Shown here: positions 1 to 39,469 of the stretch, piece by piece
Numbering within the stretch: position 1 is the stretch's first letter
Layout of the letters: every line of letters starts with the position of its first letter
Assembly (NCBI GenBank): GCA_029226975.1
Contig: JAQXZB010000119.1
Coordinates: 1-39,469, forward strand
DNA from: Clostridiales bacterium
Lineage (GTDB): Bacteria; Bacillota; Clostridia; UBA1381
Reading direction: 5' to 3'
Length of the DNA: 39,469 nt
Translations under genes and position numbers: made by a program
The notes under the pieces: model-generated
Database searches by the model: none
What the model was told of the DNA's origin: nothing
Seen by the model: the letters and a program-made list of their open reading frames with translations, nothing else

Positions 1-64
1 GAATATGAAAAAAATTTTAAAAGAAACAAAAAAGAAAATCCGACACGCAAAAATCTGAATATTC

Positions 65-110
65 AAAAAGTCCAATAAATGGCTGTATTATCACATTTAT
101 TGGACCTTTT
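65..110. terminator. bidirectional terminator-like hairpin
   Basis: An 11-bp perfect stem (71-81 with 94-104) is flanked by AAAAAG on the left and CCTTTT on the right, so it could stop transcription from either side. It most likely ends a gene to the left of the window, because gdhA has its own terminator nearer its stop. Positions 1-64 are A-rich and show no gene. Confidence 0.6.
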
Positions 111-174
111 CATGTGTTTAACTGTCAAAGACGGGATTATACTGCATTTTAATAATAATTGCAACATTTTCGCC

Positions 175-212
175 AAAAAAAATGCGACTGCGCATCAAAT
201 TGATACGCAGTC
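175..212 (-). terminator. Rho-independent terminator of gdhA
   Basis: The stem 186-196 / 202-212 (one mismatch, 5-nt loop) is followed on the minus strand by eight U residues (175-182). It starts 19 bases after the gdhA stop codon. Confidence 0.85.
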
Positions 213-230
213 CGCAGATATATCATTTTA

Positions 231-1592
<1,362 letters not shown>

Positions 1593-1635
1593 TTAAGTTA
1601 ACATTTAATTACATTGTTAGTTTCGACTAAAGATA

Positions 1636-1664
1636 ATTATATCCCAATTATTAACAAAAGTCAA
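1636..1664 (-). promoter_or_regulatory. sigma-A promoter of gdhA
   Basis: On the minus strand: TTGACT (1659-1664), 17-bp spacer, TATAAT (1636-1641). Transcription should start near 1629 and give a leader of about 50 nt. A small UUCG-loop hairpin (1617-1630) lies at the predicted 5' end. The rest of the 1665-1890 gap is very AT-rich and shows no gene. Confidence 0.75.
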
Positions 1665-1897
1665 TAAATTTGTGTATGTCAAAATAACAAAAATTCTGTA
1701 TTATTTTTTATTGCTTTTAACTAAAGTTTATTAACATATAATAATAACATATTTTGTTAGCTTAGTCAAACATTTTTATATCGTGATTTATACCAATCTT
1801 TTTTGATTTTTTTGGACATAATATCCAAACAGAGTAAAAAAGCCCTTTTAAAGCGCCGATATGCCAAAAAAATGTGTGCAAACTGCAAAGAAATACC

Positions 1898-1926
1898 TTG
1901 TATTTGGGGTGCTGTTGTGGTATAAT
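1898..1926 (+). promoter_or_regulatory. sigma-A promoter of the Rpn nuclease gene
   Basis: TTGTAT (1898-1903), 17-bp spacer, TATAAT (1921-1926). The expected start near 1933 leaves only about 17 nt before the ATG, just enough to include the AGGAGG at 1935-1940. Confidence 0.7.
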
Positions 1927-1949
1927 TACGGTAAAGGAGGCTGATACCC

Positions 1950-2771
1950 ATGGCGCGAAATATTGTTAAAGCAAAGCTTGATGTAATATTCAAGAAGATG
2001 TTTACCGATGCCAAGAACGAGAATTTCCTAAAATGCTTTATTTCCGATATTTTGGATATTCCCTATGATGATATAGAGCATATGGCCATAGAAAATTCGG
2101 AAATAACCCCGGAGGAAATTGACGGAAAATTCACACGTTTTGATTTAAGGCTTACGGTGAATAATTCACTGGTAAATGTAGAGGTACAGATGAGCAACAG
2201 GAACGATTTCCCCGCACGAAGTCTGTATTACTGGGCGCAGATTTACGGCAATCAGCTTAAAAAGGGCGAAAGCTACAGTGATTTGCGTCCCACCATATCG
2301 ATAAACATTGTGAACTATTCGATTTTCCAAACAGATGATTACTATTCAAAATTCACCATGGCAGACCTGGAGCATGGAACGGTTTTGACGAATAAATGTG
2401 CAATTCATTATTTTGAGCTGTCAAAAATCAACCGTAAGCCGGACTCTGCCGACAGGAAAAAGCTGTGGATGCAGCTGATAAATTCCGAATCGGAGGAGGA
2501 GTTGGATATGTTAAATAAGACCCAAGTACCCGCAATACAGCAGGGCGTATCTATAATTCGCGAAATGAGCGAGGACGAGCGCACCCGCGAAATGGAGCGG
2601 CGCAGAGAGGACGCTTTGCGCGAGGAGATAAGCGCACTTGAATATGTGGGGCAACAGAAAAAAGCCGAGGGCATTGCCGAGGGCGAAGCAAAAAAAGAAA
2701 TCCAAGTGGCGCGAAATTTACGCAGGCTCGGCTTTAGTGAGGATATTATCCAAGCGGCTATAAGCGATTAA
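1950..2771 (+). CDS. Rpn-family PD-(D/E)XK nuclease (putative transposase family)
   Basis: A 273-residue member of the Rpn / PDDEXK_2 family, often labelled 'nuclease family transposase'. Known Rpn proteins are DNA endonucleases that promote RecA-independent recombination and can act in phage defence. The nuclease core is at the N-terminus: D65 in FDLRLTV and the E-x-Q pair in NVEVQ (E78, Q80). The C-terminal third (about 180-273) is charged, helical and rich in Glu/Lys/Arg, ending LGFSEDIIQAA. The ATG at 1950 sits 9 bases after AGGAGG. An internal start at codon 187 also has a strong Shine-Dalgarno (listed separately). A small gene repeating the C-terminal segment follows after 21 bases. No terminal inverted repeats were seen, so there is no sign that the locus itself is an insertion sequence. 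Confidence 0.85.
   Translation: MARNIVKAKLDVIFKKMFTDAKNENFLKCFISDILDIPYDDIEHMAIENSEITPEEIDGKFTRFDLRLTVNNSLVNVEVQMSNRNDFPARSLYYWAQIYGNQLKKGESYSDLRPTISINIVNYSIFQTDDYYSKFTMADLEHGTVLTNKCAIHYFELSKINRKPDSADRKKLWMQLINSESEEELDMLNKTQVPAIQQGVSIIREMSEDERTREMERRREDALREEISALEYVGQQKKAEGIAEGEAKKEIQVARNLRRLGFSEDIIQAAISD
2492..2510 (+). promoter_or_regulatory. internal Shine-Dalgarno and ATG inside the Rpn gene
   Basis: GGAGGAGGA (2492-2500) precedes an in-frame ATG (2508-2510) with a 7-base gap, a near-ideal ribosome binding site. The purine run also encodes consecutive Glu codons, so chance is possible. Confidence 0.5.
2508..2771 (+). CDS. possible short C-terminal Rpn product from internal start
   Basis: Translation from codon 187 (MLNKTQVPAI...) would give an 87-residue protein containing only the C-terminal helical region, without the nuclease residues. 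Work on E. coli RpnA showed that a short C-terminal form made from an internal start can inhibit the full-length toxic nuclease. The same layout is visible here: internal AGGAGG, correct spacing, same frame, same stop. The stand-alone downstream gene (79 residues) encodes nearly the same segment, which supports the idea that this part is useful on its own. That the short form is made or acts as an antitoxin is inference. Confidence 0.4.
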   Translation: MLNKTQVPAIQQGVSIIREMSEDERTREMERRREDALREEISALEYVGQQKKAEGIAEGEAKKEIQVARNLRRLGFSEDIIQAAISD

Positions 2772-2782
2772 GTCTGATACGG
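2555..2782 (+). repeat. direct repeat, copy 1 (3' end of Rpn gene)
   Basis: This 3' part of the Rpn gene, through its stop codon and the following TAAGTCTGATACGG, is repeated at 2828-3043. The match is close to perfect from 2589 onward and weaker before that. Copy 1 has 12 extra bases (four codons, IAEG region). Confidence 0.9.
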
Positions 2783-2792
2783 AGGGAAAACA

Positions 2793-3032
2793 ATGTCTGA
2801 ACATATTGTAGACGGATGCAAGTTTGTTATTCGCGAGTATACCGAGGAGGAGCGCGCTATTGAAATGGAGCGGCGCAGAGAGGACGCTTTGCGCGAGGAG
2901 ATAAGCGCGCTTGAATATGTGGGGCAACAGAAAAAAGCCGAGGGCGAAGCAAAAAAAGAAGCGGAAGTGGTGCGAAATTTACGCAAGCTCGGCTTTGGTG
3001 AGGATATTATCCAAGCGGCTATAAGCGATTAA
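2793..3032 (+). CDS. stand-alone Rpn C-terminal fragment (duplicate, possible regulator)
   Basis: A 79-residue product whose residues from about 12 on match the C-terminus of the preceding Rpn nuclease, including MERRREDALREEISALEY and the end LGFGEDIIQAAISD. It has no nuclease domain. It carries its own ribosome binding site (GGAGGG at 2781-2786) and ATG, and a new short N-terminus (MSEHIVDGCKF). It lies 21 bases after the nuclease stop, presumably on the same transcript, and ends before a strong terminator. It may be the remnant of a deleted second Rpn gene, or a functional small partner or inhibitor of the nuclease. The intact frame and good Shine-Dalgarno favour a translated gene, but the function is unproven. 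Confidence 0.6.
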   Translation: MSEHIVDGCKFVIREYTEEERAIEMERRREDALREEISALEYVGQQKKAEGEAKKEAEVVRNLRKLGFGEDIIQAAISD

Positions 3033-3043
3033 GTCTGATACGG
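2828..3043 (+). repeat. direct repeat, copy 2
   Basis: Second copy of the Rpn 3' segment. It is offset by 273 bases at its left part and 261 at its right part because of a 12-base in-frame difference. It ends with the same TAAGTCTGATACGG as copy 1. Confidence 0.9.
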
Positions 3044-3068
3044 CAAAAGATAACATAAGCCCCTATAC

Positions 3069-3095
3069 AAAAAGGACGCGGCGGCGTCCTTTTTT
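3069..3095 (+). terminator. terminator of the Rpn operon
   Basis: An 11-bp perfect stem AAAAAGGACGC / GCGTCCTTTTT with a GGCG loop is followed by a T run (3090-3095). Confidence 0.9.
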
Positions 3096-3108
3096 GTTGG
3101 GTTTGGTC

Positions 3109-3137
3109 AAAAAAACAACCGAGGGTGAAACCCTCGG
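3109..3137 (-). terminator. terminator of the large SLH gene
   Basis: The stem CCGAGGGT / ACCCTCGG (3119-3126 / 3130-3137) with a 3-nt loop is followed on the minus strand by seven U residues (3109-3115). It faces the Rpn terminator, so this is a convergent pair. Confidence 0.9.
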
Positions 3138-3178
3138 CTGTCTTTATGTCAAAGCAAGTATTACTTTTATATCAGTAA

Positions 3179-6100
3179 TTACGCTTCCCAAGAACCGCTT
3201 ACAACGTCTGTTGCATCAGTTGTTGTGTCCTCTACGGGAGCCGGCTCTGAAGCAGGTGCTTCTGACGGTGTGGGAGCCGATGTAGGAGTCGGTGTAGGAG
3301 CTACTACATCAGCTGTTGTTGTACCAGCCTTGTCGTATGTCTGGATTGACAATACATCCTTTACATCGCTGTCTACGCATCTGATAAGTGCATAGTAGAT
3401 AACGTTGTTCTCGTTGTTCCAGTTGATAGTGCTCTTGTTTGCATCTGTGTAACCGGTTGTCGAGATTGATGACTTGATTACACCTGAAGCTGTTGAAACT
3501 TCGATGAAGTTACCGCTTCTGCCGTTACCGTCATATGTGTAAATCTTTGTCTTGTCACCATCGTAGCTGTATGACTTACCTGATACATTCGATGTGTAAA
3601 CGCTGCCTACCTTTGATACGCTTGCGATATCAACGCTGCTGTTGCTTCTGTCTGTTACAGGACCGAATACGAATGATACTTCGCCGTCACCCTTGAAGTT
3701 AGTGTTCTTAGCAGCATCTGTAATCATTGCACTGCTTGAATACTTAGCAGCCGGTGTATTTGCATATGCAAGAGCGTCTCTGTTCTGTGATGCAATTGCA
3801 TTTGTTGACATCTTTGTAACCTTGATGATGTTATCAACATAACCGTCTGAGTTTGTCTTGTAGATGATAGCGTCACCCTCTGTGAGGCTTGCAGCTGTAA
3901 CTACGCCCGACTCAGCGATAACTGTTGTTCTGCCCTTGCTGTCTTCAGCATTTGAGCCGTTTACATATACATACATCATATCCTTGTTCTCGCCGTCAAC
4001 CTGAGTTGAACCTGCTGACTCGAATATAGCCATTCTTGTATCAACAGTGTAACCCTCGTTACCCTTTACGATTACTACGAACGGATATGAACTGTCTGAT
4101 GCGTTCTTCTTACCTGCAACGATAACTTCATATTCCATCTCGTTGATGAAGTAATCAAGACCTACTACCGATACTGAATCAGTTGTGTTTGTTGCATATG
4201 CGTCAGCATTCAGAATGATGCTGCCCTCTGCAATCTTGTATGAGCCAACTCTCTGGCTTGATGATGTATAAGTATCTGTTGCAGCACTTCTGTTGACTAC
4301 TGCATTCTTGATGTGACCGTCGTCTACAGTACCCTTAATTGTACACTCACCTGATGAGTTGATGCTGTAATCAACGATTCTGTTCTCAAGAGCAAAATCA
4401 GCGTCTGTGTATGACATGTTAATTGCCATTACATCTGACAGCTTACCTGTCTTTGTTTCACCCTTTACAGTGTAGGTAGCGCTCTTTGACTGGTCTTCTT
4501 TAAGAGTATAACCCTTCTTTTCACCTGTCTTGTCGATAAGTCTTACCATTGTATCGCCTGCGCTTGTGTAGAACTTATCAAGAATAGCGTAGTTAACCGA
4601 TGCAGCTGTCTGGTCATACTTAGCGATGTCGCCGTTAGCGTCTAAGTACAGCTCGTAGTCATAGCTGATGTCAAGTGAATCGCCCTTAACAGCGCCTGAC
4701 ATATAGTAGTTTGTTCCGCCTACTGTGAAGTATTCCTTACCGTCTGTATCCTTACCTGTAGCTGTACACTGACCGCTTACAACGTTGTTTGTAACAGTAG
4801 CCTTAACGAAGTCTGAGCTGTTAATCTCAGCGTTCGGCTTGAATACAAGTGAAAGTACATCGTTCTGAGCAAGCTCTTCGGGCTTGATTTCCTGACCGTT
4901 CTTTATGAATGTGTATACCTTAGTATCGTCATTCTCGTCAATGTCAAGATATGCCTTACCGATGTATGTGTCATAAGTGTCGAAGTTTACTCTCTTTGTG
5001 CTTGACTTTGTGATAACTTCGTCAACAACTGCTGTTGCAGCATACTCAACTACAACATAGTCATAGTAACCGTCTGTTGAACCGTTTGAGCAAGCCGGTG
5101 AGTCAACAAGAGTAGCCTTTACGTTCTTAGCGTTGCCGTCAAGGAACTTTTCAGCGTTTGTAGTATTAAGATCAATCTCAACACCGTTAACGATCATCTT
5201 AGCTGTCTTTGAGAGCTTATACTCTGTTGTTGTTGATGATGATGCGCTCTTGTAGATAGCTATCTTTGCAGTATCTGTTCCAACATTCGGAAGACTTGCA
5301 TAGTTGTTAGCCTCGAACTCAACCTCTACGTTCTTACCTGCTGTTTCGATGTAAACGATGCTCTTTGTATCGTTTGTATCATCAAGCTTTAAGATAGCTC
5401 TTGTATACTGGTTAAGTGTGTTTGAAGCTTCGCCTGTCAAATCATCGAACTTATCGGTTGCAGGTGCGTTTGTCAGCTTATACTCATTACCGTCATAGTT
5501 CTTTGACTTCATGATCTTGTACTGAACTTCGCCTGCGTCTGTTGCGCCCGACTCATGTGTGCCGTAAACTGTACCGTTTACTTCATACATATCCCACTCG
5601 TTTGTAAGCAGTGACTCAAACAGATTACCGTTTGTTCCGTCCATCTGCTTTCTGTCTGCTACCTGCTGACCGTTATCGGTTGAGTAGCCTGTGATCTTAC
5701 AAATTGCAGCTGTCAAAGTGTTTGCGATCATCTGTGAAACCTGACCTCTTGTAAGAGCGGTATCGTTTGATACGCCTGTAACGCCGCTGCCGATGCCTAC
5801 CTGGTTAGCATAGTACAGGTAACCTGTCGGCCAACCGCCCTGGTTCTCTGACCAGTTCTCGTAACCTGCTGCACAAACCAGCATCTTCATAGCCTGTGCA
5901 TATGTAACGTTCATGTCGGGGTCAAATGTTGTACCCTCGTCGTTTGTACCGTTTACCAGACCTGTCTGATAAGCCTGTGCTACATAGCCTACTGCCCAGT
6001 GCTCTGCCGGTACGTCGTTGAATATTACTGTTGTGTTTGCTTCAGCCTGTGCCAGCTTGTTCTGTGTAGCTGTAACCAACTTAGCGAACTGTGCTCTTGT

Positions 6101-6301
6101 TACGTTCTCGTCCGGATGGAAACCACCGTCATCGAAACCGTCAACGATACCCATAGCGCTCAACTGCTTAATAGCAGCGCCGTAAGGAGTTTCTGACGTT
6201 ACGTCCGAAAAAGTATTCTGAGCTGAAACAGCTGCTATTGAAGTCGCTGTCAAAGCAAGAGCAGCAACAGCTGAAATTGCCTTTTTGAGATTCTTGTTCA
6301 T
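3179..6301 (-). CDS. large S-layer homology (SLH) surface protein
   Basis: A secreted 1040-residue wall-bound protein, probably a main component of the surface layer. It has a signal peptide (1-28, ending AVSA), then SLH motifs at about 30-76 (FSDV...GIVDGFDDGGFHPDENVTRAQ), 94-142 and a more divergent third at 155-197. SLH motifs bind secondary cell-wall polymers. The body (200-1000) is Thr/Ser/Asp/Asn-rich, looks beta-structured and matches no family I recognise. The C-terminal 40 residues are a Pro/Thr/Ser/Ala/Glu tail. Alanine codons are mostly GCT/GCA, unlike the GCG/GCC use in neighbouring genes, which suggests selection for high expression. The ATG follows GGGAGG, and two promoters and a folded leader lie upstream. 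Confidence 0.85.
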   Translation of the reverse strand: MNKNLKKAISAVAALALTATSIAAVSAQNTFSDVTSETPYGAAIKQLSAMGIVDGFDDGGFHPDENVTRAQFAKLVTATQNKLAQAEANTTVIFNDVPAEHWAVGYVAQAYQTGLVNGTNDEGTTFDPDMNVTYAQAMKMLVCAAGYENWSENQGGWPTGYLYYANQVGIGSGVTGVSNDTALTRGQVSQMIANTLTAAICKITGYSTDNGQQVADRKQMDGTNGNLFESLLTNEWDMYEVNGTVYGTHESGATDAGEVQYKIMKSKNYDGNEYKLTNAPATDKFDDLTGEASNTLNQYTRAILKLDDTNDTKSIVYIETAGKNVEVEFEANNYASLPNVGTDTAKIAIYKSASSSTTTEYKLSKTAKMIVNGVEIDLNTTNAEKFLDGNAKNVKATLVDSPACSNGSTDGYYDYVVVEYAATAVVDEVITKSSTKRVNFDTYDTYIGKAYLDIDENDDTKVYTFIKNGQEIKPEELAQNDVLSLVFKPNAEINSSDFVKATVTNNVVSGQCTATGKDTDGKEYFTVGGTNYYMSGAVKGDSLDISYDYELYLDANGDIAKYDQTAASVNYAILDKFYTSAGDTMVRLIDKTGEKKGYTLKEDQSKSATYTVKGETKTGKLSDVMAINMSYTDADFALENRIVDYSINSSGECTIKGTVDDGHIKNAVVNRSAATDTYTSSSQRVGSYKIAEGSIILNADAYATNTTDSVSVVGLDYFINEMEYEVIVAGKKNASDSSYPFVVIVKGNEGYTVDTRMAIFESAGSTQVDGENKDMMYVYVNGSNAEDSKGRTTVIAESGVVTAASLTEGDAIIYKTNSDGYVDNIIKVTKMSTNAIASQNRDALAYANTPAAKYSSSAMITDAAKNTNFKGDGEVSFVFGPVTDRSNSSVDIASVSKVGSVYTSNVSGKSYSYDGDKTKIYTYDGNGRSGNFIEVSTASGVIKSSISTTGYTDANKSTINWNNENNVIYYALIRCVDSDVKDVLSIQTYDKAGTTTADVVAPTPTPTSAPTPSEAPASEPAPVEDTTTDATDVVSGSWEA

Positions 6302-6330
6302 ACTCTCAAATCCTCCCTTATTTTTTCTTT

Positions 6331-6408
6331 GAAGAGCCGTTTTGATTGCCTTTTGCGGACGCTCTTCTCTACCCGCAAAAAGCCGAAAGCGTTCGGATTA
6401 TTCCGAAC
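6331..6408 (-). promoter_or_regulatory. structured 5' leader of the SLH gene
   Basis: Two inverted repeats lie between the proximal promoter and the start codon: GTTCGGA / TCCGAAC (6391-6408, 4-nt loop) and GAAGAGC / GCTCTTC (6331-6367). The second one sits just ahead of the ribosome binding site. Leader hairpins are known to stabilise abundant S-layer mRNAs in other Firmicutes; that role here is inference. Confidence 0.5.
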
Positions 6409-6418
6409 AATGCATTGA

Positions 6419-6447
6419 ATTATATCATGCAAGCCGATATAAGTCAA
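6419..6447 (-). promoter_or_regulatory. proximal promoter of the SLH gene
   Basis: Minus strand: TTGACT (6442-6447), 17-bp spacer, TATAAT (6419-6424). It gives a leader of about 110 nt. Confidence 0.75.
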
Positions 6448-6584
6448 TGAGGTTAAACAGTTTGAAACTGCAACCGCTGCATTACTCTCCGAGCTATACC
6501 TGCTTTGCTGTGAGAGATGCAGTTTTATTACGGTAACAGATTTTTCTAACGCTTCTACCCAATTATCCAAATCTGCTACTACCC

Positions 6585-6613
6585 ATTTTACTATCTCACA
6601 GCCATAATGTCAA
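6585..6613 (-). promoter_or_regulatory. distal promoter of the SLH gene
   Basis: Minus strand: TTGACA (6608-6613), 17-bp spacer, TAAAAT (6585-6590). It is tandem with the proximal promoter. Between here and 6886 the sequence is AT-rich and non-coding, apart from a 7-bp inverted repeat TTGCACA / TGTGCAA at 6678-6701. Confidence 0.65.
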
Positions 6614-6887
6614 CTGTTTTTTTCTGTAATTTCACGATTTTTTAACAATTTTATAAAGATTTCATCGTTATTACTATTTGCACAGCCAACTTTTTGTGCA
6701 ACCTGACAATCACTTGCAGGCATTATGTGAGATTTCAGTTAATTAGACGCTTGTTTTCTGTTTTTGTTCCACTTTTTCATAAAATTTTTTTAATTTTTTT
6801 GAAAAATTTTTCGGCAAATTCCGGAACACATTACATATTGTGGTTATCCGATTTTTTTGTCAATATATTGTATATATAAATAGGAAG

Positions 6888-6926
6888 AAAAAAAGAGAGC
6901 CGCATCAATTTTTTGATGCAGCCCTC
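6888..6926 (-). terminator. terminator of the NlpC/P60 gene
   Basis: A 14-bp stem (6895-6908 / 6913-6926, two G-U pairs) with a 4-nt loop is followed by seven U residues on the minus strand (6888-6894), 20 bases after the stop codon. Confidence 0.9.
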
Positions 6927-6946
6927 CCGTAGAAAGCAGGTAGCCC

Positions 6947-8161
6947 TTAATTCGTTACTCTTACCGCTCCGGCGTAGGTGGAAATTCTGTAGTCGGTTTC
7001 TATGGAAGAAATCTTTACCACATCACCCGTCTGCGGCGCGTGTATCATCTGTCCGTTGCCCACATAAATACCTACATGATGTATACCGCCGCTTCCGCCG
7101 AAGAATACCAAGTCTCCGGGTGCTAAGTTTTCGCGGCTTACATATGTTCCGTTATTTCTCTGGTCTGCCGCAACGCGGTTTACCTTTATTCCGTTCTTTG
7201 CGCACACATACTGCACAAGTCCCGAACAGTCAAAGCCCGACGGAGATGTTCCGCCCCATACATAGGGTACGCCCAAATACTGCATTGCCGTATCCACAAT
7301 TGCCTGTCCGCCCGATGAGGATACCGATGATGAACCGCTTTCGGTCTTTGACAGGGTTGAATATCCGCCCGCGCTGGAATTTGCTTTTGCAGCCGCTTCC
7401 GCACGTCTTGCGGCTTCGCGTCTTTCCTGAGCCTTTTGCTGAGTTTTTTGCACCTCGTCCTTTTCAATCCATTCGCCGGTAAAATCAACCGATGTATTTA
7501 TAATATAGCCCTCGTCCATATCGTTTCCGTATGCTATCTTTACAAAATCGCCCTCGCCGCCGAGAACTACTATATCGCTTGTATCGGCAAGAGTGTTTAC
7601 TATATCCGCGTCGGTGGATGCCGATGACCTTACGTTTACGCCGCTGCCGAAGGAGGTAACCTTTGCTTCCTTATAATGGTCATACTGCATTGCCGCATAT
7701 TCCGCGTCCGATTTATTATCGGTGATTGCTTCTGAAAGAACATAACCCGTTCCCGCTTCTGACGCAACCTTATAATAGCCCTCTGTGCTTTCTAATATTT
7801 CAACCTGGTCACAGGCGTTAAGCTCGCCAAGTCTTTCCGACTCGTCCGAGGGCTGTGCCTGTATGGGCAGTGTACCTGCCGAAATCTCAACATAGCCAAG
7901 CTGATAGCTGCTCTTATCGTTGTTTTCTATGGCCGCCTGTGCCTGTGCCTGTTCCGCTTCGTTATTTTCAAGAGCCACGCCCTTTACGCCCTCTGTAACG
8001 TCTTTTTGTGTAATTGTTATGCCCGAATGCTGTGCAGCGGCATTTAATGCCTGCTGTCTTTCGTTTTTCTGCTTTATAATGTCTGAGCCCTGTACCGTAG
8101 CCAACGAACTTATCATTGCAATCGCTATAACAGCAACTATTGAATGTTTAAAGTTCCTCAT
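6947..8161 (-). CDS. secreted SH3b / NlpC-P60 peptidoglycan endopeptidase
   Basis: A 404-residue exported cell-wall hydrolase that should cut peptide stems of peptidoglycan. Order: signal peptide (1-25), two SH3b wall-binding domains (about 91-146 and 168-226), a charged Gln/Arg/Ala-rich helical linker (236-265), a Ser/Gly linker, then an NlpC/P60 cysteine peptidase (285-400). The catalytic Cys is in FDCSG (C312), the His in HHVGIY (H362) and the third polar residue is H374 in IHAP. The start is taken as the ATG at 8161 because GGGAGG (8172-8177) lies 10 bases upstream; the frame also opens at a TTG inside that Shine-Dalgarno, which is less likely. It is monocistronic. A WalR-like box upstream suggests control with other wall hydrolases. 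Confidence 0.92.
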   Translation of the reverse strand: MRNFKHSIVAVIAIAMISSLATVQGSDIIKQKNERQQALNAAAQHSGITITQKDVTEGVKGVALENNEAEQAQAQAAIENNDKSSYQLGYVEISAGTLPIQAQPSDESERLGELNACDQVEILESTEGYYKVASEAGTGYVLSEAITDNKSDAEYAAMQYDHYKEAKVTSFGSGVNVRSSASTDADIVNTLADTSDIVVLGGEGDFVKIAYGNDMDEGYIINTSVDFTGEWIEKDEVQKTQQKAQERREAARRAEAAAKANSSAGGYSTLSKTESGSSSVSSSGGQAIVDTAMQYLGVPYVWGGTSPSGFDCSGLVQYVCAKNGIKVNRVAADQRNNGTYVSRENLAPGDLVFFGGSGGIHHVGIYVGNGQMIHAPQTGDVVKISSIETDYRISTYAGAVRVTN

Positions 8162-8257
8162 ATAATAACTTCCTCCCAATACTGCGTACCGTTTACAACT
8201 CTATTTCTTCTCGGTTACGCTTTAATTTCGTTTATGTTACATTTTGATTACAGAGGT

Positions 8258-8286
8258 ATGATACCACATATTTCTTTGTTTGTCAA
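8258..8286 (-). promoter_or_regulatory. sigma-A promoter of the NlpC/P60 gene
   Basis: Minus strand: TTGACA (8281-8286), 17-bp spacer, TATCAT (8258-8263). The leader is about 90 nt. Confidence 0.75.
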
Positions 8287-8315
8287 CACTTTTTTTCGGA
8301 AAAGATGTCGATTTT

Positions 8316-8332
8316 TGTAATCATTCTGTAAT
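8316..8332 (+). promoter_or_regulatory. WalR (YycF)-like box
   Basis: TGTAAT, 5 bases, TGTAAT matches the WalR direct-repeat consensus TGTWAH-N5-TGTWAH exactly. It lies 30 bp upstream of the -35 of a cell-wall hydrolase gene, the typical target class of WalRK. A third TGTAAT starts at 8347, within a repeated TGTAATAAAAAC (8327-8338, 8347-8358). Confidence 0.5.
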
Positions 8333-8385
8333 AAAAACGTCTTTTTTGTAATAAAAACACCCTATTTTTTGGTATTACTGCGCAT

Positions 8386-8419
8386 TGTATATAATTTCCG
8401 ATACGGGGAATTATATACA
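8386..8419. repeat. inverted repeat in intergenic region
   Basis: TGTATATAATTTCC (8386-8399) faces its near-complement (8405-8419) across a 5-base centre. Each arm contains TATAAT on opposite strands, but neither has a matching -35. It may be an operator or a DNA/RNA hairpin. Confidence 0.6.
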
Positions 8420-8476
8420 TTTTACAAAAATATATTTTTTCGGAGAAAGTAATATTTCAGTAATGTTACAGCCCAC

Positions 8477-8508
8477 AAAAAAAGCGCGGCAAGGGGGCTG
8501 CCGCACTT
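8477..8508 (-). terminator. terminator of the large SGNH esterase gene
   Basis: A GC-rich stem built on GCGGCA / TGCCGC, extended by further pairs around a C/A mismatch, is followed by seven U residues on the minus strand (8477-8483). It lies just after the stop at 8519. Confidence 0.85.
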
Positions 8509-8518
8509 TTTCGATTAT

Positions 8519-11500
8519 TTAACGAACGGGAACTGTTGTTGTTGCACCGTCTGCGTCTGTTATTGTATATGAAGCGTTTGCATCGATTATATCACTGTAG
8601 CCAAGCTCCGCAAGTCCGTCCGCTACCATACCTGCGAATATCATCGCGCCGTAGTAGGTGGAGTGAAGCTTATCGCCTACATTTATATTAGCCGCACAGT
8701 ACGTTGTACCCAAAGGCTCCATGTAAGCAAAGCTTGTGCCGGAGAGGTTGAAGCAGCTTGCTCCAAGCTCCTGTGCCTTTGCGATTACGGAGTCGGTACC
8801 CTGAACGGAGGCTTTCCAGCCCGTACCATGCACCGATGCGTTCGGAGTTACGAATACCACGTCTATGCCCGCGGCTGTTGCTTCGTTATACACCCGTTCC
8901 ATATAGTTTTGCATATTCTCATACCTTACCGCTTCCGAGCCAAGGCTTGCCGGATAGTTTCTATCGTTATAGCCGCACTCGAACACCAGCAGGTCACCGG
9001 GCTGTGCACACTGAATAACGGTCTTAAATACGGTATCATAAAGACCCTGTGCATAGTTTCCGCTTTCTGCCAAGTTTGTAACGTTTACGCTGTCAACGAT
9101 AAACTTATCGATTACCTCGCCCCAGCCGGTCTGTGCTTCGGTTTCAACAGTGAAATCTCCGTAGTAGTTCGCCACAAGAGAGTCACCCAGAACATACACA
9201 TGCTGTTTTCTCTCCAATATAGAGGGAGCTTTCTTTACGGTAAAGTAATCCACATACTGACCGCCCGCTGCATAGCCCTCCATTGCCAGAACAGCCTTTC
9301 CGCCGGTTATTTTTACATCATTTGCCGTATACAGTGAGCCGGCACGTGTTCTGCCTGCGCTGCTTTGGTCAACATTATTACCTACGATATAGCCGTTTAC
9401 GGTCAAGTCACCTCTTTCTTTCTGCGACTTTTTAACGGTCACGTCATACAGACCCTCGACAAGAGCAAGCTCCACGCCCTTTGACGCATCGCCCACATCT
9501 GATACGGTATATATGGGTGATACCTCATACTTTGACGCATTTGCCGTATTAACGGTTACAGTGCCGTTTTCGGATGCGGTTTCGGTTTGTGTATATGTTC
9601 CGTCATTGTTTAAAACGGTTACGCGATACTGTGTATCTGCGCTGTAGTTAGCAATCTTTGTTACGTCTACGGTTGTTGTATCCCCGCTGACAGTTCCTGC
9701 TTCATAGAATTTGCCTACAGTTACGGTAATGGTCTTTTCAGAGGTCTTTTGAGGATTACCCACAACTGCCTTTACAACCACTTCACCGGATGCGGATACT
9801 GTGGTTATGTCAAGGTCGGCGGGCTTCATGCCATACAGGGACTTCCATACGAATACTTTTTCATTTTCTCCCGATGTCAAGTCAACGGTTTCGCCCGCCT
9901 TAACCTCGGTTTGGGTCATGGACTTTAACACGCCGTTTTCATATACCGCGCTTATTCTTACCGCGTCCTCTTGGGCAACTGCCGCCTTTTGGGTAAGCGG
10001 AGTAAGTGTTCCGTCCGAAGAAATGCTTGCCACATCGGCTCCCGATGCTATTTCATAGCTTACCGGCAAAGCCGCGTTTACATCATACTCATCAACAATA
10101 TTGCTTACGGTATATTTTGCGGTTTGAGCCGCGTCAACAGCTATAGGTCCATCGAAATCAAAGGACTTAACCGCCGCATAATCCTTTATTGTAACCTGCT
10201 TTGAATTGGTCTTTTCCGGGTCAAGATTGCTTGTATATGTAACTGTTACAACAGTTTCGGGCACTGCGCTTTCCTCAACCGACAGCACACCGTCCTCTGA
10301 AATGGTTACACCCTGGGCATCTGACACGCTCCAAGCAAAGGTTTCGCCCTCGGATACGGAGAATATCGATGCAGTATACTGAATTTTTGCGGTTGTTCCG
10401 GAAATTCTTGCGGCGTTATCCGCACCTCTTACTTCAACCTCTGCCACGTCCGAATCGGAAATCTTAAGGTCTGTAAGAGTTATAAGTCTTGTTGCCGGAC
10501 AGCCCTTATCGTCATGCATTGTATAGGAAGCTATATCGCCAAGGTTTGCTCCCAAGTCTTTTTCGATTGAGGTACCGTTATACTGCAAAGCCGCAATCGT
10601 ATTGCCGTCTGCATCGGTTTTTAGGATGAACACCGCTTCGGTTTCCTCACCTGCCGCACCCATAGTGCCTATCTGTGTTCCCACTACTTTGCCTTTATCG
10701 TCTTTATAGGCGTCAACAACAATGTTTACACCGGTAAAGGTGATTTTTAGCACCTCTGCGCCGTTGGAATTTTTAAACACAAGGTTTCTGTAAGCGGTAT
10801 ACACCGTATTTTCCTGCCATGTATTTTTAAAGGAGATTTTCTTTGCGCTTCCCGGCGTAAGCTCTACGGGGTCGGGAAGTGTAATTGTTGTTTCGGCAGA
10901 CGCGTCATACAGACCGGGGAATACAACAACATTCTCACCGTTTACCTCTGCCATTCTCGGCTCGCCGTAGGAGGCTTCGCCCCTGCCCGGCTCATAATAG
11001 TCATAACCGTAAACGGTTATATCCTTTGTTTTTGTCACACCGTCAACAACCGCCGTAACGGTAAGTGCCGATTCGGTGGAAATTCCCAAATTGGGGGTTA
11101 ATACCGCACCGTCAAACGCCGCTTTTGCATCGCTTACGCTAAATACCGCTTCGGTATAATCGGTATCGTTTCCGTATTGGTCCTTAACGTCCTTAATTGT
11201 ATACTGCACACTTGCGCCGTCCTTTACAGCCAAAGGACCGCCGATTGAAAAGTCTGCAACTCTTGCCGTATTATACACATGAACCTTTGTATCGGCATAA
11301 ACCGTCGGATCTGTTGTGCTTGCGGCTCTTACTACAAGGTCAATTCCGTTATCGTCCGTAAGGGCTGCCTGCGAGGTTACGGAAACAACTCCGTCCTCGG
11401 ATATGGAAATACCATCCAATGCATTGGTTATTGACCAGGTTACGCTGTCATTATCTATTGCATAGCCGGCCGCGTCCTTTACAACCGCGCTGAATGCCGG

Positions 11501-13219
11501 AATTGTATTTGTTCCCTCGGCGGGCTTATAGATACTTTCCGCGCCGCCCGAAATTTCAACGCTTGACGGGGTCTGCACACCGAGATATGTAAGTGTAATG
11601 GGAACGTTCTGCGCCGCGCTGTCCACAACAACACCCGTTGTTGCCGGAGCGTAAAGCGAGCAGGTTATATCTGCCGAATATGAGCCGTTGGGCAGGCTTA
11701 TTGTAGCCTTACCGTCAGCGTCCGTAACGGCGCTTACGCCGCCGGCTTCTACCGTTGCGCCCGCAACAGCCGCACCGGCTGTGTCTTTTACCTCGAAGGT
11801 TACATCATAGAGGTCTCCGCGCAAAACCATGAAATCATCAATCTTCATCGGCGACAGGGACTCAACGTTGACAGCTTTTAAGCCCGCAAGATTTGACGCG
11901 GTCAAATCAACATCACTAAAGCTTGCCGCTACTGTTCCCTCGCTGTTTGTTATTGTTCCGCTTAATTTGCCGTTGGCAAAATCAGCCTGCAAATCTATTG
12001 TATAGAAGTTATTATCGACTTGCGTAAGCTGTGTATATCCGCCGTAATTATCATCAAAACCATAGGAAATCAGTTGTTTCCATGCTTGACCGGCTTTATT
12101 TGTAGCCGCGCCTATGGCAAAAATCACAGTCCCCGACTTATCGGTCAGTGCAAAGTATGAAAAACGTCCTCCGTTTGTATTTGTAAAATCGGTATCCGCT
12201 CCCCATTTAAAGCTTATATTAACCGCCGGCTGCGACAGCACCTTGCCCTCAAATGCTTTTGTATCAGTGTTCTTTGAACCGTTTGTGTTACAAAGTGTAA
12301 GATACTTATTTGATTCCGCTTCCTTGAGTGCCACTCCGCTTGTGGTTGTAAAGCCCCAAGTATCCGTAATATCTTCAAAGCCCTCATAGATAAAATGGTC
12401 TACCGCTTCAAATTCTATATCAAGCACATCGCCCTCGGCAACGCTGTCTATGGTTGTTATGGCATTTGCCGACATTACATAGAGAACTCCGTCAATAAGC
12501 TTGCAGCCCTTTTGAGCCGCGGTTGCATTATACGGAAGCCCTATATCCGCCGATACGGTATATGAAGCTATCACTTTATCACCGACAACATTGTTTACGG
12601 TTATATCCGTTGTTGTTATTACCTCGTCCGAATATTCTATTTCAAGGCTTATATCAAAAAGCTGCTGCTGTCTGCCCGTATATGTATACAAGCCGTAGGC
12701 AATCACGCCGTCCTCATCGCTTCTTACATTGCTTGTAAGGTCATATTCCAATGTTGACTGAGTGGATTTTGAGTTTCCCACAGTTCCCAGTTCAACCGCC
12801 GTTTGGACCTCCGCCTGAGAAGACCAGGTTATTGTCGACGGCTCCCAGTCCGTACCTATGGAGGCTACCTTTATATCGGAATTTTTGCCTGCAACGGTAC
12901 AAACCGCGTCAAACTTCAGCTTTGCCGATGTGATTTTTCCGAGATAGTCGGAAACGTCAAATTTAACAAGTGTAACATCGGTTCCGCCGAAGGTGGACAG
13001 CATCCCCTTAAACAGTCCCGCGCTTATTTGAGACTGATTGGCATAAAGCACGCCCGCATCATGGTAGTTGGTATCGGCATTACATTCGTTTATGTAGGTT
13101 GCGTCCGCCGCGATACTTGCGGTATTTGCCGCGCTTGCTACGGTGCCGAAGCCTGCAAGCATGGTTGCCGAAAGCGCCAGCGCCGTTACGGATGAAACAA
13201 TTTTTTTGAAATTTTTCAT
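8519..13219 (-). CDS. secreted multidomain SGNH/GDSL esterase (rhamnogalacturonan-acetylesterase-like)
   Basis: A 1566-residue extracellular protein. Order: signal peptide (1-31); a DNRLRE/CBM96-like carbohydrate-binding domain (about 35-200); a probable concanavalin-like beta domain (about 270-460); a carboxypeptidase-regulatory-like repeat with AAVAGATVEAGG; several Big-type Ig-like domains (560-1250) marked by 'ISEDGVVSV' and 'TISEDGVLSV'; and a C-terminal SGNH hydrolase with GDS (S1347), GYND (1416-1419) and the DxxH pair (D1516, H1519). The SGNH part resembles family CE12 / RhgT esterases that deacetylate pectin backbones, so a pectin substrate is likely but not proven. There is no SLH, sortase or dockerin signal, so it is probably released or held by its binding domains. 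The ATG is preceded by GAGGGAG. Confidence 0.85.
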   Translation of the reverse strand: MKNFKKIVSSVTALALSATMLAGFGTVASAANTASIAADATYINECNADTNYHDAGVLYANQSQISAGLFKGMLSTFGGTDVTLVKFDVSDYLGKITSAKLKFDAVCTVAGKNSDIKVASIGTDWEPSTITWSSQAEVQTAVELGTVGNSKSTQSTLEYDLTSNVRSDEDGVIAYGLYTYTGRQQQLFDISLEIEYSDEVITTTDITVNNVVGDKVIASYTVSADIGLPYNATAAQKGCKLIDGVLYVMSANAITTIDSVAEGDVLDIEFEAVDHFIYEGFEDITDTWGFTTTSGVALKEAESNKYLTLCNTNGSKNTDTKAFEGKVLSQPAVNISFKWGADTDFTNTNGGRFSYFALTDKSGTVIFAIGAATNKAGQAWKQLISYGFDDNYGGYTQLTQVDNNFYTIDLQADFANGKLSGTITNSEGTVAASFSDVDLTASNLAGLKAVNVESLSPMKIDDFMVLRGDLYDVTFEVKDTAGAAVAGATVEAGGVSAVTDADGKATISLPNGSYSADITCSLYAPATTGVVVDSAAQNVPITLTYLGVQTPSSVEISGGAESIYKPAEGTNTIPAFSAVVKDAAGYAIDNDSVTWSITNALDGISISEDGVVSVTSQAALTDDNGIDLVVRAASTTDPTVYADTKVHVYNTARVADFSIGGPLAVKDGASVQYTIKDVKDQYGNDTDYTEAVFSVSDAKAAFDGAVLTPNLGISTESALTVTAVVDGVTKTKDITVYGYDYYEPGRGEASYGEPRMAEVNGENVVVFPGLYDASAETTITLPDPVELTPGSAKKISFKNTWQENTVYTAYRNLVFKNSNGAEVLKITFTGVNIVVDAYKDDKGKVVGTQIGTMGAAGEETEAVFILKTDADGNTIAALQYNGTSIEKDLGANLGDIASYTMHDDKGCPATRLITLTDLKISDSDVAEVEVRGADNAARISGTTAKIQYTASIFSVSEGETFAWSVSDAQGVTISEDGVLSVEESAVPETVVTVTYTSNLDPEKTNSKQVTIKDYAAVKSFDFDGPIAVDAAQTAKYTVSNIVDEYDVNAALPVSYEIASGADVASISSDGTLTPLTQKAAVAQEDAVRISAVYENGVLKSMTQTEVKAGETVDLTSGENEKVFVWKSLYGMKPADLDITTVSASGEVVVKAVVGNPQKTSEKTITVTVGKFYEAGTVSGDTTTVDVTKIANYSADTQYRVTVLNNDGTYTQTETASENGTVTVNTANASKYEVSPIYTVSDVGDASKGVELALVEGLYDVTVKKSQKERGDLTVNGYIVGNNVDQSSAGRTRAGSLYTANDVKITGGKAVLAMEGYAAGGQYVDYFTVKKAPSILERKQHVYVLGDSLVANYYGDFTVETEAQTGWGEVIDKFIVDSVNVTNLAESGNYAQGLYDTVFKTVIQCAQPGDLLVFECGYNDRNYPASLGSEAVRYENMQNYMERVYNEATAAGIDVVFVTPNASVHGTGWKASVQGTDSVIAKAQELGASCFNLSGTSFAYMEPLGTTYCAANINVGDKLHSTYYGAMIFAGMVADGLAELGYSDIIDANASYTITDADGATTTVPVR

Positions 13220-13288
13220 TTCTATCTCCCTCTTTCTTTATTTTCACCTCCGCCCCATGGGACGGATAATACATTCTTTTCTGTTATT

Positions 13289-13317
13289 ATTATAACGTAG
13301 TTTTTTGAAAAAAACAA
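13289..13317 (-). promoter_or_regulatory. promoter of the large SGNH esterase gene
   Basis: Minus strand: TTGTTT (13312-13317), 17-bp spacer, TATAAT (13289-13294). It diverges from the fbp promoter. Confidence 0.55.
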
Positions 13318-13399
13318 TAAAAAAATCAGTGGTTACGGGTCTGTTTTTTGAACATTTCTTCCTTAAAATAACTTTTTGTCCGAATATTTACGGATTGTA

Positions 13400-13428
13400 T
13401 TGATTTTTTCAAAAAATACCTATATAAT
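13400..13428 (+). promoter_or_regulatory. promoter of the fbp-esterase operon
   Basis: TTGATT (13400-13405), 17-bp spacer, TATAAT (13423-13428). Confidence 0.7.
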
Positions 13429-13436
13429 ATAGGTAT
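13416..13436. promoter_or_regulatory. perfect palindrome over the fbp -10, candidate repressor operator
   Basis: ATACCTATA (13416-13424) and TATAGGTAT (13428-13436) are perfect 9-bp arms around TAA, centred on the -10 hexamer. A dimeric repressor bound here would block RNA polymerase. Confidence 0.55.
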
Positions 13437-13472
13437 AAAGATTTTTTACGCATTGAGGAAACGGAGTTTTAT

Positions 13473-15440
13473 ATGGAATACAGTACGGAATATCTTAATC
13501 TTTTAAGCGAACAGTATCCGTCCATAAAGTCCGCCTGCTCGGAAATAATCCGACTTCAGGCGCGCCAGAAGCTTCCCAAGCTGACGGAGCATTTTATGAG
13601 CGACATACACGGCGAATACGAGGCTTTTTTACACATTTTAAAAAACGCATCCGGGGTTATCAAGGACAAAATCACAAGCATTTACGGCAGAACGCTCTCG
13701 GAAAGCGACCGACAGCTTCTTTGCACGCTTATTTATTATCCACAGCAGAAGTTAGACCTTATAAAAAGACAGGTTGAAAATATAGACGACTGGTACAAAA
13801 TCACCCTTTACCGTCTTATTGAAATATGCCGTCTTGTGGCGTCCAAATACAGGCGCGCAACGGTGAGAAGCTTTCTTCCCGAATCCTTCGGCGATACCAT
13901 TGACGAGCTGATACATTCCGACCGGGATTTCGGCAGCGACAAGGAGGGCTATTACAACGAGTGCATAAACTCGATAATTGAGCTGTCCCAGGCGGACGCA
14001 TTTATCGTTGATATTTCAAAGCTTATTCAGACCCTTGCCATAGGACGCTTACATATAATAGGCGATATATTTGACCGCGGTCCGAGAGCGGATATAATTC
14101 TTGACCGTCTGCTTAATTATCACAGCGTGGATATTCAATGGGGAAATCATGACGTGCAGTGGATGGGTGCGGCTGCCGGCTCACTTGCGTGTATTGCTAC
14201 GGTTTTGTCAATATCTACCAGGTATTCCAATTTCGACTGCATAGAGGACGGATACGGCATCAATATGCGGCCGCTTACGGTATTTGCCATGGAAACCTAC
14301 GGCGGTGACGACTGCGAGTGTTTTGCCCTGAGAAATCCCAACCATGTCACCCTGTCACAGCATGACAGCGCGCTGTGGGCGAAAATGCACAAGGCAATAT
14401 CGATTATACAATTTAAACTGGAAGGACAGCTTATAAAAAGGCATCCCGAATTTAAAATGGACAATCACCTTATGCTTGACAAAATAGATTATGAAAAGGG
14501 TACAATAAACCTTGACGGCAAGGTTTACGAATTAAGGGACAAAAACTTCCCCACCGTAGACCCCGCCGACCCGTTCAGGCTCACACAGGAGGAGCAGACG
14601 CTTATGGAGTCGCTGCGTTCATCGTTTTTACATTCGCAAAAGCTCCAGCAGCATATTCGGTTTATGTACTCAAAGGGAAGTATGTATCTGTGCTACAACA
14701 ACAATCTTCTTTATCATGGCTGCATACCCATGAACGAGGACGGCAGCTTCACAAAAGTGGAAATAGGCGGCAAAATCTACAGCGGAAAATCCCTGCTTGA
14801 CAAGGCGGAGCAGCTTGCCCGCGAGGGATATTTCGGCAAAATCGGCTCGCCGCAAAAGGAATACGGTGAGGATTTTCTGTGGTTTTTATGGTGCGGAAAC
14901 CGCTCGCCCGTTTACGGCAAGAACAAAATGACCACCTTTGAGCGGTTTTTCATTTCCGACAAGGACACCTGGGAGGAGATAAAAGACCCCTATTACCGAC
15001 TTGTGGAAAAGCCCGAAACCTGCGATAAAATTCTTGAGGAATTCGGACTTGACCCCAACGATTTTACGCATATTATAAACGGTCATGTACCGGTTAAAAT
15101 AAAAATCGGCGAAAGTCCGGTTAAGGCGGGCGGCAAGCTTCTGGTAATAGACGGTGGCATGGCAAAGGCGTACCATGAGCAGACCGGGATTGCGGGATAT
15201 ACGCTGCTGTTTAATTCCCACGGACTGCTTTTAAGCGCCCATGACGCTTTTGAATCGGTTTCAAGTGCAATCAGCCAGGAAAAGGACATACACTCGACCC
15301 TTGAAAACATAGACACCGCGCCCAGAAGGCTGCTTGTTGCCGATACGGATATGGGCAAAGAGCTTCAGCAGCGCATAGACGCGCTTCATGCCCTGGTAAG
15401 AGCCTACAGAAACGGAACAATAAGAGGTAAGGTAAAATGA
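13473..15440 (+). CDS. fbp: fructose-1,6-bisphosphatase, class III
   Basis: Cytoplasmic metal-dependent phosphatase that converts fructose 1,6-bisphosphate to fructose 6-phosphate for gluconeogenesis. The 655 residues match the large Firmicute class III enzymes (Bacillus Fbp is of similar size). Metallophosphatase motifs are in order: SDIHGEYEAF near residue 43, GDIFDRGP near 196, GNHDVQW near 224, and the C-terminal NGHVPV plus VIDGGMAKAYH. The ATG is preceded by CGGAG. Its last four bases overlap the start of a rhamnogalacturonan-acetylesterase-like gene (ATGA), so the two are translationally coupled. That pairing suggests gluconeogenic flux is tied to growth on pectic sugars. Confidence 0.95.
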   Translation: MEYSTEYLNLLSEQYPSIKSACSEIIRLQARQKLPKLTEHFMSDIHGEYEAFLHILKNASGVIKDKITSIYGRTLSESDRQLLCTLIYYPQQKLDLIKRQVENIDDWYKITLYRLIEICRLVASKYRRATVRSFLPESFGDTIDELIHSDRDFGSDKEGYYNECINSIIELSQADAFIVDISKLIQTLAIGRLHIIGDIFDRGPRADIILDRLLNYHSVDIQWGNHDVQWMGAAAGSLACIATVLSISTRYSNFDCIEDGYGINMRPLTVFAMETYGGDDCECFALRNPNHVTLSQHDSALWAKMHKAISIIQFKLEGQLIKRHPEFKMDNHLMLDKIDYEKGTINLDGKVYELRDKNFPTVDPADPFRLTQEEQTLMESLRSSFLHSQKLQQHIRFMYSKGSMYLCYNNNLLYHGCIPMNEDGSFTKVEIGGKIYSGKSLLDKAEQLAREGYFGKIGSPQKEYGEDFLWFLWCGNRSPVYGKNKMTTFERFFISDKDTWEEIKDPYYRLVEKPETCDKILEEFGLDPNDFTHIINGHVPVKIKIGESPVKAGGKLLVIDGGMAKAYHEQTGIAGYTLLFNSHGLLLSAHDAFESVSSAISQEKDIHSTLENIDTAPRRLLVADTDMGKELQQRIDALHALVRAYRNGTIRGKVK

Positions 15441-16531
15441 TAAAATACGAGAATGAGCCGTTAAAGCTCGAATTTCATGTTCCCAACGGAACCTATGAGG
15501 TGAATGTTACCGTCCATGCAGACGAGGATACAGAGTTTTCCGTATACTCCCAGTCAAGGCGGTTTATGGCAAGAAACATAAAAATCAGTGCCGGCTCATC
15601 TATGGACATAATCGGAGCGGTCAGCGTTTGCGACAGAAGCTTTTTTGACGAAGCGCCGAAATCTTATGACGGCATAGAAATATACATCGACTGCGACGGT
15701 GCAGTCCGCGCTACAGCGGCGATTTCACCGGCGGACATTCCTGTAATATACATCTGCGGTGATTCGACCGTCACCGACCAGCCGGCGGCTGTTCCCTATA
15801 TTCCCCAATCCACCTACTGCGGCTGGGGACAAATGCTGCCGCAGTACCTTGACGCGGGGATAGCTGCGGAAAACCAGGCACAGAGCGGCTCATGCACAAG
15901 TGTGTTTATAGAGAACAACTGGGAAGCCTTTAAGGATAAAATCAAAAAGGGCGATGTGCTGATGGTGCAGTTCGGACACAATGACCAAAAGGTCAAGGAC
16001 CTTGACCCTTTCGGCGGCTACAGCGAAAATCTGCGTTATTTTGTAAATTACGCAAGGGAGCGGGGCGCGTACCCGATACTTATATCCCCCATAAACCGCA
16101 TAATTTTTGAGCCGAACGGCTCTTTGAAAAATCTGCTCGGTGATTACCGCAACGCGGTAAAGGGCGTATGCGATGAGCTTAACGTGCCGTTTATCGATTT
16201 ATGGACAAAAAGCACCGATTATTTTGAAAAGGCAGGCTGCGTCAAGGCATGGGATTTCTTTTTCGGCGATGAGCAGGGCAGGGATTACACCCACACCAAC
16301 GATATTGGCGGTGACCTTGCGGCAAAGCTTGTTTTGCAGGAAATTCTCGATAAGCAAATCGAGCCGGTTAGGGCGCATATAAAAGCGGACAAAATTAAGA
16401 TTGAGCAGGTATATGCCGACCCCGGCGACAGTGCGGATATGACCGAACAGATTGAGCATTTAAAGAGCATAGGGCTTGTAAACACGCCCGAAGCCCTTTC
16501 GGATTTGGACGCGGACATAAAAATTCCTTAA
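15437..16531 (+). CDS. cytoplasmic SGNH hydrolase, rhamnogalacturonan-acetylesterase-like
   Basis: A 364-residue member of the RhgT / CE12-type esterases, which remove acetyl groups from rhamnogalacturonan. A short N-terminal beta domain (1-98) precedes the SGNH fold: block I GDST (S110), GHND (180-183) and the catalytic D283/H286 in DYTHTND. There is no signal peptide or membrane segment, so it should act inside the cell on imported acetylated oligosaccharides, unlike the secreted esterase upstream on the other strand. It overlaps fbp by four bases. A strong bidirectional terminator follows, beyond which the convergent sugar ABC transporter operon lies. The exact substrate is inferred from family and context. 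Confidence 0.88.
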   Translation: MIKYENEPLKLEFHVPNGTYEVNVTVHADEDTEFSVYSQSRRFMARNIKISAGSSMDIIGAVSVCDRSFFDEAPKSYDGIEIYIDCDGAVRATAAISPADIPVIYICGDSTVTDQPAAVPYIPQSTYCGWGQMLPQYLDAGIAAENQAQSGSCTSVFIENNWEAFKDKIKKGDVLMVQFGHNDQKVKDLDPFGGYSENLRYFVNYARERGAYPILISPINRIIFEPNGSLKNLLGDYRNAVKGVCDELNVPFIDLWTKSTDYFEKAGCVKAWDFFFGDEQGRDYTHTNDIGGDLAAKLVLQEILDKQIEPVRAHIKADKIKIEQVYADPGDSADMTEQIEHLKSIGLVNTPEALSDLDADIKIP

Positions 16532-16540
16532 TAGATAAAC

Positions 16541-16589
16541 AAAAACTCTTGAACTCAAACCTTTTACCGGTCAAGTTCAAGAGTTTTTT
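16541..16589. terminator. bidirectional terminator between esterase and solute-binding protein genes
   Basis: A 15-bp perfect stem (16541-16555 / 16574-16588) has T6 at its right end and A5 at its left end. It serves both the fbp operon (plus) and the ABC transporter operon (minus). Confidence 0.9.
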
Positions 16590-16598
16590 ATCAAGACT

Positions 16599-18155
16599 TT
16601 ATTCCTCTGAGCCTATAGCTTCAAGCTCCTGCTGATATGCTTCGTTGTATTCCTTAACTATATCATCTCCGCCCTTTGCTTTCCATTCCTCTCTTGCAGC
16701 CTTCCACTGTTCCTCAGTGAAATCGCCCTTGATGAACTTGGTATCCGCTTCGGACATGATTGAGTCAAGGGAAGTACCCTTAAGCGCATATGTATTGGAA
16801 ATATACGGTGCTGAGGGGTCTGATACGGAATACTTTGCGTTATCCGCCATAACCTCGTCAACCCATTTTGCCGTTTCCGTTGCATAAGGAATTTTCAGGT
16901 TTGAGCTGACAGGGTTTATAAAGGGCTGAATTTGATTTAAGTCCGCAAATTCGCCGTCATGGGTCTTGTCATCCTCGCCCTTGTCATTTTTAAACTTCTG
17001 ATATTCCCCGTTTACAATCTGATACTGTCTGCCCTCGATACCGTAAGCCAGAAGGTCTGCAACCTCCGGGGCCTCAATCTTGTCGAGAATGCCTAAACAA
17101 ACTTCAAGCTCCTCCTCGGTCTTTACCGCATCCTTCGGGAATGCGAAGAAACCGTTATATCCCGTTGTGGGGCGCGATCTCTTTTCCTCGCCCTCCTTGG
17201 GCGCAACTGCGCCGAACACGCCCACTACCGCATTGGGATCCTTGGGCGCGATGTTTGTGGCAAGACGTCTTGCTCTGTCGCACACGTCTATGATTATACC
17301 GCCCTGACCGTTTAAGAACGGATTGTTCCAGTCATTGGAGTCCATGGTAGCCCAGTTGGTATTCATGTACTGATTATCATAGAGCCATTTAACAACCTTT
17401 AAGCCCTCCAAGTATTCATCGAAATAGAACGCCGGCTCAAGCTCGCCCGTTTCCTCGTTAAAGCCGTAGCCGTTGGGCGCACCCGCCCATACGCATATAT
17501 CTTTTATGGGGGTTGTATACGAAGTCATTATAAGACCGTAGGTATCCTTTTGTCCGTTGCCGTCGGGGTCGTCCTCGGTAAACGCGCGGCAGACCTCTTT
17601 GAACTCTTCAACGGTTTCGGGGTAATCAAGACCCAGATTATCCAGCCAGTCCTTTCTGATTGACACGCCGTTTCGTCCCAAATCACGAGCCGAATACACG
17701 CCGTAAACCTTACCGTCAACCGACATATTATGCATTACGTCCTTGTTTGCCTTGGAAAGATTGGGGAATTTGCTCTCGTCAAGCATTAAATCTCCCACTT
17801 CCCAGAAGGTATCGTGACGGCAGTTGGCTATAATTGCCGAGCTTCTGTCACTTATTCTCATAATAAGCGGATATGTTCCGGCAGCCATTGTTGCCGTAAC
17901 CTTTTCGCCGTAGTTGGATGATGAAATCCATTTAATGCGCAAATCCGCGCCTATTTTATCCTCCACTTCCTTTATGACGGGGTTCTTTGACGCGTCGTCG
18001 CTTGCCGATTCGGCACTGAATGACTGGGTCATAATCGTGACGATGGGTCTGCCCTGTTCGTCATATGTAAGGGAGTCCGCGCTGTTGCCGCAGCCGGCAA
18101 GTGAGCCGGCAAGCAATGCGGCGGCACAGACGGTCAATGTAATCTTCTTCCACAT
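16599..18155 (-). CDS. ABC sugar transporter solute-binding lipoprotein (LplA-like)
   Basis: Extracellular substrate receptor of a CUT1-type importer, 518 residues. The lipoprotein signal peptide MWKKITLTVCAAALLAGSLAG ends in lipobox LAGC, and the mature part has the solute-binding family 1 fold typical of LplA-like proteins next to LplB/LplC permeases. The ATG at 18155 is chosen because AAAGGAGG lies just upstream and the signal peptide begins there; the frame continues upstream into the permease gene without a signal. It is last in the operon, 17 bases after the second permease. No ATPase gene is nearby, as is usual for CUT1 systems that share an MsmK-type ATPase. The substrate is not shown by the sequence; acetylated pectin oligosaccharides are a reasonable guess from the neighbours. 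Confidence 0.9.
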   Translation of the reverse strand: MWKKITLTVCAAALLAGSLAGCGNSADSLTYDEQGRPIVTIMTQSFSAESASDDASKNPVIKEVEDKIGADLRIKWISSSNYGEKVTATMAAGTYPLIMRISDRSSAIIANCRHDTFWEVGDLMLDESKFPNLSKANKDVMHNMSVDGKVYGVYSARDLGRNGVSIRKDWLDNLGLDYPETVEEFKEVCRAFTEDDPDGNGQKDTYGLIMTSYTTPIKDICVWAGAPNGYGFNEETGELEPAFYFDEYLEGLKVVKWLYDNQYMNTNWATMDSNDWNNPFLNGQGGIIIDVCDRARRLATNIAPKDPNAVVGVFGAVAPKEGEEKRSRPTTGYNGFFAFPKDAVKTEEELEVCLGILDKIEAPEVADLLAYGIEGRQYQIVNGEYQKFKNDKGEDDKTHDGEFADLNQIQPFINPVSSNLKIPYATETAKWVDEVMADNAKYSVSDPSAPYISNTYALKGTSLDSIMSEADTKFIKGDFTEEQWKAAREEWKAKGGDDIVKEYNEAYQQELEAIGSEE

Positions 18156-18172
18156 ATTTCTTCCTCCTTTAT

Positions 18173-19051
18173 TTAACCCTTTACCGCGCCGACCATTACG
18201 CCTGCTGCGAAATACTTCTGCAGGAACGGGTATACGCACAGAATGGGAACCGTACCGATAACGATAACCGCCATCTTTAAGGAGTCCTCGGGAAGCTCCT
18301 GATTCGCCGAAGTGGTCGTTTCCGCAGTCTGCATTACGATATTTCTTAAAACAAGCTGGAACGGATACTTTGCCTGATCCTCAAGATAGAGCAATGCTCC
18401 GAAGTAGTTGTTCCAGTGACCTACGCCGTACATAAGACCGAAGGTTGCAAGACAGGGAAGCGAAAGCGGCAGTGCAATTTTTACAAATATTCCGATTTCG
18501 CTGCAGCCGTCTATGGACGCGGCCTCGTTAAGCTCTCTGGGCAAATCCATAAAGAAGTTTCTTACAATAAGCATATTGTAAGCGCTTATTGCGCCCGGAA
18601 GCACCAGCGCCGCATATGTATCGTAAAGACCTAAGCTCTTAACAAGCAGGAAGGTGGGGCTCATACCGCCGCCGAACACCATCGTAAAGAGCACCAGGTT
18701 TAAGAAGAACTTCTTTCCGGGCAAATCGCTTTTTGAAAGAGCGTATGCCATTGTAGCCGTAAAGAACAGGTTTGTTATTGTACCGAATACGGTTACAAGA
18801 ACGGATACTACAAGCGATCTTACAACCGTGTGCTTCATGGTAGGACCGAATACTGTTTTGTATGCCGCAACCGTCGGCTCCTTGGGGATAAGGAAAATCG
18901 GGCTTGTCTGAATTTCCGTATCCGTCGCAAAGGACGAGGCAATAACATAGATAAACGGAACAACCATCACTATAGCCAGAATTGTGAGCACCAAATATAT
19001 AACTATTTCGCCGATGAAATCGCCGACTGACTTTCTTTTTATACTAATCAT
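18173..19051 (-). CDS. ABC sugar transporter permease 2 (LplC/UgpE-like)
   Basis: A 292-residue inner-membrane permease with about six transmembrane segments. The EAA loop that contacts the ATPase is EAASIDGCSEIGIFVKIALP. The N-terminus (MISIKRKSVGDFIGEIVIYLVL) and the end AAGVMVGAVKG are typical of the LplC/CarbI subgroup. GGGAGG precedes the ATG. It is the second gene of the operon, 19 bases after permease 1. Confidence 0.93.
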   Translation of the reverse strand: MISIKRKSVGDFIGEIVIYLVLTILAIVMVVPFIYVIASSFATDTEIQTSPIFLIPKEPTVAAYKTVFGPTMKHTVVRSLVVSVLVTVFGTITNLFFTATMAYALSKSDLPGKKFFLNLVLFTMVFGGGMSPTFLLVKSLGLYDTYAALVLPGAISAYNMLIVRNFFMDLPRELNEAASIDGCSEIGIFVKIALPLSLPCLATFGLMYGVGHWNNYFGALLYLEDQAKYPFQLVLRNIVMQTAETTTSANQELPEDSLKMAVIVIGTVPILCVYPFLQKYFAAGVMVGAVKG

Positions 19052-19070
19052 TTTTTCTCACCCTCCCAAC

Positions 19071-20054
19071 TTAGAACAATCCTGCCTGACCGATAGCCTT
19101 TGCGGCGCGGTTGGCAAGCTGTATACAGGTTAAGCTGACAAGCGATTTAAACAGACCCACAGCGGTTGTGTGTCCGTAGTCGCCGCCGACTCTACCGTAG
19201 TTATAAACGTATGTGTCAAAGGTCTCGGATTTTGACTGGTTAAGGGTATTTTGCATAAGGATGATCTGCTCATAGCCCGTATCAAGCACCGAACCCATTC
19301 TTAAAACGAACATTGTTACTATTGTTCCCGCAATTGCCGGAATGGTTATGTATATAAGCTGCTGCATACGGTTTGCACCGTCAACTATTGCAGCCTCGTA
19401 CTGCTCAACATCAACGCCCGCCAAAGCCGCTAAGAATATAACCGTACCCCAGCCGGTTTCTTTCCAGATAGCCTGAACAAGCAATACCCAGTATATGCTC
19501 GACGGACTTTCGAGAAGATCGGTTTCCTTGCCCGTCAAAGCCTTTATAATCTCATAAAACGCACCGCCGGAGTATGCATCGTTGCCGGCAACGGCGGGAG
19601 TTTTGAGCATCATGAACGATATTGATGCAATGACAACCCAGGATACGAAGTGAGGAACGTATACAAAGGTCTGCAATACCTTCTTGTACCACTGCACCTT
19701 GACCTCGTTTAACAAAAGCGCGAGTATTATGGGCAGCGGGAAGAAGAATATCAAATTCATAAATGAAATGATAAGCGTATTGCTCAAAAGCCTCAGAAAG
19801 TCGGAGCCTACAAAGAAGTCCGCAAAGTTCTGGAAGCCTACCCAGTCCGAATTGAAGAAATCAAGACCCGCATAGTACGCCTTGAAGCCTATGAGCAGTC
19901 CCCACAATGGAAAAATCTTAAAAATAACAAAATACAAAAATCCCGGAAGCAGCAGAAGATACATCCACTTATTCTTCTTAATGCTCTGCCAGGTTTTGGC
20001 TCTGCGCTCAGATTTCTGCTGCGCGGTAAGAGCCGGTTTTTCAGCCTTAGCCAT
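19071..20054 (-). CDS. ABC sugar transporter permease 1 (LplB/UgpA-like)
   Basis: A 327-residue membrane permease. After a charged cytoplasmic N-terminus (1-30) come about six hydrophobic segments and an EAA loop (EAAIVDGANRMQQLIYITIP). The extended N-terminus and the NWVGFQNF-like region (SDWVGFQNFADFF) place it in the LplB group that imports complex oligosaccharides. It is the first gene of the operon, with AGGAGG before the ATG. It pairs with permease 2 to form the channel. Confidence 0.93.
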   Translation of the reverse strand: MAKAEKPALTAQQKSERRAKTWQSIKKNKWMYLLLLPGFLYFVIFKIFPLWGLLIGFKAYYAGLDFFNSDWVGFQNFADFFVGSDFLRLLSNTLIISFMNLIFFFPLPIILALLLNEVKVQWYKKVLQTFVYVPHFVSWVVIASISFMMLKTPAVAGNDAYSGGAFYEIIKALTGKETDLLESPSSIYWVLLVQAIWKETGWGTVIFLAALAGVDVEQYEAAIVDGANRMQQLIYITIPAIAGTIVTMFVLRMGSVLDTGYEQIILMQNTLNQSKSETFDTYVYNYGRVGGDYGHTTAVGLFKSLVSLTCIQLANRAAKAIGQAGLF

Positions 20055-20091
20055 AAGTCAATACCTCCTAATTGTTATCTATGTATCCGGA

Positions 20092-20122
20092 CATTTTGCA
20101 GCTTCTCTCCCCTTGCAAAATG
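20092..20122 (-). promoter_or_regulatory. leader inverted repeat of the sugar ABC operon
   Basis: CATTTTGCA (20092-20100) and TGCAAAATG (20114-20122) form a perfect 9-bp stem in the 5' leader, with a 13-nt loop, between the promoter and the ribosome binding site. It may be an RNA hairpin or an operator. Confidence 0.5.
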
Positions 20123-20148
20123 CACAAATACATGAACCTCATATATCT

Positions 20149-20177
20149 ATTATAGTATAATTTGCGCAAAATAGCAA
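20149..20177 (-). promoter_or_regulatory. promoter of the sugar ABC operon
   Basis: Minus strand: TTGCTA (20172-20177), 17-bp spacer, TATAAT (20149-20154). Confidence 0.6.
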
Positions 20178-20180
20178 GAG

Positions 20181-20205
20181 TTTTTTATAAACGTTTTATA
20201 AAAAA
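20181..20205. promoter_or_regulatory. palindrome next to the sugar ABC promoter, candidate operator
   Basis: TTTTTTATAAA and TTTATAAAAAA are 11-bp perfect arms around CGT, ending 4 bp upstream of the -35. The AAACGTTT core resembles LacI-family operators. Confidence 0.5.
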
Positions 20206-20252
20206 ATCCGACTTTTTTGTATAAAATTAAGTAAGGTAACGTAATTTTAGGC

Positions 20253-20301
20253 AAAAAACAAATGCCTTGGGCTTTTAAATAAGCCAAAGACATCTGTTTT
20301 T
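20253..20301 (-). terminator. terminator of the pst-phoU operon
   Basis: A long stem (20254-20274 / 20281-20301, mostly paired, with a few wobbles) is followed by U residues on the minus strand. It lies 13 bases after the phoU stop. Confidence 0.85.
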
Positions 20302-20313
20302 GGGGTGCAATAT

Positions 20314-20952
20314 TTATATATGCTCGCCTATTATCGAGAACACTACCCAGCCGGCAATATTTACCGCGTGGTCGGCGATTTTTTCTATATATTTGGCAAT
20401 CATAAGCACATCTATTGCCTGATCGCTGCCCTCGGAGTTTTTCTTTATCGACTCCACAAGAAGCTCTCTTACCTCATTAAAAAGACCGTCTACCACATTG
20501 TCATGCTCTATTACCTTCCGGGCAAGAGCGGCATCGTTTTTAACATACGCCTCAACGCTTGTGTTTACCATGAATATTGTCGCCTCGGTCATATCGCGTA
20601 TCTGGGAGGGTACAGCGTCCTTGTTTAGATTTGTGCGCATGGCAATCTCGCATATATCCGCCGCCTGGTCGCCTATTCTCTCCATGTCGGTTATCATTTT
20701 AAGGGCTGAGGAGATTTTCCTCAAATCCCTTGCCACAGGCTGCTGCTGCAAAAGCATTTTCATGCACAGCGCTTCAATTGCGCGTTCCTTGTGGTCAATG
20801 TCCTCGTCCGCCTCGATGATGTTTTGGGCGCTTTCTCTGTCCTCGTGCAAAACAACGTTCACCGCTCCGGCAATTGCCTCCTCAATCATCATGCCCATAT
20901 CTGTCAAATCGGCATTTAAATGCGACAGCTGACGGTCAAATCTGTTTCTCAT
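20314..20952 (-). CDS. phoU: phosphate transport system regulator PhoU
   Basis: A 212-residue cytoplasmic all-helical protein that links the Pst transporter to the PhoR/PhoP signal and limits phosphate uptake. It has two PhoU three-helix repeats, with conserved segments such as 'ADEDIDHKERAIEALCMKML' and 'MERIGDQAADICEIA' in the first and 'IEKIADHAVNIAGWV' in the second. The length is normal. It is last in the operon, 15 bases after pstB. Confidence 0.96.
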   Translation of the reverse strand: MRNRFDRQLSHLNADLTDMGMMIEEAIAGAVNVVLHEDRESAQNIIEADEDIDHKERAIEALCMKMLLQQQPVARDLRKISSALKMITDMERIGDQAADICEIAMRTNLNKDAVPSQIRDMTEATIFMVNTSVEAYVKNDAALARKVIEHDNVVDGLFNEVRELLVESIKKNSEGSDQAIDVLMIAKYIEKIADHAVNIAGWVVFSIIGEHI

Positions 20953-20967
20953 AGCTTATTCCTCTCC

Positions 20968-21729
20968 TTATCCAAATCTTCCGGTTATGTAATCCTCAGT
21001 CCTCTTGTCGGACGGTGTGGAAAACAGCTTTTGAGTTTTGTCAAACTCCACCATCTCGCCCACAAGGAAAAATGCGGTGTAGTCGGCAATTCTTGCCGCC
21101 TGCTGCATATTATGGGTAACTATTGCAACGGTGTAGTTCTTTTTAAGCTCCTCCATCAAATCCTCTATTTTAAGGGTTGAGATAGGGTCAAGCGCCGAGG
21201 TCGGCTCATCCATCAACAGCACCTCCGGCTCAACCGCTAAAGCTCTTGCGATGCAAAGCCGCTGCTGCTGACCGCCCGAAAGACCCAGGGCGCTCTTTTT
21301 TAATCTGTCCTTTAATTCGTCCCAGATAGCCGCCTGCTTAAGGCTGGTTTCGACAATCTCGTCAAGCTTTGCATGATTTTTTATACCGTGTATTCTCGGT
21401 CCGTAGGCGATGTTGTCGTAGACGCTCATGGGGAAAGGATTGGGCTGCTGAAACACCATGCCCACTCTCTTTCTCAAAACCGTAACGTCCACCCGCTTAT
21501 CATATATATCCTCATCGTCAAGCTTTACCCCGCCCTCGATTTTGATATTCTCCACCAGGTCGTTCATTCTGTTTAAGGTTTTTAAAAATGTGGATTTACC
21601 GCAGCCCGACGGGCCTATCATTGCGGTTATTTTATTTTTATATATCGGTAGCGACACGTTCTTTAAGGCATGATGCTCGCCGTAATGCAAATTCAGCCGC
21701 TGTGCCGACATTTTGGTTTCTTCAGGCAT
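20968..21729 (-). CDS. pstB: phosphate ABC transporter ATPase PstB
   Basis: A 253-residue ATPase that drives high-affinity phosphate import. Walker A is GPSGCGKST (39-47), then the Q-loop in VFQQPNPF, the ABC signature LSGGQQQR, Walker [12 protein letters not shown] and the switch His in VTHNM. The length is typical of PstB. It lies between pstA and phoU. Confidence 0.97.
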
Positions 21730-21743
21730 ATTATCCTCCTTGC

Positions 21744-22601
21744 TTAACCCTTGGTTATTTTGCTCGTAATAAACTTTGTGAGGAAGTTTATCCCCAGTAC
21801 AAGAACTATAAGTATCAGCGCAATGCCGAAAGCGTGGTCGGTGTTTCCTTCTGCCATTTCAAGATACAAGCCTATTGTCATTGTTCCGCCCGACTCCATG
21901 ATATGGGAAAAAATTCCCGATAAAGCCTTTGGCAGCAGATAACTGCTTCCCGCGGTAAACAGAAGCGCCGCCGATTCGCCGACAATTCTTCCCACCGCAA
22001 GGATTATTGCGGTGACAATCCCCGGCAGTGCCGAGGGCAGCACAATCGTTCTTATAATGCGCCATTTCTTTGCGCCCAGTCCCAGCGCACCCTGCCGGTA
22101 GCTTTCCGGAACGGTCTTTAACGCTTCCTGGGTGGTTCTTATAACTATGGGCAAAATCATCAGCGTAAGCGTAAGCGAACCGCAGATAATCGAAAAGCCC
22201 AAATGACAGCTCTGACCGAAAAACGCCATTCCGAACAGTCCGAATATTATCGAGGGAATACCGGAGAGCGTTTCTGTGGCAAACTCGATAAAGGAAACCA
22301 ATCGTCCGGGCTTTGCGTACTCGGTAAGATACACCGCCGCGCCGATACCTATCGGTGTGGCAATTAACAGGGTTATTATGATTATATACAGCGTATTTAC
22401 CATATATCCCAGTATTCCGAAGGTGCCTGTGGCAACGCTCTTTATTGTGGAGAGAAATGTCCGGTTGATACTCGGCACTCCGTTTACCACAATATAAATG
22501 ATAATTCCCGCCAAAAGCGCCGCCACGAAAATTCCCGAAAAGTAAATCAGTCCGTACATCAGCGCGTCAAGGGGCCGCTTTTTCTTTTTATACAGCGTCA
22601 T
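21744..22601 (-). CDS. pstA: phosphate ABC transporter permease PstA
   Basis: A 285-residue membrane permease with about six transmembrane segments and the PstA pattern [15 protein letters not shown] plus the EAA-type loop around [19 protein letters not shown]. Its start overlaps the end of pstC by four bases, so the pair is translationally coupled. Confidence 0.96.
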
Positions 22602-23491
22602 TCGTCCTCACCCGCCTTTTTAAGAGTTGTGTTTAAGATAATGTTTATCACCATGATGAACACAAACAGCACAAGTCCTATGGTAAAGAGTGCCTGACGG
22701 TGCAGTCCCGATGAATAGGACATCTCCGAAACGATACCCGTTGTAAGAAATCTTACGGAGTTAAAGGGCATGGGCAGATTTACGACATTTCCCGCAACCA
22801 TGGTAATTGCCATCGCCTCGCCTATGGCTCTTCCCACACCAAGCACTATCGAGGTTATGATACCCGACTTTGCGGCGGGAATTGTAACCTTAAATACCGT
22901 TGTTATCTTTGTTGCGCCCAAGGCGTAGGAGCTGTTCCTTAAATGCTGCGGAACGGCTCTTATAGCCGTTTCCGACACGTTTACAACCGTCGGAAGTATC
23001 ATAACCGCAAGCACGAACACCGCCGAAATAAGATTTGCTCCGCCGGTCATTTGATGAGAGGGGTCGCCGGCGTATATCATTGTTTCTATCCTATACATTA
23101 TCGGCTTTATTATGAGTATGCCCAAAAGTCCGTACACAACCGAGGGTATTCCCGCCAAAAGCTCCACCGCCGGCTTTACCACGCGGCTAAGTCCCTTAGG
23201 CGCAATCTCCGCTAAAAACACCGCCGTCAAAAGCGCAATGGGAACTCCTATGATTATTGCAAGCAGGGTGCCGACTATCGAGGTAAGTATTATGTATAAA
23301 ATTCCAAAGCCCGGCTCGCTTGCGGTCGGCGCCCATTTTGTGCCAAAAAGCATATCAATAACGCCTATTTTGGCAAGGGCGGGAACTCCGGAGCTTATCA
23401 TATACACGCATATGGCAAATACCGCCGCAATAGCGGTTATTCCGCAGACGAAAAACACCGCCGCCATTATGCGCTCCGATTTGTTATTCAT
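22598..23491 (-). CDS. pstC: phosphate ABC transporter permease PstC
   Basis: A 297-residue membrane permease that partners PstA. Family marks are LLAGIPSVVYGLLG and the cytoplasmic loop SSYALGATKITTVFKVTIP. It starts 14 bases after pstS and overlaps pstA by four bases. Confidence 0.96.
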   Translation of the reverse strand: MNNKSERIMAAVFFVCGITAIAAVFAICVYMISSGVPALAKIGVIDMLFGTKWAPTASEPGFGILYIILTSIVGTLLAIIIGVPIALLTAVFLAEIAPKGLSRVVKPAVELLAGIPSVVYGLLGILIIKPIMYRIETMIYAGDPSHQMTGGANLISAVFVLAVMILPTVVNVSETAIRAVPQHLRNSSYALGATKITTVFKVTIPAAKSGIITSIVLGVGRAIGEAMAITMVAGNVVNLPMPFNSVRFLTTGIVSEMSYSSGLHRQALFTIGLVLFVFIMVINIILNTTLKKAGEDE

Positions 23492-23505
23492 ACTGCTCCT
23501 CCGCC

Positions 23506-24318
23506 TTATTCAACCGGTATAAGACCTACACTTTCGGCAATTTCCTTGCCCTTGTCGGACTTTAAAAATTCAAACCAAGTTTGTACCGCTTCACTCTGCT
23601 CGCTAATCTCGCCCTTTGTTGCCATAACAAACGGACGCTGAAGCGCGTATTTGCCCGCCGTAATATTTTGTGCTGTAGGCTCATAACCGTCAACCTTTAA
23701 TGTCACTACGCTGTCGTTTAAAACGTCTAATGAAACATAGCCTATTGCATTGGGGGTTGAAGCTACAGTGGTCAATACCGCACCGGTTGAGTCAAGCTCC
23801 TGAGCGTACTTGCACTTGTCGGCAATATCGAGCATTTCCTCAAAGGCGTCCCTTGTACCCGAGCCGGACTCTCTGCCGATTACCACAATCTGTCCTGCCT
23901 GTGCGCCCACACCGCTCCAGTCCGCAATCGTTCCGTCATAAATCTGTGTAAGCTGTTCCTTTGTTAGGTTATCTATGGTGCAATTTGAATTTGCAATAAC
24001 CGCTATACCGTCTATAGCAACGATGTTTTCAACAAGACCCTTGTCCTTTTCCTCCTGCTTTAAGGCTCTTGAAGCGTTTCCGATGTCCGCCGTACCTGCG
24101 CTTACAGCCTCGATACCCGCGCCGGAGCCGGTAAACTGTGCCGATGCGGTAATACCGGGATTTTCCTGATTGAATACCTCGCACGCCGCCTCAACAAGCT
24201 TCTGCATGGAGGTTGAGCCGTTCATTGTAACTGTCTTGGGCTGTGCCGAGCCTGAGCATGAGGCAAGCGCTCCCGCTATCAATGCTCCCGTAATAACTGC
24301 TGAAATTGTTTTTTTCAT
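23506..24318 (-). CDS. pstS: phosphate-binding lipoprotein PstS
   Basis: Extracellular phosphate receptor, 270 residues from the ATG at 24318. The lipoprotein signal MKKTISAVITGALIAGALASC has its lipobox at LASC. The binding-site pattern is present: MNGSTSMQKL, the FTGSGAGIEAV loop and ESGSGTRDAFEEM. The reading frame extends 12 codons further upstream, but AAGGAAGG sits before the chosen ATG and the signal peptide starts there. It is first gene of the operon, with PhoP-like repeats upstream. No phoP/phoR genes are in the window. Confidence 0.95.
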   Translation of the reverse strand: MKKTISAVITGALIAGALASCSGSAQPKTVTMNGSTSMQKLVEAACEVFNQENPGITASAQFTGSGAGIEAVSAGTADIGNASRALKQEEKDKGLVENIVAIDGIAVIANSNCTIDNLTKEQLTQIYDGTIADWSGVGAQAGQIVVIGRESGSGTRDAFEEMLDIADKCKYAQELDSTGAVLTTVASTPNAIGYVSLDVLNDSVVTLKVDGYEPTAQNITAGKYALQRPFVMATKGEISEQSEAVQTWFEFLKSDKGKEIAESVGLIPVE

Positions 24319-24380
24319 TTTTATTCCTTCCTTTCCTTTATGCGTCCTTCGCATTTACATTTATCAGTTTACACGTCTTA

Positions 24381-24420
24381 TGTAAAATAATAAACATGGT
24401 TTGTGTAAAACTTTGGTAAA
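24381..24420 (-). promoter_or_regulatory. candidate Pho box upstream of pstS
   Basis: On the minus strand, TTTACC (24415-24420) and TTTACA (24404-24409) are 11 bp apart, with a further TTTACA at 24381-24386. This matches the TT(A/C/T)ACA direct repeats at 11-bp period bound by PhoP in Firmicutes. No clean -10 was found. Confidence 0.5.
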
Positions 24421-24444
24421 ACTGCTTTTTTTATTTACAAATTC

Positions 24445-24473
24445 TTGAACGGAGGGTGCTTTTTTGTTATAAT
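24445..24473 (+). promoter_or_regulatory. promoter of the YitT-family gene
   Basis: TTGAAC (24445-24450), 17-bp spacer, TATAAT (24468-24473). Confidence 0.7.
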
Positions 24474-24496
24474 AACTCTGACAGGGAGGTGCTTTT

Positions 24497-25360
24497 ATGC
24501 CAAAATTAAAATGTTTGAATTTTCTTGCCCTTACGGCGGCGGGCTTTATAAATGCGTTCGGGATTACGATATTCCTCGCCCCGGTAAAGCTTTACGACAG
24601 CGGCTTTTCCGGAACGGCAATGCTTATTTCACAGGTTACGCCCCAATGGCTGTCGCTTTCGGTATTCCTTTTGATCTTAAACATTCCCGCATTTCTTTAC
24701 GGCTTAAAAAAGCAGGGTGCGGCATTTACGATATATTCGATATACAGCGTTGTTATGTATTCGCTGGGGGCATGGCTCATAACCGATGTACTGCCGGTTG
24801 ATGTGAGCATTGCGTCACCCCTTGCCGGAACGGATTTGCTTTTGTGCGCGCTGTTCGGCGGGCTTATCTCCGGCGTGGGCAGTGGTCTTGCCATACGCTT
24901 CGGCGGCGCTATAGACGGTGTGGACATAATCGCGGTTATTTTTACAAAGCCCTTGGGCATAAGCGTGGGGACCTTTGTAATGCTCTATAATGTGGCTTTA
25001 TACATTGTGTGCGGTATCGTTATACAAAGCTGGATTTTGCCGCTTTACTCCATTGTTACCTATGCCATGGGTTCAAAAACCATTGATTACATCATAGAGG
25101 GCATTGACCGCAAAAAGGCGGCGTCAATAATCACAGAGCACTGCGAAGAAGTATGCTCCGCACTTTCGGAAGCATTCGGCAGCGGACTTACGATTATGGA
25201 CGCAAAGGGCTATTATTCCGACTCGCAAAAGCAGATGATTTACTTTGTGGTAAACAGATTTCAGATTATAAAGGTTAAAAATATAGTCCACGAAATAGAC
25301 CCCGGCGCATTCATCGCCATAAGCGAGATTGCGGATGTATTTTCTTCAAAAAAACAATAA
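24497..25360 (+). CDS. YitT-family membrane protein (DUF2179)
   Basis: A 287-residue protein with about five or six hydrophobic segments (residues 1-200) and a C-terminal cytoplasmic DUF2179 domain (about 210-280, with GLTIMDAKGYYS and the end DPGAFIAISEIADVF). Family marks include GLISGVGSGLAIRFGGAIDGVDIIA. The biochemical role of YitT proteins is not established. GGGAGGTG precedes the ATG at 24497. It is monocistronic and divergent from pstS. Confidence 0.93.
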   Translation: MPKLKCLNFLALTAAGFINAFGITIFLAPVKLYDSGFSGTAMLISQVTPQWLSLSVFLLILNIPAFLYGLKKQGAAFTIYSIYSVVMYSLGAWLITDVLPVDVSIASPLAGTDLLLCALFGGLISGVGSGLAIRFGGAIDGVDIIAVIFTKPLGISVGTFVMLYNVALYIVCGIVIQSWILPLYSIVTYAMGSKTIDYIIEGIDRKKAASIITEHCEEVCSALSEAFGSGLTIMDAKGYYSDSQKQMIYFVVNRFQIIKVKNIVHEIDPGAFIAISEIADVFSSKKQ

Positions 25361-25363
25361 AGG

Positions 25364-25399
25364 TTAAGGAGCTGTCATAAAAATACGACAGCTCCTTAA
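25364..25399. terminator. hairpin terminator between YitT gene and small lipoprotein
   Basis: The 13-bp perfect stem TTAAGGAGCTGTC / GACAGCTCCTTAA has a 10-nt loop and lies between convergent genes. The T tract is poor on the plus strand, so efficiency is uncertain. Confidence 0.65.
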
Positions 25400-25401
25400 T
25401 A

Positions 25402-25683
25402 CTATTGTACCATATCCCTTGCGGCGTTTCCCACGCCCTCGGCCGCATCGCCTACGGCTTGGCCGGCGTCCTCTACAATGTTGCCCGCGTCATCGACTAC
25501 GTTTCCCGCACCGTCGGTTACATCGTTTACCGCATCATTTATCCCGTTTTCATGGGTCGGTGCGGCAGATGCCGCCGAAGTTGCCTCGGGAGAATTGGTC
25601 GGGTTTGCATTATTGTTCATTCCGCATGAGGTCATTGCCAGTGCCGAACATATGCACACCGCAAAAATACTAAGCTTTTTCAT
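25402..25683 (-). CDS. small repetitive lipoprotein
   Basis: A 93-residue predicted lipoprotein (signal MKKLSIFAVCICSALAMTS, then Cys20). A Thr/Ser/Pro/Asn-rich linker precedes a C-terminal Gly/Ala/Asp/Val repeat region (DAVNDVTDGAGNVVDDAGN..., period about 7 or 8), which resembles an amphipathic helix. I recognise no family. The ATG at 25683 is chosen for its signal peptide and AAAGGAAT upstream; the frame opens earlier, but without a signal. An unusual palindrome lies upstream. Confidence 0.75.
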   Translation of the reverse strand: MKKLSIFAVCICSALAMTSCGMNNNANPTNSPEATSAASAAPTHENGINDAVNDVTDGAGNVVDDAGNIVEDAGQAVGDAAEGVGNAARDMVQ

Positions 25684-25721
25684 TTTTATCATTCCTTTCC
25701 GTGCCGCTCGGCACATAGCAT

Positions 25722-25745
25722 AAATCTGCTCTTGTTTGCAGATTT
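25722..25745 (-). promoter_or_regulatory. leader hairpin of the small lipoprotein gene
   Basis: AAATCTGC / GCAGATTT (8-bp perfect stem, 8-nt loop) lies between a TATAAT (25754-25759, minus strand) and the start codon. Confidence 0.45.
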
Positions 25746-25780
25746 TTAATAATATTATATCCTGTTGCTTCTGATTTATG

Positions 25781-25802
25781 CATGACGTATCGTCATGATA
25801 CG
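25781..25802. promoter_or_regulatory. overlapping palindromes, candidate operator
   Basis: CATGACG/CGTCATG (25781-25787 / 25791-25797) and CGTATC/GATACG (25786-25791 / 25797-25802) overlap. They sit near the expected -35 of the small lipoprotein gene, which has only a weak -35 (TGCATA). Confidence 0.5.
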
Positions 25803-25943
25803 AAAACAGAAATTTTTAAATTTTTTTTAAAAAAATGGAACTTTTATTTTTTTTTACCGTCTAACATTGTGTTTAAGGCAAGCGCATCCGGCCGGGGCGC
25901 ACAGCTTTGAAATTTTAAATATTCAAGAAAGAAGGTGTATATG

Positions 25944-27491
25944 ATGCATAAGATTTCTGCATCTGTGATAGCGTTGGCGCTTATCGCTTCTTCGGCAGGC
26001 GTTTTTGCCGATGAGCCGGTACTTATATCGGCGCCGGAAACTCCGGAGCTTATTTCCTCAAATATAAGCTTTTCGGATGTTGACGAAAACAATGAATTTT
26101 ACGAGGATATTATAAAATCCGCACAAAACGGAATATTCAACGGTATTGACGAGGAGCATTTCGATCCCGACGGAGCCGTTACAAGAGGAATGCTTGTTAC
26201 GGTATTGGGAAGAACGGACAATGTTAAAGAGGGTACAAAGTGCGACTTCAGTGACGTTGAGGAGGGCGAGTGGTACTATGACTACGTTGCCTGGGCAAAG
26301 GAAAACGGCATTGTTGACGGCTTTGAGGACGGAACCTTCAAGCCCTCACAGGCAGTTTCAAGACAGGACGCTTTAAAGATTATCTACAGCTTCTGCGAGT
26401 ACAAGGGCATAGGTCCGGTTGAGTCATGGGCGGTTAATATTCCCTATGCGGACCTTGACCAGGTTGCGGAGTACGCTTCCTCACCGGTTATGTGGAACGT
26501 TATAAACGAGTATATGCTCCCGGACGCTTCAAACAACCTCCGTCCCCGCGACGATGCGAAAAGAGGCGAGCTGGCACACGCAACAAACGTACTCTTTGAC
26601 CAAGTGAAGAACGCTCCCGAAAAGGAAAACACAGCTTTAAAGGAAATAACCGAAATAAACGATGAGAAGATTGTTTTAAAGGACAGCGATGGACAGGAAA
26701 TGTCCGTTCCCGCCGCAGACGCTTTGGCATATGACAATGACGGCACAGAGCTTAAGGTGTCAGACCTTAAAGCGGGCGACAAGGCGCTTGTTTTGGAAAA
26801 CGGCGGCAAGATTGCCGTAATAAGAAGCAATGAGGACAAAAACGCGGTTGCGTTCGATACATTTGTAAAGAGCGATTCCTTGGGCGACATGATCGATTCA
26901 AAGGGTGAGCTTGCACTTTACATAGACACAGAAAAGTATTCTATCGAGGAGCTTGAGGGCAAGCAGCTTTTGGTATTTTACAATATCATGACCATGAGCC
27001 TGCCTCCCATTACCACTCCGGTAAAGATTGTTGTTGCAGGCGAGGGTCAAGTTTCGTTAAAGCCGGTATTTGAGTCGGTTTCGGGCGAAATCACAAAGCT
27101 TGACGATAAATCTCTTACAATTAAGGCAGAGGAAATCGAGTCGGTATTCGATTTATCCGACAGCGCGGTATACGATAATGCCGCAGAAGAAATCAAGGCA
27201 GCAGACCTTAAGGTCGGCGACAGCGTTACGGTTTATTCAAAGACCGAGAAGAATGCGGCTGTAATCGTTAAAAACAGTGACGAGGGCAATTTCACCACAG
27301 CGGACAAGTTTGTACTTGCCGAGGACGGCAAGCTTGCGGACTCAACGGGAATGCTTTCGTTAAACGTCAGCGAGGATGACGCAAAGAGCCTTGACGGAAA
27401 AGAGCTTTTGGTATTCTACACTGTTACCACAAGAAGTATTCCGGCAATAACAACCCCGGTAAAGGTTATTGACCTTACCGCGGCAAACTAA
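25944..27491 (+). CDS. SLH-domain surface protein with internal duplication
   Basis: A 515-residue secreted protein. After the signal peptide (MHKISASVIALALIASSAGVFA) come three SLH motifs: ISFSDVDEN..., CDFSDVEEGEWYYDYVAWAK... (the best match) and a degenerate IPYADLDQVAEYAS... segment. These anchor it to wall polymers. The rest holds two related blocks of about 120 residues, each with 'KVSDLKAGD / KAADLKVGD', ending LLVFYNIMTMSLPPITTPVKI and LLVFYTVTTRSIPAITTPVKV. Two ATGs (25941, 25944) are adjacent; the second has better spacing from GAAGGTG. No clear promoter was found in the A/T-run-rich 25803-25930. The role is unknown beyond surface attachment. Confidence 0.85.
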   Translation: MHKISASVIALALIASSAGVFADEPVLISAPETPELISSNISFSDVDENNEFYEDIIKSAQNGIFNGIDEEHFDPDGAVTRGMLVTVLGRTDNVKEGTKCDFSDVEEGEWYYDYVAWAKENGIVDGFEDGTFKPSQAVSRQDALKIIYSFCEYKGIGPVESWAVNIPYADLDQVAEYASSPVMWNVINEYMLPDASNNLRPRDDAKRGELAHATNVLFDQVKNAPEKENTALKEITEINDEKIVLKDSDGQEMSVPAADALAYDNDGTELKVSDLKAGDKALVLENGGKIAVIRSNEDKNAVAFDTFVKSDSLGDMIDSKGELALYIDTEKYSIEELEGKQLLVFYNIMTMSLPPITTPVKIVVAGEGQVSLKPVFESVSGEITKLDDKSLTIKAEEIESVFDLSDSAVYDNAAEEIKAADLKVGDSVTVYSKTEKNAAVIVKNSDEGNFTTADKFVLAEDGKLADSTGMLSLNVSEDDAKSLDGKELLVFYTVTTRSIPAITTPVKVIDLTAAN

Positions 27492-27499
27492 AAATTAAT

Positions 27500-27520
27500 C
27501 TCCGGCGTCCCAAGCCGGAG
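27500..27520 (+). terminator. hairpin after the second SLH gene
   Basis: CTCCGGC / GCCGGAG with a 7-nt loop, 8 bases after the stop. Only TTCT follows, so it is a weak terminator or an mRNA end-stabilising hairpin. Confidence 0.5.
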
Positions 27521-27551
27521 TTCTCCCCAAAATTTTAACCTTACAAAATCC

Positions 27552-27580
27552 CGGAGCCGATGCAATGCATCGGCTCCGTC
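27552..27580. terminator. bidirectional terminator between SLH gene and ileS
   Basis: CGGAGCCGATGCA / TGCATCGGCTCCG is a 13-bp perfect stem. TCTTT follows on the plus strand and GGGATTTT on the minus strand. It lies 7 bases from the ileS stop. Confidence 0.8.
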
Positions 27581-27587
27581 TTTATGA

Positions 27588-30500
27588 TTATTGAATTTTT
27601 TCCACTCCGAGAGTTACCTTTTCCGAGTTTATGTTCCATTCCTTAACGGAACCGGACATTTTATCCGTAACAATCTCATTGCACAGAGTTTCGGTGCAGA
27701 TTGCTTTGCCGTTTCTTTCAAGAACGCCCGCAATCCTTTCGCTGCCCTGACAGTATATCCTTATATGATCCATAACCTCAAAGCCCGCGTCCTTTCTCAT
27801 GTTCTGTACCTTTGAGATTATTTCTCTCACAAAGCCCTCCTCGATAAGCTCCGGGGTAAGCTTTGTATCAAGCACCGTTGTAACCTCCGATGCCGAGGTG
27901 GTTTCAAAGCCCTCTGCCTTTGCCGGCTCAATCAATAAATCCTCCTCGCAAAGCTCCTCGCTTTGTCCGTCAACCTCAATGGTGATTTTTCCGTTTTCCT
28001 TAAGTTCCTTCATAGCCGCCGCGCCGTCTAAATCAGCAAGAATTTCCTTTACGGCATTTATGTTCTTGCCGAAGCGTCTGCCCAGTGTTCTTAACTGGGG
28101 CTTGAAGGTATAGGACATGAACGCCGAAAGATCGTCCACAAACTCAATGCTCTTTACATTCAGTTCCTTCTTTATAATATCCGCAAATGCACCGTCCAAG
28201 GCAAAGTCCGCCTTAACGTACATTGTGCCTATGGGCTGACGGTTATTTATGGAAGCGTTGTTTCTGCCGGCTCTTCCCGACTCGACAATCTTTATTGCCT
28301 CCTCCATTCTGTCCTCCACATCACAGCTTATGAGCGATTCGTCATATGCCGGGAAGTCGCACAAATGCACACTTTCGGGTGCGTTGGGGTATATGTTCCT
28401 TATCAAATTCTGATAAATGCTCTCCGTAATGAACGGCACCATGGGTGCAGCCGCCTTGATTATGGTAACAAGGGCGGTGTAGAGAGTCATAAACGCGTTT
28501 ACCGTATCTTGTGGCATACCCGTTGCCCAGAAACGGTCTCTTGAACAGCGCACATACCAGTTTGACAGCTCATCGACAAAGTTTAGAAGCACTCTTGCGG
28601 TTTCGGTAATCTTATACGCCGCCAAGTTCTCGTCAACCGCCTTAACGGTGCTGTTCAGCTTTGACAAAAGCCACTTGTCCATAACCGAAAGCTTGTCATA
28701 TTCAAGAGTATGCTTTGAGGGGTCAAAGCCGTTTATCTCGGCATACAGCACATAAAAGGCATATGTGTTCCAAAGGGTATTCATAAACTTGCTCTTACCC
28801 TCGGTTACTGCCTTGTCATGGAATTTATTGGGCAGCCAGGGTGCGCTGTTTATATAGAAATACCATCTTATTGCGTCCGCGCCATGGGTCTTTAATGCGT
28901 CAAAGGGGTCTACCGCGTTGCCCTTTGATTTTGACATCTTCTGACCGTTTTCGTCCTGAACAAGTCCCAAGACGATAACGTTTTTATAGGGTGCTTCGTC
29001 AAATATCAGCGTTGATATTGCAAGCAGCGAATAGAACCATCCTCTTGTCTGGTCAACCGCTTCGGAAATGAAGTCCGCCGGGAAATTCTCCTTGAAAATA
29101 TCCTCGTTTTCAAAGGGGTAATGCCACTGTGCAAAGGGCATTGAGCCGGAATCGAACCAGCAGTCTATAACCTCGCTGACCCGGTGCATTTCCTTGCCGC
29201 AGTGGGGGCATTTAATCGTTACCGCATCGATATAGGGACGGTGCAGCTCAATATCCTCCGGGCAGTTGTCGGACATTTCCTTAAGCTCGGCAATGGAGCC
29301 TACAGCGTGTCTGTGTCCGCATTCGCACTCCCAGATATTTAGGGGCGTTCCCCAATAACGGTTACGGCTTATTCCCCAGTCCTGAACATTATTGAGCCAT
29401 TCGCCAAAGCGTCCCTTGCCGATGCTTTCGGGAATCCAGTTTATTGTGTTGTTGTTTTTGATAAGCTTATCCTTAACCTCGGTCATTTTTATAAACCAGG
29501 TGTCGCGGGCATAGTAAATAAGCGGAGTATCGCATCTCCAGCAGAAGGGATAGCTATGCTCGAACTTCGGCGCGTTAAAGAGCAGACCTCTTTCGTCCAA
29601 GGACTTAAATACCTCCTTGTCGGCGTCCTTGCAGAACGTTCCCGCCCAAGGTGTTTCCTTTGTCATTTCGCCCTTGCCGTCAACAAGCTGAACGAAGGGC
29701 AAATCGTAATTTCTGCCCACGTTTGCGTCGTCCTCACCGAATGCCGGCGCAATGTGAACGATACCCGTACCGTCGCTTAAGGTTACATAACCGTCGCAGG
29801 TAACGTAATAGCATTTTTTATCGGGCTTTGCAAAGTCAAAGAGCGGAACATACTCCCTGAACTCCAAATCCTTTCCCGTATATTCCTCTGTAATCTCATA
29901 TTCCTTCTCGGCAAAATTCGCTTCAACAAGCGCCTTTGCAAGAATGTAATTCTCGCCGCCGCAGCTTAGTTTAACATATTCCTCATCGGGGTTTACGCAA
30001 AGGGCAACGTTTGAGGGAAGCGTCCAGGGGGTTGTTGTCCAGGCAAGGAAATAGGTGTTGTCCTCGCCCTTTACCGGGAATTTTGCCGTTGCGGAGCGTT
30101 CCTTAACGTCCTTGTAGCCCTGTGCAACCTCGTGAGAGGACAGGGGCGTACCGCAGCGGGGGCAGTAGGGAACTATCTTATGACCCTTATACAAAAGTCC
30201 CTTTTCCCAAATCTTTTTAAGCGCCCACCATTCGGACTCGATAAAGTTATTGTCATAGGTTACATAGGGGTCCTCCATATCCGCCCAGAAGCCGACGGTT
30301 GCGGAAAAGTCCTCCCACATTCCCTTGTATTTCCAAACGCTTTCTTTACATTTTTTGATAAAAGGCTCAAGACCGTATTCCTCAATCTGCTCTTTGCCGT
30401 CCAAGCCCAAAAGCTTCTCAACCTCCAGCTCAACCGGCAGTCCGTGGGTATCCCAGCCCGCCTTTCTTAAAACCTTTTTGCCCTTCATGGTCTGATAACG

Positions 30501-30707
30501 GGGAATCATATCCTTTATAACTCTCGTCAGCACATGACCGATATGGGGCTTGCCGTTGGCGGTGGGAGGTCCGTCATAGAAGGTATAGACATCGCCGCCC
30601 TCGCGGTTTTTAATGGATTTTTCAAAAATTCCGTTGTCTGCCCAGAATTTTTCAATCTGCTTTTCTCTGTCAACAAAGTTTAAATCCGGTGAAACCTTAT
30701 CGTACAT
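27588..30707 (-). CDS. ileS: isoleucyl-tRNA synthetase
   Basis: Charges tRNA-Ile with isoleucine. The 1039 residues carry the class I motifs HIGH (55-58, in ANGKPHIGHVLTR) and KMSKS (590-594), plus Cys pairs CPRCGTP, CWRCDTP and CPHCGKE in the inserted domains. The length is closer to the long eukaryote-like type (about 1030-1060) than to the common 920-940 bacterial type; members of the long type can be less sensitive to mupirocin, but this was not tested. The ATG at 30707 follows AAAGGAAG. An earlier in-frame ATG lies inside the leader terminator and is rejected. Expression is controlled by the T-box leader upstream. Confidence 0.96.
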   Translation of the reverse strand: MYDKVSPDLNFVDREKQIEKFWADNGIFEKSIKNREGGDVYTFYDGPPTANGKPHIGHVLTRVIKDMIPRYQTMKGKKVLRKAGWDTHGLPVELEVEKLLGLDGKEQIEEYGLEPFIKKCKESVWKYKGMWEDFSATVGFWADMEDPYVTYDNNFIESEWWALKKIWEKGLLYKGHKIVPYCPRCGTPLSSHEVAQGYKDVKERSATAKFPVKGEDNTYFLAWTTTPWTLPSNVALCVNPDEEYVKLSCGGENYILAKALVEANFAEKEYEITEEYTGKDLEFREYVPLFDFAKPDKKCYYVTCDGYVTLSDGTGIVHIAPAFGEDDANVGRNYDLPFVQLVDGKGEMTKETPWAGTFCKDADKEVFKSLDERGLLFNAPKFEHSYPFCWRCDTPLIYYARDTWFIKMTEVKDKLIKNNNTINWIPESIGKGRFGEWLNNVQDWGISRNRYWGTPLNIWECECGHRHAVGSIAELKEMSDNCPEDIELHRPYIDAVTIKCPHCGKEMHRVSEVIDCWFDSGSMPFAQWHYPFENEDIFKENFPADFISEAVDQTRGWFYSLLAISTLIFDEAPYKNVIVLGLVQDENGQKMSKSKGNAVDPFDALKTHGADAIRWYFYINSAPWLPNKFHDKAVTEGKSKFMNTLWNTYAFYVLYAEINGFDPSKHTLEYDKLSVMDKWLLSKLNSTVKAVDENLAAYKITETARVLLNFVDELSNWYVRCSRDRFWATGMPQDTVNAFMTLYTALVTIIKAAAPMVPFITESIYQNLIRNIYPNAPESVHLCDFPAYDESLISCDVEDRMEEAIKIVESGRAGRNNASINNRQPIGTMYVKADFALDGAFADIIKKELNVKSIEFVDDLSAFMSYTFKPQLRTLGRRFGKNINAVKEILADLDGAAAMKELKENGKITIEVDGQSEELCEEDLLIEPAKAEGFETTSASEVTTVLDTKLTPELIEEGFVREIISKVQNMRKDAGFEVMDHIRIYCQGSERIAGVLERNGKAICTETLCNEIVTDKMSGSVKEWNINSEKVTLGVEKIQ

Positions 30708-30726
30708 AACAATACTTCCTTTCATA

Positions 30727-30965
30727 AAACAATAAAGGGCTTCGTCATTGTAAAACAAGACAAAGCCCCATGGGATTCGTTATACCACTCGTCATACAAG
30801 CATATGCGTTCCCGATTACGGGGGACATCCGTCGGCGCTTACTGCATTTTTGGGCACCGCGGCTCCGGGGTGATTTTCATTATCGGGTACTCGCCGCGGC
30901 GCTCACACCGTCCGCCGTTCGCTTTGACTTTCACCGAAAACTACTGTCCTCATCATCGCCTTTGA
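30727..30965 (-). promoter_or_regulatory. T-box riboswitch (isoleucine) of ileS
   Basis: Minus-strand leader RNA. It has a Stem I start of the GAUGAGGACAGUAG type, a GGUGUGAG distal-loop-like segment, a specifier loop GAAAAUCACC with AUC (30872-30874, Ile codon) followed by A, a T-box core GAGUGGUAUAACGA (30777-30790) and a terminator stem GGGCTTTGTC / GACGAAGCCC (30737-30746 / 30759-30768) with U-rich tail. Uncharged tRNA-Ile should favour the antiterminator and let ileS be transcribed. Confidence 0.9.
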
Positions 30966-30978
30966 AATTTTCATATCA

Positions 30979-31007
30979 ATTATATTATAAACCTTGCAAT
31001 TTGTCAA
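30979..31007 (-). promoter_or_regulatory. sigma-A promoter of ileS
   Basis: Minus strand: TTGACA (31002-31007), 17-bp spacer, TATAAT (30979-30984). The leader to the ATG is about 265 nt. Confidence 0.85.
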
Positions 31008-31018
31008 TATTTTTTCTT

Positions 31019-31035
31019 AAAAAAACCGAAGTTTT
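31019..31035 (-). terminator. probable terminator of the GH106-like gene
   Basis: On the minus strand AAAAC-UUCG-GUUUUUUU, a short stem capped by the stable C(UUCG)G loop and ending in U7, starts four bases after the stop codon. The stem is weak. Confidence 0.5.
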
Positions 31036-31039
31036 CCCC

Positions 31040-33742
31040 TTAAAACAGCCCAAATTCAACGAAGCACCAGTTATCGTCCCATTCAAGCGGCTCAGGAGCC
31101 CAGATACAAGGCTCCTTATAGAAGCTGCCGGGGAACACCGAATAGCTTTCGCCCTCTGCAAGATGGTGGGGTCCCAACATATTTCTTAAGTTGTTTGTCA
31201 GGGTTACGGTAAGCCTGTTATTTTTGGTCATGTACTCAATGGGAGCGGTAATGCAGGTTTTTTCCTCACTGCCGCCGCCGAATTTCACAACGTTTACGCC
31301 CTTTTTCTCAAAGCTTACCAAGCCTTCTTGGTCAATATCACAGCTTAGCGTGATGCTTCCGGCAAAGAACGGGAATCCCTGCTGTTCAAGATTTGATATG
31401 CTCACGCTTTCGGGAAGCTTATCTATCACAAAATCTCCCGTATATCTTACGGCGTTTTTGTCAAGCTTCTTAAACTCGCCCTCCGTTTCTAGAGCAAACT
31501 GCCCGGTTATGTACACCGGCTCTATTTCCGTATCGAAGCTTAGCTTATTTTTCTCGCTCTCGAACACCTGTGCTTTTTTGAGATTCTCGTAAAGCTCGGC
31601 GGGCTGTTTGAAATCCGTTTCCATAAGGAATTTATTCTCGCCGATTTTCATATACCTTGAAATCTCGATTTTCTTAAAGGAGCTGTCCGCGAAATATCCG
31701 CATACGTTTTTCTCTATTTCCTCGCCGTTTATTTTTATGGTGAATTTTTCCGGTGTTTCGCACACGAAATACAGCTTATCGGGTATGTAATCCGCCTTTA
31801 CCGAAAATTCGCACTCAACCCTTACTCCTCCCGAAATCGAGCAGGCTCTGTTTTGAATGTCTATCATGTACAAATTATCCCCGATACTCTCGCCGTTAAA
31901 GCGGCAGGAGCAGCTGTCTATTGTAAGAACATTGTCGGTGCATTTTTCTATTTTCCACGCTCCCTGGGGAGTGATTTTTTGAGGTCTTGTTTTTTCCTTT
32001 TTCACTCTCTCATTGCCGTTATCGATTATAACGGCACTGCCCCAAGGCTCAAGCTCCAATTCACCGTCAAAATCCGACAATTTTCCGTATATGTCCATGA
32101 TTTGGTTTCCGTATTTTACCCTTGCTTTTTGCTTCTTGTCCGTACTGTTTACAAAGTAGTACATCACAAAATCGTCAAAAATACGTTTTGTATACGTTAT
32201 GCTCTCATTGTCGGTTATATCGTTTTGGGGAAGCTCCTCGGCGGTGGTTACAATACCGCCCTGTGCCTTAAATTCCTCAATGAGCCGTTTTGTATTGTCA
32301 AGCATAACATCTGTTATAACTATGACCTTAGAATATTTCTGTTTGCCTATAACAAGCTGTCCGTCCCTGACACAGCTGTGACGCTCCATTAAAATCTCAT
32401 CGCCCAAATGGAACAGGATATGCTTTTTATCAAGCTGACCTATTGTCTTTAACAGCAGCTCATTACATTCCTCCACGCCCTTGTTTTCGCCGCAGTCAAA
32501 GCATGACCATGCCTTTGCCTGGGGGTGTATCACAAGGGTGTCGCACTCGATTTTGCCCTCGCAAAGCAGCATGCCCACTCTTGAAACAAAATCGTTAAAT
32601 ATCTTGTAATCTCCCCACCAGGGCTGCTGATAACCCATTGCCGGGGGATAATCGCGCTTTCTTATACCTCTTAGGGAATAGCCCTCCAAATGCTGACACA
32701 AAAGATTTATTCCTCTAACCATCTGCCATTGGTAAATGCCCAGCAGCTCGTCAAAGCTGACGTTGTGTCCGCACATGGCAAAGGTTTCGGAAAGCACCTG
32801 ATTTTTCCCAAGCTGTGCCGCCGCCGAGCCAAGCTGTATGGGGGTAAGGCAGTCATAGATATTTCTGCCCAGCCAGTCCATGCCGGGGACATGATAATAC
32901 TCATACTGGGGCATAATCGCACCGTTTGCGGTTATCTGACTTTCAAGGCTTTCCTCCAAAACCATGTGTCCGGTAAATTTCAAGCCCCTCTCGTCGCACC
33001 AGTCATATATCTGCTTTGAATAAGCCTGTGAAAACAGTATTGCAACAAGCCGCCAGAACTTTACACGCGTGTCGGCACTGCTCTCGCTTTCAAAGAACAA
33101 ATCCTCAAGCCGATCATAAAGCTCCTCGCCGTATTCCTCCTTATATGCGTCCCTTAAAACGAAGCTCCATGGGATACCGTCGCGGGAAACCTGGGGTTCA
33201 TCGGTGAAAAATCCGTCTATATCGTTTTTAAAGCGCTTGTAATAAGGCTCATAAATCTCGTCAATAAACGCCTTTATTACCTTTTTGTCCAACACGTCCA
33301 CATAAAAGGGGTTTGTATCGTAATAGAATATATGCTTATCGCTTATATGTATAATCCTGTCCCCAACTTCCTTTTCCTTTTCGGGGGAAATGGGCGCGTA
33401 TCTTAAATATTTTTGGATATAGTCAATACCCAAGCCGTTTACCTTGCCGCTGCCAAAGCCGCTGGGCCAGCCGTTTTCATCGTATGCCCAGGGATGCATA
33501 TCAAGCACCTTTGACTCGTCGGCACAAGCCTTTACGTTGTCAAACCATTCCTCGCCCATGTATTCGGTCTGCAAGCCGCCTCTGGCGTGCATGAAAAAGC
33601 CGCCCATGCCCGCCTCGTGCATAAGACGTATCTGGCGCACGGTTTCCTCAGTTTCAAGCTTTTCGTTCCATGACCAAAAGGGTACGGGACGATATTTTGA
33701 GGGAGGGTTTTTTATTCCATCTCCTATTATAAAATCAGACAT
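31040..33742 (-). CDS. GH106-like glycoside hydrolase (putative alpha-L-rhamnosidase)
   Basis: A 900-residue cytoplasmic enzyme (no signal peptide) similar to the GH106-type alpha-L-rhamnosidase family. The N-terminus KNPPSKYRPVPFWSWN and the segments MGGFFMHARGGLQTEYMG and GFFTDEPQ are typical of the (beta/alpha)8 catalytic part. The C-terminal 400 residues look like beta-sandwich domains. It would release rhamnose from pectic oligosaccharides; this activity is assigned from family and from the esterases and transporter in the window. The start is the ATG at 33742 (after AAAGGAG); an upstream in-frame ATG at 33769 lies before the predicted transcription start. It has its own promoter just after the AEC transporter gene. 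Confidence 0.8.
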   Translation of the reverse strand: MSDFIIGDGIKNPPSKYRPVPFWSWNEKLETEETVRQIRLMHEAGMGGFFMHARGGLQTEYMGEEWFDNVKACADESKVLDMHPWAYDENGWPSGFGSGKVNGLGIDYIQKYLRYAPISPEKEKEVGDRIIHISDKHIFYYDTNPFYVDVLDKKVIKAFIDEIYEPYYKRFKNDIDGFFTDEPQVSRDGIPWSFVLRDAYKEEYGEELYDRLEDLFFESESSADTRVKFWRLVAILFSQAYSKQIYDWCDERGLKFTGHMVLEESLESQITANGAIMPQYEYYHVPGMDWLGRNIYDCLTPIQLGSAAAQLGKNQVLSETFAMCGHNVSFDELLGIYQWQMVRGINLLCQHLEGYSLRGIRKRDYPPAMGYQQPWWGDYKIFNDFVSRVGMLLCEGKIECDTLVIHPQAKAWSCFDCGENKGVEECNELLLKTIGQLDKKHILFHLGDEILMERHSCVRDGQLVIGKQKYSKVIVITDVMLDNTKRLIEEFKAQGGIVTTAEELPQNDITDNESITYTKRIFDDFVMYYFVNSTDKKQKARVKYGNQIMDIYGKLSDFDGELELEPWGSAVIIDNGNERVKKEKTRPQKITPQGAWKIEKCTDNVLTIDSCSCRFNGESIGDNLYMIDIQNRACSISGGVRVECEFSVKADYIPDKLYFVCETPEKFTIKINGEEIEKNVCGYFADSSFKKIEISRYMKIGENKFLMETDFKQPAELYENLKKAQVFESEKNKLSFDTEIEPVYITGQFALETEGEFKKLDKNAVRYTGDFVIDKLPESVSISNLEQQGFPFFAGSITLSCDIDQEGLVSFEKKGVNVVKFGGGSEEKTCITAPIEYMTKNNRLTVTLTNNLRNMLGPHHLAEGESYSVFPGSFYKEPCIWAPEPLEWDDNWCFVEFGLF

Positions 33743-33770
33743 TTTCTTTCTCCTTTTATGTTTTTCCATT

Positions 33771-33800
33771 ATTATACAACAGAGCAGACAGACTTGTCAA
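33771..33800 (-). promoter_or_regulatory. promoter of the GH106-like gene
   Basis: Minus strand: TTGACA (33795-33800), 18-bp spacer, TATAAT (33771-33776). The -35 lies 5 bp from the end of the preceding gene. Transcription should start near 33764. Confidence 0.75.
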
Positions 33801-33804
33801 GGCT

Positions 33805-34722
33805 TTAGCCGAAAAACTGTACCATGCCCACAATAACCGGCATGGTTATTATGGAAATAACCGTTGTAAGGGAAGCAAGCCCCGCCGCAAGGCGTGTATC
33901 CGCTTCAAATTTCGTGGCAAACATGGTAACCAGTGCCGCTACGGGTGCGCTTGCCGCAATGGTGCATACAATCAAAATATCGCCCTTGACCGAGCAAAGC
34001 AGCAGTGCCGCCGCCAGAATTACCGGGGATATAATGAGCCTGTAGAGCATGGTAATATATTCGTTTTTGCCCCGGATTTTAAGGGACGCATTGGCAAGAT
34101 GATAACCGATTATTATCATTGCCACCGGAGTGTTTAAATCCGCTAAATACCCTATGGGATTTCCGATAACCGACGGCACCGGCACAGACCCGAAGAATAT
34201 CACAAGTCCCACAAGTGTACCGATTATGCCGGGGTTTAAAATAATCTTCTTTAAGGAAAACTTAAAACTGCCCCGCATAAGGCTCTCGCCCCAAGTCCAT
34301 ACGATAATATTAAACACCGCCACATACGCCGCGCCGTAAAACACGCCGTCACTGCCCAAAATCGCTTCCTGAAGCGGAAACGACATATAACCGCAGTTTG
34401 AAAAGACCATGGACAGCTTAAAAATCCTCTCCCTGCCCTTTTCTTTGTCATGAATAAGCGCCGTTGCGGCAACAATATTTATAATATGGGCAAACACCGC
34501 CGCCGCAAACACGATAACAAGCCCTTTCATCATCTGTGTGTCAAGAGGGCGGTTAAAGGAATTTATGATTACCGCCGGGGTTACGATATAGAGCATAAGA
34601 TTGGTTACGCCCTTTATCGCCTCCTCGGATATTATTTTCGTTTTGTTGGCAGCAAAGCCCACGCCTATTAAAATAAACAAAATCAAAACCTGCTGTGCAA
34701 CCGTAAGTATATTTGAAAGCAT
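33805..34722 (-). CDS. AEC-family (auxin efflux carrier-like) transporter
   Basis: A 305-residue membrane protein with about ten hydrophobic segments in two inverted halves, the usual form of AEC permeases that move small carboxylates such as malate or malonate. Family-like segments are LILIGVGFAANKTKIISEEAIKGV-type near the N-terminus and the 'VFSNCGYMSFPL' and 'ALVTMFATKFEADTRLAA' regions. AAGGTGA precedes the ATG. It starts 9 bases after exoA, so it is probably the second gene of that operon. The substrate cannot be told. Confidence 0.88.
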   Translation of the reverse strand: MLSNILTVAQQVLILFILIGVGFAANKTKIISEEAIKGVTNLMLYIVTPAVIINSFNRPLDTQMMKGLVIVFAAAVFAHIINIVAATALIHDKEKGRERIFKLSMVFSNCGYMSFPLQEAILGSDGVFYGAAYVAVFNIIVWTWGESLMRGSFKFSLKKIILNPGIIGTLVGLVIFFGSVPVPSVIGNPIGYLADLNTPVAMIIIGYHLANASLKIRGKNEYITMLYRLIISPVILAAALLLCSVKGDILIVCTIAASAPVAALVTMFATKFEADTRLAAGLASLTTVISIITMPVIVGMVQFFG

Positions 34723-34731
34723 TTTATCACC

Positions 34732-35487
34732 TTATCTTATAATAATTTCAACGGGACAGTGATCCGAGCCCATAACATCGGGATGAATATCCGCACTCTC
34801 AAGCCTGTCCTCAAATCTGTTTGAAACGCAGAAATAGTCAATACGCCAGCCCACGTTCCTCTCCCTTGCCTTAAACTGATACGACCACCAGGAATACGCG
34901 TCCGTTTTATCGGGGTAAAAATATCTGTAGGTGTCGGTAAAGCCCGAATTTAAAAGCTGTGTAAACTTTTCGCGCTCCTCATCGGTAAAGCCGGCGTTTT
35001 TCCGGTTGGTTTTTGGGTTTTTAAGGTCAATCTCTTTATGCGCCACGTTAAAATCACCGCAGAACACCACCGGCTTTTTTTCGTCCAGTCCTTTTAGGTA
35101 TTCCCTAAAGCTGTTCTCCCAATTCATGCGGTAGTCAAGACGGGTAAGCTCCCGCTGTGAATTGGGCGTATAGCAGTTTACAAGATAAAAATCCTCAAAT
35201 TCAAGAGTTATCACTCTGCCCTCCCGGTCATGCTCCTCTTCTCCGATGCCCAAAGAAACGGACAGCGGCTCTTCCTTGGAAAATACCGCCGTACCGGAAT
35301 AGCCCTTTTTCTCGGCATAATTCCAAAAGCAGTGATAGCCCTCGGGCGCAAAATCAATCTGTCCCTCCTGAAGCTTTGTTTCCTGAACGCAGAAAATATC
35401 CGCGTCCGCGCTCTTAAAATAATCGCCGAAGCCCTTGGTCATGCAGGCTCTTAAGCCGTTTACGTTCCATGAAATCAATTTTTTCAT
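34732..35487 (-). CDS. exoA: exodeoxyribonuclease III (AP endonuclease)
   Basis: A 251-residue DNA repair enzyme that cuts at abasic sites and trims 3' blocked ends. Motifs: SWNVNGLRA (start), VQETKLQ (metal-binding Glu), [13 protein letters not shown] (active-site Asn/Asp), WRIDYFCVS and GSDHCPVE (catalytic Asp-His). The ATG at 35487 follows AAAGGTGG; an in-frame GTG four codons earlier overlaps that site. It has its own promoter and likely shares a transcript with the AEC transporter. Confidence 0.96.
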
Positions 35488-35518
35488 ATATATAACCACC
35501 TTTTTAAAAGTCCCGATA

Positions 35519-35547
35519 ATTATATCACATTTTATAATTTAATTCAA
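35519..35547 (-). promoter_or_regulatory. promoter of exoA
   Basis: Minus strand: TTGAAT (35542-35547), 17-bp spacer, TATAAT (35519-35524). Confidence 0.65.
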
Positions 35548-35552
35548 TATGT

Positions 35553-35581
35553 TTGCATATATTTCGGTTTTGTGGTAATAT
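35553..35581 (+). promoter_or_regulatory. promoter of the deoxyribosyltransferase-like gene
   Basis: TTGCAT (35553-35558), 17-bp spacer, TAATAT (35576-35581). It diverges from the exoA promoter. Confidence 0.5.
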
Positions 35582-35613
35582 AGAATTATAAAGATAAAAA
35601 AGGAGCGATTTTT

Positions 35614-36048
35614 ATGAAAATATACATAGCGGGCTTTGGGGTTTTCAGACCCGACGCCATATCCTACGGCGAAAATTTAAAACAGATATGCGCCCAATTC
35701 GGGCATGAGGGGCTCTATCCCCTGGACAATCAATGCGACAGCGCCGAGGATATTTACAAGGGAAATATCGGTCTTATCAGAGAAGCGGACGCGGTAATTG
35801 CCGACATAAACCCCTTCAGAGGCTCAGAGCCGGATTCGGGTACAGCCTTTGAGATAGGCTTTGCGGCTGCACTGGGCAAAAAAATCATCTGCTACATGGA
35901 CGATACAAGACCCATGAAGGAAAAAATTACCGACAGCTTTTATGCAGTGGAGGATTTCGGACTGCCCGTAAACCTGATGATAGCCGCAAGCGCAAAAATC
36001 GTTGGGGGCGGTTTTTTGGAGGCTGTGAAAATGCTCGAAAAATGTTGA
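35614..36048 (+). CDS. nucleoside 2-deoxyribosyltransferase family protein
   Basis: A 144-residue protein of the family that moves deoxyribose between bases or hydrolyses (deoxy)nucleotides. It has the N-terminal strand and nucleotide loop KIYIAGFGVF (the family's YLAGP position), ADINPFRGSEPDSGTAFEIGFAAALGK with D64 and the likely catalytic E80. The length is typical. AAGGAG precedes the ATG. It may act in nucleotide salvage or clean-up; its divergent neighbour is the DNA repair gene exoA. The exact substrate is unknown. Confidence 0.88.
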   Translation: MKIYIAGFGVFRPDAISYGENLKQICAQFGHEGLYPLDNQCDSAEDIYKGNIGLIREADAVIADINPFRGSEPDSGTAFEIGFAAALGKKIICYMDDTRPMKEKITDSFYAVEDFGLPVNLMIAASAKIVGGGFLEAVKMLEKC

Positions 36049-36073
36049 CTGTTGTCGATTATTCTGTTATAAT
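36045..36073 (+). promoter_or_regulatory. promoter of the CrtO-PAP2 pair
   Basis: TTGACT (36045-36050, overlapping the preceding stop codon), 17-bp spacer, TATAAT (36068-36073). Confidence 0.75.
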
Positions 36074-36100
36074 ATACATAAAAAGTTGGGAGGTGCCTAT

Positions 36101-36586
36101 GTGACAGCGTTTGAAAAGTTTTTGTGGAGTTGTGCCTATGCAGGTATATGCTCGCTTACGGTACTGGCGGTAGGAGTTTTTATTCCCCGGGATATTTTTA
36201 ACTGCCGAAGCTGGTTTTTCAGAGAACGCGCCTGGGAGAGCAAACTCTATGTATTCCTTAGGGTACCGAAATGGAAAATGCGCGTACCGGATATGAGTAT
36301 TTATGTTAAACGGCTCATGCGCAAGCGTTTGGACAACGGCATGAGCGCCGACAAGATGAACGCGCTTGTGGCGGAAACCTGCGTTGCCGAATCGGCGCAC
36401 GTTCTTTTATGTTTCCTGGCACTGGGCATGGTACTCATCTGGGAATCCTCCGGCGGTGCGGTATGCACGCTTTTATATGCTTTCGGAAACATTCCCTATA
36501 TTATAATTCAGCGCTATAACCGTCCGCGGCTTATGCGCACACTGGAAAAACAGCTACACCGCGAAGCAAAGGAGCTTGCAGTATGA
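36101..36586 (+). CDS. CrtO-family (acyltransferase-like) membrane protein
   Basis: A 161-residue membrane protein of the family that includes CrtO, the staphyloxanthin-pathway glycosyl-diaponeurosporenoate acyltransferase. Conserved parts are the basic segment RVPKWKMRVPD after the first hydrophobic helix, AETCVAESAH in the middle and FGNIPYIIIQRYNRPRL near the end. No carotenoid genes are nearby, so its true acceptor is unknown and probably another lipid. The start is the GTG at 36101, placed 5 bases after GGGAGGTG (36088-36095). It overlaps the next gene by four bases. Confidence 0.75.
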   Translation: MTAFEKFLWSCAYAGICSLTVLAVGVFIPRDIFNCRSWFFRERAWESKLYVFLRVPKWKMRVPDMSIYVKRLMRKRLDNGMSADKMNALVAETCVAESAHVLLCFLALGMVLIWESSGGAVCTLLYAFGNIPYIIIQRYNRPRLMRTLEKQLHREAKELAV

Positions 36587-37269
36587 ACGATTACAGAGAT
36601 TTCAGGCTTTCAAGGCTCAACGACCCCCGCTTTTGCCATTTAAAGCTTTTGCTTTTCTGGCCCTTATATGGCGCGGCGTTCTTCCTTTTGGAGCATATAA
36701 CCCGAAACGGCTATCATTATATGCACTGCGCCCTTGACGATGTAATTCCCTTCTTGGAGATATTTGTCATACCCTATTATTTTTGGTTTGTATACATAGT
36801 GGGAATGTTAATATACGGGCTTTTATTTGATACGGAAAGCTTTGTTTTGTATATGAGAATGATAATTGTGACCTGCTCGGCGGCGTGTATAACCTATTTT
36901 CTATACCCCACAGCACAGCAGCTAAGACCCGAGGAATTTTTAAGGGACAATATTTTCACGCAGATAGTGGAGAGGCTCTATGCCTTTGACACCAACACCA
37001 ACGTCTGTCCCTCCATTCATGTTGCGGGCGCGGTATCGGTATCTGTCGCGGCATGGAATTCAAAGTATTTCTCAAAGACCAAATACAGAATAATTTTCAC
37101 GATTATAACCGCGCTTATATGTATGTCAACGGTATTTTTAAAGCAGCATTCCGCCGAGGACGTATTCTGGGGGCTTGTGCTGTGCGCGGCGGCGCAGACA
37201 TCGATTGCGGTATACGAGCGCATAAAGGAAAAAGAGCCCAAAAAAAAGCTTTTTGGCGCAAACAGATAG
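36583..37269 (+). CDS. PAP2-family membrane phosphatase
   Basis: A 228-residue membrane protein with about five or six hydrophobic segments and the phosphatidic acid phosphatase (PAP2) motifs: LRP (C1 remnant, about 114-116), PSIH (143-146) and S182...KQHSAED with H189 and D193. It resembles the PAP2_3 / inositolphosphotransferase-like group that works on lipid phosphates or head-group exchange. It is translationally coupled (ATGA) to the CrtO-like gene, so the two may modify the same lipid. Confidence 0.85.
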   Translation: MNDYRDFRLSRLNDPRFCHLKLLLFWPLYGAAFFLLEHITRNGYHYMHCALDDVIPFLEIFVIPYYFWFVYIVGMLIYGLLFDTESFVLYMRMIIVTCSAACITYFLYPTAQQLRPEEFLRDNIFTQIVERLYAFDTNTNVCPSIHVAGAVSVSVAAWNSKYFSKTKYRIIFTIITALICMSTVFLKQHSAEDVFWGLVLCAAAQTSIAVYERIKEKEPKKKLFGANR

Positions 37270-37271
37270 AA

Positions 37272-37409
37272 AAGGGGCTGTTGCTTTTAGCGCAGATCGA
37301 CGTATGGCATAAAACCATACGTCTACGAACAGAACACACCACTCGGAGTACACAAAGTACGCCGTCGGGTGTGTTCTGTCCGTTCTGCATCTAAAATCAA
37401 TCAGCCCTT
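37272..37409. repeat. three-way-junction structured element (RNA or MITE-like)
   Basis: A 138-base element between convergent genes. The outer stem pairs AAGGGGCTGTTG, TTTTAG and GCAGA (37272-37296) with TCTGC, CTAAAA, CAA and CAGCCCTT (37384-37409), about 22 pairs with small bulges. Inside are two hairpins: GACGTATGG / CCATACGTC (37299-37323) and ACAGAACACACC / GGTGTGTTCTGT (37329-37379), the latter capped by CGG-GTAC / GTAC-CCG. It is too elaborate for a plain terminator, though it may also end both flanking transcripts. It may be a small palindromic mobile repeat. Confidence 0.6.
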
Positions 37410-37435
37410 ATGTGCATTTTGCTGTGGCCCACAAT

Positions 37436-38800
37436 TTATCTATCCGCAAGCTTTACATATTCGCGTCTTTCGCCCACCGACTTGTACGCCGGGCGGATAA
37501 TTCTGTTTCCGTTTATCAGCTCCTCAAGCCTGTGCGCGCTCCAGCCCGCAATTCTCGCCATGGCAAATATGGGTGTGAACAGTTCTTCGGGAATACCGAG
37601 CATCTGATACACAAAGCCACTGTAAAAGTCCACATTCGCGCTTACACCCTTATACATTGTTCTGGAATTGCCGATTATCTTCGGCGCTATTTCCTCAACC
37701 GCCGCATACAGCGCGTATTCCTCATGCATACCCTTCTCAACCGAAAGCTGATCCACAAAGCTCTTAAATACCTCCGCTCTGGGGTCGGAAACCGAATAGA
37801 TAGCGTGTCCGATACCGTATATAAGACCGGATTTATCATAGGCTTCCTTATTAAGGATTTTAACAAGGTACTTTTCAATCTCCTCTTTATCCGTCCAATC
37901 CTTTACATGGGCTTTAATATCCCTGAACATATCGCAGACCTTAAGGTTTGCACCGCCGTGCTTGGGACCCTTAAGGGAGCCTAAAGCCGCAGCTATTGCC
38001 GAATAAGTATCCGTACCCGACGAGGTAACCACATGGGTTGTAAAGGAGGAGTTGTTTCCTCCGCCATGCTCCGCATGAAGTATAAGCGCAAGGTCCAAAA
38101 GTCTTGCTTCAAGAGGCGAATACTTCCTGTTCGGGCGGAGCATATACAATATATTTTCCGCCGTAGACAGTGACGGGTCGGGATTATGGAAGAAGAAGCT
38201 TGAGCCGTCCTTTATATAGTAGTCATACGCCTGATAACCGTATATTGCCAGCTGCGGAAACAGTGCGATAAGCTGCAAACACTGGCGCAGTACATTGGGG
38301 ATTGAGGTATCGTTGGCGTTATTGTCATAGGAATAGAGCGTAAGCACCGATCTTGCAAGAGAATTCATTATATCGTCGCTGGGCGCTTTCATAATAATAT
38401 CACGCACAAACGAATTTGGCAGGCTGCGGTATCCCGAAAGCAGTTCAAAAAAGCTGTCAAGCTCTTCTCGGTCAGGAAGCTTGCCGAACAAAATCAAATA
38501 TACGGTTTCCTCAAAGCCGGTACGGTTTTCCTCGACGACATTGCGTATAATCTCCTTTATGTCGTAGCCGCGGTAATACAAGCTGCCGGGACATGGCACC
38601 TTTTCACCGTTTATTTCCTCTTTAGCGTGAATATCGGAGATTTCGGTAAGTCCGGTCAGAACGCCGTTACCGTTTACATCTCTAAGTCCTCGGTTTACCT
38701 TATATTGGGTATAGAGTGACGGTTCGATTTTTCCGTCTGCAACGCACAGCTTTGCCAAGTCATACACCTGCGGTGTTATCTCAGAGTAATTCTTTTTCAT
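37436..38800 (-). CDS. citrate synthase
   Basis: Condenses oxaloacetate and acetyl-CoA to citrate, supplying 2-oxoglutarate for glutamate synthesis. The 454 residues are typical of the longer Clostridial enzymes with an extended N-terminus. Active-site features: His in LHAEHGGGNNSSF, His in GIGHAIYS followed by SDPRAE, and Asp in NVDFYSGFVYQMLG. AAGGAGG precedes the ATG. It is monocistronic. Confidence 0.95.
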   Translation of the reverse strand: MKKNYSEITPQVYDLAKLCVADGKIEPSLYTQYKVNRGLRDVNGNGVLTGLTEISDIHAKEEINGEKVPCPGSLYYRGYDIKEIIRNVVEENRTGFEETVYLILFGKLPDREELDSFFELLSGYRSLPNSFVRDIIMKAPSDDIMNSLARSVLTLYSYDNNANDTSIPNVLRQCLQLIALFPQLAIYGYQAYDYYIKDGSSFFFHNPDPSLSTAENILYMLRPNRKYSPLEARLLDLALILHAEHGGGNNSSFTTHVVTSSGTDTYSAIAAALGSLKGPKHGGANLKVCDMFRDIKAHVKDWTDKEEIEKYLVKILNKEAYDKSGLIYGIGHAIYSVSDPRAEVFKSFVDQLSVEKGMHEEYALYAAVEEIAPKIIGNSRTMYKGVSANVDFYSGFVYQMLGIPEELFTPIFAMARIAGWSAHRLEELINGNRIIRPAYKSVGERREYVKLADR

Positions 38801-38831
38801 AGGGCATCCTCCTTTTTTGTATAATATATCT

Positions 38832-38860
38832 ATTTTATCCTATAATTACCCTTTTGTCAA
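38832..38860 (-). promoter_or_regulatory. promoter of citrate synthase gene
   Basis: Minus strand: TTGACA (38855-38860), 17-bp spacer, TAAAAT (38832-38837). Confidence 0.75.
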
Positions 38861-38920
38861 TGAATTAAAAGTAAATAATATATGAATTAAGAAAAAAATA
38901 AAAAAATTTCATAAAAAGGG

Positions 38921-38949
38921 TTGACAAAACGAAATAATGCTGATATAAT
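38921..38949 (+). promoter_or_regulatory. promoter of the tRNA cluster
   Basis: TTGACA (38921-38926), 17-bp spacer, TATAAT (38944-38949): a full consensus sigma-A promoter, about 34 bp upstream of the first tRNA. Confidence 0.9.
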
Positions 38950-38982
38950 ATCTTAGGTCAGCTGATGAAGCTGATTTGATAT

Positions 38983-39056
<74 letters not shown>

Positions 39057-39059
39057 TAT

Positions 39060-39136
39060 GTGTCTGTAGCTCAGTTGGATAGAGCAATTGCCTTCTAAGC
39101 AATGGGCCGGGGGTTCGAATCCCTCCAGACACGCCA
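39060..39136 (+). tRNA. tRNA-Arg (TCT)
   Basis: Acceptor stem GTGTCTG / CAGACAC, anticodon stem ATTGC / GCAAT with TCT at 39094-39096, and an encoded CCA. It lies three bases after tRNA-Gly. Confidence 0.97.
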
Positions 39137-39158
39137 TTTTTTTATGTGGCACATACAT

Positions 39159-39236
39159 GGTGGGTATAGTTCAGCTGGTTAGAGCGTCAGATTGTGGTCC
39201 TGAATGTCGTGGGTTCGAATCCCACTACCCACCCCA
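39159..39236 (+). tRNA. tRNA-His (GTG)
   Basis: Acceptor stem GTGGGTA / TACCCAC plus an extra G at 39159 facing the discriminator C, the known G-1 of tRNA-His. Anticodon stem TCAGA / (C)CTGA with loop TTGTGGT gives GTG. CCA is encoded. Confidence 0.96.
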
Positions 39237-39238
39237 CT

Positions 39239-39297
39239 TACACATTTTATGTGTATCAATAAATAGCAGAAGAACCATACTTATCCGGCAAGGATAA
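39239..39297 (+). other. spacer hairpins between tRNA-His and tRNA-Gln
   Basis: Two small stems: TACACAT / ATGTGTA (39239-39255) and TTATCC / GGATAA (39281-39297). Neither has a U tract, so they are more likely processing signals than terminators. Confidence 0.4.
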
Positions 39298-39311
39298 TAT
39301 GTGTGAAGCAT

Positions 39312-39388
39312 AGGGATATAGCCAAGTCGGTAAGGCACCAGATTTTGATTCTGGCATTTCGTAGGTTCGAGTCCTGCTATCCCTGCCA
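39312..39388 (+). tRNA. tRNA-Gln (TTG)
   Basis: Acceptor stem AGGGATA / TATCCCT, anticodon loop TTTTGAT giving TTG, T arm GTAGGTTCGAGTCCTGC and an encoded CCA. It abuts tRNA-Lys with no spacer. Confidence 0.95.
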
Positions 39389-39464
39389 GGGCCATTAGCT
39401 CAGTCGGCAGAGCACTTGACTTTTAATCAAGTTGTCCGGGGTTCGAATCTCCGATGGCTCACCA
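39389..39464 (+). tRNA. tRNA-Lys (TTT)
   Basis: Acceptor stem GGGCCAT / ATGGCTC (one G-T pair), anticodon stem CTTGA / TCAAG with TTT, and an encoded CCA. The cluster may continue beyond the window. Confidence 0.96.
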
Positions 39465-39469
39465 GTAAA

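Follow-up and report, generated by a model that had tools for sequence, protein, structure and literature searches.

The window, a stretch of 39,469 nucleotides from a Clostridiales bacterium, probably carries a toxin-antitoxin locus of the Rpn family (RpnL/RpnS, PF12784 type), in which an RpnS antitoxin is nested in the nuclease gene and accompanied by a non-matching rpnS-like duplicate (Table 1). In the mechanism that we propose, a single mRNA would give rise to the RpnL nuclease and to an 87-residue RpnS protein, the latter by initiation at a ribosome site inside the nuclease gene, at codon 187. RpnS would contain the long repeat-bearing helix of RpnL and should bind and silence RpnL. A second, rpnS-like C-terminal gene, likely in the same operon, arose by tandem duplication of the 3' end of the nuclease gene and has its own start and first residues. 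The middle of the rpnS-like gene has hardly diverged from the parent, for which gene conversion is the probable cause, and its protein is devoid of one four-residue unit of the helix. At this locus, RpnL is presumably toxic, bound by RpnS and involved in phage defence. With this locus, the genes-within-genes design of Rpn also covers a gut clostridial nuclease of the PF12784 type.

Table 1. Features of the rpn locus (window coordinates)
Feature	Position	Strand	Basis
Promoter TATAAT (1921-1926) and ribosome site AAAGGAGG (1933-1940) upstream of RpnL	1921..1940	+	by eye
RpnL, full-length Rpn nuclease, 273 aa	1950..2771	+	PF12784 and TIGR01784 matches; D11, D65, E78, Q80 and R90 present
Internal Shine-Dalgarno GGAGGAGGA	2492..2500	+	sequence; codon-level selection in relatives
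Nested RpnS, predicted 87-aa antitoxin, start at codon 187	2508..2771	+	sequence and codon-level selection
Parent copy of duplicated segment (direct repeat to 2829-3044)	2556..2783	+	alignment
Extra 12-bp (four-residue) unit, parent only	2664..2675	+	alignment
Ribosome-binding site GGAGGG of stand-alone gene	2781..2786	+	sequence
Stand-alone rpnS-like gene of 79 aa; residues 1 to 11-12 are new and precede the C-terminal segment of the parent minus one repeat	2793..3032	+	sequence, alignment
Intrinsic terminator downstream of stand-alone gene	3069..3094	+	terminator scan

The nuclease gene and its setting

By its profile matches, RpnL belongs to the Rpn nucleases (COG5464; PF12784/TIGR01784), and its PD-(D/E)XK domain has, as far as the sequence tells, an intact set of active-site residues. 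The product matches PF12784 with an E value of 9e-47 and 160 bits (cut-off 27.4) and TIGR01784 with an E value of 4.5e-41 and 141.5 bits (cut-off 52.1), which bears out the nuclease identity assigned in an earlier sequence-only reading of this DNA. The equivalents of the RpnL residues in RpnA are D11, D63, E82, Q84 and R94 (PMC5350276), and mutants indicate that D63, E82 and Q84 are required for RpnA activity (PMC5350276). Their RpnL counterparts D65, E78 and Q80, as well as R90, are invariant across an alignment of eight relatives. Upstream of the gene, a weak TTGTAT element (1898-1903) is recognized by eye at a 17-nt spacer from the TATAAT box; the promoter is unlisted in the consensus promoter scan because its -35 element is weak.

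In the host genome, the stand-alone copy is the sole Rpn match besides RpnL, and a search of two genomes of the same genus retrieved no Rpn gene. Neither RpnL nor the 79-residue protein matches a PADLOC defence profile at an E value of 0.01; the database dates from 2023, and its lack of an Rpn model says little. The examined parts of the window contain no defence island. The neighbours are ordinary and consist of a glutamate-dehydrogenase-like gene, assigned from its sequence (231-1577, minus strand), and a gene for a large S-layer-homology protein (PF00395; 3179-6301, minus strand). Farther away, a 1566-residue open reading frame (8519-13219, minus strand) has no Pfam match at an E value of 0.001. 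In viral contigs, RpnL has one distant relative and the 79-residue protein has none, and a sequence search of solved structures gave no meaningful match.

The internal start

Relatives conserve the internal start at codon 187, and synonymous codon choice indicates that it is under codon-level selection, as expected of a nested RpnS antitoxin. The sequence-only reading had described a Shine-Dalgarno sequence, a 7-base spacing and an in-frame ATG that opens an 87-residue product, and this description is exact in both coordinates and sequence: region 2492-2510 consists of GGAGGAGGA, the spacer GTTGGAT and the ATG at 2508. Because the Glu-Glu-Glu-x-x-Met motif is conserved as protein and the Shine-Dalgarno-like string could be its by-product, synonymous codons were shuffled within each of 81 distinct relatives, and a Shine-Dalgarno match was defined as at least 5 nt. 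The relatives were collected by degenerate patterns that partly cover this motif and that fix amino acids, not codons. A start codon is found in the codon-187 column in 58 of the 81 relatives, and 57 of these 58 possess a Shine-Dalgarno sequence, compared with 22.2 expected from the shuffle. The neighbouring column contributes 19 further relatives with ATG, 18 of which have a Shine-Dalgarno sequence (8.2 expected), and 77 of the 81 relatives thus contain a start codon in either of the two columns. None of the other internal columns in these relatives equals the codon-187 excess, and the native start columns, which serve as a positive control, also stand out.

When each 70%-identity cluster is represented by one sequence, the Shine-Dalgarno count is 23/24 versus 8.1 expected (P about 1e-12). 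The excess weakens at 50% identity (7/8 versus 3.7, P 0.017), as expected with only 11 sequences. In the printed relatives, GAG GAG encodes the first two Glu residues, whereas the third codon varies (GAA, GAG or GAT), and these fixed codons represent sequence evidence of selection keeping the internal start. A chance Shine-Dalgarno string from Glu codons is ruled out by the synonymous shuffle, and the whole internal start is most improbable as a by-product of the protein motif: although the three Glu residues and M187 are invariant in the first eight aligned relatives and shuffling by itself yields a Shine-Dalgarno sequence in about 38%, the observed 57/58 far exceeds the 22 expected and the effect survives 70%-identity clustering. 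In a second sample from the wider class Clostridia, the overall internal-start excess is weaker (28 genes versus 19 expected), and two columns clearly exceed the null (14/18 versus 5.6 and 7/7 versus 2.3).

The stand-alone gene

The sequence-only reading held that a downstream 79-residue gene with its own GGAGGG and ATG repeats the C-terminal segment of the nuclease. The repetition is real, but the gene is not an exact freed copy of the 87-residue product. Its ATG is located 6 bases after GGAGGG, and a gap of 21 nt separates it from the parent gene. The direct repeat comprises a 117-nt part that is 90% identical (2556-2672/2829-2945) and a 107-nt part that is 93% identical (2676-2782/2937-3043). 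It starts 48 nt 3' of the internal ATG and leaves the internal start outside the duplication. The stand-alone protein opens with 11-12 residues (MSEHIVDGCKFV) that have no relation to the parent, and the 12-bp unit that is missing from the copy encodes the four residues IAEG (in register AEGI). About 11 nt on the 3' side of the stop codon also belong to the repeat, which shows that DNA was duplicated, not protein alone. No forward terminator is listed between 2771 and 2793, and a terminator follows the stand-alone gene; the parent and the stand-alone gene are therefore likely, on this sequence evidence, to constitute one operon.

The stand-alone protein is predicted to fold into a long helix (residues 18-66) and a short helix (residues 70-78), with a mean pLDDT of 82.5 and a pTM of 0.41 from 13 sequences. 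This prediction is consistent with the dimerisation helix described as carrying the repeats and is no proof of function.

How is the copy related to its parent? In 29 parent-copy pairs, including that of the window, DNA identity is near background (0.55-0.59) farther than 19 codons upstream of the conserved RExxLHDEA segment, climbs over the next codons and reaches 0.93-0.97 from this segment onward. The Asp residue of the parental 'MSED', present in nearly all parents, is replaced by Glu in many copies (TSEE, MSEE, NSEE, YTEE or MSPE); the copies that share this Glu are those of L102, L078, L089, L107, L070, L072, L067 and the window. These observations hint that the stand-alone genes may be an older lineage of their own in which homogenisation with the parent is confined to the 3' part, although the segment is short.

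Detached copies in other genomes

The layout is frequent among the close Rpn relatives of the window and rare elsewhere in Clostridia. A genome search for Rpn genes followed by C-terminal-only genes, as proposed in the sequence-only reading, shows that the layout recurs in related genomes. The first sample comprised 78 distinct full-length genes, mostly from Oscillospiraceae/Ruminococcus-type MAGs, for which 350 nt or more of the downstream region was available. Of these genes, 23 are followed on the same strand by one C-terminal-only gene or several, in most cases no more than 30 nt after the stop. Several stand-alone genes (L091, L132, L070 and L072) start at the equivalent of codon 187. Copies also form arrays of two (L070, L072, L089 and L090) or three (L103), and some loci contain truncated copies (L107 and L108). 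In the second sample, 3 of 67 genes from the wider class have a stand-alone copy, and two of these three lie within a tandem Rpn array of a one-contig genome (L194).

Two loci from the same bacterial family, G027:C29 (L067/L007) and G043:C106 (L103/L023), resemble the window in that a PF12784 nuclease is directly followed by one or three copies, respectively. They differ from the window in repeat numbers and sequences, and the G043 locus is a three-copy array. In this array, the three copies lie in a row downstream of the parent (3001-3747 of L103) and deviate from it by -2, +1 and +7 units. The L194 array (G316:C1:2078300-2086000) contains six tandem full-length Rpn genes and at least two interspersed C-terminal-only copies.

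Repeat number of parent and copy

The copy in the window has one four-residue unit fewer than its parent and does not show the equal unit number of a cognate antitoxin. In the first sample, parent and copy are unequal in tail length (conserved segment through to the stop) in all 29 pairs. For 21 of these pairs, the difference in residues is divisible by four, two of the 21 being badly truncated copies, and the remaining pairs include end truncations, undetermined bases and diverged C-termini. Tail lengths also differ in all three pairs from other Clostridia. For E. coli rpnE/ypaA, ten genomes in which both genes were read fully and four that were judged by gene lengths display seven parent/copy length combinations, none of which matches. 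Short-read assemblies might collapse exact duplicates, an objection that applies neither to the one-contig genome G316 nor to the E. coli genomes, which are complete. Selection for mismatch is nevertheless unsupported. When copies are permuted among parents, zero matches occur in 62% of the shuffles for Clostridia and in 57% for the E. coli haplotypes, and the permutation reveals neither avoidance nor matching (P(0) 0.62). The mismatch is therefore the outcome expected of independent and fast repeat slippage.

According to the text of Zhong et al. 2023 (PMC10327210), one repeat added to either RpnC partner abolishes neutralisation, whereas addition to both restores it. Since the copy in the window is one unit short, poor neutralisation of the parent is predicted, and the copy may be a weak antidote to that parent or none at all.

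Possible roles of the stand-alone gene

What is the biological function of the stand-alone gene? The sequence-only reading regarded the locus as the source of two antitoxin-like proteins, one nested and one freed. The nested protein fits this reading well, given its conserved and codon-selected start, but the role of the stand-alone protein as a second antidote is doubtful in view of the one-unit mismatch and the RpnC analogy. Among the explanations below, the first has the best, though still minor, chance of being correct: the gene may be a decaying and functionless by-product of tandem duplication. The window pair exhibits 1.7 synonymous versus 6.3 non-synonymous changes, so the copy may be diverging or decaying and purifying selection is unsupported for it; truncated copies and the scarcity of copies in other Clostridia (3/67) point in the same direction. 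However, pN/pS pooled over the parent-copy pairs is 0.29, which indicates constraint at the sequence level, albeit in divergence that is shared by parent and copy. Decay also sits poorly with the 23/78 loci in which the copies are open frames with start codons, immediately downstream and on the same strand, in some cases in arrays of two or three.

A rather unlikely explanation is that the 79-residue protein is a second working antitoxin that adds dose against the same target, its own parent. The helix and the C-terminal bundle are nearly unchanged, the gene has its own ribosome-binding site in a shared operon, and the ypaA protein of E. coli K-12 is made, as detected by an SPA tag (PMC10327210, in the text). 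Against this explanation stand the missing unit, in light of the RpnC result, and the unequal tails in 29/29 pairs, in 3/3 pairs from other Clostridia and in every E. coli rpnE/ypaA haplotype read.

The copy may, with a comparably low likelihood, act as an antidote to other Rpn alleles that arrive horizontally with a matching repeat number, or as a silencer of a former parental allele. The text of Zhong et al. 2023 (PMC10327210) reports that specificity is set by repeat number and that rpn genes differ in copy number and undergo horizontal transfer, and the tail lengths of copy and parent are uncorrelated beyond chance. The permutation, which leaves selection for mismatch undemonstrated, weakens this explanation. 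More speculatively, and with a slightly smaller chance of being right, stand-alone RpnS genes might be a separately maintained, non-matching set in which the 3' part is tied to the parent by gene conversion and the repeat number is free; they would then confer immunity to other Rpn alleles or preserve a trace of earlier repeat states. With the locus in the window, the so far unexplained detached antitoxins offer a clean test: they may neutralise the nuclease beside them, or just those nucleases that share their repeat number.

Relation to known Rpn systems

The layout of a nested antitoxin plus a stand-alone copy is already described from E. coli, and the window contains a further case. The sequence-only reading knew of no stand-alone copy beside its parent, a statement that is contradicted by the text of Zhong et al. 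2023 (PMC10327210), which reports stand-alone RpnS genes beside the parent for rpnE/ypaA and rpnC. The same text describes a nested RpnS that neutralises RpnL in E. coli, variation in four-residue repeats and tandem arrays of rpn genes. In this text, we found no description of codon-level selection marking the internal start, of how often detached copies occur in the present group or of a systematic repeat mismatch between parent and detached copy.

In the rpnE/ypaA locus, as in the window, a full-length Rpn gene with an internal start precedes a stand-alone C-terminal gene that begins about 20 nt or less downstream in the same orientation, and in K-12 the two copies likewise differ by exactly one 12-bp repeat. 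The two loci differ in several respects. RpnE is of the Transposase_31/YhgA type and is annotated as inactive in K-12, whereas the window nuclease is of the PF12784 type. ypaA begins exactly at the equivalent of the internal start, whereas the copy in the window has new first residues. Relative to its parent, the copy has one unit more in K-12 (ypaA) and one unit fewer in the window.

The rpn gene (RpnL/RpnS) of Clostridioides difficile is a Gram-positive example with a nested RpnS, like that predicted here. Its nested RpnS is produced in E. coli and is lost upon mutation of the ribosome-binding site and start, as reported in the text of PMC10327210; unlike the window, no stand-alone copy is mentioned for it in the main text of that paper. 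In E. coli strain EC20 (L153), the stand-alone copy of rpnE has been lost by fusion, and the resulting single gene ends in the ypaA-type AANNH rather than in the rpnE-type PNCH.
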